Source: Blastococcus atacamensis
GTDB lineage: Bacteria; Actinomycetota; Actinomycetes; Mycobacteriales; Geodermatophilaceae
NCBI RefSeq assembly: GCF_002938425.1
Contig: NZ_POQU01000012.1
Location: 1 to 64,000 of the forward strand
Direction: 5' to 3'
DNA: 64,000 nt
How positions within the stretch are numbered: the stretch's first letter is position 1; each line of letters begins with the position of its first letter. Below are positions 1 to 64,000 of the stretch, in pieces. The position numbers and the translations under genes are program-made. Below the pieces are notes generated by a model. That model was not told where the DNA came from. It did not search any database and saw nothing but the letters and a program-made list of their open reading frames with translations.

Positions 1-4
1 AGAT

Positions 5-1504
5 GTGAATACGAGCCAGGGCACCGAGGTCGAGTACGGCATCGCGGTGCCGGGGCAGCCGGGGGCGAACCCGACGACTCTGTCGAGCCTGGTGGTGAAC
101 GCCTGGGCGGTCGCGGAGGCGCCGACCCCGCGCCGGCCGCGGTGGGACTTCGAGGAGGAGTCGCCGCTGCGCGACGCCCGCGGGTTCGACCTCACCCCCG
201 CGCAGGCGCTGGACCACACCGACCTCGACGAGGACTCCGGGATGGCCAACGTCATCCTCACCAACGGCGCCCGGCTCTACGTCGACCACGCGCACCCCGA
301 GTACTCGACGCCGGAGGTCACCTCACCGCGCGACATCGTGCTGTGGGACAAGGCGGGGGAGCTGGTGATGGCCGAGGCGGCCCGCCGGGCGGCGCGCATC
401 CCGGGCACCCAGCCCATCCAGCTGTACAAGAACAACACCGACGGCAAGGGCGCGTCCTACGGCGCCCACGAGAACTACCTGATGGACCGGCGGACGCCGT
501 TCATCGACATCATCCGCGGGCTCGTGCCCTTCTTCGTGACCCGTCAGGTGTTCGCCGGCTCGGGCAAGGTCGGCATCGGCGTGGAGAGCCGCACACCGGG
601 CTTCCAGCTCTCCTCGCGCGCGGACTTCTTCGAGGTCGAGGTCGGCCTGGAGACGACGCTGAAGCGGCCCATCATCAACACCCGCGACGAGCCGCACGCC
701 GACGCCGACAAGTACCGGCGGCTGCACGTGATCATCGGGGACGCGAACCTGGCGGAGCTCTCCACCTACCTCAAGGTCGGGACGACGTCGCTCGTGCTCG
801 CGATGATCGAGGCGCGCGCCCTGCCGAACGATCTCGCGCTCGAGGAGCCGGTGCGGGAGCTGCAGGCGGTGAGCCACGACCCGTCGCTGGCCCATCGGGT
901 CCGGCTGCGCGACGGGCGGCAGATGACCGCCGTCGAGCTGCAGCGCATCTACCTGGAGAGCGCCGTCCGCTTCGTCGGGAAGCAGGGGGAGGACGACGAG
1001 CAGACCGCCGACGTGCTGCGGCAGTGGGCGTCGGTGCTCGACGACCTGGAGGCCGACCCGATGCGGCTGGCCGACCGGCTCGACTGGCCGGCCAAGCTCC
1101 GGCTGCTCGAGGGCTACCGGTCGCGGGACGGGCTGGAGTGGGGCGACTCGCGGCTGCGGCTGGTCGACCTGCAGTACTCCGACGTGCGACCCGAGAAGGG
1201 TCTGTACAACCGGCTCGTCGCCCGCGGTGCCATGAAGCGAATGCTCACCGAGGACGAGGTGACCCGCGCGATGACGACCCCGCCCGGTGACACCCGGGCG
1301 TACTTCCGGGGCGAGTGCCTGCGGCGGTACCCGGCGCAGGTGGCAGCCGCCTCCTGGGACTCGGTCGTGTTCGACCTGGGCCGGGAGAACCTCGTGCGCA
1401 TCCCCACGCTGGAGCCGCTGCGCGGGACGCGGGAGCACGTGGGCGCACTGTTCGAGGCCTCGGCGACGGCCGAGCAGCTCGTCGACACCATCACCGGCAC
1501 CTGA
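5..1504 (+). CDS. dop: Dop, Pup deamidase/depupylase
   Basis: Carboxylate-amine-ligase-fold enzyme that removes Pup from substrates and, in species with Pup-GGQ, deamidates the Pup C-terminus. The N-terminal metal-binding GTEVEYGI motif (residues 6-13) and the YVDHAHPEY segment, with likely catalytic Asp94, are visible; 499 aa is the usual length. The GTG start lies 4 bases from the window edge, so its ribosome site cannot be checked and a start further upstream is possible. It is paralogous to PafA at 4787 (shared stretch around [13 protein letters not shown]). It heads the pup-prcBA cluster. The Mpa/ARC ATPase, which normally precedes dop, would be outside the window. Confidence 0.95.
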
Positions 1505-1619
1505 CGGTCCGTCCACAGGCGCCCTGGACGTCCACGGCACCCGGTCGGCGGACGCCGGATGTCGGCGCCTGCGAGTAGCTTCCTGATCAGCAGCAGTTCC
1601 ACGGACCGGAGGGCACGGC

Positions 1620-1829
1620 ATGGCCACCAAGGACACCGGCGGGCAGCAGAAGGCGACGCGTTCGCGCGAGGAGAACGAGGAGATCGAGGCCTCGGTCGAC
1701 TCCGACGTCGCCGAGCGCCACGAGAAGATGACCGAGGACGTCGACTCTCTTCTTGACGAGATCGACGACGTGCTCGAGGAGAATGCCGAGGACTTCGTTC
1801 GTGCCTACGTGCAGAAGGGCGGAGAGTGA
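1620..1829 (+). CDS. pup: Prokaryotic ubiquitin-like protein Pup
   Basis: 69-aa, acidic, intrinsically disordered tag that is linked through its C-terminal glutamate to lysines of target proteins and threads them into Mpa and the 20S proteasome. The N-terminal part is polar. The central helical region (about residues 25-55, EIEASVDSDVAERHEKM then a Leu/Ile-spaced stretch) matches the Mpa-binding coiled-coil segment. The encoded C-terminus is VQKGGE, not GGQ, so no deamidation is needed before ligation. A strong ribosome site (GGAGGG) precedes the ATG. It lies 115 bp after dop. Confidence 0.97.
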   Translation: MATKDTGGQQKATRSREENEEIEASVDSDVAERHEKMTEDVDSLLDEIDDVLEENAEDFVRAYVQKGGE

Positions 1830-1849
1830 CGACCTGACTCCATAGCGTT

Positions 1850-2473
1850 ATGTCCAAGCGTTGTCCGTCATGCGGAAGGACGAAGGCCGCGGCGGAGTTC
1901 GGGCGGAACAAGGCGCGAGAGGACGGGCTGTCCTTCTACTGCTTGAGCTGCAACCGGGCTCGGAACAACGCCTGGTACCGCGCAAAGCGCCGCTTCGAGG
2001 GGCGGGAGACCCGCGACCACTCCTGGGTCCCTGAGGGGTTTCGCTGGTGCCCGTCGTGCCAGCAACCCGTGGCACACGAGGACTACACACGGAACCGGCG
2101 CACTGCCTCTGGCTTCGGGAGCTGGTGTCGAACCTGCAAGAACGCGGCCAGCAGCGAGGCCTACTTCGCTCGCGCACACGGGCTCACGAAGGCGCAGATC
2201 GCCGAGTTAAGAGCGCAGCAGCTGAATCGCTGTGCGATCTGCGGTGACGCGGAGCCGCAGCATCTCGATCACGACCACGACAGCGGGAAGACCAGAGCGC
2301 TGCTCTGCCAGCGGTGCAACCACGGGCTCGGCCTCTTCCGTGACGAGCCCGGGCTTCTGCACGCGGCCGCGCTGTACGTCACCGGGCATCGACAGCAGCA
2401 CGCATCCGAGTCGCTCAAGGCCGCCTGTGCCGAGAACCCGGACGGATCAGCCGGCGCCAGTGACCGCCGGTAG
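1850..2473 (+). CDS. Endonuclease VII-like HNH protein with zinc ribbons
   Basis: 207 aa. Two CxxC...CxxC zinc-ribbon-like units lie in the N-terminal half (CPSC/CLSC near residues 5-34 and CPSC/CRTC near 67-96). They are followed by a recombination-endonuclease-VII-type core: CAICG, then HLDHDHDSGK, LLCQRCNHGLG and a helical FRDEPGLL segment. This matches the His-Me finger fold with four zinc cysteines, so a DNA-cutting or DNA-binding role is likely; the substrate is unknown. It sits between pup and prcB in the same direction. No good ribosome site is seen, and codon use is slightly less GC-rich than in its neighbours. The last ~15 residues look unstructured. Confidence 0.8.
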   Translation: MSKRCPSCGRTKAAAEFGRNKAREDGLSFYCLSCNRARNNAWYRAKRRFEGRETRDHSWVPEGFRWCPSCQQPVAHEDYTRNRRTASGFGSWCRTCKNAASSEAYFARAHGLTKAQIAELRAQQLNRCAICGDAEPQHLDHDHDSGKTRALLCQRCNHGLGLFRDEPGLLHAAALYVTGHRQQHASESLKAACAENPDGSAGASDRR

Positions 2474-2570
2474 GGTCGCAGCGACGTCCGGGGCCGCGTC
2501 CGAGCAGTACGCGCGGCACCCGGCAATGCAGCGGTTCACGCCGGCACGTGCGGGCGGGAGAGGCGGATGA

Positions 2571-3428
2571 GTGGACGTGTCGTCAGCTGGCCGGAGCGGG
2601 TTCCCGCCCGCCTACCTGGACCGGGTGGGGTCCTCGTTCACCGACTTCCTCGCGTCCAGCGCGCCCGACCTGCTCCCGGGTCGCCGTCCTCTTCCGCAGC
2701 TGCCGGTGGGTGACATCGCCCCGCACGGCACGACGATCGTCGCCGTCACCTACGAGGGCGGTGTGCTCATGGGCGGGGACCGCCGCGCCACCATGGGCAA
2801 CCTGATCTCGAGCCGCGACATCGAGAAGGTCTACCCGGCCGACTCCTACAGCGTCATCGGCATCGCGGGCGCGGCGGGCATCGCCATCGAGATGGTGAAG
2901 CTCTACCAGGTCGAGCTCGAGCACTACGAGAAGATCGAGGGGCTCACCATGTCCCTCGACGGCAAGGCCAACCGGCTCGCCCAGATGATCCGCGGCAACC
3001 TCGGCGCCGCTCTGCAGGGCCTCGCCGTCGTCCCGCTGTTCGCCGGCTTCGACCTCGACGCCGCCGCCGGCACCGCTCCGGGCCGCATCTTCAGCTACGA
3101 CGTCACCGGCGGGAACTACGAGGAGCGCGGGTACGCCGCCGTCGGCTCCGGCTCGCTGTTCGCCAAGAACTCGCTCAAGAAGACGTGGCGCTCCGGCCTG
3201 CCCGCCGACGCCGCCACCCGCACGGTCGTCGAGGCGCTCTACGACGCCGCCGACGACGACTCCGCCACCGGCGGGCCCGACCCGGTGCGCCGGCTGTACC
3301 CGATCGTCTACCGGGTCGACGCCGAAGGCGCCGTCCGGCTCACCGACGCCGAGGTCGCCGCGATCGCCGACACGATCATCTCCGAACGCGCCGACGCCGA
3401 CCGCCAGAACATGAACCGGGAGGCCTGA
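2571..3428 (+). CDS. prcB: 20S proteasome beta subunit PrcB
   Basis: Catalytic subunit of the actinobacterial 20S core. The propeptide is 53 residues and ends in HG. The mature protein starts at Thr54 ([11 protein letters not shown]), the N-terminal nucleophile. Numbered from Thr1, Asp17 (in [10 protein letters not shown]) and Lys33 (IEK) fall exactly where the active-site residues belong. Total 285 aa is the normal length. The GTG start follows a GGGAGAGGCGG ribosome site; the ATG five bases earlier is in another frame. prcA starts 3 bp after its stop, so the two are co-translated. Confidence 0.97.
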
Positions 3429-3431
3429 GCC

Positions 3432-4304
3432 ATGACGATGCCGTACTACGCCTCCGCCGAGCAGGTCATGCGCGACCGCTCGGAGTACGCCCGCAAGGGC
3501 ATCTCCCGCGGTCGTAGCGTCGCCGTCCTCACCTACGCCGACGGCGTCCTGCTCATCGCCGAGAACCCCAGCTCCACGCTGCACAAGCTCGGCGAGATCT
3601 ACGACCGCATCGGCTTCGCCGCGGTCGGCCGCTACAGCGAGTTCGAGAGCCTCCGCGTCGCCGGCGTCCGGCTGGCCGACGTCCGCGGCTACTCCTACAA
3701 CCGCCGCGACGTCACCGGCCGGATCGTCGCCAACGCCTACGCGCAGACCCTCGGTGCGATCTTCACCGAGCAGATGAAGCCCTACGAGGTGGAGCTCTGC
3801 GTCGCCGAGGTGGGGGACACCCCCGAGCGTGACCAGCTGTACCGGCTCACCTTCGACGGCTCGGTCGTCGACGAGCCCAACTTCGTGGTGATGGGCGGTC
3901 AGGCCGAGGCCGTCACCGGGCACCTCCGGGAGAATTTCCACGTCGGCATGGGCCTGGCCGACGCGCTCAAGGTCGGCATCGACGCGCTGTCGGCCGTCAG
4001 CCCGGCCACGGCGGGCACCGGGCAGGGCGGCCACACGCGGCTGAACGCCGAGCAGCTCGAGGTCGCCGTCCTCGATCGGCGCCGCCCCAAGCGAGCCTTC
4101 CGCCGGGTCATCGGCGCGGCCCTGCACGCCCTCCTGGGCGACGGACAGGCCGCGCGCGAGGCGTCCGAGGGCGGCACGCACGCCCACACGCCCAGCCACC
4201 CCGCGCCGGGCACCCCGGCCGGCCTGGGCGACCCCGCTGCCCCTGACACCGCCGGCGGCGCCGAGTACGAACTCCGACACGACGAGGACGGCGGAGAGGG
4301 CTGA
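3432..4304 (+). CDS. prcA: 20S proteasome alpha subunit PrcA
   Basis: Forms the outer heptameric rings that gate the 20S core and dock Mpa. The family N-terminus MPYYASAEQ (after MT), the ARKGISRG helix and the DVTGR/YAQTLG segments align along the whole length with known PrcA. The C-terminal ~50 residues are a low-complexity tail rich in Ala, Pro, Gly and His that ends in DEDGGEG. It lacks the GQYL-type ending expected of the ATPase rather than of the alpha subunit. 290 aa is slightly longer than mycobacterial PrcA because of this tail. It follows prcB by 3 bp. Confidence 0.96.
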
Positions 4305-4338
4305 GTGCCGGGCCCCCGTCACGGGGTAGGGGAGCGCC

Positions 4339-4692
4339 ATGCCGACGTACCAGCTCAACGACGACGCCCTCCGCCAGGCCCGGAAGCTCATCGACGACGG
4401 CGCGGTCGACGACACGACGGAGTGGTCGGACGCCGCCCCGTCGGCCGACGACGGCAACACCGAGATCGAGGAGCACGGCTGGGACGGGTACGCGAGCTGG
4501 CACCTCGCGATCGACCCGGACGCCAACGAGGAGACCAAGAAGCGCTACCGGTTCCCCTACGGCGACTTCCGCAAGGTCAACCGCGCCGCGTTGATCCACG
4601 GCAAGCAGCGCGCCGCGCAGAACGACCACGCGGAGATCGAGCGGGCGTTCGACGAGCTGCTGCAGCGCCTCGACCGGAAGCGGGATGCCTGA
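4339..4692 (+). CDS. Conserved hypothetical protein between prcA and pafA
   Basis: 117 aa, acidic and soluble, with no signal peptide or membrane segment. It opens with MPTYQLNDDALRQARKLIDDG, then GWDGYASWHLAID, KKRYRFPYGDFRKVNR and a final amphipathic helix (AEIERAFDELLQRL). I believe similar small proteins occur in many actinobacteria, but I cannot assign a function. It lies 34 bp after prcA and about 95 bp before pafA, inside the proteasome locus, so a link to pupylation or proteasome use is possible on position alone. A ribosome site GGGGAG precedes the ATG. Confidence 0.75.
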   Translation: MPTYQLNDDALRQARKLIDDGAVDDTTEWSDAAPSADDGNTEIEEHGWDGYASWHLAIDPDANEETKKRYRFPYGDFRKVNRAALIHGKQRAAQNDHAEIERAFDELLQRLDRKRDA

Positions 4693-4774
4693 GCACCCGC
4701 GCGTCGTCCCGGCGTGTCCCTGCCCGGTGACCGTGCCGGTGCGCGCACGCCGGGCCGCTGTCGTCCCCGGCGCC

Positions 4775-4780
4775 TAGGCT
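4775..4780 (+). promoter_or_regulatory. -10 element TAGGCT of leaderless pafA
   Basis: TAGGCT ends 6 nt before the pafA GTG and no ribosome site lies between them, so the transcript probably starts at or next to the start codon. The same TANNNT-to-start spacing recurs at many genes in the window. Confidence 0.6.
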
Positions 4781-4786
4781 CGGGGC

Positions 4787-6145
4787 GTGGACCGACGGAT
4801 CTTCGGCATCGAGACCGAGTACGGCGTCACGTGCACCTTCAAGGGGCAGCGCCGGCTCTCCCCGGACGAGGTCGCCCGCTACCTGTTCCGCCGGGTGGTG
4901 TCGTGGGGGCGCAGCTCCAACGTCTTCCTGCGCAACGGCTCCCGGCTCTACCTCGACGTCGGCAGCCACCCCGAGTACGCCACGGCCGAGTGCGACGACG
5001 TCAGCGAGCTCGTCGTCCACGACAAGGCCGGTGAGCGGATCCTCGAGGGGCTGGTCGTCGACGCCGAGCAGCGCCTGGCCGAGGAGGGCGTGGTCGGCGA
5101 CATCTACCTGTTCAAGAACAACACCGACTCCGCCGGCAACAGCTACGGCTGCCACGAGAACTACCTCGTCGGCCGGCACGGCGAGTTCGGCCGCCTCGCC
5201 GACGTGCTGATCCCGTTCCTGGTCAGCCGCCAGATCGTCGTCGGCGCCGGCAAGGTCCTGCAGACCCCCCGCGGCGCGCTGTACTGCGTGAGCCAGCGCG
5301 CGGAGCACATCTGGGAGGGCGTCTCCAGCGCCACCACCCGCAGCCGGCCGATCATCAACACCCGCGACGAGCCGCACGCCGACGCCGAGCGCTACCGGCG
5401 GCTGCACGTCATCGTCGGCGACTCGAACATGAACGAGACGACGACGCTGCTCAAGGTCACGATGACCGACCTGGTGCTGCGGATGATCGAGGCCGGCGTC
5501 CCCATCCGGGACATGACGTTGGAGAACCCGATCCGGGCCATCCGGGAGATCAGCCACGACATGACCGGCCGGCGCAAGGTGCGGCTGGCAGGTGGCAAGG
5601 AGATGTCGGCCCTGGAGATCCAGGCCGAGTACCACTCCCGCGCCACCGAGTTCGTCGACCGCGAAGGCCTCGGCGACGTGCACCGGCGGATGCTGGAGCT
5701 GTGGGGCCGCGTGCTCAAGGCGGTCGACACCGAGGACCTGAGCCTCATCGACCGGGAGATCGACTGGGCCACGAAGTTCAGCCTCATCGAGCGCTACCGC
5801 GCCAAGCGTGACCTGTCGTTGAGCTCTCCGCGGATCGCCCAGATGGACCTGGCCTACCACGACATCAGCCGCACCCGCGGGCTCTACTACCTGCTGGAGC
5901 GCAACGGTCAGGTCGAGCGCGTGGCGCACGAGCCCGAGGTGTTCGAGGCGAAGAACGTGCCGCCGCAGACCACCCGCGCACGGCTGCGCGGCGAGTTCAT
6001 CCGCAAGGCCCAGGAGAAGCGCCGCGACTTCACCGTCGACTGGGTGCACCTGAAGCTCAACGACCAGGCGCAGCGCACCGTCCTGTGCAAGGACCCGTTC
6101 AAGGCCGTCGACGAACGCGTGGAGAAACTGATCGCGAGTATGTGA
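4787..6145 (+). CDS. pafA: PafA, Pup-protein ligase
   Basis: ATP-dependent ligase that joins the gamma-carboxylate of Pup's C-terminal Glu to a substrate lysine. The N-terminal metal site FGIETEYG (Glu9, Glu11) and the base Asp57 in [11 protein letters not shown] are present. The nucleotide/metal stretch around [18 protein letters not shown] and the [17 protein letters not shown] segment match the family. 452 aa is the usual length. It is a paralogue of Dop without Dop's long N-terminal insertion. The start is GTG with a leaderless -10. The SDR gene overlaps its stop as GTGA. Confidence 0.97.
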
Positions 6146-6903
6146 CCGCCGTGGCCACAGCGTTGGTGACCGGCGTCAGCCGCCGCGCCGGGATCGGGTT
6201 CGCCGTCGCCCAGCGGTTGCTGAGCCGCGGGGACCGGGTGGCCGTGCACTCCTGGGCTCCGCACGACCGCGAGCAGCCCTGGGGCGGCGACGACCCGGAC
6301 GCCGTGCTGGCCGAGTTGGGCCGACCTCCGAGCATCGAGGCCGACCTCGTCGACCCGGGGGCACCCGCCGCTCTCGTCGCTCACGCCCTGGGAGCCGTCG
6401 GCCCGCTCACCACCCTGGTCGTCAATCACGCGCGTAGTTCGACCAGCCGGCTGGCGGAGGTCACGGCCGCGGAGCTCGACACCTCGTTCGCGGTGAACGC
6501 CCGCGCCGCCGTCCTGCTGGTCCAGGCGTTCGCCGCCCAGTACGACCCGGCCGCCGGGCCCGGCGCGGTGGTCCTGCTCACCTCGGGCCAGCACCGCGGT
6601 CCCATGGTCGAGGAGGTCGCCTACGCGCTGAGCAAAGGGGCGATCCAGCAGATCACCGCGACGCTCGCCGACGAGCTGATCGAGCGCGGCATCACGGTGA
6701 ACTGCCTCAACCCGGGCCCCACCGACACGGGCTGGGCCACGCCTGGACTGGTGGACGAGCTGGCCGGCGCGCTGCCGCGGAGGCGCTGGGGATCGCCGGC
6801 CGAGGCAGCCGCGGTCGTCGCCTGGCTGACCGGCCCGGACGCCGCCTCGGTCACCGGTCAGACGATCGACGCCGAGGGTGGCTTCCGCCGCTGGCGCAGC
6901 TGA
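6142..6903 (+). CDS. SDR-family oxidoreductase
   Basis: 253-aa Rossmann-fold NAD(P)-dependent reductase/dehydrogenase. The cofactor motif [10 protein letters not shown] is near residues 8-17 and the YALSK active-site pair follows the TSG serine strand; a C-terminal [11 protein letters not shown] is typical of 3-oxoacyl-ACP-reductase-like members. The chosen GTG overlaps the pafA stop (GTGA), which suggests translational coupling; a second GTG at 6151 would give the more usual MATALVTG beginning. The substrate is not predictable. It is convergent with the next gene. Confidence 0.8.
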
Positions 6904-6960
6904 TCGCCGACGAGCCGCACGTCCACCGCTCCTACGGGCGCCGGTCGCCCGCTCCGGTGA

Positions 6961-8139
6961 TCACGGCGCTGACGTGCTGCCGTCCTGGAACTGCTCCGCC
7001 GTCGCGGGGGCCCCGGCGGGCGCGGCGGCGTCCTCGGGCACCGGCACCTGCAGGGCGGCGTACCGGCCGGCCGCCGCGGCGGCCAGGAAGTAGGCGCGCT
7101 CCTCCGGGTAGCCCCGCCCCATCGTGCGCAGCGGCACGGGGGAGAGGCCGAGGGCGGTGTCCAGCCCGTCGGTGTCCACCCAGACGACGACGTTGCGCTC
7201 CGGCTGGCCCGCGAGGTCCTCGTCCACCTGCCCGCCCAGCTCCGAGGACAGCCCGCGCGGCGCGACCAGTGCGACGCCGCCCAGCGCCACCCGGCCGAAC
7301 GCGGTCAGGGAGTGGTGGGAGACCCCGCGGTGCCGCGGACGGGGGTCGGCATCGGAAATCCGCAGCGCTCCGACGGGCAGGCCGCCCAGCACGGAGACGG
7401 CGTTGCAGGCCTCGCCCGCGGCCACCCCGGAGAAGCCCCACGGCGTCCCGGTGCCCAGGTTGCCCGGGCCCTGGGTGACGATCGCCAGGTCGGCCCCCAG
7501 CACGTGCTTGGCGGCCAGGAGCCCGGTGTGCAGGGTGACGGCCTCGAGGTCGCCGCCGTAGGCCTGGCCCACGGTCACCACCCCGGCCAGCGACGACTTG
7601 AGCGCGGTGACCGTCCGGGAGAAGGCCGCGGGAAGGGCTCCGCCGTCGGTCATCACGTAGGCGACCTTCAGGTCGGGATCGGTGGCCAGCATCCCGATCA
7701 GGATCGCGGGCAGCGAGGAGTGCAGGTCGGCGACGACCACGGGCATCCCGCCGAGGTCGTCCGCCGCGGCGATGACCTCGTGGTGCTCGGTCTCCTGCTC
7801 GTCCACGCCCTGCACCAGCACCTGCAGCGGCGTGTACCGGGCCTTGACCAGGTGCCCCGGCCCCTCGGGGTCCGCGGGCAGCCGGTCGGGGACGGCGACG
7901 ACGATGGCGTAGCCGCCGGTGCCCAGGCCCTGGGCCAGCGCCGTGGTGTTGAGCAGCACGTCGTCGCCCACCTCGGGCACCCCGACCAGCGACGGGTAGG
8001 CCAGCGAGGAGAGCTCGCCCTCGCCCTCCACGGCGACGGTCAGCTCCAACGCGTCGCGCCACGACCGCCCGGTCGCGGTCACCCGACCGCGCCGCCAGCG
8101 GATGCGGGAGACGGGCGCGGCGGCGGAGGAGCTGCTCAT
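6961..8139 (-). CDS. DUF3866 family protein
   Basis: 392 aa, of the DUF3866 family, whose function I do not know. Visible features are an N-terminal beta-rich part (to about residue 110), then VVVADLHSSLPAI, a MTDGGALPAAFS segment, a glycine-rich TQGPGNLGTGTPWGFSGV loop and a HRGVSHHSLTA motif that could bind metal or phosphate. It stands divergent from pafB, with a leaderless -10 (TAGCCT) 6 nt before its ATG. The C-terminal ~25 residues are Ala/Pro-rich. It sits between the pafA and pafBC units. Confidence 0.75.
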   Translation of the reverse strand: MSSSSAAAPVSRIRWRRGRVTATGRSWRDALELTVAVEGEGELSSLAYPSLVGVPEVGDDVLLNTTALAQGLGTGGYAIVVAVPDRLPADPEGPGHLVKARYTPLQVLVQGVDEQETEHHEVIAAADDLGGMPVVVADLHSSLPAILIGMLATDPDLKVAYVMTDGGALPAAFSRTVTALKSSLAGVVTVGQAYGGDLEAVTLHTGLLAAKHVLGADLAIVTQGPGNLGTGTPWGFSGVAAGEACNAVSVLGGLPVGALRISDADPRPRHRGVSHHSLTAFGRVALGGVALVAPRGLSSELGGQVDEDLAGQPERNVVVWVDTDGLDTALGLSPVPLRTMGRGYPEERAYFLAAAAAGRYAALQVPVPEDAAAPAGAPATAEQFQDGSTSAP

Positions 8140-8145
8140 ACCGCG

Positions 8146-8151
8146 AGGCTA
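8146..8151 (-). promoter_or_regulatory. -10 element TAGCCT of leaderless DUF3866 gene
   Basis: On the - strand TAGCCT is followed by 6 nt and the ATG at 8139. It faces the pafB promoter about 90 bp away. Confidence 0.6.
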
Positions 8152-8240
8152 ACGAGCCTCCCGCCGCGCGGCTGGACGGCAGGTTCCGTCCAGGGGCCCG
8201 CGGCGACCGTGCGAGTGGCGGGGGACGGGGGGCCTCCCTC

Positions 8241-8246
8241 TAGCCT
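8241..8246 (+). promoter_or_regulatory. -10 element TAGCCT of leaderless pafB
   Basis: TAGCCT, 7 nt before the pafB ATG. A leaderless start fits, and it decides the start codon against the much longer upstream reading frame. Confidence 0.6.
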
Positions 8247-8253
8247 GTGGGGC

Positions 8254-9231
8254 ATGGCGGCCAAGCGGGCGGAGCGATTGGTCAACCTGGTCATCGCACT
8301 GCTCAGCACCCGGCAGTACGTCACCGCCGCACGCATCCGCGGCACGGTCCCCGGATACGAGGCCGACGACGGCAGCGACCGGGCCGACGAGGCCTTCAAG
8401 CGGATGTTCGAGCGCGACAAGGCCGACCTGCGCGAGATGGGTGTGCCGCTCGAGACGGGCCGCACCAGCGTCTTCGACACCGAGGACGGCTACCGGATCG
8501 CACGGGCCGACTACGAGCTCCCCGAGATCCACCTGACCGGTGAGGAGGCCGCCGCCGTCGGCCTCGCGCTGCGGCTGTGGGAGTCCGCCCAGCTGGCCGG
8601 CGCCGCGCAGAGCGCCCTGGTGAAGCTCAGGGCCGCCGGGATCGACCTCGACCCGACGCGGTCGCTGCCCATCCAGCCCCGGCTGGACCGCGGTGAGGCT
8701 GCGTTCGAGCCCTGCTACGCCGCCGCCCGCGACCGCCGGCAGTTGCAGTTCGACTACCGCCGGCCCGACGAGGACACCGCCGTCCGCCGGCACGTGCAGC
8801 CCTGGGGCGTCGTCGCCTGGCACGGCCGCTGGTACCTCGTGGGCCACGACCTCGACCGGCGGGCCGACCGGGTGTTCCGGCTGTCCCGGGTGGTCGGCAC
8901 CCCGAAGGCCACCGGTCCCGCCGGCGCCTTCGACCCGCCGGCCGACCTCGACCTCACGTCGGTCGTCGCCCGTCAGGTCGGGGGAGAGGAGCACCTCGTC
9001 GTGGTCCGCGCCCGGCCGGGCACGGCCGTCGGACTCCGCCGGCGGGCGACCTCGCTCGGCCCCGCCGACGACGGCGACGACCGGCTGCAGCTGAGCACCA
9101 CCGAACCGTGGGCCCTGGCCGACGAGCTCACCGCCTACGGCGCGGACGTCGTGGTCGAAGGGCCGACCGAGATCCGGGAGGCCGTCGTCGAGCGGCTCAC
9201 CCGTCTGGCCGCGATGGGGGAGAGCGCATGA
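8254..9231 (+). CDS. pafB: PafB, WYL-domain transcription regulator
   Basis: 325 aa: an N-terminal winged helix-turn-helix (about residues 1-75, with MAAKRAERLVNLVIAL and FERDKADLREMGVPLE), then a WYL domain whose signature RRHVQPWGVVAWHGRWYLVGHDL is centred near residue 190, and a C-terminal WCX-like part. In mycobacteria PafB and PafC together activate the LexA-independent DNA-damage promoters, probably by sensing single-stranded DNA; that role is inferred here from family and order. The reading frame extends far upstream, but the ATG with a leaderless -10 is the right start. It overlaps pafC by ATGA. Confidence 0.92.
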   Translation: MAAKRAERLVNLVIALLSTRQYVTAARIRGTVPGYEADDGSDRADEAFKRMFERDKADLREMGVPLETGRTSVFDTEDGYRIARADYELPEIHLTGEEAAAVGLALRLWESAQLAGAAQSALVKLRAAGIDLDPTRSLPIQPRLDRGEAAFEPCYAAARDRRQLQFDYRRPDEDTAVRRHVQPWGVVAWHGRWYLVGHDLDRRADRVFRLSRVVGTPKATGPAGAFDPPADLDLTSVVARQVGGEEHLVVVRARPGTAVGLRRRATSLGPADDGDDRLQLSTTEPWALADELTAYGADVVVEGPTEIREAVVERLTRLAAMGESA

Positions 9232-10214
9232 GCGCCGCCGGCACCACCGACCGGATGACCCGGCTGCTCGCCCTCGTCCCGTACCTCTCCGCCCGGCCCG
9301 CCGGCGTCGCCCTGAGCGAGGCCGCCCGGGACTTCGGGGTGACCGAGCGCCAGGTGCGCAGCGACCTCGAGCTGCTGTGGATGTGCGGCCTGCCCGGTTA
9401 CGGTCCCGGCGACCTGATCGACGTCTCCTTCGAGGGCGACCGGGTCAAGGTCACTTTCAGCGCCGGCATGGTGCGGCCGCTGCGGCTGACCACCGACGAG
9501 GCGGTGGCGCTGGTGGTCGCCCTGCGCACGCTGCTGGAGCTGCCCGGGCTGGCCGAGCGGGACGCGGTCAGCCGGGCGCTGGCCAAGGTCTCGGCGGCCG
9601 CCGGTGACGCCGCCGAGCGCGTCACCCCGGTCGCGGTCAGCGTCGACGCCCGCGAGGAGACGCTGACCGTCGTCCGCGCGGCGCTGGAGCAGCAGCGGGC
9701 GCTGCACCTGCACTACTACGTGCCCACCCGCGACGAGCGCACCGAGCGCACCGTCGACCCGATGCAGCTGCTGCTGGTCGACGGGCGCTGGTACCTGGAG
9801 GCCTGGTGCCGCCGGGCCGAGGGCGTGCGGCTGTTCCGCCTCGACCGGGTGGACGACGTCGTCGTGCTCGACGAGCCCGCCGCGCCGCCGCCGCAGGCGA
9901 CCAGCCGCAGCATCGACGACGGCGTCTACCGTCCCGGCCAGGACGCGCCCGCCGTCAAGCTGCGGTTGGCCCGCGCCGGCCGCTGGGTCGCCGACTACTA
10001 CCCGGTCGAGGACGTCGCCCCGGTCGACGACCCACCGGGCGGACTCGCCGTCACCGTCCGCACCGCCGACCTGGCCTGGGCACGCCGGCTCGTGGCGACC
10101 CTCGGTGGGAACGCCGTCGTCGACGAGCCGGCCGAGCTGGGCGCCCAGGTCGCCGCCGAGGCCCGGGAGGCGCTGCGCCGCTACGGCGTCCCACCCGCGC
10201 CGGGCGACGGCTAG
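9228..10214 (+). CDS. pafC: PafC, WYL-domain transcription regulator
   Basis: 328-aa partner and paralogue of PafB. It has an HTH at residues 10-50 ([12 protein letters not shown] and [16 protein letters not shown]), a WYL domain with [33 protein letters not shown] near residue 190, and a C-terminal WCX-type domain. The ATG overlaps the pafB stop, so translation is coupled and the two products are probably made in equal amounts. The expected regulon is DNA-repair genes, including recA, through a promoter class independent of LexA. Confidence 0.92.
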
Positions 10215-10217
10215 GGT
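10212..10217 (+). promoter_or_regulatory. -10 element TAGGGT of leaderless small membrane gene
   Basis: TAGGGT overlaps the pafC stop codon (TAG) and lies 6 nt before the GTG at 10224. Confidence 0.55.
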
Positions 10218-10223
10218 CGGGGC

Positions 10224-10436
10224 GTGCTGCTCTGGATCGCGCTCGCCGTGGCCGTCGTCGCGCTCGTCGCCCTCGCCGTGCTGGTGCACGGGGTCGTGGG
10301 CGGGATCGGCCGGTTGCGCCGCGAGCTGGACGCCGGCGCCCGCGAGCTGCGCCCGGTCCTGGAGCAGGTGCAGGCGACCGTGGCCGCCGCCGAGCGCACG
10401 AAGGCCGGTACGAAGGCCCGCGCGAACGATCGGTGA
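10224..10436 (+). CDS. Small single-pass membrane protein
   Basis: 70 aa. One hydrophobic helix (residues 2-24, [20 protein letters not shown]) is followed by a charged cytoplasmic-like tail with amphipathic helix character ([19 protein letters not shown]). No known family is recognised. It sits between pafC and tatA in the same direction and resembles the small TatB-like or DUF-type proteins often found there, but it lacks a clear Tat motif. The GTG start is supported by the adjacent TAGGGT. Confidence 0.6.
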
Positions 10437-10524
10437 ACACCCGTCGGCGAACCGCTCGACCGTCGGGAACCGAACACCTCCCGGCGTAACATCGTCGGAA
10501 GTCTCGACATCTGGAGGACGTGCC

Positions 10525-10878
10525 ATGGGTTCCCTGGGCCCGCTGGAGATCGGCCTGATCATCCTGGCCATCCTGCTGCTCTTCGGTTACAAGAAGCTGC
10601 CCGACGCCTCGCGCTCCCTCGGCCGCTCGCTGCGCATCTTCAAGGGCGAGATGAAGGGCATGAAGGACGACTCCGCCGCTGCTGGCGGAGTCCGCACCAA
10701 GGACGCCGCCACGACCAGCAGCCCGGTGCGCGGCGAGGTCCTGCCGCCTGCGACGGCTCCCTCGGCGTCCGGTGACCTGAGCGCGCAGCTGCACGCGGAG
10801 GCCCGCGAGGCCGAGATCCGTGCCGCGGAGCTGCGCGTCCGCGCCGAGCAGGCACGCTCGGCCGACGGCTCCCGCTGA
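10525..10878 (+). CDS. tatA: TatA, twin-arginine translocase subunit
   Basis: 117 aa. The canonical N-terminal membrane helix ([24 protein letters not shown]) with its FGxKKLPD hinge is followed by the amphipathic helix [16 protein letters not shown] and a long polar, coiled-coil-prone tail (residues 45-117). It forms the protein-conducting part of the Tat pathway in the inner membrane together with TatC 26 bp downstream. The ATG has a GGAGG site 10 nt upstream. The tail is longer than in E. coli TatA, as is common in actinobacteria. Confidence 0.93.
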
Positions 10879-10904
10879 CCCACCCCGCACCGGGCAGGAC
10901 GGCG

Positions 10905-11834
10905 GTGGGCGAGGCGACCCGTGGCGCACGGCGGCGGCGTGCACCGCGCGACCCCCAGGCGACGATGACCCTCGTCTCCCACCTGGCCGAGCTGCGCAGC
11001 CGCATCGGCAAGGCGCTGCTGTTCCTGTTCATCGGCACGGCCGTGTCCTTCTGGTGGTACGAGCACGGCCTGGGCGACTTCATCCGGGCGCCGTACTGCA
11101 ACCTCGACCCCGACCTCCGCTACGGCGACGCGGACACCGGCTGCGGGCTGCTCATCCTCGACGTGTTCGGTGGCGTGTTCATCCGCCTCAAGGTCTCCCT
11201 GCTGGCCGGCGCGGTGCTGTCGGCGCCGTTCTGGCTCTACCAGCTGTGGGCCTTCATCACCCCGGGACTCAAGCGCAACGAGAAGCGGTACGGCATCGCC
11301 TTCGTCGCCGTCTCGACGACGCTGTTCGTCCTGGGCGCCGTCCTCGCCTACGTCTCCCTGTCCAAGGGCCTGGAGCTGCTGCTGTCGCTGGCCGGCGAGG
11401 GCGTGGTCGTGGCGCTCACCGCCCCGGACTACATCAGCTTCCTGCTCTCGCTGCTGGTCGCCTTCGGCGTCAGCTTCGAGGTGCCGCTGATCGCGGTCGC
11501 GCTCAACCTCGTCGGCGTCCTGAGCCACGAGGCGCTGGCCAAGGGCCGGCGCTGGATCTTCTTCCTCACCATCGTCTTCGCCGCCTTCGTCACGCCGACG
11601 CAGGACCCCTTCACCATGCTGCTCATGGCCGGGCCGATGATCGTGCTGTTCGAGCTGGCCATCCAGGTGACGCGGCTGGTCGACCGCCGGCGCGCCCGCC
11701 GCGAGGCCGTCGAGCACTTCCACGAGATCGACGACGACGCGGCGTCCCCGCTCGACGCACGCCCGTCGGCGCTGGACACCCGGCCCACGGACCTCGACGC
11801 ACCGGTCGACACCCCGACCGTCCCGCGCGGCTGA
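10905..11834 (+). CDS. tatC: TatC, Sec-independent translocase core
   Basis: 309 aa with six predicted membrane helices between about residues 35 and 270. The signature HLAELRSRIGKALLF at the N-terminus and the periplasmic loop before FLYQLWAFITPGLKRNEKR-like sequence (here LYQLWAFITPGLKRNEKRY) match TatC, which binds the twin-arginine signal. The C-terminal 50 residues are polar and Asp-rich. The start is GTG after an AGGACGGCG site. It forms an operon with tatA, and dagK-like follows 4 bp later. Confidence 0.95.
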   Translation: MGEATRGARRRRAPRDPQATMTLVSHLAELRSRIGKALLFLFIGTAVSFWWYEHGLGDFIRAPYCNLDPDLRYGDADTGCGLLILDVFGGVFIRLKVSLLAGAVLSAPFWLYQLWAFITPGLKRNEKRYGIAFVAVSTTLFVLGAVLAYVSLSKGLELLLSLAGEGVVVALTAPDYISFLLSLLVAFGVSFEVPLIAVALNLVGVLSHEALAKGRRWIFFLTIVFAAFVTPTQDPFTMLLMAGPMIVLFELAIQVTRLVDRRRARREAVEHFHEIDDDAASPLDARPSALDTRPTDLDAPVDTPTVPRG

Positions 11835-11838
11835 CCCG

Positions 11839-12744
11839 GTGGACGTCGCCGTCCTCGTCAGCCCCGCCGCCGGACGCGGACGGGCCAGAGCCCGGGCCGA
11901 CGCCGTCCTGGCAGGGCTGCGCGACGCCGGACTGACCCCGCACGTGCTGCCCGCGACCACCGGCGCCGACGCCGAGACCCGGGCCGCGGCGGCCGTCGCC
12001 CAGGGCACCGGTGCGGTCGTCGCCGTCGGCGGGGACGGGACGGCTCACGCGGCGCTCCAGGCGGTGGCGGGGACGTCGGTGCCGCTGGCCGTCGTCCCGG
12101 CGGGCACGGGCAACGACCTGGCGCTCGCGCTGGGCCTGCCCGCCGACCCCGTGGTGGCCGCCCGGGCGGCAGCGGCCGACCTCCTGGCCGGGCGCAGCCG
12201 GACGATCGACGCGGGCCGCACGGAGGGCCGCTGGTGGGCGACCGTGCTGTGCTGTGGCTTCGACTCCGCGGTCACCGACCGGGCCAACCGGTTGCGCTGG
12301 CCGCGCGGCCGGCGCCGATACGACCTCGCCGTCCTGGTGGAGCTGGCCCGGCTGCGCCCCTACGAGGTGACCCTGACGCTGGACGGCGAGCCCCGGACGC
12401 TGGCCGCCACGATGGTCGCCGTGGGCAACACGCCCTGGTACGGCGGCGGGCTGAAGATGTGCCCCGCGGCCGACCCGACCGACGGGCTGCTCGACGTCAC
12501 CGTGGTGGAGCTGGGCTCGCGGCTGGAGCTGATCCGCTCCAAGCCCCGGCTCGCCGACGGCAGCCACGTGCAGCACCCGGCCGTCTCGGTCCACCGTGCC
12601 CGCCGCGTGGAGCTCGGTTGCGCCGGCGTCACGACCTACGCCGACGGCGAGCCCGTGGCGCCACTGCCCGCGGTCACCGAGTGCGTGCCCGCCGCAGTGC
12701 GCGTCGTCGGCACCCCGGCGCCCCCGGATGATCAGGTGGGCTGA
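11839..12744 (+). CDS. Diacylglycerol kinase-family lipid kinase
   Basis: 301 aa. The DAGK catalytic core is visible as AVLVSPAAGRGRARA near the N-terminus, the nucleotide loop VVAVGGDGTAHAALQAV (residues 56-72), and VVPAGTGNDLALALGLP; the C-terminal half is the beta-sandwich domain of the YegS/DgkB type. It probably phosphorylates diacylglycerol or a related lipid at the membrane. GTG start, 4 bp after tatC, so it is likely translated with the Tat genes. A strong hairpin follows its stop. Confidence 0.88.
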   Translation: MDVAVLVSPAAGRGRARARADAVLAGLRDAGLTPHVLPATTGADAETRAAAAVAQGTGAVVAVGGDGTAHAALQAVAGTSVPLAVVPAGTGNDLALALGLPADPVVAARAAAADLLAGRSRTIDAGRTEGRWWATVLCCGFDSAVTDRANRLRWPRGRRRYDLAVLVELARLRPYEVTLTLDGEPRTLAATMVAVGNTPWYGGGLKMCPAADPTDGLLDVTVVELGSRLELIRSKPRLADGSHVQHPAVSVHRARRVELGCAGVTTYADGEPVAPLPAVTECVPAAVRVVGTPAPPDDQVG

Positions 12745-12820
12745 TCGTCGGTGGTCCTGGCTCAGCACCGACGGTGAGCCAGGACCCCGAACGATCAGGT
12801 GAGCTGATCGTCGGTGGTCC
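12730..12820. repeat. Two 28-nt direct repeats flanking a hairpin
   Basis: The 28-nt unit beginning GATCAGGTGGGCTGATCG occurs at 12730-12757 and again at 12793-12820 with one change (GGG to GAG). The unit also contains an internal GATCAG...CTGATC inverted pair. The first copy overlaps the end of the kinase gene. Confidence 0.85.
12753..12786 (+). terminator. Terminator-like hairpin after the lipid-kinase gene
   Basis: Perfect 12-bp stem GGTCCTGGCTCA / TGAGCCAGGACC with a 10-nt loop, 8 nt after the stop. No T run follows, as is common in high-GC actinobacteria. Confidence 0.7.
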
Positions 12821-12846
12821 GACCGGTCGGCAGTCGTCCCAGCGCC

Positions 12847-12852
12847 TAACGT
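12847..12852 (+). promoter_or_regulatory. -10 element TAACGT of leaderless helicase gene
   Basis: TAACGT ends 7 nt before ATG 12860. GGAGG is only 2 nt from that ATG, too close to act as a ribosome site. Confidence 0.6.
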
Positions 12853-12859
12853 GGGAGGC

Positions 12860-15697
12860 ATGTCCAGCCCCGCTGAGCGGTACGCAGCCTCCCGCCGGCG
12901 GACCTCCCACCCGACCCTCGCCGACTTCACCGCCGAACTCGGCTTCTCCCTGGACCCCTTTCAGGTCGAGGCCTGCGAGGCGCTGGAGGAGGGCTCCGGG
13001 GTGCTGGTCTGCGCACCCACGGGCGCGGGCAAGACCGTGGTGGGCGAGTTCGCGGTGCACAAGGCGCTCGCCGAGGGCCGCAAGGCGTTCTACACGACGC
13101 CGATCAAGGCGCTGTCCAACCAGAAGTACAACGACCTGGTCGAGCGGTACGGCGCCGACCGCGTCGGCCTGCTGACCGGCGACAACGCCGTCAACGGCGA
13201 TGCGCCCGTGGTCGTGATGACCACCGAGGTCCTGCGCAACATGCTCTACGCGGAGTCCCCGACCATCAACGGCCTCGGTTACGTGGTCATGGACGAGGTG
13301 CACTACCTCGCCGACCGCTTCCGGGGCGCGGTGTGGGAGGAGGTGATCATCCACCTCCCGGCGTCGGTCACTCTGGTCTCGCTGTCGGCGACGGTGAGCA
13401 ACGCCGAGGAGTTCGGCGACTGGCTGGTCACCGTCCGGGGCGACACCAGGGTCGTGGTCAGCGAGGTCCGGCCCATCCCGCTGTGGCAGCACATGCTCGT
13501 CGGCAACCGGGTGTTCGACCTGTTCTCGCTGCGCCCGGCCGCGCACGCCGGCGAGCATGAGGAGTCGCCGCGGGGCCGGTCCACCCGGGAACGCGGTGCC
13601 TCGGTGGTCGACCCCGAGCTGGTGCGCTACGTCCGCGAGCACGAACGGCGCATCGAGGGCTGGGGGAGCGGCAAGCGCGGGGAGAGCTGGCACAAGCCGC
13701 GCTTCCGCCCGCCCCCGCGCTCCGACGTCATCGATCGGCTGGACAAGGCGGGGCTGCTCCCGGCGATCACCTTCGTGTTCAGCCGCAACGGCTGCGACGC
13801 CGCCGTCTCCCAGTGTCTGGCGAGCGGGCTGCGGCTCACCGACGAGACCGAGCGCGCCGAGATCGCCAAGATCATCGACGAGCGCACCGGGTCGCTGCCC
13901 GAGGAGGACCTGCACGTCCTGGGCTTCTGGGAGTGGCGGGAGAGCCTGCTCGCCGGCCTGGCCGCCCACCACGCGGGCCTCGTGCCGGCGTTCAAGGAGA
14001 CCGTGGAGGAGTGCTTCGTCCGGGGGCTGGTCAAGGCCGTCTTCGCGACCGAGACCCTGGCGCTCGGCATCAACATGCCTGCGCGCACCGTCGTCCTCGA
14101 GCGGCTGGTGAAGTGGAACGGCGAGGCGCACGTCGACGTCACGCCGGGGGAGTACACCCAGCTCACCGGTCGGGCCGGACGCCGCGGCATCGACGTCGAG
14201 GGACACGCGGTCGTCGTCTGGGCGCCGGGCATGGACCCGTCGGTGGTGGCCGGGCTGGCCAGCACGCGCACGTACCCGTTGAAGTCCTCGTTCCGGCCCA
14301 GCTACAACATGGCCGTCAACCTGGTGAGCTCCTTCGGCCGGGCCCGCGCCCGCGAGCTGCTGGCGAGCTCCTTCGCACAGTTCCAGGCCGATCGATCCGT
14401 CGTCGGCCTCGCGCGGTCGGCGGCCCGGCACGAGCGGGACGCCGAGCAGGCAGCAGCCGAGATGCGCTCCGACCGGGGCGACGTCGGCGCCTACGCCCGG
14501 CTGCGGCGGGAGATCTCCGACCGCGAGAAGGAGCTGTCCCGCGACTCGCAGGCCAAGCGCCGCATGGAGGCCGCCGACACCCTCGCCGCCCTGCGCCCGG
14601 GAGACGTCATCCGCGTGCCGACGGGTCGCCGGCAGGGCCTCGCCGTCGTGCTGGACCCGGGCATCTCCGACCTCGCCGATCCCCGGCCGCTCGTGCTGAC
14701 CGAGGACAAGTGGGCCGGCCGGCTGGGCTCGGTGGACTTCCCGACGCCCGTAGAGGCCCTGGCCCGCGTGCGCGTGCCGAAGAACTTCAACCACCGCAGC
14801 CCGCACGCCCGGCGGGACCTCGCCGCGACCCTGCGCAACGCCCGCGTGGAGAACGACCTCGGCGCCCGGCGGATCAGGAAGGGCCGCTCCGCGGCCGCCG
14901 ACGACCCGGTGCTCGCCGACCTCCGGCAGGCGCTGCGCAACCACCCCGTGCACCAGCTGCCCGACCGCGAGGACCGGGTGCGGACCGCCGAACGCTGGCT
15001 GCGCGCCGGCTCCGAGGCGGAGCTGCTGCACCGGAAGATGGCCGAGCGCACGGGCTCGCTGACGCGGCAGTTCGACGCGACCTGCGACGTGCTGGAGGAG
15101 CTCGGCTACCTGGTGCCCGAGGTCGGGCCGCTGGTGCCCGCCGACACCGAGGTGCTCGGCGCGGTCGACGACGTCCCGCTCGTCACCGACGACGGCCGGC
15201 GCCTGGCCCGCATCTGGTCCGAGGCCGACCTGCTGGTGGCGGAGTCGCTGCGGGCGGGCGTCTGGCGCGGCCTCACGCCGGCGGAGCTGGCCGCGGCTGT
15301 GTCGACGCTGGTGTTCGAGGCGCGGCGCGACACCCCGGGCCTGCCCGCCGTCCCGGCCGGCAAGGTGGCGGCCGCGATCGGGGAGATGCGCGCCATCCGG
15401 TCCCGGCTCCAGGACGTCGAGCTCGACCACGGGGTGCGAGCCACCCGTGACCTGGACCTCGGGTTCGCCTGGGCCGCCTACCGCTGGGCCGACGGCCAGA
15501 GCCTGGACCGGGTGCTGGCCGGCGCCGAGCAGGCGGGCACGGAGCTGTCCGGCGGTGACTTCGTCCGCTGGACCCGGCAGCTCATCGACCTGCTGGACCA
15601 GCTGGCGAAGGTGGCCGACGACGCGGTGGCCCGCACCGCGCGGGCCGCCGTCGAGCGGATCCGCCGGGGCGTGGTCGCGGTCGCCGTCGGCGGCTGA
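12860..15697 (+). CDS. helY: HelY-type DEAD/DEAH-box superfamily II helicase
   Basis: 945-aa Ski2/Mtr4-like helicase. Walker A CAPTGAGKT is near residue 55, the DEVH box is in VVMDEVHYLAD, and the SAT motif is in LVSLSATVSN. The C-terminal helicase motif QLTGRAGRRGID near residue 435 is followed by a long all-helical region and the DSHCT-type domain expected of this family. It probably acts on RNA, or on RNA-DNA structures, in the cytoplasm. In M. tuberculosis helY also lies next to tatC. An in-frame GTG at 12851 is possible but less likely. Confidence 0.9.
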   Translation: MSSPAERYAASRRRTSHPTLADFTAELGFSLDPFQVEACEALEEGSGVLVCAPTGAGKTVVGEFAVHKALAEGRKAFYTTPIKALSNQKYNDLVERYGADRVGLLTGDNAVNGDAPVVVMTTEVLRNMLYAESPTINGLGYVVMDEVHYLADRFRGAVWEEVIIHLPASVTLVSLSATVSNAEEFGDWLVTVRGDTRVVVSEVRPIPLWQHMLVGNRVFDLFSLRPAAHAGEHEESPRGRSTRERGASVVDPELVRYVREHERRIEGWGSGKRGESWHKPRFRPPPRSDVIDRLDKAGLLPAITFVFSRNGCDAAVSQCLASGLRLTDETERAEIAKIIDERTGSLPEEDLHVLGFWEWRESLLAGLAAHHAGLVPAFKETVEECFVRGLVKAVFATETLALGINMPARTVVLERLVKWNGEAHVDVTPGEYTQLTGRAGRRGIDVEGHAVVVWAPGMDPSVVAGLASTRTYPLKSSFRPSYNMAVNLVSSFGRARARELLASSFAQFQADRSVVGLARSAARHERDAEQAAAEMRSDRGDVGAYARLRREISDREKELSRDSQAKRRMEAADTLAALRPGDVIRVPTGRRQGLAVVLDPGISDLADPRPLVLTEDKWAGRLGSVDFPTPVEALARVRVPKNFNHRSPHARRDLAATLRNARVENDLGARRIRKGRSAAADDPVLADLRQALRNHPVHQLPDREDRVRTAERWLRAGSEAELLHRKMAERTGSLTRQFDATCDVLEELGYLVPEVGPLVPADTEVLGAVDDVPLVTDDGRRLARIWSEADLLVAESLRAGVWRGLTPAELAAAVSTLVFEARRDTPGLPAVPAGKVAAAIGEMRAIRSRLQDVELDHGVRATRDLDLGFAWAAYRWADGQSLDRVLAGAEQAGTELSGGDFVRWTRQLIDLLDQLAKVADDAVARTARAAVERIRRGVVAVAVGG

Positions 15698-15790
15698 CCA
15701 GCGATTCGTTGCCCGCCGCCCGGTGCGCGGGTGGGGCACAATTCCCCGCGCCCGGCCGCTGCCGGGCGCGCCTCGGCTCCGGGAGCGACC

Positions 15791-16477
15791 ATGACCGACC
15801 CGCCGCACGACGACGAGCGCCCCGAGGGCGCGCGTCCCGACGGGAACCAGCCGCAGCAGCCGTCGGCACCGCCCGGCGGCGCGCCCCAGCAGCCCTGGGC
15901 ACCGCCCGGCGGCGCGGCGCCACCCTGGGGGAGCCATCCACAGCCCTACGGGCAACCGCCGCCCTTCGGGCAGACCCAGCCCTACGGGCAGCCGCCGTTC
16001 GGTGAGACGCGGCCTGCGCAGTTCGGGGGCCCGCCGCAGCAGCCCTACGGGCGGCCGCCGTACGGCGCCCCCGGCTACGGCATGCCCCCGCAGGGGCCGC
16101 CGCAGCACGGCGCCCCTGGCTACGGTGTGCCGGGCTACGGCCTGCCGCCCTACGGCGCTCCGCAGCGCGCCCCGAAGAAGCGGCGGGGTCTCCTCTTCGG
16201 GCTGATCGCCCTCGCCCTCGTCCTCCTCGCCGGGGGCCTGGCGCTGGCGACGACCACCGGGGCCACCGTGCTGTCCCGCAGCGCGGTGGAGCGGGACGTC
16301 GCCGAGCAGTTCGAGCAGCGCGAGGGCGTCGCGCTGGACCTCGGGTGCGCCGAGGAGATGAGAGTCGAGGAGGGCGCCACGTACGAGTGCACCGGCGTGA
16401 CCGCCGACGACGAGGAGATCACCCTCCGGATCGAGATCACCGACGCCGAGGAGGCTCGCTACACGTGGACGGAGTAG
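15791..16477 (+). CDS. Membrane-anchored DUF4333 protein with Pro/Gly-rich N-terminus
   Basis: 228 aa. Residues 1-135 are low-complexity and rich in Pro, Gly, Gln and Tyr, with repeated QPYGQPP and PGYG units. A KKRR stop-transfer and a membrane helix (GLLFGLIALALVLLAGGLALA) follow near 135-160. The C-terminal extracytoplasmic domain (from SRSAVERDVAEQFEQREG) is DUF4333, with two Cys (GCAEE, YECTG). Function unknown. The next gene repeats the same domain. The start is the ATG after GGGAGCG. Confidence 0.8.
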   Translation: MTDPPHDDERPEGARPDGNQPQQPSAPPGGAPQQPWAPPGGAAPPWGSHPQPYGQPPPFGQTQPYGQPPFGETRPAQFGGPPQQPYGRPPYGAPGYGMPPQGPPQHGAPGYGVPGYGLPPYGAPQRAPKKRRGLLFGLIALALVLLAGGLALATTTGATVLSRSAVERDVAEQFEQREGVALDLGCAEEMRVEEGATYECTGVTADDEEITLRIEITDAEEARYTWTE

Positions 16478-16485
16478 TCACCACC

Positions 16486-16833
16486 GTGCCGCACCGGCCC
16501 CGCGCGGCGCCCCGACTCGTGCTGCTCGGGTTGCTCCTCGGCGGTGTCACCGGGTGCTCGCTGCTGATCGAGAACTGGGGGCCGGACCCGCTGGAGGGTG
16601 CGGTCGTCGAGCGCGACATCGCCGCCGAGTTCGAGGAGCGGCGAGGCGTCGCCCTCGACCTGGACTGCCCCCGGGAGATGCCGGTCGCCTCCGGCGAGGG
16701 CTACTCCTGCGACGGGACGACGGCCGACGGCGAGCCGATCGACGTGTGGGTCCAGATCGACGACCGGCTCGACGGCACCTACACCTGGGGCGAGGTCATG
16801 CCGCCCACCCCAGCACCGCAGCCAGGCGGCTGA
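16486..16833 (+). CDS. DUF4333 lipoprotein
   Basis: 115 aa. A short lipoprotein signal (LVLLGLLLGGVTGC) ends in a lipobox whose Cys would be residue 24. It is followed by one DUF4333 domain (ERDIAAEFEERRG...YSCDGTTADG) that closely resembles the domain of the gene just upstream, so the pair is a tandem duplication with different anchors. The start is uncertain: GTG 16486 gives a standard signal peptide, while GTG 16465 overlaps the upstream gene. The 3' end overlaps the convergent exonuclease gene by 38 bp. Confidence 0.72.
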   Translation: MPHRPRAAPRLVLLGLLLGGVTGCSLLIENWGPDPLEGAVVERDIAAEFEERRGVALDLDCPREMPVASGEGYSCDGTTADGEPIDVWVQIDDRLDGTYTWGEVMPPTPAPQPGG

Positions 16834-17710
16834 CCGAGGACTGCAGCCCGTGCCGCTCGGCCAGGGCGGCCAGCGCATCGGGGTCGGCGGGGGAGCGGGG
16901 CAGGGTGCCCTCGACCGCGGGCAGATCGATGTCGCGGGCCACGGCGACGACGACCGGTGCCGCGTCGAGGTAGTCGGAGGCGGCGTGCAGCTTCTTGAGC
17001 ACGGCGGCCGTCAGCGGGGGCTTCGGGACGACGGTGCGGGCCACCGCCGCCCGGATGCCGGCGAGGTCGCCGAACTCGTTGATCAGGGCCGCGGCCGTCT
17101 TGGCGCCCACGCCGGCGACACCGGGCAGCCCGTCGCTGGGGTCGCCGCGCAGGACGGCGAAGTCGGCATAGGTTCGGCCCGGGATGCCGTACTTCTCGGC
17201 CACGGCGGCCTCGTCGACGAAGTCGAGGTCGGAGATGCCTCGGGCGGTGTAGAGGATCCGCACGCCCCGTGCGTCATCGACCAGCTGGAACAGGTCGCGG
17301 TCACCGGTGACCACGTCGACCGGGCCCCGCGCCCGGGTGGCGAGCGTGCCGATGACGTCGTCGGCCTCGTAGCCGGGGGCCCCGACCCGCGCGATCCCGG
17401 CCGCAGCGAGCACGTCGACCAGGATCGGCACCTGGGGTCCCAGCTCGTCCGGGGTCTCCTCGCCACCCTCGGGCGCCACCCGGTGCGCCTTGTAGGACGG
17501 CAGCGCCTCCACGCGGAAGGCCGGGCGCCAGTCGTCGTCCCAGCAGGCCACGAACCGGTCGGGCCCGTGGGTGCCGATCAGCCGGGCGGACATGTCGAGG
17601 AAGCCGCGGACGGCGTTGATCGGCCGCCCGTCCGGGGTGGTGACGCTGGTGGGCACGCCGTAGAAGGCCCGGAAGTAGAGGCTGGCCGCATCCAGGAGCA
17701 TCGTCGTCAC
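16796..17710 (-). CDS. 5'-3' exonuclease (FEN/PolA-N type)
   Basis: 304 aa, corresponding to the free-standing 5' nuclease domain related to the N-terminus of DNA polymerase I. Metal-binding acidic clusters are seen at LLDAASLYFRAF, ACWDDD, GYEADDVIGT and VTGDRDLFQLVDD. The helix-hairpin-helix segment DGLPGVAGVGAKTAAALI is near residue 195. It probably removes flaps or RNA primers. The start is GTG, with TACCGT 8 nt upstream as a possible leaderless -10. Convergent with the DUF4333 pair and divergent from the peptidase gene. Confidence 0.9.
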   Translation of the reverse strand: MTTMLLDAASLYFRAFYGVPTSVTTPDGRPINAVRGFLDMSARLIGTHGPDRFVACWDDDWRPAFRVEALPSYKAHRVAPEGGEETPDELGPQVPILVDVLAAAGIARVGAPGYEADDVIGTLATRARGPVDVVTGDRDLFQLVDDARGVRILYTARGISDLDFVDEAAVAEKYGIPGRTYADFAVLRGDPSDGLPGVAGVGAKTAAALINEFGDLAGIRAAVARTVVPKPPLTAAVLKKLHAASDYLDAAPVVVAVARDIDLPAVEGTLPRSPADPDALAALAERHGLQSSVSRLAAVLGWAA

Positions 17711-17765
17711 GACGGCGGACGGTAGCGGCCCGGGAACTCGTGCGGGGAACAGCGGGGTCCCTGGC

Positions 17766-17771
17766 TACTCT
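17766..17771 (+). promoter_or_regulatory. -10 element TACTCT of leaderless M24 peptidase gene
   Basis: TACTCT lies 6 nt before GTG 17778; no ribosome site is visible. Confidence 0.55.
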
Positions 17772-17777
17772 GCCGCT

Positions 17778-18926
17778 GTGACGAACCCGAGCGCGTCGGC
17801 CTCCCCGCTGGTCACCATCGACCGCGTGCACGCGGCGCGGGCTCTCGCCGCGGAGACAGGGATCGACCTGCTCGTCCTCACCCCGGGCGCCGACCTGCGC
17901 TACCTGTGCGGGTACGACGCGCACGCCATGGAGCGGCTGACCGCCCTTGCGGTGCCGCGCACCGGTGAGCCGTTCCTCGTGGTGCCCCGGCTCGAGGCGC
18001 CGATGGTGGACGCCAGCCCCGCCGGCACCCTGGGCCTGGAGCTGCTCGCCTGGGACGAGACCCACGACGCCTTCGGGGTCCTCGCCGCCGCAGCGACCGC
18101 CCGGCTCGGTTCGGCGCCGACGCGTGTGGGCGTGGGGTCCCGCACCTGGGCCGAGCACGCCCTGGGCGTCCAGCGTGCGCTGCCCGGCTCCGCGCTGGAG
18201 CTCGCGAGCCCCGTCATCGACCGGCTGCGCATGGTCAAGACGCCCGCGGAGGTCGAGGAGCTGGCGCTGGCCGGCGCGGCCATCGACCGGGTGCACGCCC
18301 GGATGGGGGAGTGGCTGCGGGTCGGCCGCACCGAGGCCGAGGTGGGCGCCGACATCGCCGCGGCGATCCTCGCCGAGGGCCACGTGGGCGTCGACTTCAC
18401 CATCGTGGGTTCCGGCCCCAACGGCGCCAGCCCGCACCACGAGCTGTCCGGGCGCAGGGTGGAGGCCGGTGACGTCGTCGTCGTCGACATCGGCGGGGAG
18501 ACCGCCACCGGCTACCGCTCCGACTGCACCCGCACCTACGTGGTCGGCGGCAGCGCTCCCGCGGAGGTCGCCCGGTGGTACGAGGTGCTGCACGCAGCCC
18601 AGCTGGCCGCCACGGCGGCCGTGCGCCCGGGCGTGACCGCCGAGCAGATCGACGCCGCCGCGCGCCAGGTCATCGCCGACGCCGGCTGGGGCGAGTACTT
18701 CATCCACCGCACCGGTCACGGCATCGGCCTGGACACCCACGAGCCGCCCTACATCGTGGCGGGCAACGACCTGCCGCTGGAGCCGGGCATGGCCTTCTCC
18801 GTCGAGCCGGGGATCTACCTGCCGGGTCAGGTCGGCGCCCGCATCGAGGACATCGTCGTCTGCACCGACGACGGCGTCCGCGTCCTGAACAACGGTCCCC
18901 GTGAGCTCGTCGAACTCCCCGGCTGA
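17778..18926 (+). CDS. M24-family Xaa-Pro aminopeptidase
   Basis: 382 aa. An N-terminal creatinase-like domain (to about 140) is followed by the pita-bread metallopeptidase domain. The metal ligands are visible as DIGGETATGYRSDCTRT, HRTGHGIGLDTHEPPY and the glutamates in VEPGIYLPGQ and ARIEDIVV. It is predicted to remove N-terminal residues before proline in short peptides in the cytoplasm. The start is GTG with a leaderless promoter. Its 3' end overlaps the Lrp-type regulator by 26 bp, so they form one unit. Confidence 0.9.
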   Translation: MTNPSASASPLVTIDRVHAARALAAETGIDLLVLTPGADLRYLCGYDAHAMERLTALAVPRTGEPFLVVPRLEAPMVDASPAGTLGLELLAWDETHDAFGVLAAAATARLGSAPTRVGVGSRTWAEHALGVQRALPGSALELASPVIDRLRMVKTPAEVEELALAGAAIDRVHARMGEWLRVGRTEAEVGADIAAAILAEGHVGVDFTIVGSGPNGASPHHELSGRRVEAGDVVVVDIGGETATGYRSDCTRTYVVGGSAPAEVARWYEVLHAAQLAATAAVRPGVTAEQIDAAARQVIADAGWGEYFIHRTGHGIGLDTHEPPYIVAGNDLPLEPGMAFSVEPGIYLPGQVGARIEDIVVCTDDGVRVLNNGPRELVELPG

Positions 18927-19371
18927 GCCCGCCGGCGCCGTCGACGTCGACCGGGCGCTGATGGCGGCGCTGGCGCGGGACGGCCGGGCCAGCTACACCG
19001 AGCTGGCCGAGATGGTGGGACTGTCGGTCTCGGCGGTGCACCAGCGGGTGCGCCGGCTGGAGCAGCGCGGTCTGATCACCGGCTACCGGGCCACGCTGGA
19101 CGCCAGGCAGCTGGGCCTCTCGCTCACCGCGTTCGTCTCCATCACGCCGTCGGACACCCAGACCGACGACGCACCGTCCCTGCTGGCCCACCTCGACGCC
19201 ATCGAGGAGTGCCACGCGGTGGCCGGGGTGGAGAGCTACATCCTCAAGGTGCGGGTGGCTTCTCCCGACGCGCTCGAGGTCCTGCTCAAGGACATCCGGG
19301 CCACCGCCAAGGTCACCACCAGGACGACGGTCGTCCTGTCCACCTCCTACGAGGCCCGCCCGCCGATCTGA
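18901..19371 (+). CDS. Lrp/AsnC-family transcriptional regulator
   Basis: 156 aa. HTH at residues 20-60 (RALMAALARDGRASYTELAEMVGLSVSAVHQRVRRLE), then a RAM ligand-binding domain (ITGYRATLDARQLG through YILKVRVASPDALEVLL). Such proteins sense amino acids and often control their own gene and a neighbour, so it may tune the peptidase it overlaps. GTG start inside the peptidase's 3' end. The DUF/ligand is unknown. Confidence 0.88.
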   Translation: MSSSNSPAEPAGAVDVDRALMAALARDGRASYTELAEMVGLSVSAVHQRVRRLEQRGLITGYRATLDARQLGLSLTAFVSITPSDTQTDDAPSLLAHLDAIEECHAVAGVESYILKVRVASPDALEVLLKDIRATAKVTTRTTVVLSTSYEARPPI

Positions 19372-19393
19372 AGCGGCGGACTGGACATCGTTT

Positions 19394-19407
19394 CGAACGT
19401 GTGTTCG
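19394..19407 (+). promoter_or_regulatory. SOS box (LexA-binding site)
   Basis: CGAAC GTGT GTTCG, a perfect actinobacterial/Bacillus-type LexA core (CGAAC-N4-GTTCG), 9 bp before the ATG of the radical SAM gene. I recall the M. tuberculosis homologue Rv2578c being listed among genes with LexA sites, which agrees. Confidence 0.85.
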
Positions 19408-19416
19408 GATCGGGTC

Positions 19417-21582
19417 ATGCGGTGGGATGCGCAGCGGCTGGACCTCGACGACGGGTCGCTTCCCGGCATGCCGAGCATCCGCGGGCTGCTGCGCAGCGTC
19501 CAGGTGCCGGAGTTCCCGGGGCTGACGTTCCACGAGGTGCGGACACGCAGCGCGCTCAACGCCGTGCCGGGCGATTCCGCGATGCCGTTCCCGTACACGA
19601 TCAACCCGTACCGGGGCTGCTCCCATTCGTGCGTCTACTGCGTCTCCGGGGAAACGCAGGTTCTGATGGCCGACGGTACGCAGCGCCGCATCTCGGACCT
19701 CCGGGTCGGTGACCGCATCATCGGGACGGAGAAGCGCGAGACGTATCGCCACTACGTGACGACCGAGGTGCTGGCCCATTGGTCCACGGTCAAGCCGGCA
19801 TTTCAGGTGACGCTCCAGGACGGGACGGAGATCGTGGCGAGCGGGGATCACCGCTTCCTCACCGGACGCGGCTGGAAGCACGTCACCGGTTCGATGAGCG
19901 GCGCCCATCAGCGGCCCTACCTGACCACCAACGACAAGCTTCTCGGCTTCGGCCGCACGGTGGCGTCAGTGGATGCGTGCGCGGACTACCGGCGGGGCTA
20001 CCTGACCGGAATGGTGCGTGGCGATGGAACCCTCAAGACATACCGGTACGAGCGCGCCGGCGGTGGCAGCGCGACAGTCCATCAATTCCGTTTGGTTTTG
20101 GTCGACGGGGAGGGACTGGACCGCACGGCCGCCTACCTCCTTCGTGAGGGGATCGACACGACTCGCTACGAGTTCTCCCGCGCCACGCCGACCCGTAAGT
20201 CGCTGTCGGCCATCCGCGCCCAGACGAGGGCGGCTGTGGACAGAATCAAAGAACTCGTCGAGTGGCCGGACGCCGTAACTGCTGCATGGCACCGGGGTTT
20301 CCTCGCAGGCATCTTCGATGCCGAAGGCAGCCGGAGCCGGGGCGTTCTACGGATCAGCAATCGTGACGACGAGATACTTGATCGCCTTCAGGCAGCGCTG
20401 ACGAACTTCGGCTTCGATTGCATCCTCGAGGACCCAGGTCTCGCCAATCACGTCAAGACTGTCCGAGTCCGAGGGGGACTACGGGAACAACTCCGCTTCA
20501 CCCATCTCGTCGATCCCGCCATCCGCCGGAAATGTTCAGTGGAGGGAGTCGCGGTCAAGAGCGATGCGGACCTCCGCGTCCGGAGCGTCGAGGATCTCCA
20601 TTACGACATGCCGATGTTCGACATCACCACCGGGACCGGGGACTTCGTCGCCAACGGGGTCATCAGCCACAACTGCTTCGCTCGGAGGACGCACGAGTGG
20701 CTGGAGTTCGACTCCGGTCGCGACTTCGACACGCAGGTCGTGGTGAAGACCAACCTCGTCGACGTGTTGCGCCGGGAGCTGGCACGACCGTCCTGGAAGC
20801 GCGAGCACGTCGCCCTGGGCACGAACACCGATCCCTACCAGCGGGCCGAGGGGCGCTACCATCTCATGCCGGGCGTCATCCGTGCGCTCGCGGAATCCGG
20901 CACGCCCTTCTCGATCCTCACCAAGGGGACGTTGCTGCGCCGCGACGTATCGCTGCTGGCCGAGGCGGCCCGGCAGGTGCCGCTGGGACTGGGCATCTCC
21001 ATGGCCATCTGGGACGACGAGCTGCACTCCGCGCTCGAGCCCGGCGTCCCCTCACCGCGGGCCCGGCTGGACCTGGTCCGGGCGCTCACGGACGCCGGTC
21101 TGCCGTGCGGGGTCTTCCTGGCCCCCGTGCTGCCCGGTCTCACCGACGACCAGGCGAGCCTGGACGCGGCGATCGGCGCGATCGCCGCCGCCGGGGCCAC
21201 GGGGATCACCGTGATCCCGCTGCACCTGCGGCCGGGCGCCCGCGAGTGGTTCATGGCCTGGCTGGCCACCGCCCGTCCGGAGCTGGTCCCGCGCTACGAG
21301 CGCATGTACGCACGCCGGGCCTACGTCTCCGCCGAGTACCGATCCTGGCTGTCGGCGCGGGTGGCGCCACTGCTGGCGCGGCACGGGTTGGACCGGCAGT
21401 CCGGTGGCGCCGCACGCCGGGTGGACGGCTCCGGAGTGACCGGCGTGCCGGGCGACGAGGAGGTCGGCTTCCCCGAGGGGAGCCTGCCCACCGGCGGGCT
21501 GCCCGGCGTCCGCCCGCCCTGGACGGCGCCCCCCGCAGCGCCCGAGGAGAAGCCGGCTTCGGAGCAGTTGACGCTGCTCTGA
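19417..21582 (+). CDS. Rv2578c-family radical SAM protein containing an intein
   Basis: 721 aa as translated. The host protein (about 376 aa after splicing) begins MRWDAQRL and has YRGCSHSCVYC as its 4Fe-4S CxxxCxxC motif, then FARRTHEW, VVVKTN, LGTNTDPYQRAEG and ILTKGTLLRRD, all typical of this SplB-like actinobacterial family. An intein interrupts it at the third cluster cysteine (see 19639). It is likely a DNA-damage-linked radical SAM enzyme; its reaction is unknown. Upstream GTG 19399 lies inside the SOS box, so ATG 19417 is preferred. Its stop is 10 bp from the convergent gene. Confidence 0.9.
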   Translation: MRWDAQRLDLDDGSLPGMPSIRGLLRSVQVPEFPGLTFHEVRTRSALNAVPGDSAMPFPYTINPYRGCSHSCVYCVSGETQVLMADGTQRRISDLRVGDRIIGTEKRETYRHYVTTEVLAHWSTVKPAFQVTLQDGTEIVASGDHRFLTGRGWKHVTGSMSGAHQRPYLTTNDKLLGFGRTVASVDACADYRRGYLTGMVRGDGTLKTYRYERAGGGSATVHQFRLVLVDGEGLDRTAAYLLREGIDTTRYEFSRATPTRKSLSAIRAQTRAAVDRIKELVEWPDAVTAAWHRGFLAGIFDAEGSRSRGVLRISNRDDEILDRLQAALTNFGFDCILEDPGLANHVKTVRVRGGLREQLRFTHLVDPAIRRKCSVEGVAVKSDADLRVRSVEDLHYDMPMFDITTGTGDFVANGVISHNCFARRTHEWLEFDSGRDFDTQVVVKTNLVDVLRRELARPSWKREHVALGTNTDPYQRAEGRYHLMPGVIRALAESGTPFSILTKGTLLRRDVSLLAEAARQVPLGLGISMAIWDDELHSALEPGVPSPRARLDLVRALTDAGLPCGVFLAPVLPGLTDDQASLDAAIGAIAAAGATGITVIPLHLRPGAREWFMAWLATARPELVPRYERMYARRAYVSAEYRSWLSARVAPLLARHGLDRQSGGAARRVDGSGVTGVPGDEEVGFPEGSLPTGGLPGVRPPWTAPPAAPEEKPASEQLTLL
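19639..20673 (+). mobile_element. LAGLIDADG intein in the radical SAM gene
   Basis: 345 residues in frame. It starts with Cys (CVSGETQVLMADG, block A) and contains a block-B-like ASGDHRFLT. Two LAGLIDADG motifs are visible, GYLTGMVRGDG and GFLAGIFDAEG. It ends with a block-F MFDITTGTGDFVANG and VISHN before the +1 Cys. Splicing rejoins CVY with CFARRTHEW and so restores the Fe-S cysteine. Base composition and codon choice are visibly less GC-rich than the flanks, as expected for a homing element. Confidence 0.93.
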
Positions 21583-21592
21583 CCGGCGGCGG

Positions 21593-22450
21593 TCAGCCGG
21601 CGAGCCGAACAGCCCGGGCGGTCGACCGGTGCACGGACCGAGCGGCACGGACGACGCCGCGGGACGCCACCGGAGGAGCTCCTGCGGCCAGCGCCAGCCG
21701 CCGGTAGGAGTCGTAGGACAGGTGCCGGTACGCGGCGGCGAGCTCCTCGACCACCTCCCGGCGGGACGGGGCAACGGTGGCCCGGAGGTGACCGACGGTG
21801 TTGCGGGCATGCTTGGTGAAGGTGGCCTGGAGCGCCTGCGTCGAGAGCCGGCCGCCGATCCGCGAGTCAAGACCCGGGCCGCGGCGCAGTGCCGGCAGCA
21901 CCCACGGGCTCGCGGACAACGCCGGGAAGCGCCCGCGCGCGGACTCCCAGGCGTGCCACGCCGTCAGCGCCCCGGGCACGGCCCACTCGCCGTCGTCGGT
22001 GGAGATGAGCAGCCGCCGGGCCGTCGTCCGCACCTGCTCACGCCGCAGCGAGCGGAACACCCCGACCGGCGCCGGCCAGCCCAGCGCCAGGGCGCACCAG
22101 GCGACCGAGCGCAGGTGCTCCGGATCGTTGCTGCGCACGTCCGTCAGCGGACGCAGGTCCAGCTCCTGCGGATCGGGTTCCGGAGTGGGCGCGATCGGCA
22201 GAGCAAGGCCTCCGTAGCGCGCCACCTTGGTGTACAGCGCCACGGTCGCCGGCTTCCACTCGCGAGCCACGGCGAGGACGTCGAGCCCCTGCGCGGCAAG
22301 GTCGTCCGGGCCGAGGTCGAGCTCCAGCGCCGCATCGATCAACCGGCGCCACTGCGGCTCGTAGCCCTGCGGCACCGCCAGCCGCCCCCAGGCGGTGGAC
22401 GGAGGTGGAGCAGGCATGTCGGGCAGCGGCTGCTGCCACGCACGAGACAT
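21593..22450 (-). CDS. Tyrosine-recombinase-like protein, probably inactive
   Basis: 285 aa, not firmly assigned. The N-terminal ~110 residues look like an integrase core-binding (SAM-like) domain (LDVLAVAREWKPATVALYTKVARYGGL). The rest has the order of a tyrosine recombinase catalytic domain: ALALGWPAPVGVFRSLRREQV where the first Arg box would be, GHLRATVAPSRREVVEELAAAYRHLSYDSYRRL where the HxxR, H and Tyr boxes would be. The first Arg and parts of the second box do not match, so it may bind DNA without recombining. Leaderless -10 TAGTAT. Convergent with the SOS-controlled radical SAM gene. Confidence 0.55.
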   Translation of the reverse strand: MSRAWQQPLPDMPAPPPSTAWGRLAVPQGYEPQWRRLIDAALELDLGPDDLAAQGLDVLAVAREWKPATVALYTKVARYGGLALPIAPTPEPDPQELDLRPLTDVRSNDPEHLRSVAWCALALGWPAPVGVFRSLRREQVRTTARRLLISTDDGEWAVPGALTAWHAWESARGRFPALSASPWVLPALRRGPGLDSRIGGRLSTQALQATFTKHARNTVGHLRATVAPSRREVVEELAAAYRHLSYDSYRRLALAAGAPPVASRGVVRAARSVHRSTARAVRLAG

Positions 22451-22456
22451 GCTCGA

Positions 22457-22462
22457 ATACTA
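22457..22462 (-). promoter_or_regulatory. -10 element TAGTAT of leaderless gene at 22450
   Basis: On the - strand TAGTAT, 6 nt, ATG. Immediately upstream is TGTTGGGGATAACGGT, also found at 39026-39041. Confidence 0.6.
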
Positions 22463-22640
22463 CCGTTATCCCCAACAACATTACGAAATCCCGTTGTGGT
22501 CACCTACCGAGACCGCGATCACAGCGCCCTCCGGGCGCCGCAGCACCAAGACACACAGTGCCACTCATCGCGGTGCTCGTCGGAGTGAGACCGCCCTCCG
22601 GGCACCTGCACTCCCGCTTCGAACGCCGGATCATGGACAG

Positions 22641-23813
22641 GTGCGAACCGTGGGCGTCGAGGAAGAGCTGCTGGTCGTGGACGCGAACGGTCGCCCCGTG
22701 CCCAAGGGTCCCCAGGCGCTGGACGTCGCGTCGCGCGCCGGCGAGGGGGAGGACGTCAACCTGCACGACCGCGCCGAGCACGGAGAGGTCGAGACCCCGG
22801 AGACCGCGCACCTCATGCCGGAGCTCAAGGCTCAGCAGCTGGAGCTCGGCACTCCGGTCTGCAGCACCCTGGACGACGTCCGCCGCGAGCTGCGGCACTG
22901 GCGTGGCCGGGCCGACGCCGCCGCGTCCGCCGTCGGAGCGCGCGTCGCCGCCCTCGCCACCTCGCCGGTGGCCGTCGAGCCGGTGCCGACGGAAGGGGAG
23001 CGGTACGCCCGGCTGAACGAGGCCTTCGGACTGACGGCCTGGGACGTCCTCACCTGCGGTTGCCACGTGCACGTCTCGGTGGCGGACGACGAGGAGGGCG
23101 TGGCGGTCCTCAACCGGATCCGCGTCTGGCTGCCGGTCCTGACCGCCATGACCGCCAACTCCCCGTACTGGCGCGGCCGCGACACCGCGTACGCCAGCTT
23201 CCGGTCGCAGGTGTGGCACCGCTGGCCCTCGGCCGGCCCCAACGGCCCGTTCGCCGACGCGGCCGACTACCACCGGCTCGTGGACGAGGTGCTGGCCACC
23301 GAGACGGTCCTGGACACCGGGATGATCTACTTCGACGCCCGGCTCTCGGCGAAGTGGCCGACGGTGGAGGTCCGAACCGCCGACGTCGCCCTGCGGGTCG
23401 AGGACGCCGTGACGCTCTCCGGGATCGTGCGTGGCCTGGTCGAGACCGCCGCACGCGAGGCCCGCGCCGGGGGAGCTGTACCCCACATGCGCCCCGAGGT
23501 GCTCCGGCTGGCCGCCTGGCGGGCAGGGCGCTCGGGGCTCTCGGGCAACCTGGTGCACCCGCCCACCGGCCGCCCCGCGCCCGCCACCGACGTCCTCGCC
23601 GAGCTGGTCGACTCCATCCGCCCGGCGCTGTCCGACGCCGGCGACGAGCAGGCCGTCGAGCAGGGTGTCCGCGCCATACTGGAGCGCGGCACCGGAGCGG
23701 ACCTCCAGCGCCGGGTGCACCGGGAGACCGGCGATCCGGCCGCCGTCGTGCGTGCAGCGGTCGAGGCCACGCACGAGGACGCCGACCGGGCAACGGCCGA
23801 GGCCACCGGCTAG
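22641..23813 (+). CDS. ybdK: Glutamate-cysteine ligase type 2 (YbdK family)
   Basis: 390 aa. The N-terminus MRTVGVEEELLVVD and the later GCHVHVSVADDE, NSPYWRGRDT and KWPTVEVRTADV segments are the family's ATP and metal-binding elements. YbdK proteins have weak gamma-glutamylcysteine synthetase activity; the physiological carboxylate-amine pair here is unknown. Interestingly it shares the ligase fold with PafA and Dop. The GTG at 22641 follows GGACAGG; another GTG lies 9 nt later. PlsC follows 9 bp after its stop. Confidence 0.88.
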   Translation: MRTVGVEEELLVVDANGRPVPKGPQALDVASRAGEGEDVNLHDRAEHGEVETPETAHLMPELKAQQLELGTPVCSTLDDVRRELRHWRGRADAAASAVGARVAALATSPVAVEPVPTEGERYARLNEAFGLTAWDVLTCGCHVHVSVADDEEGVAVLNRIRVWLPVLTAMTANSPYWRGRDTAYASFRSQVWHRWPSAGPNGPFADAADYHRLVDEVLATETVLDTGMIYFDARLSAKWPTVEVRTADVALRVEDAVTLSGIVRGLVETAAREARAGGAVPHMRPEVLRLAAWRAGRSGLSGNLVHPPTGRPAPATDVLAELVDSIRPALSDAGDEQAVEQGVRAILERGTGADLQRRVHRETGDPAAVVRAAVEATHEDADRATAEATG

Positions 23814-23816
23814 ATT
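23811..23816 (+). promoter_or_regulatory. -10 element TAGATT of leaderless plsC-type gene
   Basis: TAGATT contains the stop codon of the YbdK gene and ends 6 nt before ATG 23823, so the acyltransferase can have its own promoter. Confidence 0.55.
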
Positions 23817-23822
23817 CCGCGC

Positions 23823-24683
23823 ATGTACACGGCGAGCTGGCGCGACGTGGTCCGTCCGAAACTCTTCGGAGTCTCCCCGGACCCGAGGGACAAGCCCTAC
23901 CGGTTCGTCATCCGGATCGCTCTCGTCGTCTTCCACCTGTTCCGCTTCCGGTTCGACGTCCGCGGCTCGGAGCACGTGCCGGCCACCGGCGGTGCGATCA
24001 TCTGCAGCAACCACGTCAGCTACTTCGACTTCACCTTCCTGGGCCTGGGGGCGCTCCCGCAGCAGCGGCTGGTGCGGTTCATGGCGAAGAAGGCCGTGTT
24101 CGACAACGGGGTCGCCGGGCCGTTCATGCGAGCCATGCGGCACATCCCGGTCGACCGGAGAGCCGGCTCGGCCGCGTTCGAGGCCGCGGTCCGCGCGCTC
24201 AAGGACGGCGAGGTCGTCGGCATCTTCCCCGAGGCCACGATCAGCACCAGTTTCACCATCAAGGACCTGAAGGCCGGCGCCGCGCGCATGGCCGTCGATT
24301 CCGGCGTCCCGATCATCCCGGCGGCGGTCTGGGGAGGGCACCGCGTGGCGACCAGGGGCCACAAGGTGGAGCTGCGCCGCGGTGTCCCCGTGAGCGTCTT
24401 CCTCGGGGAGCCGATCGTCCCCGCACCGGGGGAGCAGGTGTCGGCCCTCATGCAGCGCACGCGGGTGGCGATGGAGGCCCTCCTCGACGAGGCGCAGCGC
24501 GGCTACCCCGACCAGCCGGCCGGTGACGACGACCGCTGGTGGCTGCCCGCACACCTGGGGGGCACCGCTCCCACGGCGGCGGAGGCCGCTTCGGCCGCCG
24601 CCATCCGGGCCGCCGGCAAGGAGGTCCGGGCGGCGAAGAAGTCGCCGCGGGCGTTGCTCGCCGGCCGGCTCCGCCGCCGGTGA
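23823..24683 (+). CDS. 1-acyl-sn-glycerol-3-phosphate acyltransferase (PlsC type)
   Basis: 286 aa. After a membrane-associated stretch (residues 20-45), the acyltransferase motifs appear as NHVSYFDF (NHx4D), PVDRRAGS and FPEATIS (FPEG-like); the PxxP block is VPIIPAAVWG. It probably makes phosphatidic acid or a related lipid at the inner membrane face. The C-terminal 60 residues are Ala/Arg-rich and end in LLAGRLRRR. Another member of the family is at 33325. Convergent with the GNAT gene, 4 bp apart. Confidence 0.88.
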   Translation: MYTASWRDVVRPKLFGVSPDPRDKPYRFVIRIALVVFHLFRFRFDVRGSEHVPATGGAIICSNHVSYFDFTFLGLGALPQQRLVRFMAKKAVFDNGVAGPFMRAMRHIPVDRRAGSAAFEAAVRALKDGEVVGIFPEATISTSFTIKDLKAGAARMAVDSGVPIIPAAVWGGHRVATRGHKVELRRGVPVSVFLGEPIVPAPGEQVSALMQRTRVAMEALLDEAQRGYPDQPAGDDDRWWLPAHLGGTAPTAAEAASAAAIRAAGKEVRAAKKSPRALLAGRLRRR

Positions 24684-24687
24684 CCGG

Positions 24688-25215
24688 TCAGTCGACGACG
24701 ACGGGAGCCATCAGCCGGAAGGCCTCGAGCTCCACGTCGTACCAGTGCCGCATGCGTCCGAGCGGAGCCATGCCCAGCCGCCGGCAGACCGCCATCGAGC
24801 GCTCGTTGCCGGGACGGACGACGGCGTAGACCTCCGGTAGCCCCAGCCCGAACGCCCGGCCGATCACGGCGCGGGCGGCCTCGGTGGCGTAGCCCTGCCC
24901 CCACGAGTCCGGATGCAGATGCCATCCGATCTCGACCTCGCCGACGCCCTGGGGGAGCGGTTTGAGCAGCACCGTGCCCGCGGCAACGCCGTCGGGACGC
25001 TGGACCGCCCAGCAGCCGTATCGCTCGTCGGCCCGACGCACCACCTGCCAGCGGGCCACGAGCTCCGCCATCGGCAGCGTCGGCGGGCCGCCCAGCCACC
25101 GGGTCACCTCGTCGCGGCCGTACAGGTCCTCGAGCCGGGCGAGATCGTCAGGAGCCGTGGTCCAGGCGCGCAGCTGCAGCCGCTCGGTGCACAGCCGCTC
25201 GCCCCCGGATCCCAT
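24688..25215 (-). CDS. GNAT N-acetyltransferase (RimJ/RimL type)
   Basis: 175 aa. The beginning ERLCTERLQLRAWT and the acetyl-CoA loop SWGQGYATEAARAVI, followed by VRPGNERSMAVCRRLGM, are diagnostic for the RimJ/RimL-like acetyltransferase group. The substrate could be a protein N-terminus or a small molecule. On the - strand TAGCCA lies 6 nt before the ATG, close to the leaderless pattern. Divergent from the amidohydrolase. Confidence 0.87.
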   Translation of the reverse strand: MGSGGERLCTERLQLRAWTTAPDDLARLEDLYGRDEVTRWLGGPPTLPMAELVARWQVVRRADERYGCWAVQRPDGVAAGTVLLKPLPQGVGEVEIGWHLHPDSWGQGYATEAARAVIGRAFGLGLPEVYAVVRPGNERSMAVCRRLGMAPLGRMRHWYDVELEAFRLMAPVVVD

Positions 25216-25461
25216 CGCCGGTGGCTACCGCCGCCGTCGATCGACAAACATCACGCCCGCGCGTGCCGCAGGAGGACGACGCCCTTGCCGAAGCTGCGCG
25301 TCTGCCATGAAGCCGTCCAGCGACACCGTCGTCCGCACCACCACGCTGCCCATGGGTGGAGCCTGCCGCGCCCGGCCGCCGAGAGGAACCGGTCACCCGG
25401 TCACGAGGACACCGTGGTCTGCTGTCCCGGCCACGCACCGACCTCCCGGAGGACCTTCCGC

Positions 25462-26967
25462 ATGAGCCTGCTCGTCACCGACGTCACCGTCGGCGACCGT
25501 CCCGGGCGGGCGGTGCACGTCGATGGCGGCCGGATCACCTGGCTCGGTGACGCCGTGGACGCCCCGGCTGCGGACCGCGTGGTCGCGGGGGAGGGGGCGC
25601 TGCTGACCCCGGCCTTCGTGGACGCGCACGTGCACGCGACGGCGACGGGCCTGGCGCTGACCGGGCTCGACCTCCACTCGAGCCTCAGCGTTGCCGATGC
25701 CGTGGCCTCGCTCCGGTCGCACGCCGCGCGGTCGGGGAACGGCATCCTCCTGGGCACGGGCTGGGACGAGACCGGCTGGCCGGAGCAGCGCGGGCTGACC
25801 CGGCAGGATCTCGACGCCGTCGTCGGGGAACGGCCGGCCTACCTGGCGCGGGTCGACGTGCACTCAGCGACGGTGTCGACCGCCCTGCTCGACCGCATCC
25901 CCGGCATCGCGGACCTGCCCGGCTTCTCACCCGACGGCCGGCTGCGCCTCGACGCCCACCACGCCGCCCGCCGGGCCGCCTACGGGGCGGTCGACACGAG
26001 CCAGCGCCGTGCGGCGCAGCGGGCCACCCTGGACGCCGCGGTGGCCCTGGGCGTCGGCAGCCTGCACGAGATGGCCGGCCCCGAGGTCTCCTCGGACGAC
26101 GACCTGCGCGAGCTGCTCGCGCTCGCCGCGGCATCCCCCGGTCCGCGGGTGCTGGGCTACTGGGGCGAGCTGTCCGAGCGCGGGGGGCTGGACCTGGTGC
26201 GCGAGCTGGGTCTGGCCGGCGCCGGGGGAGACCTCTTCTGCGACGGCGCCCTGGGCTCGCACACCGCCGCGCTCAGCACCCCCTACAGCGACCGGCCCGA
26301 TACCTCCGGGGCCCTCCGCTTCGACAGCGCATCGCTGGTGGAGCACGTCCGCGCCTGCACGGCGGCCGGCATCCAGGCAGGGTTCCACTGCATCGGCGAC
26401 GCCGCCGTGGACCAGGTCCTCGACGCCGTGGGCGTCGTCGTCGAGGAGCTCGGGATCGCCACCGTCCGGGCCTGCCGGCACCGCCTCGAACACCTGGAGA
26501 TGGTGTCCGATCAGGTGCTCGAGCGGATGCGGGCGTGGGACATGGTCGCCAGCGTGCAGCCCGCGTTCGACGCCGCATGGGGTGGCGACGCCGGGATGTA
26601 CGCCGAGCGCCTCGGGGTGGCGCGGGCACTGGCGTGCAACCCGTTCGCAGACCTCGCCGACGGCGACGTCGTCCTGGCGCTGGGCAGCGATGCCCCCGTG
26701 ACGCCGCTCGACCCGTGGGGTGGCGTGCACGCCGCCGTCGACCATCGGACGCCCGGGTCGGGCCTGCGTCCGTTCGATGCCTTCGACGCCGCGACGCACG
26801 GCGGCTGGTACGCCGTGCGGGCGGAGCACCCGGCGGGCCCGCTGGGCGTGGGAGCGCCCGCGGACCTGGCTCTCTGGGCGACGACGGACGGCCTCTCCCG
26901 CGTGCTGGCCGACCGCGGCCGACCCGGGTGCCGCCTGCTCGTCGTGGACGGCGAACCGCTCGGGTGA
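25462..26967 (+). CDS. Amidohydrolase family protein (YtcJ-like)
   Basis: 501 aa metal-dependent hydrolase of the TIM-barrel amidohydrolase superfamily. The N-terminal beta-sandwich is followed by FVDAHVHATATG (HxH metal ligands), later FHCIGDAAVD and RLEHLEM with barrel histidines, and LGSDAPVTPLDPW with the catalytic Asp; the C-terminal beta part closes the sandwich. Members cleave amides such as exoenzyme-type N-substituted formamides; the substrate is unknown. The ATG follows a GGAGGACC site. The reading frame runs far upstream, but no start there is as good. Confidence 0.85.
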   Translation: MSLLVTDVTVGDRPGRAVHVDGGRITWLGDAVDAPAADRVVAGEGALLTPAFVDAHVHATATGLALTGLDLHSSLSVADAVASLRSHAARSGNGILLGTGWDETGWPEQRGLTRQDLDAVVGERPAYLARVDVHSATVSTALLDRIPGIADLPGFSPDGRLRLDAHHAARRAAYGAVDTSQRRAAQRATLDAAVALGVGSLHEMAGPEVSSDDDLRELLALAAASPGPRVLGYWGELSERGGLDLVRELGLAGAGGDLFCDGALGSHTAALSTPYSDRPDTSGALRFDSASLVEHVRACTAAGIQAGFHCIGDAAVDQVLDAVGVVVEELGIATVRACRHRLEHLEMVSDQVLERMRAWDMVASVQPAFDAAWGGDAGMYAERLGVARALACNPFADLADGDVVLALGSDAPVTPLDPWGGVHAAVDHRTPGSGLRPFDAFDAATHGGWYAVRAEHPAGPLGVGAPADLALWATTDGLSRVLADRGRPGCRLLVVDGEPLG

Positions 26968-27499
26968 CAGGACCAGCGGTGCGTCCGCTGGCGATCAGTA
27001 ACGATCCGATCACACTCCGACTCGCAGCCCTCCCGGGTCTCGATTCCTCGGCGTGCGTTTCTTACAGTCCCTGGAGTTCCTGACCGGAAGCACCACACCG
27101 TGCTTCTCCGGCGGGCGCGTCGGTCCTCCCGGTCGACGCGGTGCGGCTCCGGCCGCCCGCGACAGCCGGGCCGAGGAGGAGCGGCACGCACCCCGGAGGA
27201 GGAGGGCGCGGGCCCCCGGCGGAGCCCATGCGGACCCGCGCCATCAGACAACGGTCGCGCCGCTCGCATCCGGCGAGCGGCCGTCCGGCCCGAAGGCGCG
27301 TCGACCACGTGGTGCATTCGCCGGCGCCGTCGGCCAGGAAGGTCCGCAACCCGTGCGGGCGACGTCGGCGTAGGCCCGACCGCCGCGCGGCACGGAATGG
27401 GATGCTGGGTCGGGACCGCCACCACCGGCGGTCCGGACCCCGCCCGAGCGGTGCGGGGACGGTCCGCCCGTCGGGGCGGCGGCATCCAGGAGGCAGGGC
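26968..27499. other. 532-bp gap before lnt, no gene supported
   Basis: Several overlapping frames are open here, but none has a plausible start or composition. It holds the GAAGCAC...GTGCTTC hairpin (27084-27111) and, nearer lnt, a GC-rich hairpin with CCCCGC / GCGGGG arms around 27433-27465, so it may be a long lnt leader. Confidence 0.5.
27084..27111 (+). terminator. Possible terminator after the amidohydrolase
   Basis: GGAAGCAC / GTGCTTC stem around a CACACC loop, extended by flanking CC and GG pairs with one bulge. It lies 117 bp past the stop; no T run. Confidence 0.4.
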
Positions 27500-29161
27500 G
27501 TGCCTGCAGGCGAGAGCGGGCCGGGAACGGGCACGCTGCCCCGGTCGACCGCTGCCGGGGGCGCGACGTCCTCGCTGCGGGGCTCCCCGCGGCGAGGGGT
27601 CACCCGTCGGCTGCCCTGGCCGACCCCACTGGCGGTCGTCGGAGGCCTCGCCCTCGTGCTCGCCTTCCCCGGCCACGACCTGCCCGCGATGGCCGTCCTC
27701 GGCCCCGCCGCGCTGTCCCTTGCCGTGCACGGCCGACGGCCCCGCTCCGGCCTCTGGCTGGGTCTCGTCCTGGGGCTGGCGTTCTTCGTGCCGCTGCTGT
27801 CCTGGACCGGCGTCTACGTCGGCCCGTTCCCCTGGCTCGCACTCGCGGTCTTCGAGGCGCTGCACATCGCGCTCCTGGGTGCCGCCCTCGCCGCCACCTC
27901 CCGCCTCCCGCTGTGGCCCCTGTGGGGCGCCGCCCTCTGGGTCGCCGACGAGGTGCTGCGCGGCCGGTTCGTCCTCGGCGGCTTCCCGTGGGGCCGGCTG
28001 GGCTTCAGCCAGACCGAGGGACCGTTCCTGTCGCTGGCCGCCTACGGCGGTGTCCCGCTGGTAAGCTTCGCGGTCGCCCTGACCGGCACGCTGCTGGCCG
28101 CGGCGGTGCTGACCGCCTCCCGCGCCTGGCGCGGCCGTTCCGCGGACGGCCGGGGTCCGGCCCTGCGCGGCGCCGCGGTCGCCGTCGCCGCGGCGCTGGC
28201 CGTGCCCCTCGCCGGAGCGGCCGCCTGGCTGCCGCTCCCGGGCTCCTCGCTCACCGACGGCGGCCCCACGAGCACGGTCGCCGTCATCCAGGGCGACGTG
28301 CCGCGGGCCGGCCTGGACTTCAACGCCCAACGACGGGCGGTGCTGGACAACCACGTCGAGCAGACCCTGCAGCTGGCCGCCGACGTCGCCGCCGGGCGCC
28401 AGGCCCGGCCCGACGTCGTCCTGTGGCCGGAGAACAGCTCGGACATCGACCCGTACACCAACGCCGACGCCGCCCGCCGCATCCAGCAGGCCGCCGAGGC
28501 CATCGGCGCGCCGGTGCTCGTCGGAGCCGTCGTCGAGGGGCCCGGGCGGTTCGTCAGCAACACCGCGATCGTCTGGGACCCCGAGACCGGGCCGGGGGAC
28601 ACCTACGTCAAGCGGCACCCCGTCCCGCTCGCCGAGTACGTGCCGGCCCGCAGCTTCTTCCGCTTCTTCAGCGAGAAGGTCGACCTCGTCCGGCGCGACT
28701 TCGCCAAGGGCAGCGAGGTCGGCGTGCTCGACGTCGGCGGCGTCCGGCTCGGGGACCTCATCTGCTTCGAGGTGGTCTACGACGGGCTCGTCCGCGATGT
28801 CGTCGACGGCGGCGCGGGGATGATCGTCGTCCAGACCAACAACGCCACCTTCGGCTACACCGACGAGAGCGCCCAGCAGCTGGCCATGAGCCGGCTGCGC
28901 GCGGTGGAGTTCGGCCGCACCGTCGCCGTGGTGGCCACCAGCGGCATCTCCGCGATCGTCGCCCCGGACGGGAGCGTGGTGCGGCAGTCCGGGCTCTTCA
29001 CCCCGGACGTGTTCGTCGAGGCGGTGGCCCAGCGCGACGACGTCACGGTGGCACAGCGCCTGGGCGCCGCGCCCGAGTGGGTGCTCGCCGCCCTGGGGCT
29101 GGGCGCACTGCTCGTCGTCGTGCGGTCCGGGCTGGCCCGCCGGCGGAGGACGACGGCGTGA
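27500..29161 (+). CDS. lnt: Apolipoprotein N-acyltransferase Lnt
   Basis: 553 aa. N-terminal membrane region of about eight helices (residues 35-250) and a C-terminal nitrilase domain. The catalytic Glu-Lys-Cys triad is represented by VVLWPENSS, the KRHPVPLAEYVP segment and GDLICFEVVYDG. It adds the third acyl chain to lipoproteins on the outer face of the membrane. GTG start 8 nt after AGGAGG. It overlaps the mannosyltransferase gene by GTGA; in M. tuberculosis the two are fused as Ppm1, here they are separate. Confidence 0.92.
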   Translation: MPAGESGPGTGTLPRSTAAGGATSSLRGSPRRGVTRRLPWPTPLAVVGGLALVLAFPGHDLPAMAVLGPAALSLAVHGRRPRSGLWLGLVLGLAFFVPLLSWTGVYVGPFPWLALAVFEALHIALLGAALAATSRLPLWPLWGAALWVADEVLRGRFVLGGFPWGRLGFSQTEGPFLSLAAYGGVPLVSFAVALTGTLLAAAVLTASRAWRGRSADGRGPALRGAAVAVAAALAVPLAGAAAWLPLPGSSLTDGGPTSTVAVIQGDVPRAGLDFNAQRRAVLDNHVEQTLQLAADVAAGRQARPDVVLWPENSSDIDPYTNADAARRIQQAAEAIGAPVLVGAVVEGPGRFVSNTAIVWDPETGPGDTYVKRHPVPLAEYVPARSFFRFFSEKVDLVRRDFAKGSEVGVLDVGGVRLGDLICFEVVYDGLVRDVVDGGAGMIVVQTNNATFGYTDESAQQLAMSRLRAVEFGRTVAVVATSGISAIVAPDGSVVRQSGLFTPDVFVEAVAQRDDVTVAQRLGAAPEWVLAALGLGALLVVVRSGLARRRRTTA

Positions 29162-29919
29162 GCGACCGGGTCCTGGTCATCATCCCGACCTACAACGAGG
29201 CCGAGAACGTCGAGCGGATCCTGGCGCGCCTGCACGCCAGCGTGCCGGAGGTGCACGCGCTCGTCGTGGACGACGGCTCGCCCGACGGCACCGGGGCGCT
29301 CGCCGACGCCGTCGCCGCCCGCGACCCGCGGGTGCACGTGCTGCACCGCACCGCCAAGGCCGGTCTCGGCCAGGCCTACGTCGCCGGCTTCCGCTGGGCC
29401 CGCGAGCGGGGCTACGACGTCCTGGTCGAGATGGACGCCGACGGCTCGCACCCTCCCGAGCAGCTGCCCGACCTGCTGGCCGCCCTGGAGCACGCCGACC
29501 TGGTGCTGGGGTCCCGCTACGTCGACGGCGGCCGGGTCGAGGACTGGCCGGTGCACCGCCTGCTGCTGTCGCGCGTCGGCAACGGCTACACCCGCTGGGC
29601 GCTGCGGCTGCCGCTGCAGGACGCCACCGGAGGGTTCCGCGCCGCACGCGCCGAGCTGATCGACCGGCTGCCCTTCGACGAGGTGTCCAGCGCCGGCTAC
29701 TGCTTCCAGGTCGACTGGGCCTGGCGGGCGCTGCGCGCCGGGGCGCGGGTGGTGGAGGTGCCCATCACGTTCACCGAACGGGAGTACGGCCGGAGCAAGA
29801 TGAGCGGCTCGATCGTTGGAGAGGCATGGGTGCGCGTGACCGTCTGGGGTGTCCAGGACCGGCTCGCGGGCCTGCTGCCCGGCCGGGTACGGCCGCCGGT
29901 GCCCGGAAAGGCCGACTGA
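29158..29919 (+). CDS. ppm1: Polyprenol-phosphate mannosyltransferase (Ppm)
   Basis: 253-aa GT2 glycosyltransferase. The N-terminus VLVIIPTYNEAENVERI, the VVDDGSPDGTG and EMDADGSHPPEQL metal/nucleotide motifs, and the ATGGFRAAR acceptor loop are those of dolichol/polyprenol-phosphate-mannose synthases. It charges decaprenyl phosphate with mannose from GDP-mannose for lipoarabinomannan-type glycans and protein mannosylation. No membrane anchor of its own is seen, consistent with dependence on the membrane protein Lnt encoded by the overlapping gene. Confidence 0.93.
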   Translation: MSDRVLVIIPTYNEAENVERILARLHASVPEVHALVVDDGSPDGTGALADAVAARDPRVHVLHRTAKAGLGQAYVAGFRWARERGYDVLVEMDADGSHPPEQLPDLLAALEHADLVLGSRYVDGGRVEDWPVHRLLLSRVGNGYTRWALRLPLQDATGGFRAARAELIDRLPFDEVSSAGYCFQVDWAWRALRAGARVVEVPITFTEREYGRSKMSGSIVGEAWVRVTVWGVQDRLAGLLPGRVRPPVPGKAD

Positions 29920-29956
29920 CCGGCCCGGGGCGCGAGGACCGGAAGGGGAGACCGAC

Positions 29957-30463
29957 GTGGCTGATCTGGTGCGCCGACGGCTGAAGCTGGTCGTGGGGGT
30001 GACGGCCCTCGCCGAGCTGGTCGTGTTCGTGCTCGTGGCCGCCTGGATCGGGGCGGGGTGGACGGTGCTGGCCACCCTGGCCACCAGCGCGCTGGGCGCC
30101 CTCCTCCTCGCCCGCCAGGGCAGCCGTGCGCTGACGGACCTGCGGGAGCGGGCACGCAGCCGTCGCGGCGCGGGGACCGAGCTGGGCAACGCCGGTCTCG
30201 TCGCCGCGGGCGGGTTGCTCATGGTGCTGCCCGGCTTCCTCGGCGACGTCGTCGGCCTGCTGTGCCTGATGCCCGGGACGCGGGGATTGGTCCGCCGTGC
30301 GCTGGGCGCCCTGGTGCTCTCGCGGCTGCCGGCCGGGATGCGCGGCCCGGTGCACGTGCGCAGCACCCGCACGCCGGGGGTGGGGGAGCGGCGCGCGCCC
30401 TCCGGCGAGCCGCTCGTCATCGACGGCGAGGTCCTGCGGGACGCGCAGGGCCGTCCCGTTTGA
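29957..30463 (+). CDS. fxsA: FxsA family membrane protein
   Basis: 168 aa. Three hydrophobic helices (about residues 10-30, 32-52 and 80-105) with the family motif GNAGLVAAGGLLMVLPGFLGDVVGLLCL-like sequence (split at LMVLPGFLGDVVG) and a polar C-terminal tail. In E. coli FxsA relieves phage T7 exclusion, but its normal role is unclear. GTG start after GGAAGGGGAG. It follows ppm by 37 bp and ends at a strong terminator. Confidence 0.85.
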   Translation: MADLVRRRLKLVVGVTALAELVVFVLVAAWIGAGWTVLATLATSALGALLLARQGSRALTDLRERARSRRGAGTELGNAGLVAAGGLLMVLPGFLGDVVGLLCLMPGTRGLVRRALGALVLSRLPAGMRGPVHVRSTRTPGVGERRAPSGEPLVIDGEVLRDAQGRPV

Positions 30464-30482
30464 GCGTCCCCCGGAACGCCGA

Positions 30483-30513
30483 ACGGCCCCGGTGGAGAAT
30501 CCACCGGGGCCGT
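30483..30513 (+). terminator. Terminator after fxsA
   Basis: Perfect 14-bp stem ACGGCCCCGGTGGA with its complement and a 3-nt GAA loop, 20 bp past the fxsA stop. Confidence 0.85.
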
Positions 30514-30523
30514 CGGTAAGACG

Positions 30524-30595
30524 CTGGAACGGCCCGCCTCCAGGGGCCCGCTGCGAGCTCGCGAGCGGTCGGGAGGGAGCGAGGCCCTTCTCCTA
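30524..30595 (-). repeat. Terminator-like repeat, copy 1 (rbpA 3' end)
   Basis: About 70-bp element starting CTGGAACGGCCC and ending CCCTTCTCCTAG; its last three bases are the rbpA stop. It can fold as an imperfect long hairpin. Two related copies are at 49853 and 52473. Confidence 0.75.
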
Positions 30596-30937
30596 GCTGG
30601 CGCGGGTACGTCGGCCGCGGAGCACCTCGAGGCGCTCGGCCAGGACCTCCTCGAGGTCCTCGACACTGCGACGCTCGAGCAGCATGTCCCAGTGGGTCCG
30701 CGGGGGCTTCACCTTCTTGGGGGCCGGCTCGGTCCCACCGATGAGCTTGGCCGCGGAGCCGTCGAACTTGCACTCCCACGTGTCGGGGAGCTCGGCGTCA
30801 TCGGCGAACGGCACCGTGAACAGGTGGCCGGAGGCGCACCGGTACTCCGCGTACTGCCGCTCGATGGGAGCCGTGTTGCGCTCGGTCTCGTAGCTGACGC
30901 TGCCCAGTCGGCTGCCGCGCAAGGAACGCTCACCCAT
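30593..30937 (-). CDS. rbpA: RNA polymerase-binding protein RbpA
   Basis: 114 aa. The polar N-terminal MGERSLRGSRLGSVSYETER tail, the core YRCASGHLFTVPFADDAELPDTWECKFDG with zinc/Cys pair (C34, C56 region), and the sigma-interacting C-terminal THWDMLLERRSVEDLEEVLAERL are all typical. RbpA binds RNA polymerase holoenzyme with the principal sigma factor and stabilises open complexes. A GAGAGGACGG site precedes the ATG. In M. tuberculosis rbpA is also next to ppm1. Confidence 0.96.
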   Translation of the reverse strand: MGERSLRGSRLGSVSYETERNTAPIERQYAEYRCASGHLFTVPFADDAELPDTWECKFDGSAAKLIGGTEPAPKKVKPPRTHWDMLLERRSVEDLEEVLAERLEVLRGRRTRAS

Positions 30938-31128
30938 GGCACACCGTCCTCTCGTCTTGTTTCGGTCGGGACTCGACGTCCGGTCGACAGGGGCATACCC
31001 ACGAGAACCGGGAATCAGAGAGATAAACGACGAAAAAGGCGGAGAGATTCCGCCGAATCGGCTGCTCATCATCGCATGGGGTCAGATCTCGGCCTCCACC
31101 GCCCCCCGCAGGGGTGACGTCCGCGGCC

Positions 31129-31923
31129 TCAGGGGAGGGCGAGCTGCCCCGGACCGGCCCCCGTGGGCCCCAGTTCGCCGCGCACGTGGTGCCGGCGGCA
31201 GAGCACCTGGTACCGGACGGAGGGGGAGTCGCCGCCCGCTCCGGGCAACTCCGGGGGAGCGGTGTCGGCGACGACGACCGTCGCGCCGGAACGGACCATG
31301 ACCCCGTCCACCACGCGGGCGTTGAGCAGCCCGGGCAGGCCGCACCAGCACAGCACCTCGACCTGGATCCGCTGCACGTCGTCGGCGACCTCCAGCAGCC
31401 GCTGCGTGCCGGGGAAGAGCCGGGCGCGGAAGTCGGTGGTCAACCCGAGCGCGTAGACGTCGACGTGCGACTCGTCGACCAGTTCGGCGAGCTGGTCGAC
31501 CTGCCCGGGGGAGAGGAACTGGGCCTCATCGACGATCAGGTAGTCCACCCTGTGCCCGTCGGCCCACCGGTCGCGCACCAGCAGCCGGAGGTCGGTGTGG
31601 GTCGAGATCTCGATGGCCGCCCGGCACAGGCCCACGCGCGAGCTGATCTGCGGGGCCGCCGAGCGGTCGCCCTGGGTCACCAGCAGCCCGTGCCGTCCCT
31701 GGCGGCTCTGGTTGTGATCGACCTGCAGGGCCAGGGTCGACTTCCCGCAGTCCATCGGCCCGTGGAAGAACCGCAGGTGGGCCGGTGCGGGGTGCCGCCG
31801 CCGGTCGCCCGCGGCGGGCACCACCGAGGGCAGCTCGGCCGCCGAGGTGTGCTGGGGGAGGGGAGCGGTGCGGTTCCCGTCGGCGGAGGTCAGCTGGACC
31901 GGACCGGTCCCGAGGGTCGTCAC
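31129..31923 (-). CDS. tdk: Thymidine kinase (TK1 type)
   Basis: 264 aa. P-loop FFHGPMDCGKSTLAL near residue 55, the DEAQFLSPGQVDQL catalytic/lasso region, and zinc-binding cysteines CWCGLPG and CRRHH. It phosphorylates thymidine for salvage. The N-terminal ~45 residues are a poorly conserved polar extension. The ATG overlaps the stop of the MFS gene (ATGA), so both belong to one operon. Four of the strand-polar GGGGGAG 7-mers lie in this - strand gene. Confidence 0.88.
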   Translation of the reverse strand: MTTLGTGPVQLTSADGNRTAPLPQHTSAAELPSVVPAAGDRRRHPAPAHLRFFHGPMDCGKSTLALQVDHNQSRQGRHGLLVTQGDRSAAPQISSRVGLCRAAIEISTHTDLRLLVRDRWADGHRVDYLIVDEAQFLSPGQVDQLAELVDESHVDVYALGLTTDFRARLFPGTQRLLEVADDVQRIQVEVLCWCGLPGLLNARVVDGVMVRSGATVVVADTAPPELPGAGGDSPSVRYQVLCRRHHVRGELGPTGAGPGQLALP

Positions 31924-33338
31924 AGCTTCTCCGGAGCGGTGTTGCCGGCGGCGACGACGGCCCGGCGCATCGGCAGGGCGGCCAGCGCGATGAAGCCGGC
32001 GACGAAGAAGAACACCAGGCTGAAGATAGCCAGCCGGTAGGAGCCGGTCAGCTGGTAGGTCAGTCCGAACGCCAGGGGCCCCAGCCAGCTCGTCCCCCGA
32101 TCGCTGATCTCGTAGAAGCCGTAGTACTCGGCCTCCTTGCCGGCGGGGATCAGCTGGCTGAACAGCGAGCGCGACAGCGCCTGGGTGCCGCCCTGCACGA
32201 GACCGATGACCGCGGCGAGCGCGTAGAACTGCGCGGCCGCCCCCTCCTGGAGGAAGAACGCGGCACCGATGACGCCGATCCAGGCCACGAGGGCGCCCAG
32301 GACGACCCGCTTGGCCCCGTACCTACCGGCGAGCCGGCCCAGTCCCAGAGCGCCGGCGATCGCGACGACCTGAACCATCAGGATGGCGCCGGTGAGGACG
32401 GACTGCTCAAGCCCCAGTTCCTCGGTGGCGTACACCGCCGACAGCGAGATCACCGTCTGGACGCCGTCGTTGAACAGCAGGTAGGCGCCGAGGAACCAGA
32501 GGGTCAACGGGAAGGCCCGCATCTCGCGGAAGGTCCTGGCCAGCTGGCGGAAGCTGCTGCCCGAGCGCGCCGCGGACGCCGCAACGGGGCGGTTGCGCAG
32601 CCGGGACACGGTGAAGACGGTGAAGGCGCCCCACCACAGTCCGGCAGTCGCGAGGCAGATCCGCACCGCCTCACCCGTCGTCAGACCCAGGGACTCCGCG
32701 CTGAGCACCAGGCCCAGGTGGATGGCCAGCAGGAGCGCTCCGCCGACGTACCCGAACGCCCAGCCGCGGCTGGACACCATGTCGCGCTCGTCCGGGCCGG
32801 CCAGGTCGGGCAGCCACGAGTAGTAGACGACCGTGGCGGCACCGAAGCTGATGTTGGCCACGACGAACAGCGCCGCGCCCAGCAGCCAGCGCCCGTCACC
32901 GGCGAAGAACAGGCCGGTGGTGGCGAGCGCGCCGATCGCGGCGAAGCCGGCGAGCATCTCGCGCTTGCGGCCGGTCCGGTCGGCGATCGCGCCGGTGAGC
33001 GGCAGCACGAGCAGCTGGAGGACGACTGACGCCGACAGCACGTAGGAGAACCAGCTGCCGGCGGCGATAGACAGGCCGAGGAACGACAGCCGCTCGTCGG
33101 GACCGGCGGCGTCCTCCGCGATCGCCGTCAGGTACGGACCCAGAAAGACGGTCGTCACCGAGGTGTTGAAGACCGACATGGCCCAGTCGTAGGAGTACCA
33201 GCCGAACCGCTCGCGCTTGAGCGCGCGGTCGACCGGTGGCACCGACGGAGCGGCGGGCGCGGTTGAGGTCACCGCGGCAGATTTCCAGCCCGGCCGCGAG
33301 CGGTCCAGCACCGCACCGGCGTCGTCACGGGATGCCAT
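31920..33338 (-). CDS. MFS transporter, UMF1/Atg22 family
   Basis: 472 aa with about 12 membrane helices. The N-terminal FGWYSYDWAMSVFNTSVTT and later QALSRSLFSQLIPAGKEAEYYGFYEISDRGTSWLGPL are signatures of the UMF1 (Atg22-like) exporter family. The cargo is unknown; amino acid export has been suggested for the family. The start overlaps the end of the upstream acyltransferase gene by 14 bp. The operon runs GDPD, acyltransferase, this gene, tdk. Confidence 0.9.
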   Translation of the reverse strand: MASRDDAGAVLDRSRPGWKSAAVTSTAPAAPSVPPVDRALKRERFGWYSYDWAMSVFNTSVTTVFLGPYLTAIAEDAAGPDERLSFLGLSIAAGSWFSYVLSASVVLQLLVLPLTGAIADRTGRKREMLAGFAAIGALATTGLFFAGDGRWLLGAALFVVANISFGAATVVYYSWLPDLAGPDERDMVSSRGWAFGYVGGALLLAIHLGLVLSAESLGLTTGEAVRICLATAGLWWGAFTVFTVSRLRNRPVAASAARSGSSFRQLARTFREMRAFPLTLWFLGAYLLFNDGVQTVISLSAVYATEELGLEQSVLTGAILMVQVVAIAGALGLGRLAGRYGAKRVVLGALVAWIGVIGAAFFLQEGAAAQFYALAAVIGLVQGGTQALSRSLFSQLIPAGKEAEYYGFYEISDRGTSWLGPLAFGLTYQLTGSYRLAIFSLVFFFVAGFIALAALPMRRAVVAAGNTAPEKL

Positions 33339-34215
33339 CCGGGACGACGCCTCCGGGGAAGGCCGCGACGGCGGTCGTGGGACGGGTCGGGTCGACGAAC
33401 GCCGGGCCGTCGAGCTCGTCGGCCCGCAGTGGCCGCAGCCCGCGGGTGAGCGCCGCGGCGATGCGCATCCGGGCCCGGCTGGCGTCGCCGACGCGGCCCA
33501 TCTCCAGGTCGTCGAAGTACACCGGCGGACCGACGTGGACCTTGAGCCGTGGCCGCCGGACGAGCGCCCGCACCAGGGTGCGCAGCTTGCCCTTGTCGTT
33601 CCCGTACTGCAGCACCTCGTGCGCGCCCCACTGGCTCACCGGGATCACCGGCACCCGGAGGCCGAGAGCCAGTCGCGCCATGCCGGTGCGACCGCGCTCG
33701 GGCCACAGGTCGGGGGCCAGACCGACCCGTCCCTCGGGGTAGGCGACGACGTGGCCACCGTGCACCAGCGCCACCTCCGTGACCCGCACGGCGTGCCGGG
33801 CCAGCTCGGTGCCCCGCTCCACCCGGATGGCCCCGGTGCGCTCGAGCAGGGGTCCGGCCACGGGCGCGCCGATGATGCCGCCGGTGGCCATGATCCGCGG
33901 CATCACGCCGACCCGGTGGAGGGCGACGGCGACGACGAACGGGTCGAAGTCGCCGATGTGGTTGACGGCCAGCAGCAGCGGCCCTCGGCGCAGCTCAACC
34001 GGGATGCTCCCGGTGACCTCCACCCGCCCGAAGATGCTGACCAGCCAGGAGAACCGGCGCAGGACGAGACACCAGAACCACCAGGGCGGGGCGACGGCGA
34101 TGGCCAGCTCCCGGGCGAACCACTCGGGATCCTCGGGTCGCACGAGCTGGGCCAGGTCCTCCGGCAGGGGAGGGGTGCTGGGGCGCCATCCCAGGACCCG
34201 CGCCCGCAGGGTCAC
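33325..34215 (-). CDS. PlsC-type acyltransferase
   Basis: 296 aa. The acyltransferase core shows NHIGDFDP (NHx4D), an IRVERG strand, YPEGRVGLAPD (the FPEG-equivalent) and VIPVSQWG. The first 60 residues carry an amphipathic/membrane-attached part (PPWWFWCLVLRRFSWLVSIF). It probably uses lysophosphatidate or a related acceptor. Its GTG start overlaps the GDPD stop (GTGA). The reading frame is open far upstream only because of high GC. It pairs with a GDPD, which suggests phospholipid turnover. Confidence 0.87.
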   Translation of the reverse strand: MTLRARVLGWRPSTPPLPEDLAQLVRPEDPEWFARELAIAVAPPWWFWCLVLRRFSWLVSIFGRVEVTGSIPVELRRGPLLLAVNHIGDFDPFVVAVALHRVGVMPRIMATGGIIGAPVAGPLLERTGAIRVERGTELARHAVRVTEVALVHGGHVVAYPEGRVGLAPDLWPERGRTGMARLALGLRVPVIPVSQWGAHEVLQYGNDKGKLRTLVRALVRRPRLKVHVGPPVYFDDLEMGRVGDASRARMRIAAALTRGLRPLRADELDGPAFVDPTRPTTAVAAFPGGVVPDGIP

Positions 34216-34988
34216 CGGCCGGTCCACTGGCCGCGGTTCTCCAGCAACTGGCGGAGCATCGCCGGACGGTCGGTCATGATCCCGTCGACCCCGAGGTCCA
34301 GCATGGCTTCCGCCTCGACCGGGTCGTCGACCGTCCACACGTGCACCTTCAGGCCGCGGGCGTGCGCGGCGGCCAGGAACCGCTCGTCGACCAGCGCCCG
34401 GCCACCCAGCTGCAGCGGCACCTGGGCACAGCCGGCCTGGATGCGGACGAGCCCCGCGGCCCGGGGAGAGTAGGAGGACAGCCGGAGCGCCGCCACGCCT
34501 CGCGGGCCCAGCGACGTGCACACGGCCGGACCGAACAGCCGGCGCGCCGCGGCGATGCGGGCGTCGGAGAAGGAGCCCAGGCAGATTCGGTCGGCCACCG
34601 ACATGCGACGGACCAGCCGGACGAGGGGAGCGAGCACCCCGGCGGCCTTGATGTCGAGGTTGAACCGGACGTCGGGCCAGGCCGCCAGGAGGTCCTCCAG
34701 CCGCACGATCGGCTCCCGACCACCGATCCGGGCCTCGCTCACCTGCGCCCAGGTCAGGGAATCGATCCGGCCGGACTGGCCGGTGACCCGCTCGAGGGTG
34801 GGGTCGTGGAAGGCGACCAGGACGCCGTCCGCGGTCACCTGGACGTCGGTCTCCAGGTACTGGTAGCCCATGTCCACGCAGGCCTGGAAGGCAGGCATGG
34901 TGTTCTCCAGGTGCTCGATCGCTCCACCGCGGTGGGCCATGGCCAACGGCGTCGGTGCGTCGAGGTAGGCGAACCGCGCGGGGAGCAC
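34212..34988 (-). CDS. Glycerophosphodiester phosphodiesterase
   Basis: 258 aa TIM-barrel enzyme that releases glycerol-3-phosphate from deacylated phospholipids. The catalytic and metal residues are seen in MAHRGGAIEHLENTMPAF (HRG..EN), LETDVQVTADGVLVAFHDPTLERVT and the C-terminal VHVWTVDDPVEAEAMLDLGVDGIMTDRP. No signal peptide, so it is cytoplasmic. GTG start with a leaderless TAGCGT. First gene of a four-gene - strand operon. Confidence 0.93.
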   Translation of the reverse strand: MLPARFAYLDAPTPLAMAHRGGAIEHLENTMPAFQACVDMGYQYLETDVQVTADGVLVAFHDPTLERVTGQSGRIDSLTWAQVSEARIGGREPIVRLEDLLAAWPDVRFNLDIKAAGVLAPLVRLVRRMSVADRICLGSFSDARIAAARRLFGPAVCTSLGPRGVAALRLSSYSPRAAGLVRIQAGCAQVPLQLGGRALVDERFLAAAHARGLKVHVWTVDDPVEAEAMLDLGVDGIMTDRPAMLRQLLENRGQWTGR

Positions 34989-34994
34989 GCGTCC

Positions 34995-35000
34995 ACGCTA
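34995..35000 (-). promoter_or_regulatory. -10 element TAGCGT of leaderless GDPD gene
   Basis: TAGCGT, 6 nt (GGACGC), GTG 34988 on the - strand. It would drive the four-gene operon. Confidence 0.6.
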
Positions 35001-35127
35001 GTGGGGTGCCGGAGCGCCGCTGCAGGACCCCGGTCGGCTCCCGACGGCACACGGCAGCGGTCCTTCCCTCGGCCCGCCAGGGCGTGTCACCCGGCTCTGT
35101 CGGCAGCGGCGTCTACCGTCCCCAGGC

Positions 35128-35535
35128 GTGGCACAGCAGCACGCGTCCGGGAGCACGACCACTCGTCCTGTCGTCCCCCTCCCCAGCCGGGGGAGCGACG
35201 AGCAACGGCGCTGCGGGTGGTGCCGCCGGGTCCTGCCCGAGCAGGGGTCGGTGGGCCGGCCTCGGTTGTACTGCGGCCAGGCGTGCCGCCAGCGCGCCTA
35301 CGAGCAGCGGGCGGCCACTCAGAAGGCCGGGCTGCCCGGTGACGTCGTCCTCGTGTCCCGCGCCGATCTGGACGGGTTGCAGGACCGGCTGTACCAGCTG
35401 CGCTGCGCCCTCGAGGACGTGCAGACCATGCTCACCGAGAAGCCCACGAAGGCAGAGCTCGAGCGCTCGCTGGCCGACCTGGTGCGTTCCACCGGGCGCC
35501 TCGACCGGCTCTGGGTCACCGAGCGCTCGAGCTGA
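35128..35535 (+). CDS. Small zinc-binding-like hypothetical protein
   Basis: 135 aa. A CGWCRRVLPE...GRPRLYCGQACRQRAYEQR element (residues 29-57) forms a CxxC...CxxxC knuckle, followed by an alpha-helical, coiled-coil-prone half (DLDGLQDRLYQLRCALEDVQ). It resembles short actinobacterial proteins with one zinc knuckle and could bind DNA or RNA, but no function is known. GTG start with TACCGT 8 nt upstream. It is the last + strand gene before the putative terminus region. Confidence 0.65.
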   Translation: MAQQHASGSTTTRPVVPLPSRGSDEQRRCGWCRRVLPEQGSVGRPRLYCGQACRQRAYEQRAATQKAGLPGDVVLVSRADLDGLQDRLYQLRCALEDVQTMLTEKPTKAELERSLADLVRSTGRLDRLWVTERSS

Positions 35536-35545
35536 TCGCCTGGGA

Positions 35546-35782
35546 TCAGTCCGGGTCCTGCGTGTCGTCGTCGGTGTTCTGGCCGGTCTGCCGGTTGCTG
35601 TTGTCGGGCAGGTCGCCCTGCTCCTCGCTGCCCGGGTCGTTGCCGCTGGTGTTTCCCGTGTCGTCGCTGGTTCCGTCATTGCGGTCCAGGCCGGCCGGAT
35701 CCCCGCATGCGGTCAGCGTGGCCCCGCCCCCGAACAACGCCAGGGCGGCCAGCAGGGCGGCGAGCGGTCGTCTGATCTGCAT
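35546..35782 (-). CDS. Small putative lipoprotein
   Basis: 78 aa. Signal peptide with lipobox LTAC (Cys26), then an acidic, disordered tail rich in Asp, Asn, Gly and Ser. No family recognised. The ATG is at 35782 and no strong ribosome site is visible. Convergent with the zinc-knuckle gene. Confidence 0.6.
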   Translation of the reverse strand: MQIRRPLAALLAALALFGGGATLTACGDPAGLDRNDGTSDDTGNTSGNDPGSEEQGDLPDNSNRQTGQNTDDDTQDPD

Positions 35783-35823
35783 GACTCGACCCTACGAACA
35801 CCCGCGCACCGGCGCCCGTCGAA

Positions 35824-35878
35824 CCGCCTGGACCCAGGTAATTACGTCACGGTTACGTAATTACCCGGGTCCAGGCGG
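35824..35878. repeat. Long near-perfect palindrome with AT-rich centre
   Basis: 24-bp arms (35824-35847 and 35855-35878) with one mismatch and a 7-nt loop CACGGTT. The outer arm is CCGCCTGGACCC and the inner part GGTAATTACGT. The AT-rich inner arms stand out against the GC-rich surroundings. Confidence 0.9.
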
Positions 35879-36210
35879 ACGAGGGGAGTGGTCGGTCGGG
35901 ACGAACGGAGGGCATTCGGATGGGCGATCAGCGACCAGCGGCGTCGCCGCGAACCGACCATCAAGATCATCGACGGCAAGATCAACTTTGCGGGGGAGTC
36001 GGGGACCGGTCCGGAAGGCAGCGGAGCTCGGCGCGGGTGCCGATCCGCCGCGGCAGGACTCGGAGCGTCGGGCGAACTCGGAACGACGGCGCGCGTAGGT
36101 CTGAGCCAGTACACCGGAGCGCGTGGACGTCGTGCAGGCAGACGCAGGAAACTCGCGTCCAAGCCGGCATGAGGTGCAAGATCACCGACCCCTCCTCGCC
36201 GCCTGCACAT

Positions 36211-36238
36211 AACGCCGATAATCAACGTTATGTCAACT
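36211..36238 (+). other. dif: dif-like XerCD recombination site
   Basis: 28 bp in the 11-6-11 layout of dif: left arm AACGCCGATAA, centre TCAACG, right arm TTATGTCAACT. The E. coli arms are GGTGCGCATAA and TTATGTTAAAT; the right arm agrees at 9 of 11 positions and the left ends in the same ATAA. Located where oligomer polarity and gene direction switch, so chromosome-dimer resolution at the terminus is the likely role. Confidence 0.8.
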
Positions 36239-36299
36239 CGCGCGGCGGACGACCTGGGTACCTGCTGCTGAGCCCATCCACGCGGGAGACGATGACCGC

Positions 36300-36884
36300 A
36301 TGCCTGTTGCCTGGACGCACGTCGGCCGCTTCTGGACCAACGGCGAGCCGTTCCTGGCGCTGGACGAGGACCTCCTCCCGGCCTGGCACGGCTTGTCCGG
36401 TCAGGCCTACGAGGCGCTGGTCCCGCACCTGACCTACGAGCTCACCAGCATCCCGGTGGGCGCCGGCTCGGCCGCGGTCGTCCTGACCGATCCGGAGATC
36501 AGCGACGAGGGCTGGCTGGAGGTGTTCCGCGCCCACGACGGGAGCATCGCGGTGGTCCAGGTGAACGCCGAGGACTACCGCGGCGTGCTGGAGCTGGCCC
36601 TGCGCTACCCGACGACGGGCGACCAGCAGGGCGACGCCGTGACGGTGACCAGCGGCCGGCTGGCGTTCGTGAGCGCCGCCCTCGACGGTACCGGGGACGA
36701 CGGGGCGCTCCTCATGCCCGAGTCCCCCGGGCCCACGCCGTCGTCCGACGCCGACGTGCCCGACGACGGCAGCCCCCTGCTCGTCGTCCCGCCCGGCAGC
36801 TTCCGGCTGTCGGTCCTCTGGCGCACCGAGCTCACCGAGGACGCCGTCTTCGCACGCTGGTTGTTCACCCGCACCGACCGGTGA
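36300..36884 (+). CDS. Imm21-like hypothetical protein
   Basis: 194 aa. The first 100 residues (WTNGEPFLALDEDLLPAWHGL, then PVGAGSAAVVLTDPE) look like the Imm21 immunity family. The C-terminal part is Asp/Pro-rich, followed by a hydrophobic beta end (LLVVPPGSFRLSVLW). No toxin gene is seen beside it, so it may act in another way. ATG start 62 bp after the dif-like site. Confidence 0.5.
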   Translation: MPVAWTHVGRFWTNGEPFLALDEDLLPAWHGLSGQAYEALVPHLTYELTSIPVGAGSAAVVLTDPEISDEGWLEVFRAHDGSIAVVQVNAEDYRGVLELALRYPTTGDQQGDAVTVTSGRLAFVSAALDGTGDDGALLMPESPGPTPSSDADVPDDGSPLLVVPPGSFRLSVLWRTELTEDAVFARWLFTRTDR

Positions 36885-36940
36885 GTTCCGTTCCGGGCAG
36901 GGGTCCTACCCGCATCCACCCCTCTCCCCCGGAGGTCCCC

Positions 36941-37345
36941 GTGCCCGGCACTGTCAGCGCGATCATCGTCACCCCCGACATCGAACGGCTGCGGTCGTCC
37001 TACGTCGGCCTGCTCGACGCCACCGAGCAGGAACGCTTCCCCGGGCACGGGCCGCTGTTCTACCTGGGTCTCGGCGTCGGCGACTCGCGGCTGGGCCTGC
37101 CCGCCGACGCCGCGGTGCAACCGGGCAGGCCCGGCCGGGTGCTTCTGAGCATCGACATGCCCGACGTCGACGCGCTCCTCCCCCGTGTCCAGGACCTCGG
37201 CGGCCAGGCACCGGCACCGGCACCGTCGAACGATCTGCCGTGGGGGCAGCGCGTCGCGCACATCACCGATCCCGACGGCAACGCGCTCAACGTGACCCAG
37301 CAGCTGGACGCCGCTCCGCCGGTTCCGCCGGCGATGTACGGGTAG
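36941..37345 (+). CDS. VOC-family (glyoxalase-like) protein
   Basis: 134 aa, two beta-alpha-beta-beta-beta units: GTVSAIIVTPDIERLRSSYVGLL, FYLGLGVGDSRLGL, then RVLLSIDMPDVDALLPRVQDLGG and VAHITDPDGNALNVTQ. Fits vicinal-oxygen-chelate proteins; metal and substrate are not predictable. GTG start after GGAGG, so an upstream in-frame start at 36881 is rejected. Confidence 0.78.
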   Translation: MPGTVSAIIVTPDIERLRSSYVGLLDATEQERFPGHGPLFYLGLGVGDSRLGLPADAAVQPGRPGRVLLSIDMPDVDALLPRVQDLGGQAPAPAPSNDLPWGQRVAHITDPDGNALNVTQQLDAAPPVPPAMYG

Positions 37346-37379
37346 CGGTCGGAAGACGATCCGACCGCGAGGAGAAGCG

Positions 37380-37568
37380 ATGAGCGACCAGCGCCCCGAC
37401 ACCGGCGAGCGGAACGAGCCCGGCGGCACCCCGTCCCCCGGCCCGGATAACCTGACCGAGCGCCCCCTCTCCCCCGGCGACGACGGCTTCGCGAAGGCCG
37501 TGCCCGGCGCCTACGAGGCCGACGAGGCGGAGCAGGAGCGCGGCAAGGCGGTCAAGCCGGGCAACTAG
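37380..37568 (+). CDS. Small acidic hypothetical protein
   Basis: 62 aa, Pro/Gly/Glu-rich and probably disordered; begins MSDQRPDTGERNEPGG. A good GAGGAG site lies 7 nt before the ATG. It ends convergent with, and overlapping by 4 bp, the next gene. No family recognised. Confidence 0.55.
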   Translation: MSDQRPDTGERNEPGGTPSPGPDNLTERPLSPGDDGFAKAVPGAYEADEAEQERGKAVKPGN

Positions 37569-38176
37569 GCCGAGCCCGGCACCTGGCCGCGCCGGGTCCT
37601 GCCCTGCAGCCACCATTGCAGCCGCGCGGTGATCCACGGCAGCATCACGAAGACCATGATCGGTGTGAGGACCGCGGTCATCACGAGGACCCGCAGGATC
37701 ACGTGCACGTCGGCCAGGGCGGCGCCGAGGGTCACGGTGGCCAGCAGGTTCAGCGGGAAGAACACCAGCCAGATCGTGATGGACTGCTTCCACCGGGCCG
37801 GCGCGGCGGGAGCCGGGGCGGCGCCGACCTCCTCGGCGACGGGCGAGTCGAACCAGCTCTCGATGCCGGTGCGGCGCTCGGTGCGGGTCACCTCGGCCAG
37901 CCCCTGGGCCGACCGCAGCCACCACTGCCGCTCCGCGGACGCCTCCCAGCCGGACAGGGCCGTGTGATCGGCGAAGCGGGCGAGCATGTGCCACTCGTCG
38001 GCATCGCGGCGGGACCGCACCCAGCCGCCACCCAGGAATCCGGGAAAGGTCTCGGCCATGCTGAGGCCGGCGCGGATCCACGCCGTCATCTCGCGCGCGT
38101 GCGCCGGGTCGGCGCGCCGCGTGAAGGACACCGTCACCGGAAGGTCGTCCCGGAGCACGGTGGTGGGGGTCGTCAT
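37565..38176 (-). CDS. ABM-domain protein with C-terminal membrane helices
   Basis: 203 aa. Residues 1-105 resemble the antibiotic-biosynthesis monooxygenase fold (PVTVSFTRRADPAHAREMTAWI, FPGFLGGGWVRSRRDADEWHMLARF). Two membrane helices follow near 130-150 and 160-185 (ITIWLVFFPLNLLATVTL, VLVMTAVLTPIMVFVML). This domain combination is known in proteins of unknown role. Convergent with the small acidic gene. Confidence 0.75.
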   Translation of the reverse strand: MTTPTTVLRDDLPVTVSFTRRADPAHAREMTAWIRAGLSMAETFPGFLGGGWVRSRRDADEWHMLARFADHTALSGWEASAERQWWLRSAQGLAEVTRTERRTGIESWFDSPVAEEVGAAPAPAAPARWKQSITIWLVFFPLNLLATVTLGAALADVHVILRVLVMTAVLTPIMVFVMLPWITARLQWWLQGRTRRGQVPGSA

Positions 38177-38298
38177 CGCTCAAGCATCCGGCGTGGGCAG
38201 CCGATGCGCGTCCCCGGAGGCGGTGTGAGGCGCGCCTCGTGACCGACACGGTTGCCGCTCCCCCGGTCCTCCCAGGCATGTGCGGTTGACTGCCGGAC

Positions 38299-39003
38299 GT
38301 GGAGGTCCTCGGCCGGTTCTGGACGCGCGTCACCGCGACGGTGCCGGACCTGTCGACGACGGTGCTGCTGGCCACCGCGGCCGTGGCGGCGGTGCTGGTC
38401 CTCTCCCCCGCCCTGTGGCGTCCGGCCCGCAACGTCGTCACGATCGCCCACGAGGGCGCGCACGGCCTGGTCGCCCTGGCGGCCGGGCGGCGCCTGGCCG
38501 GCATCCGCCTGCACTCCGACACCTCCGGCCTGACCGTCTCGGCCGGTCGCCCCACCGGGCTGGGCATGGTGCTGACGTGCGCCGCCGGCTACACCGGGCC
38601 GGCCCTGTTCGGCCTGGGCGCGGCCGCGCTCCTCGGGGCCGGGCACGCCGTCGGATTGCTGTGGGCGCTCCTCGGCCTCCTGGCGCTGCTGCTGGTGCAG
38701 ATCCGCAACTGGTACGGAATGTGGTCGGTCCTCGTCACCGGCGGCATCCTCTTCGCCGCCACGTGGTGGCTTCCCCCGGACGGGCAGGCCGCCTTCGCCG
38801 CGCTGGCCACCTGGTTCCTGCTGCTCGCCGCTCCCCGCGCCGTCCTCGAGCTGCAGGCCGCGCGCCGGCGACGGTCGGCCTCGGACTCCGATGCCGACCA
38901 GCTGGCCCGGCTCACGCCCTTCCCGGCGCTGTTCTGGGTGGCGTTCTTCCTGCTCGTCGACGTCGGTGCGCTCGTTCTGGGCGCGAGGTGGTTGCTCGGC
39001 TGA
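38299..39003 (+). CDS. M50-family membrane metalloprotease-like protein
   Basis: 234 aa with about five or six membrane helices. The HEGAH motif (HExxH, near residue 52) within VVTIAHEGAHGLVALAAG is the zinc site of site-2-type peptidases; the conserved second-site Asp was not located with certainty. It resembles the M50B group found in actinobacteria. GTG start. Target unknown. Confidence 0.75.
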   Translation: MEVLGRFWTRVTATVPDLSTTVLLATAAVAAVLVLSPALWRPARNVVTIAHEGAHGLVALAAGRRLAGIRLHSDTSGLTVSAGRPTGLGMVLTCAAGYTGPALFGLGAAALLGAGHAVGLLWALLGLLALLLVQIRNWYGMWSVLVTGGILFAATWWLPPDGQAAFAALATWFLLLAAPRAVLELQAARRRRSASDSDADQLARLTPFPALFWVAFFLLVDVGALVLGARWLLG

Positions 39004-39025
39004 ACCACCGACTAGATCAGTCCGC

Positions 39026-39041
39026 TGTTGGGGATAACGGT
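39026..39041 (+). repeat. 16-mer shared with the region upstream of 22450
   Basis: TGTTGGGGATAACGGT here is identical to the - strand of 22462-22477; with the next bases, 19 of 20 positions agree. Lies in a 158-bp gap between two genes. Confidence 0.6.
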
Positions 39042-39161
39042 CGTAGCCGACGACGACGGCACCGGGGCGTCGCTCTGCGGCTGCTCCTCGTGCTGCCCGC
39101 CTGCTGCTGGCGCCGTCCAGCGCGGGAAGGACCTCCAGAGCGGGAGGAGGCGCCGCCGGGT

Positions 39162-41531
39162 TCAGCGCGAGGTGGGGCGGGACCGCCGCTGGGGCTCGCG
39201 GCCGGGCGGTTGGGTGACCGGCTCCACCGCGAGCGGCGGCGGCACGTCGAGCACCAGGTCGGCGTGGTCCACGGTCACCTGCCGGCCGTGGTGGCGGATC
39301 GGCAGCGGATCACCGTCCACCAACCGGTAGGTGGCCCGGCCCGGCTCCACGGTGACGGTCAGCTTGCGGCCGCGGTACACCACCCGGAACCGCAGGCGCG
39401 TGATCCGCTCCGGCAGCCGTGGCGCGAAGGTCAGCTCCCCCCCGTGGTCGCGGAGACCCCCGAAGCCGGCGACGGCGACGGTCCACCCGCCGGCCAGCGA
39501 TGCGATGTGCAGCCCGTGCCCCGAGTTGTGGTGCAGGTTCTGCAGGTCGGTCAGAGCGGCCTCGGCCCAGTACTGGTGGGCGAGCTCCAGGTGACCGGTC
39601 TCCGCGGCGACGACGGCCTGCTGGGTGGCCGACAGCGAGGAGTCCCGCGTGGTGCGGGGCTCGTAGTAGGCGAAGTCGGCGATCTTCTCCTCGAGGGTGA
39701 ACGCATCGCCGCGCAGGTGCAGCGCCATCACCAGGTCTGCCTGCTTCACCACCTGCGTCCGGTAGATCTCGAAGTAGGGGTAGTTCAGCAGCAGCGGGTA
39801 CTTCCCCCGCGGCGTGCCCGCGAAGTCCCACTCCTCGTGGTGGGTGAACCCGTCGGACTGCATGTGCACGCCACGCTGGGTGTCGTAGGGCACCGCCATG
39901 AGCGACGCCGCCCGCAGCCACTCCGCCACCTCGTCGTCGGTGATCCCCAGGCGGGCCGCGACCTCGGGCTGGCGCCGCACCGCCTCGGCCGCCTCCCGCA
40001 GGTTCCGCTGCGCCATGAGGTTCGTGTAGACGTTGTTGTCGACCACGGCGGTGTACTCGTCGGGACCGGTGACGCCGTCGATGCGGAAGCCGTGCTCGGC
40101 GTCGAAGTGGCCCAGGGAGGCCCACAGCCGCGCCGTCTCCAGCAGCAGCTCGGCGCCGTAGTCGCGGTCGAAGGACTCGTCCAGGGTGGCGTGGTGGTAC
40201 CGGATGACGGCGTCGGCGATGTCGGCGTTGATGTGGAAGGCCGCCGTCCCCGCCGGCCAGTACCCCGACGTCTCCTCGCCGCGGATCGTCCGCCACGGGA
40301 AGGCCGCGCCGCGCAGCCCGAGCACACGCGCGCGGTCGCGCGCCAGGCCCAGCGTCGAGTGCCGCCAGATCAGCGCGTCGCGGACCGCGTGCGGCGCGGT
40401 GTAGGTGAGGACCGGCAGCACGTAGGTCTCGGTGTCCCAGAACGTGTGGCCGTCGTACCCCGGCCCGGTGAGCCCCTTGGCGGGGATCGCCTGCCGCTCG
40501 GCGCGCAGCCCGGCCTGCAGGACGTGGAACATGCCCACCCGGACGGCCTGCTGCAGCTCGTCGTCGCCCTCGATCTCGACGTCGGCCTCGTCCCAGTGCT
40601 GGGCCAGCAGCTCGCGCTGCTCGCGCAGCAGCCGGTCGAAGCCGGCGAGCTTCGCGGTCGACAGCGCCGCCTCCACCTGGTCGCGCAGGGCCGGGGCCGA
40701 CCGGCGCGAGGACCAGCCGTAGGCCAGGAACTTCACCAGGGTCAGGGAGCCACCGGGCGGGATGCGAGCGGCGAGGGAGTACCGGGCCAGGTCGCCGGCG
40801 GCCTCGGCGTCCTCCGTGCCGCTGTCGGGGATCTCGATGACGTGGTCCATGCCGGCGGCCACCCGCAGTCTGCTGCGCTTGGTGTGGTGCACCAGCACCG
40901 CCCTGCGACCGCGCGCGGCCGCCAGCTCGCACTGCAGCGGATTGGCGAGCGCGGCCGCGGCCCGCGGGTCGTCGTCGTGGGCCGCCATGCCGTCCTCGTT
41001 GGCCAGCAGGTCCGACTGCAGGGCGACGTAGAGGTCGCCCAGGTCGTCGACCACCTCGACCTTGTACTCGACGGCGGCGATCGAGCGGCGGACGAGCGAC
41101 ACCAGCCGGGTGCTGGTCACCCGGACCGTGCGCCCACCGGGCGAGCGCCATTCCGTGGCCCGGCGGAGCACGCCGGCGCGCAGGTCGAGGGTCCGCTGGT
41201 GCTCGATGATCTCGCCGTAGGTGAGGTCCAGCGGTGAGTCGTTCACCAGCAGCCGGATCAGCTTGCCGTCGGTGACGTTCACGACCGTCTGTCCCATCTC
41301 GGGGAACCCGTAGCCGGCCTCGGCATAGGGCAGCGGCCGTTCCTCGAAGAAGCCGTTGAGGTAGGTGCCCGGCACGGCGACCGGCTCCCCCTCCTCGAAC
41401 GAGCCGCGCATGCCGATGTGGCCGTTGGCGAGCGCGAACACCGACTCGTGGACGCCGAGGGAGCCGTGGTCCAGCCCCACCTCGGTCAGTGCCCAGGGCT
41501 CGATGGGGAAGACGGCGCGGCCCTCGGTCAC
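39162..41531 (-). CDS. GH65 family disaccharide phosphorylase
   Basis: 789 aa, typical GH65 length. An N-terminal beta-sandwich (to about 270) is followed by an (alpha/alpha)6 barrel with the catalytic acid in RIDGVTGPDEYTAVVDNNVYTN and phosphate-binding HHNSGHGLHIASLAGGW. It probably cleaves trehalose, maltose or kojibiose with phosphate to give beta-glucose-1-phosphate. The ATG overlaps the stop of the beta-phosphoglucomutase gene, which removes that product. Confidence 0.9.
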   Translation of the reverse strand: MTEGRAVFPIEPWALTEVGLDHGSLGVHESVFALANGHIGMRGSFEEGEPVAVPGTYLNGFFEERPLPYAEAGYGFPEMGQTVVNVTDGKLIRLLVNDSPLDLTYGEIIEHQRTLDLRAGVLRRATEWRSPGGRTVRVTSTRLVSLVRRSIAAVEYKVEVVDDLGDLYVALQSDLLANEDGMAAHDDDPRAAAALANPLQCELAAARGRRAVLVHHTKRSRLRVAAGMDHVIEIPDSGTEDAEAAGDLARYSLAARIPPGGSLTLVKFLAYGWSSRRSAPALRDQVEAALSTAKLAGFDRLLREQRELLAQHWDEADVEIEGDDELQQAVRVGMFHVLQAGLRAERQAIPAKGLTGPGYDGHTFWDTETYVLPVLTYTAPHAVRDALIWRHSTLGLARDRARVLGLRGAAFPWRTIRGEETSGYWPAGTAAFHINADIADAVIRYHHATLDESFDRDYGAELLLETARLWASLGHFDAEHGFRIDGVTGPDEYTAVVDNNVYTNLMAQRNLREAAEAVRRQPEVAARLGITDDEVAEWLRAASLMAVPYDTQRGVHMQSDGFTHHEEWDFAGTPRGKYPLLLNYPYFEIYRTQVVKQADLVMALHLRGDAFTLEEKIADFAYYEPRTTRDSSLSATQQAVVAAETGHLELAHQYWAEAALTDLQNLHHNSGHGLHIASLAGGWTVAVAGFGGLRDHGGELTFAPRLPERITRLRFRVVYRGRKLTVTVEPGRATYRLVDGDPLPIRHHGRQVTVDHADLVLDVPPPLAVEPVTQPPGREPQRRSRPTSR

Positions 41532-42271
41532 GAAGCGCCCAGCAGCTGGTCGAGGTCGGTCACGACGACGTCGGCGCCCGAGGAGGCCAGCTCGTCGGCC
41601 TGGCCCACCCGGTCGACGCCCACGACGAAGGCGAAGCCTCCCGCGCGCCCGGCGGCGACACCGGCCAGCGCGTCCTCGAACACCACGGCCTCCCCCGGCT
41701 GCACGCCCAGCGCGCGGGCGCCCGCGAGGAAGGTGTCCGGCGCCGGCTTGCCGCGCAGGCCGTCGCGGGCGGCGACGACGCCGTCCACCCGGGCGTCGAT
41801 CAGGTCGGCGAAGCCGCCGGCGGCCACCACCTGCTCCCCGTTGGCAGACGCGGTGACCACCGCGGTGGCCAGCCCCGCCTGCTTGACCGCACGCAGGTAC
41901 CGGACCGAGCCCTCGTAGACCTCCACGCCGTGCTCGTCGAGCTCGCGCAGCACCAGTTCGTTCTTGCGGGTGGCCAGGCCCTGCACCGTGGCGGCGTCCG
42001 GGGCGTCCCCGGCGGACCCCTCCGGCAGCGTCAGGCCCCGCCCGGCGAGGAAGTCGCGGACGCCGTCGGCGCGCGGCTTCCCGTCGACGTAGCGGTTGTA
42101 GTCCTCCTGCGAGAACGCCGGCTGGGCGGGATCAGTGGTGCGCAGGAACTCGTCGAACGTGCGCTTCCACGCCGCCATGTGCACGGTGGCGGTGCGTGTC
42201 AGCACGCCGTCGAGGTCGAAGAGGCAGGCGCGGACGCCGTCTGGCAGACCGAGTTCTCGCGGAGAGGGCAC
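41528..42271 (-). CDS. pgmB: Beta-phosphoglucomutase-family HAD phosphatase
   Basis: 247 aa. HAD motif CLFDLDGVLTRT gives the nucleophile Asp19 and Asp21; a helical cap (YVDGKPRADGVRDFL) and the VVFEDALAGVAAGRAGGF motif IV fit beta-phosphoglucomutases. It converts beta-glucose-1-phosphate to glucose-6-phosphate. GTG start with a leaderless TAGCGT, overlapping the GH65 gene. Operon logic supports phosphorolysis of an alpha-disaccharide. Confidence 0.87.
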   Translation of the reverse strand: MPSPRELGLPDGVRACLFDLDGVLTRTATVHMAAWKRTFDEFLRTTDPAQPAFSQEDYNRYVDGKPRADGVRDFLAGRGLTLPEGSAGDAPDAATVQGLATRKNELVLRELDEHGVEVYEGSVRYLRAVKQAGLATAVVTASANGEQVVAAGGFADLIDARVDGVVAARDGLRGKPAPDTFLAGARALGVQPGEAVVFEDALAGVAAGRAGGFAFVVGVDRVGQADELASSGADVVVTDLDQLLGAS

Positions 42272-42277
42272 GGCGCG

Positions 42278-42283
42278 ACGCTA
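42278..42283 (-). promoter_or_regulatory. -10 element TAGCGT of leaderless pgmB
   Basis: TAGCGT, 6 nt (CGCGCC), GTG 42271 on the - strand. Confidence 0.6.
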
Positions 42284-42441
42284 CCGGCGCACGGCGGTGC
42301 GCACGTGTCGGAGCAGCCACGGGGAAGTGACGGCGGGACCGGCGCCGACGGGCGCCCCTCTCCCCCGCTGCCTAGGGTCGCTGCGGGGACGGCGACCCGC
42401 AGCCGAGCGGCGCCTCCCGACGACCGACCGAGAGGACTCCC

Positions 42442-42987
42442 ATGGCCGACCGGCCCACCCCACCGAACCCCTATGACTTCCTGCCGCAGGTGCCCGGCTT
42501 CACCGTCGCCAGCACCGACGTCAGCGACGGCCAGGTCCTGCCCCTGCCGCACGTCAGCGGCGTCATGGGGGCCGGCGGCGAGGACCGTTCACCGCAGCTG
42601 TCGTGGTCCGGTTTTCCCGAGGGCACGAAGAGCTTCGCCGTCACGGTGTACGACCCCGACGCGCCCACGGCCAGCGGCTTCTGGCACTGGGCGGTGGCCA
42701 ACCTCCCCGCCTCGACCACCGAGCTGCCCTCGGGTGCGGGCGACAAGGACGCCCCGCAGCTGCCCGCGGGTGCGCTCCAGCTGCGCAACGACGGCGGCTT
42801 CGCCGGCTACGTGGGCGCCGCTCCGCCGGCCGGGCACGGCCCGCACCGCTACTTCGTGGTGGTGCACGCGGTGGACACCGAGACGCTGGACGTCGACGCC
42901 GACACCACCCCGGCGGTCCTGGGCTTCAACCTGTTCTTCCACACGCTGGCCCGCGCCACCCTGGTCCTCACCTACGAGGAGAACTGA
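42442..42987 (+). CDS. YbhB/YbcL-type PEBP-family protein
   Basis: 181 aa. The ligand-binding core with [36 protein letters not shown] and [13 protein letters not shown] is that of the phosphatidylethanolamine-binding family. It has no signal peptide. The ATG follows a GAGAGGA site. Ends 6 bp before a bidirectional hairpin. Role unknown. Confidence 0.88.
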
Positions 42988-42992
42988 GCGGC

Positions 42993-43025
42993 ACCGTCCT
43001 CCCCGGCATCGACGGGGAGGACGGT
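42993..43025. terminator. Bidirectional terminator between PEBP and GNAT genes
   Basis: Perfect 12-bp stem ACCGTCCTCCCC / GGGGAGGACGGT with a 9-nt loop; its right end reaches the stop of the convergent GNAT gene. Confidence 0.8.
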
Positions 43026-43834
43026 CACCCGGGCAGTTCGGCCACGCAGGTCGTGGCCAGGCGGGCGAAGCCGACGCGCTCGTAGACGCGGGCGACGTCG
43101 TCGTCGCCCGCGGCGAGGAACACCAGGTCGGCGGTCTCCCGGGCGTGCTCGACCAGCGCGGAGGCGATCCCGGCACCCAGGCCCCGTGCCCGCAGGCGCG
43201 GCAGGGTGGCGACGCCGACGATCTCGCTGACCTCGGTGCCACCGATATCGATGGGCTGGTGCGAGCCGACCGCCACGGGCTGCCCGTCCTCGAGGGCCAC
43301 CATCATGACGGTGCGGCCGGCCCCGATCCGTTCGCGCAGGGCGGCGGTGCGTGCGCGCGCCTCCGGTGAGGTGTCCAGCGGCGCCTCGTGCACGTCGGCC
43401 CGGCCGCCGGGGTGGGCGAAGGCGACATCGGCGACGCGCTGGTACTCCGGCAGCTGCGGGTCGTCGGCGCCGACGAGGAACAACCGGACGCCGGCCGGTA
43501 GCACGAGGTCGACCGGGTCGTCGGCCACGAGCAGCGGGAGCTCCTCGATCGGCATGCCGGCCGCGCGGACCGCGGCCGCCATCTCCGGCGAGCACTCGGG
43601 GATCCACTCCAGCGCCGCCGGCAGCCCCGCCCCCCGCTGCAGCTCGACCGCCGCGCGCACGTCCTCGACAGTGACCGGCTTCCCGCCGTCGCGGGCCGGC
43701 CGCGCCGGGTACGGCCAGGCCGGGTCGGCGAGGGGGACGTCCAGCGCACCGGCTCGCTCGAGGCGCGCGTCGGGCAGCGGCGCGGCGGCGAAGTAGCGCT
43801 CGATGCACTCGAGCGGCCCCGGGCGGGAAGACAC
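43025..43834 (-). CDS. GNAT-family N-acetyltransferase
   Basis: 269 aa. The C-terminal half (from about 160) carries the acetyltransferase fold with VGVATLPRLRARGLGAGIASALVEHA as the acetyl-CoA loop and a Val-Tyr-Glu-Arg-Val-Gly-Phe end; the N-terminal half is the extension seen in double-domain GNATs. GTG start with a leaderless TAGGGT. Substrate unknown. Confidence 0.82.
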   Translation of the reverse strand: MSSRPGPLECIERYFAAAPLPDARLERAGALDVPLADPAWPYPARPARDGGKPVTVEDVRAAVELQRGAGLPAALEWIPECSPEMAAAVRAAGMPIEELPLLVADDPVDLVLPAGVRLFLVGADDPQLPEYQRVADVAFAHPGGRADVHEAPLDTSPEARARTAALRERIGAGRTVMMVALEDGQPVAVGSHQPIDIGGTEVSEIVGVATLPRLRARGLGAGIASALVEHARETADLVFLAAGDDDVARVYERVGFARLATTCVAELPG

Positions 43835-43840
43835 ATCAGA

Positions 43841-43846
43841 ACCCTA
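43841..43846 (-). promoter_or_regulatory. -10 element TAGGGT of leaderless GNAT gene
   Basis: TAGGGT, 6 nt (TCTGAT), GTG 43834 on the - strand. Confidence 0.55.
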
Positions 43847-43949
43847 GACGCGTCCGGGCCCGGGCGGGTCCCCCCGGCGCCCGTCCCGGGACCCGTGCCC
43901 ACCCGCCCGGGTGACCCGCGCGCAGGTCATCGGCGGTCGGGACGGCACG

Positions 43950-44912
43950 ATGGGTGCCGTGACGGCAGGGACACGCGGCTCCATATCGCCCTACGCGGTG
44001 TTCGACCGCGCCTCGTGGCGGGCGCTCGCGGCCGGTGACCGCCTGCCGCTCGACCAGGCCGAGCTGGAGTCGCTCGCGTCGCTGGGCGACCGGATCGACC
44101 TCGACGAGGTGGCCACCGTCTACCTGCCCCTCGCCCGGCTGCTGGACCTGCACGTGGCCGCCGGCCGCCGGTTGTGGGCGGCGCAGAGCGAGTTCCTCGG
44201 CGACTCGACCGCCAAGGTGCCGTTCGTCGTCGCCGTGGCGGGCAGCGTCGCCGTGGGGAAGAGCACGACCTCGCGGCTCCTGCAGACGCTCCTCGCCGCC
44301 GGTCCCGGGTCCCCCCGGGTCGACCTGGTCACCACCGACGGGTTCCTGCTGCCCAACGCCGTCCTGGCGGAGCGCGGCCTGCTCGGGCGCAAGGGCTTCC
44401 CGGAGAGCTACGACCGGCGGGCGCTGCTTCGCTTCCTCGCCGACGTGAAGTCCGGCCGCGAGGAGGTCGTGGCGCCCGTGTACGACCACCAGTCCTACGA
44501 CGTCGTCGCCGGACAGGTGCAGGCGGTGGACCGACCCGACATCCTCGTGGTGGAGGGGCTGAACGTGCTCCAGGCCGGGCGCCGGACCGACGGGTCGGCG
44601 CCCGAGGTGTTCCTGTCGGACTTCTTCGACTTCTCCGTCTACGTCGACGCCGCGGAGAGCGACATCCAGCGCTGGTACGTCGAGCGCTTCCAGGCCCTGC
44701 GCCGGACCGCGTTCCAGGACACCTCCGCGTACTTCCACCGCTTCGCCGGGCTCTCCGAGGACGAGGCGCGCGAGACCGCGCTGAGCATCTGGTCGGCGGT
44801 CAACGGGCCGAACCTCCGGGACAACATCGCGCCCACCCGGTCGCGCGCCCGGCTGGTGCTGCAGAAGGCCGCCGACCACTCCGTGCGCCGGGTCCTGCTG
44901 CGCAAGCTCTGA
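43950..44912 (+). CDS. coaA: Type I pantothenate kinase CoaA
   Basis: 320 aa from this ATG. The P-loop [14 protein letters not shown], the [12 protein letters not shown] and [11 protein letters not shown] segments and VVEGLNVLQ match CoaA, which phosphorylates pantothenate in the first committed step to coenzyme A. GTG 43959 is an alternative start; the first reading-frame start at 43911 is unlikely. Followed by a 219-bp regulatory-looking gap. Confidence 0.94.
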
Positions 44913-45008
44913 CCCGGCGGCCGTCGGCCGAGGCGACACGCCGAGGGCGACCGGGCGATCCACGCGTCGCCGGTCCCCGCCATGGCAGGACCTGACGACT
45001 CCTTCGGG

Positions 45009-45033
45009 GGATCAGGTGATCCGAATCACGTGA
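45009..45033. promoter_or_regulatory. Two palindromes upstream of the DUF5999 gene
   Basis: GGATCA-GG-TGATCC (45009-45022) and, 3 bp later, TCACGTGA (45026-45033, containing CACGTG). They lie about 100 bp before the small gene at 45132 and could be operators. Confidence 0.4.
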
Positions 45034-45131
45034 CTTGGAGCACCTGGCGTGCCGACACTGGGTGAGACGCGTAAGCGTTCATGTACACCTAGTGACTGCC
45101 GGCTTCCCCCGGCCGAACGGAAGTGACCGCC

Positions 45132-45335
45132 ATGTGCGCACACCGCAGCCCCTGCCCCGAGGCCACCAGCGAGGCCCGTGACCTCGCCGCCGTGGTCAGC
45201 AGCCACCCCGAGCAGGGGTGGCGGCTGCTCTGCAACGGCGTCGTCCTGTTCGACGACGACGGCGAGCTGCTCCCCGACGGCCGCGCGTTCAGCGACCACC
45301 ACGTGTGGCTGGCCCCGGACCTCGTCAGCGCCTGA
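45132..45335 (+). CDS. DUF5999 family small protein
   Basis: 67 aa. MCAHRSPCPEA, then HPEQGWRLLCNGVVLFDDDGELLPDG, fits the DUF5999 family found in actinobacteria; its function is unknown. The ATG at 45132 is used in preference to the GTG 9 nt upstream because the family begins MCxH. Cys2, His4, Cys8 and Cys37-type residues could bind a metal. Confidence 0.75.
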   Translation: MCAHRSPCPEATSEARDLAAVVSSHPEQGWRLLCNGVVLFDDDGELLPDGRAFSDHHVWLAPDLVSA

Positions 45336-45939
45336 GAAGACCCGGCCGTCCCGCCGCCTCCTGTGCGGCGCGCTCCACCCGGTCGCGGTACTCCTGCCAC
45401 CAGGCGGCGTCGTGCTCGGGCAGGTTGTCGCCGACCCACTGGTTGCCGACGACGCCGTCGATGAGCTCCCGCACGATGTCGACGTGCCCGGCGTGCCGGT
45501 GGGTCTCGGCGATGACGTGGACCAGGACGCGGTGCAGGGTCACCTGACTGCCACCGTCGGGCCCCCACCACGGGACCCGGCCGACCGCGTCGATCGGCAG
45601 CTCGGCGACGGCGGCATCGGTCTGCGCCCACGCGCGGCGATAGCCCTCGAGGATCGCCTCGCGCGACTCCTCCGCGGTGGCCCACATGTCGACGTTGTCC
45701 TCGGCGTCGTCGTCGAACCACGGGTGCGCGAGGCCGACCGGGCGTCCGAACGGAACGCTGAAGTAGCCCACCTCGACCAGCGCCACGTGCTTGATCACGC
45801 CCAGCACGTTCGTGCCCGTCGGTGTCAGCGGGCGCCGGACGTCGTGCTCGGACAGACCGTCGGCCTTGAGCAGGAGCACGTCGCGGCCCTCCTGCAGGTA
45901 GTCCCTGAGGTCGGCCTTGAGCTGGTCCCCGCCGGTCAT
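45325..45939 (-). CDS. DinB/DUF664-family protein
   Basis: 204 aa four-helix-bundle protein. The metal-binding histidines are likely in VIKHVALVEVGYF and AETHRHAGHVDIV. Many relatives are thiol transferases or have no known role. The ATG follows a GGGAGG site. Overlaps the 3' end of the DUF5999 gene. Confidence 0.82.
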   Translation of the reverse strand: MTGGDQLKADLRDYLQEGRDVLLLKADGLSEHDVRRPLTPTGTNVLGVIKHVALVEVGYFSVPFGRPVGLAHPWFDDDAEDNVDMWATAEESREAILEGYRRAWAQTDAAVAELPIDAVGRVPWWGPDGGSQVTLHRVLVHVIAETHRHAGHVDIVRELIDGVVGNQWVGDNLPEHDAAWWQEYRDRVERAAQEAAGRPGLLRR

Positions 45940-45977
45940 GACGGGCAGCCTCCCACGAGGCGCCGACAGAACGGTCG

Positions 45978-48971
<2,994 letters not shown>

Positions 48972-48978
48972 TGTCCCG

Positions 48979-48984
48979 ACGCTA
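48979..48984 (-). promoter_or_regulatory. -10 element TAGCGT of leaderless gcvP
   Basis: TAGCGT, 7 nt (CGGGACA), GTG 48971 on the - strand; it decides the gcvP start. Confidence 0.6.
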
Positions 48985-49012
48985 CCAGCGCCGCGCACAC
49001 CCACCGGGACGG

Positions 49013-49051
49013 CCGAAGGGCCCTCCCCGCAGCGCGGGGAGGGCCCTTCGG
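49013..49051 (-). terminator. Strong terminator between MerR gene and gcvP
   Basis: Perfect 18-bp stem beginning CCGAAGGGCCC with a 3-nt AGC loop, 11 bp past the MerR gene stop. It separates that transcript from gcvP. Confidence 0.9.
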
Positions 49052-49061
49052 AGACGAGGAG

Positions 49062-49637
49062 TCAGGCGGTGGCGGCCCGGCGGCGACGGCGCATGGAGAG
49101 CTCGTCGTCCGACGGCACCACCTGGCCGCCGTCGATGCGTTCGGCGGGCAGCTCGGCGAGCTCACCGGAGAGCTCGCGCAGCGCGCCGGAGACGGCGATG
49201 CCGAAGACACCCTGCCCGCCGGCCAGCAGGTCGACGACCTCCTCGGCGGAGGTGCACTCGTAGACCGTGGCGCCGTCGGAGAAGAGCGTGACGTTGGCCA
49301 GCTCCTTCACCCCGCGCTGGCGGAGGTGGTCGACGGCCTTGCGGATGTTCTGCAGCGAGACGCCGGTGTCCAGCAGCCGCTTGACGACCTTGAGCACCAG
49401 GATGTCGCGGAAGGAGTACAGCCGCTGGGTGCCCGAGCCGGTGGCGCTGCGGACCGAGGGTGCCACGAGCCCGGTTCGGGCCCAGTAGTCCAGCTGGCGG
49501 TAGGTGATGCCGGCGGCGGAGCACGCGGTCGGGCCGCGGTAGCCAACCAGGTCGGAGTCGGCATCGTCGTACGACGGCGCCCCGACGGCGGCGTCGCTGA
49601 ACAGCTGACCCTGGGAGCCGTTGTCCTGGTCGCTCAC
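49062..49637 (-). CDS. MerR-family regulator (Rv1830-type)
   Basis: 191 aa. The HTH is in GYRGPTACSAAGITYRQLDYWARTGLVAPS followed by LYSFRDILVLKVVKRLLDTGVSLQNIRKAVDHLRQ. The C-terminal half has DLLAGGQGVFGIAVSGALREL, typical of this actinobacterial subgroup. GTG 49637 is taken as the start because GAGGAGG lies about 8 nt upstream; an earlier start would add 24 residues. In M. tuberculosis the corresponding gene lies between Rv1829 and gcvB. Confidence 0.88.
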   Translation of the reverse strand: MSDQDNGSQGQLFSDAAVGAPSYDDADSDLVGYRGPTACSAAGITYRQLDYWARTGLVAPSVRSATGSGTQRLYSFRDILVLKVVKRLLDTGVSLQNIRKAVDHLRQRGVKELANVTLFSDGATVYECTSAEEVVDLLAGGQGVFGIAVSGALRELSGELAELPAERIDGGQVVPSDDELSMRRRRRAATA

Positions 49638-49852
49638 GCTCAGCGTCCTCCTCATCCCGCCGCGAGTTGCAGCAGGTCGACGGCCCGCACCCGGGAGACC
49701 AGGTGTCACACCGTTGTTGTCCGCCGACGGTAAGCCGGGCCGGGGGGCCGGTCAACTGAGCGGGACGGCGTGTCGGGACCGCTCACTCATTTCGAGTGAT
49801 GATCCGTCGCCAGCTGCCGATAGGAAGTGGTTGGGCTCCGGCAGGTGAGGTG

Positions 49853-49922
49853 CTGGAACGGCCCCGCTGCAGGGACCCGCCGCCAGCGTTCGAGTGGCGG
49901 GGGCAGCGGGGTCCTTCTTCAG
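49853..49922 (-). repeat. Terminator-like repeat, copy 2 (bifunctional nuclease 3' end)
   Basis: Starts CTGGAACGGCCCCGC and ends GTCCTTCTTCAG, including the nuclease stop. The stem GGCCCCGCTGC / GCAGCGGGGTCC encloses a second GC stem. Very similar to copy 3. Confidence 0.8.
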
Positions 49923-50410
49923 GCGGGGCCGCCGCCGGACCCGGAGCCCGCCCCGAAGTCCTCCGGGGAGATCTGGTCGAGGAACTCGCGGAACTTCTCG
50001 ACCTCGTCCTCCTGCTCGTCGGGGATCTCGATGCCGACCTCGTCGAGGAGGTCCTCGGCGCCGTAGATGGGAGCTCCGGTGCGGACGGCCAGCGCGACGG
50101 CGTCCGACGGACGGGCGCTGACGATCCGGTCGTCGCCGAACACCAGCTCGGCGATGTAGATGCCGTCGCGCATCTCGGTGATGTTGACCGCCTCCAGCTC
50201 AGCGCCCAGCGTGCGCACGACCTCGCGCAGCAGGTCGTGGGTCATCGGGCGGGCCGGGCGGACGCCCTGCTGCTCGAACGCGATCGCGGCGGCCTCGACC
50301 GCGCCGATCCAGATGGGCAGGTACCGCTCACCCTGCGTCTCCTTGAGCAGCAGGATGGGCTGGTTGCCCGGCAGTTCGACGCGGACGCCGACGACTCGAA
50401 GCTCCTGCAC
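49919..50410 (-). CDS. Bifunctional nuclease family protein (DUF151)
   Basis: 163 aa. VRVELPGNQPILLLKETQGERYLPIWIGAVEAAAIAF and ARPSDAVALAVRTGAPIY are the hallmarks of the BFN domain, which in some members has DNase and RNase activity. An acidic tail ends GSGSGGGPA. Homologue of Rv1829; its neighbours are the two MerR genes. About 110 bp separate its start from the FtsR-type gene. Confidence 0.9.
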   Translation of the reverse strand: MQELRVVGVRVELPGNQPILLLKETQGERYLPIWIGAVEAAAIAFEQQGVRPARPMTHDLLREVVRTLGAELEAVNITEMRDGIYIAELVFGDDRIVSARPSDAVALAVRTGAPIYGAEDLLDEVGIEIPDEQEDEVEKFREFLDQISPEDFGAGSGSGGGPA

Positions 50411-50524
50411 GGTGCGGCTCCTCGGCTGCGGCCCGGGGTCGGGCGGAACGGTCTGGTCAGACGGCCGGTCACGGGTCGGGACGTCGATCGGGCTCGGGCG
50501 GCGACGTCCCCACGGTACGCCCGG

Positions 50525-51253
50525 TCAGGGCCGCAGGAGGTCCCGCAGGCGCGTCTCGAGCAGTGCCGTGTGCAACTGCGCGGACAGCGCCGCGAGTTCC
50601 CCCAGCTTCTCGGTGGCGCGGGCCCGCGCTTCCTCCGACCGCGCCCGCAGGACCGGCGCCACGAGCTGCTCGACGAGCCCGGCCTCGCGCTCCACGGCGC
50701 TCCGGTAGACGCGCAGGTGCCGAGGCTCGATCCCGTGCCGGGCCAGTCCCGCGGCTGCCCGGGCGATGGGCAGGTCGCCGGCGGGGTGCCGGCCGTCGGC
50801 GTCGGTGGACAGCAGACCGAACTGCACGCAGTCGGCCAGCTGGTCGGGCTCCAGGCCGGCGGCGCGGGCGAACTGGTCCGCGGTGAGCGGAGCCTCCTCC
50901 CCCTCCCCCGTCGACGCCGGCGGGAGCGGAGTCGCGCCGCCGGTGCCGGGGAGCTCCTCGCCGCGGTCCAGCGCGTCGAGGTGGTCCTTGATGACGCGCA
51001 GCGGGAGGTAGTGGTCCCGCTGCGCGGTCAGCACGTAGCGCAGTCGGCTCACGTCGGCCCGGGAGAACTTCCGGTACCCCGACGGCGTGCGCTGCGGGTG
51101 GACCAGGTCCTCGGACTCGAGGTAGCGGATCTTGCTGATCGTCACGTCGGGGAAGTCGTCGCGAAGAACAGCCAGCACCTCACCGATGGTCAGGCGTGGC
51201 GTGTGCTGGTCGGCGGCGTCCCCGAGCGCACGGTCGCGCTCGGGCACGCCCAC
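50525..51253 (-). CDS. ftsR: FtsR-type MerR-family regulator
   Basis: 242 aa. HTH with LTIGEVLAVLRDDFPDVTISKIRYLESEDLVHPQRTPSGYRKFSRADV near residues 20-70, then a long helical C-terminal region with a ligand-binding-like fold. Matches Rv1828/FtsR, reported in Corynebacterium to activate ftsZ. Its GTG start overlaps the stop of the FHA gene by one base. Leads the co-transcribed set with the nuclease. Confidence 0.9.
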   Translation of the reverse strand: MGVPERDRALGDAADQHTPRLTIGEVLAVLRDDFPDVTISKIRYLESEDLVHPQRTPSGYRKFSRADVSRLRYVLTAQRDHYLPLRVIKDHLDALDRGEELPGTGGATPLPPASTGEGEEAPLTADQFARAAGLEPDQLADCVQFGLLSTDADGRHPAGDLPIARAAAGLARHGIEPRHLRVYRSAVEREAGLVEQLVAPVLRARSEEARARATEKLGELAALSAQLHTALLETRLRDLLRP

Positions 51254-51768
51254 TAGCGAGCGGCCGGCTCGCCGGTGCGCGGGCCGGTGAGGTAGACGAG
51301 CCGGAACTTGCCGATCTGCACCTCGTCACCGCCCGCCAGGTTCGCGACGTCGACCGGCTCGCGGTTGACGTAGGTGCCGTTGAGGCTGCCGACGTCGTGC
51401 ACGGAGAAGCCGCCGCCCTCGCGGTGGAACTCGACGTGCCGGCGGCTGACCGTGACGTCGTCGAGGAAGATGTCGCTGTCGGGGTGCCGACCGGCCGTGG
51501 TGACGTCCTGGTCGAGCAGGAAGCGGCTGCCGGCGTTCGGGCCGCGCTTGACCACCAGCAGGGCGGAGCCCGCCGGCAGCGACTCGACGGCGCCGGCGTG
51601 CACGTCGGCGGCCTCGGTGGCCTCGGGCTGGTCGCCCGAGTCCTCCCCGCCGACCTTGGGGATCACGCTGGTCGCGTCGCCGACGCGCTCGGAGGCCAGC
51701 GCCGCACCGCACTGCGCGCAGAAGCGACTGCCCTCGGGGTTCTCGTGGCCACATCGAGTGCAGTGCAC
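51253..51768 (-). CDS. garA: FHA protein of the GarA/OdhI group with zinc ribbon
   Basis: 171 aa. An N-terminal zinc ribbon (CTRCGHENPEGSRFCAQCGA) is followed by a linker with DATSVIPKV and an FHA domain (AGRHPDSDIFLDDVTVSRRHVEF, SLNGTYVNREPVD, GDEVQIGKFRLVYLTGP). GarA inhibits alpha-ketoglutarate dehydrogenase and controls glutamate metabolism; phosphorylation in the N-terminal part makes its FHA domain bind itself. Here the ETTS phospho-motif of mycobacterial GarA is ATS: the PknG-type Thr is Ala, the PknB-type Thr is kept. SD GGAGG before ATG. Confidence 0.92.
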   Translation of the reverse strand: MHCTRCGHENPEGSRFCAQCGAALASERVGDATSVIPKVGGEDSGDQPEATEAADVHAGAVESLPAGSALLVVKRGPNAGSRFLLDQDVTTAGRHPDSDIFLDDVTVSRRHVEFHREGGGFSVHDVGSLNGTYVNREPVDVANLAGGDEVQIGKFRLVYLTGPRTGEPAAR

Positions 51769-51987
51769 GTTGCGTCTCCTCCGGTGCGAGGGGCCCGCCG
51801 CGGGGCCTCGGAACGGGCCGCGGGCGGCCGGCTGACGGCGGGCCGGTCAGCCCGTCGTGGGTCGGCCACCGCAGGTGGCGGCGGACCGTTGGTCATGGAA
51901 CCAGTCGGTCGACCCGAGGGTCAACCGGATGTGCCGGGTGGGACGAGCCGGTCTCCCGGGGGGACCCCGAGCTCTCGTCCCAGCGCG

Positions 51988-52014
51988 ATCATAGTGATCG
52001 ATGCCGGGAGTCAG
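51988..52014 (-). promoter_or_regulatory. Possible promoter upstream of garA
   Basis: On the - strand CTGACT, 15 nt, TATGAT. The spacing is short but the -10 is good; it would give a leader of about 215 nt before the garA ATG. The region 51769-52030 otherwise holds no gene. Confidence 0.35.
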
Positions 52015-52030
52015 CCTCCCGGCGGGCCGG

Positions 52031-52435
52031 TCACGAACCCTCGACCAGCGCCTGGTAGGCGGCGGCGTCGAGCAGCTGACCCACCGGGTCGCCACCCTCC
52101 CCTGGAACCGCGATCTCCACCAGCCAGCCGTCGCCGTACGGATCGCTGTTGAGCGTCTCCGGCGCGTCGGCGAGCCGCTCGTTCACCGCGGCCACGACAC
52201 CGGCCACGGGGGCGTAGAAGTCGGAGACGGACTTGGTGGACTCCACCTCGCCGATCGCCGTCCCGGGGGTCACCTCGTCGCCGACCTCCGGCAGCTGCAC
52301 GAACACGATGTCGCCGAGGGCGTCCTGGGCATGGTCGGTGATGCCGATCCGGACGACGGTGGAGGTGCCGTCCGTGCCCTGCACCATCGCCCACTCGTGC
52401 TGGTCGGTGTAGCGGCGGTCGTCGGGCGTGCTCAT
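52031..52435 (-). CDS. gcvH: Glycine cleavage system H protein
   Basis: 134 aa lipoyl carrier. The lipoylated lysine is Lys68 in [26 protein letters not shown] opens the domain. It shuttles the aminomethyl group from GcvP. Same gene order (DUF881, gcvH, garA) as M. tuberculosis Rv1825-Rv1827. No glycine riboswitch-like structure was seen upstream. Confidence 0.94.
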
Positions 52436-52472
52436 GCGGCGGTCGTCTCCAGACTGGGTTGCTTGCGGCTGC

Positions 52473-52536
52473 GGCCTCGGTGCAGGGGCCCGCCTCGAGC
52501 GGAGCGAGAGGTGGGGGCACCGAGGTCCTTCTTCAG
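52473..52536 (-). repeat. Terminator-like repeat, copy 3 (DUF881 3' end)
   Basis: Starts GGCCTCGGTGCAGGGGCCCG and ends GTCCTTCTTCAG, including the stop of the DUF881 gene. Stem GGCCTCGGTGC / GCACCGAGGTCC; the middle also pairs. Same ends as copy 2. Confidence 0.8.
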
Positions 52537-53354
52537 TCGTCCTCGTCAGGGGCAGCGTATTGAGGCCGGTCCAGCGGCCGCAACGCGTCGACCACCAGGA
52601 GCTCGGACTGCTCGATGGTTGCGCTGCCCCCGCGGTTGCCGATCGCCTGGACGACGCCGCCCGGGATGTTCATGGCGGTCTCGATGCCCTGGGGGTCACC
52701 GATGACCAGGAACTCGTAGGGCGCCCGCAGCCCCGTGCCGTCGACGCGGAGGCTGCCGGCCGAGCCCGTGACGGCCGAGGAGAGCCCGATCCGGACGCCG
52801 TCGACCTGCATGGTCTCCGCTCCCGCCCCGCGCAGCTCCTGGATGACGTCGAGCAGGTCGCGGACCCGCACCTCGTCGGAGGGGTCGCCGATCGTCAGGG
52901 TGATGCCGGGACCCTGCGCCGGCAGGGTGCCGTTGAGGATGCCGAACGCCTCGGCCTGGCGGCGGGCCTCCTCGAGCGCCGTGCCGGTACGGCTGCCGGA
53001 GCCGGAGAGCTCCTGGAGCGCCGTGCGCTGCTCGGCGATCTGCGCGCGGAGCCGCTCCTCCCGGGAGTTGAGCTCGTCGAGGATGCGCACGAGGTCCTCC
53101 TCGCGGGCGCCGGCGAGCACCTGGGCCTCGTCGGCGTTGCGCACCTGCACCGCGAGCGCGAAGCCCAGCAGCAGGGTCAGCACGCCGATGAGGGCCGCTG
53201 CCCGCAGGTCGCGGCGGCGCCGGCTGGCGGGCGCGACGGGGCCCGTCCCGTCGGTCGCGGGCACGGGTGCCGCCGTCGGCACGGGGAACGGGCTGTCCGC
53301 GGCCGGGCCGTCGGCCGGCTCCTCCGGCGCGGCGGGCCGCTCGTCCTCGGTCAT
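52533..53354 (-). CDS. DUF881 membrane protein (Rv1825 type)
   Basis: 273 aa. A Pro/Ala-rich cytoplasmic N-terminus, RRRR, one membrane helix ([18 protein letters not shown], about 55-75), a coiled coil ([18 protein letters not shown]), then the DUF881 domain ([30 protein letters not shown]). Cell-envelope protein of unknown role, one of two in this cluster. ATG overlaps the stop of the small basic protein gene. Confidence 0.9.
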
Positions 53355-53683
53355 GCCCGGAAGACGTGCCGCCGGATGGCCGCCGCGTTGCCGAAGATGC
53401 GGATCCCGAGGACCACCACGACCGCCGTCGACAGCTGCGCGCCCACCCCGAGCTGGTCGCCCAGGAACACGATGAGCGCGGCCACGACGACGTTGGACAC
53501 GAACGAGATGACGAAGACCTTGGCGTCGAAGATGCCGTCGAGCCGCGCCCGGAACCCACCGAAGACGGCGTCCAGGGCGGCCACGACCGCGATCGGCAGG
53601 TAGGGCTGCAGGCCGAGCGGCACCGTCGGGTCGAAGACCAGCCCGAGGAGGATGCCGACCGCGAGTCCGAGGATCGGGATCAC
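53351..53683 (-). CDS. Small basic protein family (DUF1290/Sbp)
   Basis: 110 aa with three membrane helices (IPILGLAVGILLGLVF, YLPIAVVAALDAVFGGF, VFVISFVSNVVVAALIVFLG), matching Sbp, a small membrane protein next to divisome and DUF881 genes in many Gram-positives. GTG start. Stop overlaps the downstream DUF881 gene; upstream DUF881 ends 4 bp before. Confidence 0.9.
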   Translation of the reverse strand: MIPILGLAVGILLGLVFDPTVPLGLQPYLPIAVVAALDAVFGGFRARLDGIFDAKVFVISFVSNVVVAALIVFLGDQLGVGAQLSTAVVVVLGIRIFGNAAAIRRHVFRA

Positions 53684-53687
53684 GGGG

Positions 53688-54593
53688 TCAGCCTCCGGGT
53701 GAGGGGTCGGCGCCGGCCCGGCGGGTGCCGAGCGGTTCGGCGAAGCGGAGCTCGGGCGGGCTCGCGGCGGGCAGGGACAGCTCGTCCTCCTTGGCGAACT
53801 CGAAGCGCAGGCCGTAGTTCTTGGACACCCAGGCCACCGACCGCACCTCGGGATCGAGCAGGAAGGCCGCGGCCAGCTCGTCCGGCTCCCCGATGGCGCT
53901 GATCTCGTAGGGATTGGTGACGGGCCGGAAGTCCACCAGCACGGCCTCACCGGCGAACCGGATGGCGCTGGTGGGTCCCAGCCGCTGCCCGTTGATGCTG
54001 ACCGCCTCGGCGCCGGAGGCCCACAGCGCGTTGACCACCTTCTGCAGATCGCCGTCCTGCACCCGCTCGCCGCTGTTCTCCGTCGTCGCCCCGCCCACCG
54101 GGTCGTCGTCGGCGTCGGCGTCGGCGTTCGCGAGGGTGACCAGCAGACCGGGTCCGGTGACCGCCACGGCGGCGGTGCCCTGCTCGGCCCGGGCCAGCGC
54201 GTCGAGCGCCCGCTGGCCGACCGCGGTCGCCGCCAGCAGGTCGTCGCTGGTGCGGCCGACCTCTGCCCGGAGCTCCTCGAGCTGGGCGGTCAGTTCGTCG
54301 CTGACGGCGGACTCGTCCTGGATGTCGCGCACCAGGGCGGTGCGGATCTCCTGGCGCCCCTGCTCCCTGGCCGCGGCCTGGTTGTAGGTGACCGCGAGGA
54401 GCAGTCCGGCGACGGCCATCGTGAGGGCCACCAGCACCTGACCGCGCCGTCGCGGCGTGCCGCCGGCCTTCTCGCGGGAGGCGCGGGCCGCGGCGGCCTG
54501 CGCGTAGGCAGGGTCGAGGGTCTCGGCCAGCACGTCGTCCAGGAGGGAGGCTCCCAGGGACCGGACCCCGCCCGACCGGGCAGTGCTCGTCAC
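53688..54593 (-). CDS. DUF881 membrane protein (Rv1823 type)
   Basis: 301 aa. A cytoplasmic N-terminus (about 75 residues), a membrane helix (VLVALTMAVAGLLLAVTYN), a coiled coil (DELTAQLEELRAEVGRTSDDLL) and DUF881 (AVTGPGLLVTLANADADADDD, DLQKVVNALWASGAEAVSINGQ). Paralogue of the gene at 52533. GTG overlaps the pgsA stop, so pgsA-DUF881-sbp-DUF881 form a tight operon. Confidence 0.9.
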   Translation of the reverse strand: MTSTARSGGVRSLGASLLDDVLAETLDPAYAQAAAARASREKAGGTPRRRGQVLVALTMAVAGLLLAVTYNQAAAREQGRQEIRTALVRDIQDESAVSDELTAQLEELRAEVGRTSDDLLAATAVGQRALDALARAEQGTAAVAVTGPGLLVTLANADADADDDPVGGATTENSGERVQDGDLQKVVNALWASGAEAVSINGQRLGPTSAIRFAGEAVLVDFRPVTNPYEISAIGEPDELAAAFLLDPEVRSVAWVSKNYGLRFEFAKEDELSLPAASPPELRFAEPLGTRRAGADPSPGG

Positions 54594-55249
54594 GACCGGC
54601 TCGCCGCACGGTCGCGGGCGACCAGCCCGACGACCTGGACGACGTAGAAGACCCCGGCGAGGAGGTACAGGGCCGTGCCCCAGATCGTGAAGGCCCAGGC
54701 GAACGGCGCGATCGCCGTGGCGAGCCAGCCGGAGCCGTCGGCCAGGAGCAGGCCGGGGAAGGCGTACAGCAGCAGGAGCGTCGCGGCCTTGCCGAGGTAG
54801 TGCACCTGCAGCGGCGGGTACCCGTGGCGGCGCAGGAGGAGGAGCATTCCGGCGAGCACGAACTCGCGGCCGACCAGCGCGGCGACGAGCCACACGGGGA
54901 CGATCCCGCGCAGGGCCAGGGCGACGAGCGTGCTGACGATGTAGAGCCGGTCAGCTGCGGGGTCCAGCAGGGCCCCCAGCCGGCTGCCCTGGTCCAGCCA
55001 GCGGGCCAGCTTGCCGTCGGCCCAGTCGGTGAACCCGGACACCATGAGGACGGCGATCGCCCAGCCGTCCTGCTCGGGCCCCAGCAGCAGCCACAGGAAC
55101 AGCGGGACGCCGAGCAGGCGCAGGACCGACAGCGCGTTGGGCAGCGTCCAGATCCGGTCGGAGAGCTCGTCGCGGTTCGCGACCACGGGGGCGCCGCCCC
55201 GGCCCGGGGGTACGGCTGCGGGCGCCGACGGCCCGTTCGACGACGTCAC
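54590..55249 (-). CDS. pgsA: CDP-alcohol phosphatidyltransferase (PgsA type)
   Basis: 219 aa. The CDP-alcohol signature D-G-AR-G-D-D is seen in DWADGKLARWLDQGSRLGALLDPAADR, followed by four to five membrane helices. Probably makes phosphatidylglycerol phosphate or cardiolipin-type lipid (Rv1822 equivalent). GTG start after GGAGG. Confidence 0.92.
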   Translation of the reverse strand: MTSSNGPSAPAAVPPGRGGAPVVANRDELSDRIWTLPNALSVLRLLGVPLFLWLLLGPEQDGWAIAVLMVSGFTDWADGKLARWLDQGSRLGALLDPAADRLYIVSTLVALALRGIVPVWLVAALVGREFVLAGMLLLLRRHGYPPLQVHYLGKAATLLLLYAFPGLLLADGSGWLATAIAPFAWAFTIWGTALYLLAGVFYVVQVVGLVARDRAASRS

Positions 55250-55349
55250 GACTCCTCCAGCCCCTGCACCACCACACCCGAGGCTAGTCGACGGATCCCG
55301 TCCGCCCGCCGCTCGCAGGCTCCCGCGAGCCCGGGGACGGGGCCCGGAG

Positions 55350-57437
55350 CTAGGCGGGCACGGCGAAGGCCGCCGGGGCGGGCTCGTACCGCAGCGGCCG
55401 CCGGTCGAAGACGGCCGTGCCGTGCGTGACCGACCGCAGCACCCCGGGGTAGCCGAGCAGCTCCACCTCGGGCACCTCCGCCCGCACGGTGGACCTGTCC
55501 CGGTCGGGGTCGGCCTCGCTGCCCGTGACGCGGGCCCGCCGGGACGAGAGGTCGCTCATGACCGCTCCCACGTACTCGGCGGGGACGCGCACCTCGATCT
55601 CGCACCAGGGCTCGAGCACCCGCGTGCCCACGGCCGCCACGAGCTCGCGCAGCGCCAGGGCCCCGGCGGACTGGAATGCCGCGTCCGAGGAGTCGACGCT
55701 GTGCGCCTTCCCGTCCACGAGGGTGACCCGGACGTCGACGATCGGACGGTCGCCGTGCACACCGCGCCGGGCCTGCGCGCGGATCCCCCTCTCCACGCTC
55801 GAGTGGTACTGGCTCGGCACGGTGCCCCCGACGATGCGCTGGTCGAAGACGATTCCCGAGCCGGTGGGCCCGGGCTCCCCCTCGACCACGACGACGGCGT
55901 ACTGGCCGTGGCCGCCGGACTGCTTCACGTGCCGGCCGGTCACGCGGGCCGCCCCGCACAGCGTCTCGACCAGCGGCACCCGCACGGGCACGGGGACGAC
56001 GGCGACCCCGTGCCGGGTGCGGAGCCGGTCGAGCAGCACCTCGGCGTGCCCGTCCCCCACGCACCAGAGGATCAGCTGGCCGGTGTCCGCGCGCCGCTCC
56101 AGCCGCACGGTCAGGTCCTCGGCCACGAGTCGGGACAGTGCGGTGGCCATCCGGTCCTCGTCGGAGTGCGAGGCGGCCTCGACCGCGACCGGCAGCTGGG
56201 GCACGGGCAGGTCCCACGGCGCCACCAGGCGGGGGTCCTCCGGGGAGCTGAGCGTGTCCCCGGTCTCGGCGGTGGTCAGCCGGGCGACGGCGCAGATGTC
56301 GCCGGCCGGACAGGAGCTCACCGGACGCAGGGCGGCGCCCAGCGGCGAGGACAGCACGCCGATCCGCTCGTCCGCGTCGTGGTCGGGGTGCCCCCGGTCG
56401 GCGAGGCCGTGCCCGGAGACGTGGACGGCGACGTCGGGGCGCAAGGTGCCGGAGAAGACCCGGACCAGGGAGACCCGCCCCACATAGGGGTCGGTCGTCG
56501 TCTTCACCACCTCGGCCACGAGGGGGCCGTCGGAGTCGCAAATGAGCGCCGGGGCGGCGGTGCCGTCGGGGCGGGTGACCGGTGGGCAGCCGTGCTCCAC
56601 CGGGCAGGGGAATGCAGCGACGAGCAGGTCCAGCAGGTCCTCGACGCCGACACCGGCGAGCGCCGAGACGCACAGCACCGGGTGGAAGTGCCCCCGGGCG
56701 ACGGCGGTCTCCAGGTCGGCCACCAGGTCGGCTCGGGCCAGTTCGTCGCCGGCGAGGTAGCGCTCCATGAGCGTCTCGTCCTCGCTCTCGCCGATGATGC
56801 CCTCGATGAGCTCGGCACGGAGCCGGTCGACGTCGGGTCCCCCGGCTGCCCGGGCCGCCGGGTCGAGCAGCGACAGCAGCCTCCGGGCCGCACCGTCGGC
56901 ACCCCGGTCCACCAGGTGCAGGGGGTAGACCCCCTCCCCCAGCATCAGCTGGGCCAGCCGCACCGCCTCGTCCACATCGGCGCGGGCCCGGTCGATCTGG
57001 GTGACCACGACGGCGCGCGGCATGCCGACCGCCGCGCACTCCTCCCACAGCTGGACGGTCGCGGCGTCCATGCCGTTGACCGCGCTGACGACGAAGAGCG
57101 CCGAGTCCGCGGCGCGCAGTCCGGCGCGCACCTCACCGACGAAGTCCGGGGACCCGGGGGTGTCGAGCAGGGTGATCCGGGCGTCGGCATGCTCGACGGT
57201 GGCGACGCCGAGCGACACCGAGCGCTGCTGGCGGATCTCGACGTCCTCGGTGTCCAGGCAGGTGGTTCCGTCCTCCACCCGGCCGGGCCGGGGTATCGCC
57301 CCCGTGGCGGCGAGGAGTGCCTCGGCGAGCGTGGTCTTCCCCGCGCCGGCGTGGCCGACCAGGGCCACGTTGCGCACGTCCGCGGCGCGCCGCGGGACCG
57401 GCGCCGTCCCGGTGTCCTTCGCCACGGCGACCCCCAC
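55350..57437 (-). CDS. EF-G-like protein (FusA2/EF-G2 type)
   Basis: 695 aa with all five EF-G domains. G1 is GHAGAGKTTL, but G3 is DTPGSPDF (the catalytic His of DTPGH is Ser) and G4, normally NKxD, is TQIDR. These are marks of the actinobacterial EF-G2 group, members of which bind GTP without clear translational GTPase activity. Domain IV is around FQSAGALALRELVAA. GTG start uncertain, with further GTGs downstream. No rpsL/tuf genes nearby. Confidence 0.88.
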   Translation of the reverse strand: MGVAVAKDTGTAPVPRRAADVRNVALVGHAGAGKTTLAEALLAATGAIPRPGRVEDGTTCLDTEDVEIRQQRSVSLGVATVEHADARITLLDTPGSPDFVGEVRAGLRAADSALFVVSAVNGMDAATVQLWEECAAVGMPRAVVVTQIDRARADVDEAVRLAQLMLGEGVYPLHLVDRGADGAARRLLSLLDPAARAAGGPDVDRLRAELIEGIIGESEDETLMERYLAGDELARADLVADLETAVARGHFHPVLCVSALAGVGVEDLLDLLVAAFPCPVEHGCPPVTRPDGTAAPALICDSDGPLVAEVVKTTTDPYVGRVSLVRVFSGTLRPDVAVHVSGHGLADRGHPDHDADERIGVLSSPLGAALRPVSSCPAGDICAVARLTTAETGDTLSSPEDPRLVAPWDLPVPQLPVAVEAASHSDEDRMATALSRLVAEDLTVRLERRADTGQLILWCVGDGHAEVLLDRLRTRHGVAVVPVPVRVPLVETLCGAARVTGRHVKQSGGHGQYAVVVVEGEPGPTGSGIVFDQRIVGGTVPSQYHSSVERGIRAQARRGVHGDRPIVDVRVTLVDGKAHSVDSSDAAFQSAGALALRELVAAVGTRVLEPWCEIEVRVPAEYVGAVMSDLSSRRARVTGSEADPDRDRSTVRAEVPEVELLGYPGVLRSVTHGTAVFDRRPLRYEPAPAAFAVPA

Positions 57438-57487
57438 GACGCTCGACTGTGGTGCGAGTCACAGCCTGCCGAAGTCTGGGCGAGCGA

Positions 57488-58027
57488 TCAAGGGGCTGCC
57501 GAGCGGCCGGCCGGAGCGGAGCCGGCCGACGCCGCCCGGCGGGCCGTGTCGCGGACCCCGCGGCGGTGGATCAGCCAGCCTCCCGCGATCAGGACCGCCC
57601 CCGAGGCGAGGAAGGCGAGGTCCCAGCTCAGCGGGGCGCCGAGGTCGTCGCGTACGTGGTGGACCCCGAGCAGCTGGTGGTCCACGAGCCCCTCGACGAG
57701 GTTGAACAGCCCCCAGCCCGCCACCACGAGGCCGATGTGGAAGCTCCAGCTGGGTGCGGTCCGGCCCTGTCGCCAGGCGATCAGCGCGGTGACGGTGCCG
57801 GCGAACGTGAGCACCCACGTCGCCAGGTGGAAGAGGCCGTCGGCGGTCGTGTTGAGCTCCAGCCCGGCCACCGTCGTCGGCTCCTCGACCGCACTGACCA
57901 TGTGGTGCCACTGCAGGATCTGGTGCAGCACGATGCCGTCGAGGAAGCCACCGAACCCCAGCCCGTAGAGCAGCCCGGTGGCGCGGGAGGGCAGCCGCTC
58001 CCCCGCTCTCGTGTCCGTCGTCGCCAT
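57488..58027 (-). CDS. DUF2243 membrane protein
   Basis: 179 aa, four predicted membrane helices with conserved LDGIVLHQILQWHHMVS and FHLATWVLTF and NLVEGLVDHQLLGVHHVRDD. The repeated His pairs suggest a metal or heme-like site. TAGCCG lies 6 nt before the ATG, weakly like a leaderless -10. Function unknown. Confidence 0.85.
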   Translation of the reverse strand: MATTDTRAGERLPSRATGLLYGLGFGGFLDGIVLHQILQWHHMVSAVEEPTTVAGLELNTTADGLFHLATWVLTFAGTVTALIAWRQGRTAPSWSFHIGLVVAGWGLFNLVEGLVDHQLLGVHHVRDDLGAPLSWDLAFLASGAVLIAGGWLIHRRGVRDTARRAASAGSAPAGRSAAP

Positions 58028-58081
58028 GGGACGCGGCTACCCCCGCGACGGCGCGCGCACCCGTCCGCGCATGCTGGGGAC

Positions 58082-58285
58082 ATGAGCACGAGCGACCACG
58101 CGGCCGGCCGGGACCAGGGAACGGGCCGGACCCACGCCGTTCTCCGCAGCACCGCGGACCTGCCCGCTCCCTGGGCCGCCATCTGCGGGGCGTCGGTGGA
58201 CGTCGTGCAGGGCCGCTGGGACGGTCCGCGCGGTCTCGGCGCGGCCGACCCCTGCCCCGACTGCCGGCGGCTGGCCGAGGACTGA
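58082..58285 (+). CDS. Small hypothetical protein with ICGA and CPDC motifs
   Basis: 67 aa. THAVLRSTADLPAPWAAICGA...CPDCRRL resembles short actinobacterial proteins that pair a Cys-Gly with a CPxC end and may bind zinc; no function is known. The ATG at 58082 is preceded by CATGCT, 6 nt upstream. It stands alone on + between two - strand genes. Confidence 0.55.
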   Translation: MSTSDHAAGRDQGTGRTHAVLRSTADLPAPWAAICGASVDVVQGRWDGPRGLGAADPCPDCRRLAED

Positions 58286-58287
58286 GC

Positions 58288-58878
58288 TCAGCGGCGCCGC
58301 ACGCGCGCCCCGGCCCGGGCCAGGGCGCGGACGGCGACGACCGCGGTCACGACCCACGGCCCACCGACGACGAGCGGGTCGAGCACGTGGTGGCGGGCGT
58401 CCACGCGGCCGCGCCGCGAGCGGAGGCCGCCGTGCGTGAATTCGGCCTTCACGCCGGTCTGGGTGATCGGGTTGTCCGGCCGCGACGTGGCCAGGGACGC
58501 GAGGTGGTTCGCCACCGCGTCCACGCGGTCACCGACCACCAGCAGCATCCAGTGCGCCAGCCGCCCCTCGCTGAACCGTGCGTAGGCGAGCTTCCGGATG
58601 GCACCGGAGAGGCCCTTGGGCGGCTGGGCGGTGCCGAACACCGGGGTCACGAACGCGTGCTCGACGGACCTCTCCCGCGGCCACTTCTCGGGCTGGCGCT
58701 CGGGGAAGTCCCAGTGCGCGCCGGTGTCGGGGGCGTGCAGCAGCTTGGGGTTCGAGGGCCGGTCGGCCGGGTCGAGGTCCACGCCCCAGCCGGGGATCCG
58801 CGCCCGCAGCTCCTCCCGGCTGGGGGCCGGGGTGCGCTTCTCCCGGATGTAGGCGCTGGGGATGTCACCGCTGGTCAT
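58288..58878 (-). CDS. Conserved hypothetical protein
   Basis: 196 aa, basic at the C-terminus, no membrane helix clearly required although a hydrophobic VVGGPWVVTAVVAVRAL stretch lies near the end. It begins MTSGDIPSAYIREKRTPAPSREEL and contains HAPDTGAHWDFPERQP. No family recognised with confidence. A GAGGAG site precedes the ATG and the dehydrogenase stop lies 12 bp upstream, so the two are one operon. Confidence 0.6.
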   Translation of the reverse strand: MTSGDIPSAYIREKRTPAPSREELRARIPGWGVDLDPADRPSNPKLLHAPDTGAHWDFPERQPEKWPRERSVEHAFVTPVFGTAQPPKGLSGAIRKLAYARFSEGRLAHWMLLVVGDRVDAVANHLASLATSRPDNPITQTGVKAEFTHGGLRSRRGRVDARHHVLDPLVVGGPWVVTAVVAVRALARAGARVRRR

Positions 58879-58890
58879 GTCCTGCTCCTC

Positions 58891-60039
58891 TCAGGCCGTG
58901 CCGGGCACGATCAGCGGCTTGATGCAGCCGTCGAGCTTCGCGGAGAAGACGTGGTACGCCTCGCTGATCTCCTCCAGCGGGAAGCGGTGGGTGACCATGT
59001 CGCTGGGCTTGAGGTAGCCGTTGCGGATGTGCTCGAACAGCCTCGGCCACTGGCGCTTCACCGGCGCCTGGTTCATCCGCAGGGTCAGCCCCTTGTTGAG
59101 CGCGTCGCCGAACTTCACCGCGTTGGGGATCGGCCCGTAGGCGCCCATCACCGAGATCGTCGCGCCCTTGCGGACGCCGTCGATGGCCCAGTTCAGCGCG
59201 ACCGGTGAGCCACCCTGCATCTTGAGCTTCGCGCCGGCGACGTGCTGGAGCAGGTTGCCGTCGGCCTCGGCGCCGACGCACTCGATGGCGACGTCGGCAC
59301 CCAGGTAGTCGGTCTGCTTCTTCAGCTCCACGACGACGTCGTCGTACTCGGCGAAGTTCAGCGTCTCGGCGTGCGCGAAGTCGCGGGCCTTCTCCAGCCG
59401 GTAGTCCAGATGGTCGACGACGATGACCCGCCCCGCGCCCATCAGCCACGAGGACTGAGCGGCGACCAGGCCTACCGGACCGGCGCCGAAGACGACGACC
59501 GTGTCCCCCTCCGCGATGTCGCCGAGCTGCGCCCCGAAGTAGCCGGTGGACGTGGCGTCGGTGAGCAGGACCGCGTCGTCGTCGCTCATCCAGTCCGGGA
59601 TCTTCGCCGGGCCGACGTCCGCGAACGGGACGCGCACGTACTCGGCCTGGCCGCCGTCGTACCCGCCGGTGGTGTGCGAGTAGCCGTAGATGCCGCCCAC
59701 CGCCGTGGCGTTGGCGTTGACGTTGTGGCAGTTGGAGTAGAGCCCGCGGGAGCAGTACCAGCACGAGCCGCAGTAGATGTTGAACGGGACCATGACCCGG
59801 TCGCCGACCTTCAGGTTCTGCACCGAGGAACCGACCTCGTGCACGATTCCGATGAACTCGTGACCGAAGGTGTGGCCGACCCGGGTGTCCGGCATGAGCC
59901 CGTGGTAGAGGTGCAGGTCCGATCCGCAGATGGCGGCGAGCGTGACGCGGATGATCGCGTCGTTCGGGTGCTCGATCGCCGGGACGTCCTTCTCCTCGAC
60001 CCTGATCTTGTAGGGGCCTCGGTAGACCATCGCTCGCAT
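58891..60039 (-). CDS. Zinc-dependent alcohol dehydrogenase (formaldehyde-dehydrogenase-like)
   Basis: 382 aa. Catalytic zinc ligands are in AICGSDLHLYHG and GHEFIGIV, the structural zinc cysteines in YCGSCWYCSRGLYSNC, and the NAD site in VVVFGAGPVGLVAAQSSWLMGAGRVIVVD. The length and long loop fit the glutathione-independent formaldehyde dehydrogenase branch. The ATG at 60039 follows GAGGAGAG. Divergent from the ArsR-type gene. Confidence 0.88.
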   Translation of the reverse strand: MRAMVYRGPYKIRVEEKDVPAIEHPNDAIIRVTLAAICGSDLHLYHGLMPDTRVGHTFGHEFIGIVHEVGSSVQNLKVGDRVMVPFNIYCGSCWYCSRGLYSNCHNVNANATAVGGIYGYSHTTGGYDGGQAEYVRVPFADVGPAKIPDWMSDDDAVLLTDATSTGYFGAQLGDIAEGDTVVVFGAGPVGLVAAQSSWLMGAGRVIVVDHLDYRLEKARDFAHAETLNFAEYDDVVVELKKQTDYLGADVAIECVGAEADGNLLQHVAGAKLKMQGGSPVALNWAIDGVRKGATISVMGAYGPIPNAVKFGDALNKGLTLRMNQAPVKRQWPRLFEHIRNGYLKPSDMVTHRFPLEEISEAYHVFSAKLDGCIKPLIVPGTA

Positions 60040-60160
60040 GGAACTCGCTCTCCTCCGCGCCGGCGCGCTCGGGAGCGCGCTCGGTGGACGGTTGCGCCGG
60101 AGGTCGCCGGCACCCTCGACCCTGCGCCATCCCCACCGGTCCGGCCACCCGGGCACCCTG

Positions 60161-60185
60161 TTGACAGGCAAGCGAAGACTTGCCT
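60161..60185 (+). promoter_or_regulatory. -35 element and inverted-repeat operator of the arsR-type gene
   Basis: TTGACA (60161-60166) overlaps AGGCAAG / CTTGCCT (60166-60172 and 60179-60185), a perfect 7-bp inverted repeat with a 6-bp spacer, just before the start codon of the regulator. Likely an autoregulatory ArsR site. Confidence 0.6.
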
Positions 60186-60197
60186 TCACTCGTCTGC

Positions 60198-60491
60198 GTG
60201 GATGCCGACCAGGAGCTGTTCAGGGCTCTCGGCGACCCCACCCGCCGGACGATCCTCGTCGAGCTGGCCGACCGCGACGGCCAGACGCTGTTCGAGATCT
60301 GCGGCCGGCTGGTCATGAAGCACGGCCTCACCTCCTCGCGACAGGCCATCTCCCAGCACCTCGCGGTGCTGGAGCAGGCCGGACTGGTGCGCGCGCGCAG
60401 GCAGGGCCGGTACAAGTTCCGCCACCTCGACACGGGCCCGCTGCGCGCGCTCGTGGAGCGGTGGCCCATCGACCGGGAGGCCCCACCGTGA
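60198..60491 (+). CDS. ArsR-family transcriptional regulator
   Basis: 97-aa winged helix: LFRALGDPTRRTILVELADRDGQTLFEICGRLV, recognition helix SSRQAISQHLAVLEQAGLVRARRQGRYKFRHLD. No CxxC-type metal site is evident, so it is likely not a classical metal sensor. GTG 60198 is chosen; a TTG at 60180 would lie inside the operator. Overlaps the VOC gene by GTGA. Confidence 0.85.
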   Translation: MDADQELFRALGDPTRRTILVELADRDGQTLFEICGRLVMKHGLTSSRQAISQHLAVLEQAGLVRARRQGRYKFRHLDTGPLRALVERWPIDREAPP

Positions 60492-60877
60492 TCCGCATCA
60501 ACGTCACCAGCGTCTACGTCGACGACCAGGCCAAGGCGCTGGACTTCTACACGCAGAAGCTCGGGTTCGTGACGAAGACCGACGTGCCGGCCGGCGGCGC
60601 CCGCTGGCTGACCGTCGTCTCCCCCGCCGTCCCCGACGGCGTCGAGCTGCTGCTGGAGCCGACCGGGCACCCGGCGGCGAAGGTCTACAAGGAAGCCCTG
60701 GTGGCCGACGGCATCCCGTTCACGCAGTTCGCCGTGGACGACGTGTACGCCGAGACCGAGCGGCTCAAGGCCCTCGGCGTCGTGTTCACCCAGGACCCGG
60801 TCGACTACGGCCCGGTGGTCGTCGCCGTCCTCGACGACACCTGCGGCAACCTCATCCAGCTCGCCACCATGAAGTAG
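60488..60877 (+). CDS. VOC-family (glyoxalase-like) protein
   Basis: 129 aa, one vicinal-oxygen-chelate domain: INVTSVYVDDQAKALDFYTQKLGF, DGVELLLEPTG, QFAVDDVYAETERLKALGV, VAVLDDTCGNLIQL. Translated with the ArsR regulator (GTGA overlap), so probably part of a small inducible detoxification unit. Substrate unknown. Confidence 0.85.
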   Translation: MIRINVTSVYVDDQAKALDFYTQKLGFVTKTDVPAGGARWLTVVSPAVPDGVELLLEPTGHPAAKVYKEALVADGIPFTQFAVDDVYAETERLKALGVVFTQDPVDYGPVVVAVLDDTCGNLIQLATMK

Positions 60878-61239
60878 CCCGCGATCGGATCACCCCGACC
60901 GGTGTCCTGGACCAGGGAGTAGACGTTGGTGAGCCCCGTCGCCATTCCCGCTCGCCCTGCGGCCTGAGCGACGATGGCGGGCCGCGCCTCGTTCTCCGCA
61001 GGTTCGGCACCAGCCTCAGGGAAGACGGCGGGAAGAGACCTCGTCCCACTGGACCCGAGTTTTTCGCGTCCAGCTCAAGAAAGCCCTTGAAGGGCTTCTT
61101 GGAACTCCAGAACGGCAGCACGAACAGCGTGAAGGTACTGAGGCTGCTCGTCGACCGACACGCGTCGCCGCGGACATCGAGATGTCCACTAGACGCAAGC
61201 ACCTCCCCTGATCCGGCCGGAACAAGGGAGGTGCTTCTG
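60878..61239. other. 362-bp gap before tRNA-Pro, no gene supported
   Basis: Holds a hairpin with GCCCTT / AAGGGC core (61076-61101), a GGACATC-GA-GATGTCC palindrome (61172-61187) and the tRNA terminator. Short frames here show no credible start or domain. Confidence 0.5.
61197..61236 (-). terminator. Terminator of tRNA-Pro
   Basis: Perfect 11-bp stem AAGCACCTCCC / GGGAGGTGCTT with an 18-nt loop, 3 nt beyond the tRNA 3' end on the - strand. Confidence 0.75.
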
Positions 61240-61313
<74 letters not shown>

Positions 61314-61404
61314 CGTGCCGTCCGCCTGCCGGGAAATCCCCGGCCGCGCGACGACCGCTCCGGAAGATTACCGCACCGGGTCGGCGCCCCTGACCGGTGG
61401 TCGG

Positions 61405-62748
61405 TCAGCTCCGCTTGTCCCTGTCCCGGCCCTCGCGGACCTTGACCGAGACCTCGATCGGCGTGCCGGAGAAGCCGAACTGCTCGCGCAGCTTGCGCTC
61501 CAGGAACCGGCGGTACCCGGCCTCGAGGAACCCGGTGGAGAAGACGACGAAGCGCGGCGGCCGGATGTCGGCCTGGGTCACGTACTTGATCTTCGGCGCC
61601 CGGCCACCCCGCGCCGGGGGCGGCGTCTCCTGCACCAGCGCGCGGACGAAGGTGTTCAGCTCCGCCGTGGGCACCCGGGTCTCCCACGAGGCCAGCGCGG
61701 CCCGCAGGTGGTCGGCGAGCTTCGCGACGCCGCGGCCGGTGGAGGCGGAGATGTTGACCCGCGTCGCCCACTTCACGCGGGCCAGGTCGCGCTCCACCTC
61801 CTTCTCCAGCTGGTAGTGGCGGTCCTCGTCGAGGGTGTCCCACTTGTTGATGGCGATGACCAGCGCGCGGCCGGCCTCGACCACCTGGGTGATGACCCGC
61901 TGGTCCTGCTCGCTGATGACCTCGTCGGCGGCCAGCAGCACGACGGCGACCTCGGCGGCCTGGATCGCGGCCTCCGTGCGCAGGCTGGCGTAGTACTCCA
62001 TGCCGCTGGCGGTGTTCACCTTGCGGCGCAGACCTGCGGTGTCGACGAAGCGCCACTCCTCGCCGCCCAGGGTGACGATCGAGTCCACCGGGTCGACGGT
62101 GGTGCCGGCGACGGAGTCGACGACCGACCGCTCCTCCTTGGCCAGCCGGTTGATCAGGCTGGACTTGCCCACGTTCGGGCGCCCCACCAGCGCCACCCGG
62201 CGCGGGCCGCCCTCCTGCTCCTGCTCGCGGGGCGCCTCGGGCATGGCGTCGAGCACCAGGTCCAGCAGGTCACCGCTGGCCCGGCCGTGCAGGGCGCTGA
62301 CCGCGTGCGGCTCGCCCATGCCCAGGCTCCACAGCTCGGCGGCGTTGGCCTCGCTGCGCTCGTCGTCGACCTTGTTGGCCACCAGGATGACCGGCCGGTC
62401 GCTGCGCCGGAGCACCCGCGCCGCGGCCAGGTCGGTCTCGGTGGCCCCTACCTGGCTGTCGACGACGAAGACGATGACGTCGGCGGTCTTCATCGCGTAC
62501 TCGGCCTGGCGGGTGATCGAGGCGCCGATGCCGGTGGCCTTGGGGTCCCAGCCGCCGGTGTCCACGACGGTGAAGCGCTTGCCGTTCCAGAGCGCCTCGT
62601 AGGAGATGCGGTCCCGGGTCACGCCCGGGGTGTCCTGGACGACGGCGGCACGGCGGCCGAGGAAGCGGTTGACCAGCGTCGACTTGCCCACGTTCGGGCG
62701 GCCGACGATGGCGACGACCGGCAGCGGGCCGGTGTTCTGCTCGGTCAT
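61405..62748 (-). CDS. der: Ribosome biogenesis GTPase Der
   Basis: 447 aa with two GTPase domains: [25 protein letters not shown] and, second, [24 protein letters not shown]; a KH-like C-terminal domain ends in a basic tail. Assembles the 50S subunit. ATG overlaps the cmk stop (ATGA). Confidence 0.96.
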
Positions 62749-63467
62749 GCCCGCTCCCCCGCCGGTACGCCGGACTCGGCCAGCGCGACGACGCGGTCGA
62801 CGACGGCCTGCTGGTCCAGCTCGGTGCTGTCGACGACGACGGCGTCGGCGGCAGGCCGCAGCGGGCTGTCGGCGCGGCTGCTGTCGTACTCGTCGCGGCG
62901 GCGCAGGTCGGCGGCCAGGACGGCGATCTCGGCCGGCTCGGTGATGCCCAGCTGCCCGGCACGCCGCTGCGCGCGGGCCTCCGGCGCGGCGGTCAAGTAG
63001 ACCTTCAGCGTCGCGTCCGGGAGGACGACGGTGCCGATGTCCCGGCCCTCGACGACGACGCTGCCGGCCGCGGCGACCAGCGCGCGCTGCTGGTCCACGA
63101 GCTGCCGGCGGACGGCGGGAACCGCGGAGACCGCGGACACGGCCCGGGTGACCTCGGCGCCACGGATCCGCTCGGCGACGTCCACGCCGTCGACCCGCAC
63201 CAGCTCGGCGCCGGCCTCGGTGCCGACCTCGATCCGGGCCGCGGCGACGGTGCGTGCCACGGCCTCGGCGTCCTCGGGCTCGACCCCGGCGTCGAGCACC
63301 GCGACGGTGGCCGCGCGGTACATGGCGCCGGTGTCGAGGTAGGCGGCGCCCAGGCGGGCGGCGACACCGCGCGCCACGCTGGACTTGCCGGTGCCCGACG
63401 GTCCGTCGAGGGTCACCTGGCCTCGGAAGCTCATCTGCTCACTCACTGCTCTCTCGGGTGCGCTCAC
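62745..63467 (-). CDS. cmk: Cytidylate kinase
   Basis: 240 aa from the GTG that overlaps the aroH stop; later GTG 63446 and ATG 63434 are alternatives. P-loop [49 protein letters not shown] and [18 protein letters not shown] are family motifs. Phosphorylates CMP and dCMP. Confidence 0.95.
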
Positions 63468-63826
63468 TGCGCGATGTCCCTGCGCAGCGCGACCGCGCCC
63501 CGCAGGTAGACGTGCTGGATGTCGGGGCGGGCCTTCGGCGTCTCGGCGTGCGCCATGAGCCGCAGCACCCGCGGGAGGGCGTGCGGCACGGCGATCTCGG
63601 TGGCGCACATCAGCGGCACGTCGCCGAGCCCGAGCTCGCGTGCGGCCAGCGCGGGGAACTCCGACACGAGGTCGGGAGTCGCCGTGAAGAGGATGCTGAT
63701 CAGGTCCTCGGAGTGCAGGTCGTTGCGCTCCAGAACGGCCTGCACCAGCTCACGGGTCGCCTCGAGCACCTGCTCCCGGTCGTCGGCCTCGACCTGCGTC
63801 GCGCCCCGGATGGCTCGGACGGCCAT
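63464..63826 (-). CDS. aroH: Chorismate mutase, AroH type
   Basis: 120 aa. Arg7, Cys74, Glu77, Arg89 and Tyr107 line up with the active-site residues of Bacillus AroH (R7, C75, E78, R90, Y108). Converts chorismate to prephenate. Good GAGGAGAG site before the ATG. First gene of an aroH-cmk-der operon. Confidence 0.95.
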   Translation of the reverse strand: MAVRAIRGATQVEADDREQVLEATRELVQAVLERNDLHSEDLISILFTATPDLVSEFPALAARELGLGDVPLMCATEIAVPHALPRVLRLMAHAETPKARPDIQHVYLRGAVALRRDIAQ

Positions 63827-63916
63827 GCACTCTCCTCGTTCGGTGGACCGGGCCCGGATCGCCGGGCGCCTCGAACGAGTCTAGGGAGGCCGCGCCACCG
63901 GCCTCCCCCGCACGGG

Positions 63917-64000
63917 TCAGTCGCCCAGCCGGCTCCCGTCGGCGACGTCGAACAGGTGCACGTGACCGCCGCGCGGGACGACGTGCAGAACCTCGCCCTT
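63917..64000 (-). CDS. Sugar ABC transporter ATPase, 3' end (partial)
   Basis: The last 27 codons run off the window edge: KGEVLHVVPRGGHVHLFDVADG then SRLGD and stop. This matches the C-terminal TOBE/OB end of UgpC/MsmK-type ATP-binding subunits. Function is inferred from this tail only. Confidence 0.6.
   Translation of the reverse strand, partial: KGEVLHVVPRGGHVHLFDVADGSRLGD

Follow-up and report, generated by a model that had tools for sequence, protein, structure and literature searches.

It is documented that homing endonucleases and restriction enzymes of the DHHRN type mostly carry their motif towards the C terminus and resolvases mostly towards the N terminus, that the homing endonuclease F-CphI has its EndoVII motif on the C-terminal side, and that free-standing homing genes are optional genes lying between two conserved ones (sections on these enzymes in PMC6083498). 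Mobile endonuclease ORFs of fungal mitochondria have been described to bring with them a foreign 3′ end of atp6, atp9, cox2 and nad3, which in the case of atp6 differs from the native end by synonymous changes only (passages on these genes in PMC3630166). The Pup-proteasome locus has been presented in the order dop, pup, prcB, prcA, pafA and pafBC, and by keyword search the word "nuclease" is absent from the main texts of the papers concerned (PMC2588565, PMC3511204, PMC8223512, PMC6466877). In this study, we show that the same order, present in a window of 64,000 nucleotides from Blastococcus atacamensis (contig NZ_POQU01000012.1), holds an additional endonuclease VII-like gene in the slot between pup and prcB. 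A search of the literature on the proteasome or Pup together with endonucleases found no description of this gene among the papers listed; subscription papers and figures were outside its scope, and an earlier notice is possible. The gene may be annotated as an endonuclease VII-like protein in Streptomyces.

In the window, all genes of the locus lie on the + strand. The dop gene (Pup deamidase/depupylase; 2..1504, its 5′ end at the contig edge; Pup_ligase PF03136, E 2e-188) is followed by pup (1620..1829; PF05639, E 2e-29; TIGR03687, E 1e-21), whose product ends in GGE, and by a leader of 20 nt (1830..1849) from the pup stop codon to the ATG of the nuclease gene (1850..2473; ORF call, 207 aa, of the allele class that we term type A). 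Downstream lie prcB (2571..3428; TIGR03690, E 6e-108), prcA (3432..4304; TIGR03691, E 3e-110) and pafA (4787..6145; PF03136, E 1e-167). A 117 aa ORF between prcA and pafA (4339-4692), found in several loci of the family f1, taken as Geodermatophilaceae, has no Pfam match at E 1. The initial annotation had placed the nuclease next to the PafBC damage regulators; both regulators, PafB and PafC, were indeed identified on that strand, but at about 8.3-10.2 kb, some 6 kb away, so that the wording was loose. Its remark on codon use was borne out, with a GC3 of 0.83 in the nuclease gene compared with 0.95-0.98 in dop, prcB, prcA, the 117 aa ORF and pafA; that of pup is 0.87. When the window was viewed by eye for a frameshift fusion of Pup and nuclease, a stop in the nuclease frame was seen before its ATG. 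The nuclease is the single match in its own genome (3.9 Mb), and phage relatives reach at most 36% identity among the matches listed; on these two grounds, an unfixed prophage gene is not supported.

The identification of the gene and of its two extra zinc ribbons, both claimed from the letters of the window, proved correct. Profile searches assigned residues 108-177 to Pfam Endonuclease_7 (E 5e-16) and residues 63-182 to the PHROG endonuclease VII (E 8e-36), and alignment together with a structure model placed one ribbon at residues 5-34 (C5, C8, C31, C34; 1862..1951) and the other at residues 67-96 (C67, C70, C93, C96; 2048..2137). The catalytic region (2231..2320; alignment and Hpy99I) has the D, H, H, R and N of the DHHRN/EndoVII motif and two CxxC pairs (D140, H141, H143, R149 and N157 with C128, C131, C153 and C156), and these nine residues are unchanged in 79/79 aligned sequences, the homologues having been retrieved by patterns that contain part of the motif. 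The AlphaFold2 model, made with 78 homologues (pLDDT 93.8, pTM 0.64), shows two alike strand-and-helix ribbons with the nuclease domain after them, and this C-terminal domain is the predicted DNA cutter. The best match among solved structures by profile is Hpy99I (PDB 3fc3, E 1.8e-16, residues 63-188), in a match that takes in ribbon 2 as well as the catalytic domain, and the second is T4 endonuclease VII (E 2e-11). The Foldseek ranking agrees, with a TM of about 0.26, which indicates that the structural likeness is local. With PADLOC, a type II restriction enzyme model was matched weakly (E 4e-7).

Among described enzymes, F-CphI and other DHHRN homing endonucleases resemble the slot nuclease in their DHHRN residues and in the C-terminal side position of the EndoVII motif, at residues 128-157 of 207 here, and F-CphI is likewise encoded by a small free-standing gene adjoining a conserved gene (PMC6083498, in the sections that treat it). 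However, F-CphI comes from a cyanophage and is associated with an intron of psbA, whereas the slot nuclease is encoded in a bacterial chromosome beside pup, has two extra zinc ribbons and is predicted to cleave; the likeness of the two is one of description. The type II restriction enzyme Hpy99I matches the slot nuclease by profile over its second ribbon and its catalytic domain, but Hpy99I-like genes mostly adjoin a methylase (same sections of PMC6083498), whereas the neighbours of the nuclease are pup and prcB and no methylase was identified among the window proteins scanned. T4 endonuclease VII (PDB 1e7d/1en7) has the catalytic core in common with the slot nuclease, but its motif is N-terminal, and the slot nuclease adds the zinc ribbons.

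The initial annotation had asked whether the order pup-nuclease-prcB is found in related families, and indeed it recurs across families and classes. In the family, a nuclease match was found in 97/112 genomes searched and PrcB in 104/112, so that a recent horizontal gain unique to this genome could be discarded. In the order sample, the nuclease was matched in 70/200 genomes and PrcB in 198/200; the match immediately preceded prcB, in the same orientation, in 63/70 and lay elsewhere in 6/70, the remaining genome (G173) having no PrcB place among the matches listed. In the class sample, the nuclease was matched under a stricter limit (E 1e-10) in 58/296 genomes, PrcB was found in 237/296, and the order pup-nuclease-prcB was present in 29 of the 30 loci fetched, the other one stopping at a contig edge. 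In the phylum sample, 22/246 genomes had a nuclease match, 13 of them outside the class, and in 7/7 loci fetched from other classes the nuclease lay between dop and prcB, with pup visible in 5/7. A search blind to neighbours gave the same picture, as 78 of the 80 best named homologues, from Blastococcus, Geodermatophilus, Modestobacter, Micromonospora, Actinoplanes, Actinomadura, Streptomyces, Kitasatospora, Embleya and other genera, are arranged as pup, one or more nucleases, and prcB. On the other hand, none of the best 80 relatives on viral contigs adjoins pup or prcB, and no viral donor of the cassette is among them. The statement that other species have almost no gap between pup and prcB applies to some families, in which 19 empty loci have short gaps of 28-253 nt, but fails as a generality in view of the counts for family, order and class. 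Occupancy showed no clear pattern with the GGE or GGQ ending of Pup (90 E and 69 Q in occupied loci, 6 E and 13 Q in empty ones, not deduplicated). Retention and inheritance of the gene differ from those of pup, prcB and dop, which a core component of the Pup-proteasome system would share, given its presence in 58/296 class genomes compared with 237/296 for PrcB and its frequent decay.

This decay is evident within the family. The slots of 93 of the 112 genomes were examined, the 19 left out being mostly incomplete or without PrcB, and 92 were usable, with pup and prcB on one locus (G695 was not). Of these, the nuclease is intact in 72, broken in 17 and reduced to a remnant in 1, and 2 are empty, where intact means one open frame across the profile and the DHxH motif; G146 and G170, which are counted as intact, lack the usual start codon ahead of the first cysteines. 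The 20 dead or empty slots are spread over eight genera with pup and prcB still recognisable, and mapping the intact or dead state onto the PrcB tree requires 17 changes. In G164, the empty slot looks like a deletion because the start of an A-type leader is retained. Empty slots also occur in other families, and the nuclease is thus an optional gene between two conserved genes, as free-standing homing endonuclease genes are. Related intact copies are nevertheless under purifying selection: the median dN/dS was 0.20 for the nuclease and 0.10 for PrcB in 129 close pairs, which come mostly from other families and are non-independent, with some loci under two ids. Selection thus maintains intact copies at the protein level, as would be expected under a homing cycle and equally under a host function.

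The history of the nuclease alleles differs from that of the genes around them. In the nuclease tree (62 rows), family f1 falls into two deep groups, A and B, interleaved across genera, whereas the pup-prcB-prcA tree tracks genera more closely. The intact family slots comprise 19 alleles of type A, 51 of type B and 2 of type C, types A and B are both found intact within six genera, and the A/B type changes at least 19 times on the PrcB tree (70 rows). The nuclease data reject the genus of the window as one clade (AU p 1e-35). In sliding windows that compare the present locus with L013 or L035, both of its genus, DNA identity is mostly 90-100% in pup and prcB and 76-96% in dop, falls to 34-66% in the nuclease and climbs sharply again before prcB. 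The possibility of transfer raised earlier is thus upheld, alleles of very different age lying within near-identical flanks. The two halves of the gene also differ: L026 and L017 are about 50% different in the 5′ part of the nuclease and 91-100% identical from about 450 nt, and among same-genus pairs with a PrcB dS <0.25 (n=133) the dS was >1 or saturated in 119 for the N-terminal half and in 67 for the C-terminal half, indicating a faster turnover of the recognition (zinc-ribbon) half than of the catalytic one. In none of 2415 pairs was the nuclease dS below that of PrcB in either half, so that the sample contains no recent donor, and no co-conversion dip near the insertion was seen in the few cross-genus pairs viewed. 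Between families, the histories are mostly congruent; alleles mostly group by family, with f16, f25, f32 and f33 needing one change each, which suggests that the association with the slot is old and largely vertical at this level, and that a history apart from the host genes, as expected of a homing endonuclease, is a feature of the family. Type C is a distinct EndoVII-like protein found in the slots of L031 (G158; 295 aa) and L219 (G693), both of the genus of the window, and its phage relatives are distant (30% identity at best among the matches listed).

The type of the nuclease is also reflected in the end of pup. In the window, the last five codons before the stop, CAG AAG GGC GGA GAG (1812..1826), have the spelling of type A, and synonymous sites in this stretch covary with nuclease type. 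In 87 A/B slots, the third base of the Gln codon was A in 52/62 B and G in 25/25 A, that of the Lys codon A in 51/62 B and G in 24/25 A, and that of the first Gly codon G in 45/62 B and C in 20/25 A; within-genus permutation reached these associations in 0/2000 trials for each of the three codons. Restricted to intact slots, CAA and AAA were each present in 45/51 of type B, and CAG in 19/19 and AAG in 18/19 of type A, against a background of <1% for both CAA (6/1827) and AAA (7/1341) in the dop, prcB and prcA genes of these loci. In contrasts that take the PrcB tree into account (11 independent A/B pairs), CAA went with B in 8.4 on average and against it in 0 (p about 0.008), and AAA and GGG showed the same pattern. 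The association was strongest in the last five pup codons, with weaker signals back to -54; the Tyr codon at -7, intended as a control, trended with type (5.5 vs 0.3 of 11 pairs, p 0.06), and at p<0.02 nuclease type was tracked by none of the initial 90 positions of prcB. Outside the family, CAA was found in 63/105 occupied and 2/18 empty slots (Fisher 0.0002) and AAA in 62/105 and 3/18 (Fisher 0.0015), in tests that ignore kinship, call slots occupied by gap length and include some genomes under two ids. Broken type-B slots retain CAA in 7/11, and their pup tails compared with intact ones gave p 0.019 for AAA, 0.067 for CAA and 0.16 for GGG. However, two broken slots typed as B (G127 and G769) have A-like leaders, which makes the typing of remnants doubtful, and we therefore make no claim on reversion of the tail.

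The 30 nt past the pup stop codon fall into sequence classes that match the zinc-ribbon half of the nuclease across genera. In a partial Mantel test, the leader correlated at 0.38 with the zinc-ribbon half given the C-terminal half and at -0.07 the other way, and this covariation may be linkage because the two are adjacent. Family f1 leaders have short inverted repeats by eye, which differ by nuclease class, for example CCATTC..GAATGG and CCAAGATCATCTTGG. With regard to the end of the host gene, the fungal mobile ORFs are alike in that an endonuclease ORF follows a host gene at its 3′ end and in that this end differs at the DNA level with little or no difference in the protein. However, they encode LAGLIDADG or GIY-YIG enzymes, are organellar and have the native end still downstream (PMC3630166, passages on the mobile ORFs), whereas the slot nuclease belongs to another enzyme class, and no duplicated native pup end was noticed at the slot.

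On the other side of the nuclease, a TAGGGT hexamer (2471..2476, + strand) overlaps its stop codon upstream of prcB. In the intact slots viewed, TAGGGTCG was found after the nuclease in 14/14, and also in G749 and G738, and it is absent from G164. The TAGGGT-type element is a putative prcB promoter, and with TAGGGTCG lying past the nuclease, prcB would withstand changes in the slot. Upstream of pup, an element TGTCR...TAGCTT (1559..1581, + strand) weakly resembles the PafBC/RecA-NDp motif, scored with letters that we take to be those of the motif; with 2 mismatches it is the only match in the window, where 1.04 are expected by chance. Across 92 family loci, a similar element lies at a nearly constant distance from pup, 60-64 nt upstream in many of them, with 1-2 mismatches in 25 loci and 3-6 in the others, and a mean of 3.28 mismatches compared with 5.33 in shuffles, a comparison in which any conserved promoter at this position would score too. 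There is thus a weak hint that the pup promoter is connected with DNA damage.

It seems to us, at about an even chance of being right, that the slot nuclease is a free-standing, site-resident DHHRN endonuclease (EndoVII/Hpy99I/F-CphI) with homing-type dynamics, an enzyme of a kind able to act as a selfish gene, and that its cassette includes the recoded end of pup. The N-terminal zinc ribbons would choose the site and the C-terminal domain would cut the DNA; the address would be the slot from the pup stop codon to the prcB promoter, with the conserved 3′ end of pup as the likely target region. The version of the pup tail spelt out in its cassette would protect a resident allele. Cuts would fall on chromosomes in which this spelling differs or is missing, with the resident copy as template for the repair; as an outcome, new specificities would displace old ones, with dead copies decaying until re-invasion. 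Cleavage, target, immunity by recoding and homing itself are what we infer here. Points that speak against this reading are the old and largely vertical association between families, the absence of a recent donor from the sample, the position of the best 80 viral relatives away from pup and prcB, the lack of a clean boundary to the type signal in pup and the CAA retained in 7/11 broken type-B slots. A recoded host-gene end is also known from engineered gene drives. It is a more tentative proposal, which we think may well be wrong, that the slot holds a natural recoded homing drive, in which a ribbon nuclease that targets the conserved 3′ end of pup, the gene of the ubiquitin-like tag, travels with a synonymous rewrite of it, so that species have mutually exclusive specificity types (A, B, C and subtypes) that invade, decay and re-invade across the phylum.

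A homing-type resident has to be weighed against a nuclease that serves the host as part of the Pup-proteasome system. Such a nuclease would be expressed with pup, perhaps under PafBC control, would act in damage processing or attack foreign DNA and would be removed by pupylation, with its turnover being an arms race. The constant address across classes, the purifying selection (dN/dS 0.20), the PafBC-like element upstream of pup and the weak PADLOC match to a restriction enzyme (E 4e-7) are all consistent with this, and rapid change in the recognition half would suit an arms race. However, 20 of 92 family slots are dead or empty beside a recognisable pup and prcB, the promoter-like element of prcB lies past the gene, a simple restriction enzyme would have to be kept in check by other means given that no methylase is among the neighbours identified in the window, and the type-specific pup tail is left unexplained; we consider this account unlikely, if the more serious of the alternatives. 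The link between DNA processing and the proteasome that the initial annotation had suggested, if read as a resolvase-like partner, finds no support, given the C-terminal motif, Hpy99I as the nearest solved structure by profile and the frequent decay while pup and prcB stand. A Holliday-junction resolvase like T4 endonuclease VII, as the Pfam name Endonuclease_7 and the second place of that enzyme among PDB relatives (E 2e-11) would have it, is highly improbable: the motif lies towards the C terminus and not at the N terminus as in most of that group, Hpy99I scores higher, and the gene is absent or dead in relatives. On these grounds of motif position and nearest structure, this candidate was rejected.

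The pup tail and leader might also form a regulatory or translation-initiation element that moved with the 5′ half of the gene by ordinary recombination and without homing, and AT-rich pup tails might serve the translation of the next gene. It would accord with this that leader and pup tail track the N-terminal half and not the C-terminal half given the N-terminal one, that occupied slots show more AT-ending codons at many of the final 25 codon positions of pup and that the leaders contain inverted repeats by eye. Yet type A retains CAG in 25/25 and AAG in 24/25 slots, broken ones included, and start codons lie at similar distances, so that general needs of initiation do not explain a type-specific spelling, nor would they explain one address across classes; we regard this explanation as improbable. 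The homing-type resident is favoured over both the host-serving nuclease and the regulatory tail since the slot nuclease fits the patterns of F-CphI and of the fungal ORFs. If it is right, an EndoVII-class homing endonuclease encoded in the chromosome would have had its address in the Pup-proteasome operon through much of the actinobacterial phylum, and the common ORF in the pup-prcB gap would be explained. In that case, neither synonymous changes in the pup tail nor genes of the pup-prcB gap would have to serve the proteasome, and the many natural pairs of nuclease and tail might allow a zinc-ribbon recognition code to be read.

Several loci depart from the simple arrangement. The contig L003 (G155, C176) has a family f1 dop-pup-nuclease-prcB locus inside a family f10 genome and is probably contamination; it was treated as such because its neighbours group with family f1, and was kept in the trees and omitted from the outside-family codon counts of occupied and empty slots. 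In L106, L107, L160, L131, L142 and L144, extra open frames on the opposite strand lie between nuclease and prcB in slots of 1.5-4.1 kb. In L138 (Bailinhaonella thermotolerans), a two-domain nuclease follows pup with prcB and dop absent within 5 kb, and here the nuclease accompanies pup, not prcB. Two nuclease matches were found in 25 of the 80 best named loci, of which L117 and L166 are split frames. In all five f32 loci (L086, L088, L094, L097, L100), the nuclease ORF continues past its catalytic domain into another one fused to it, and such a pair could cut asymmetric sites.
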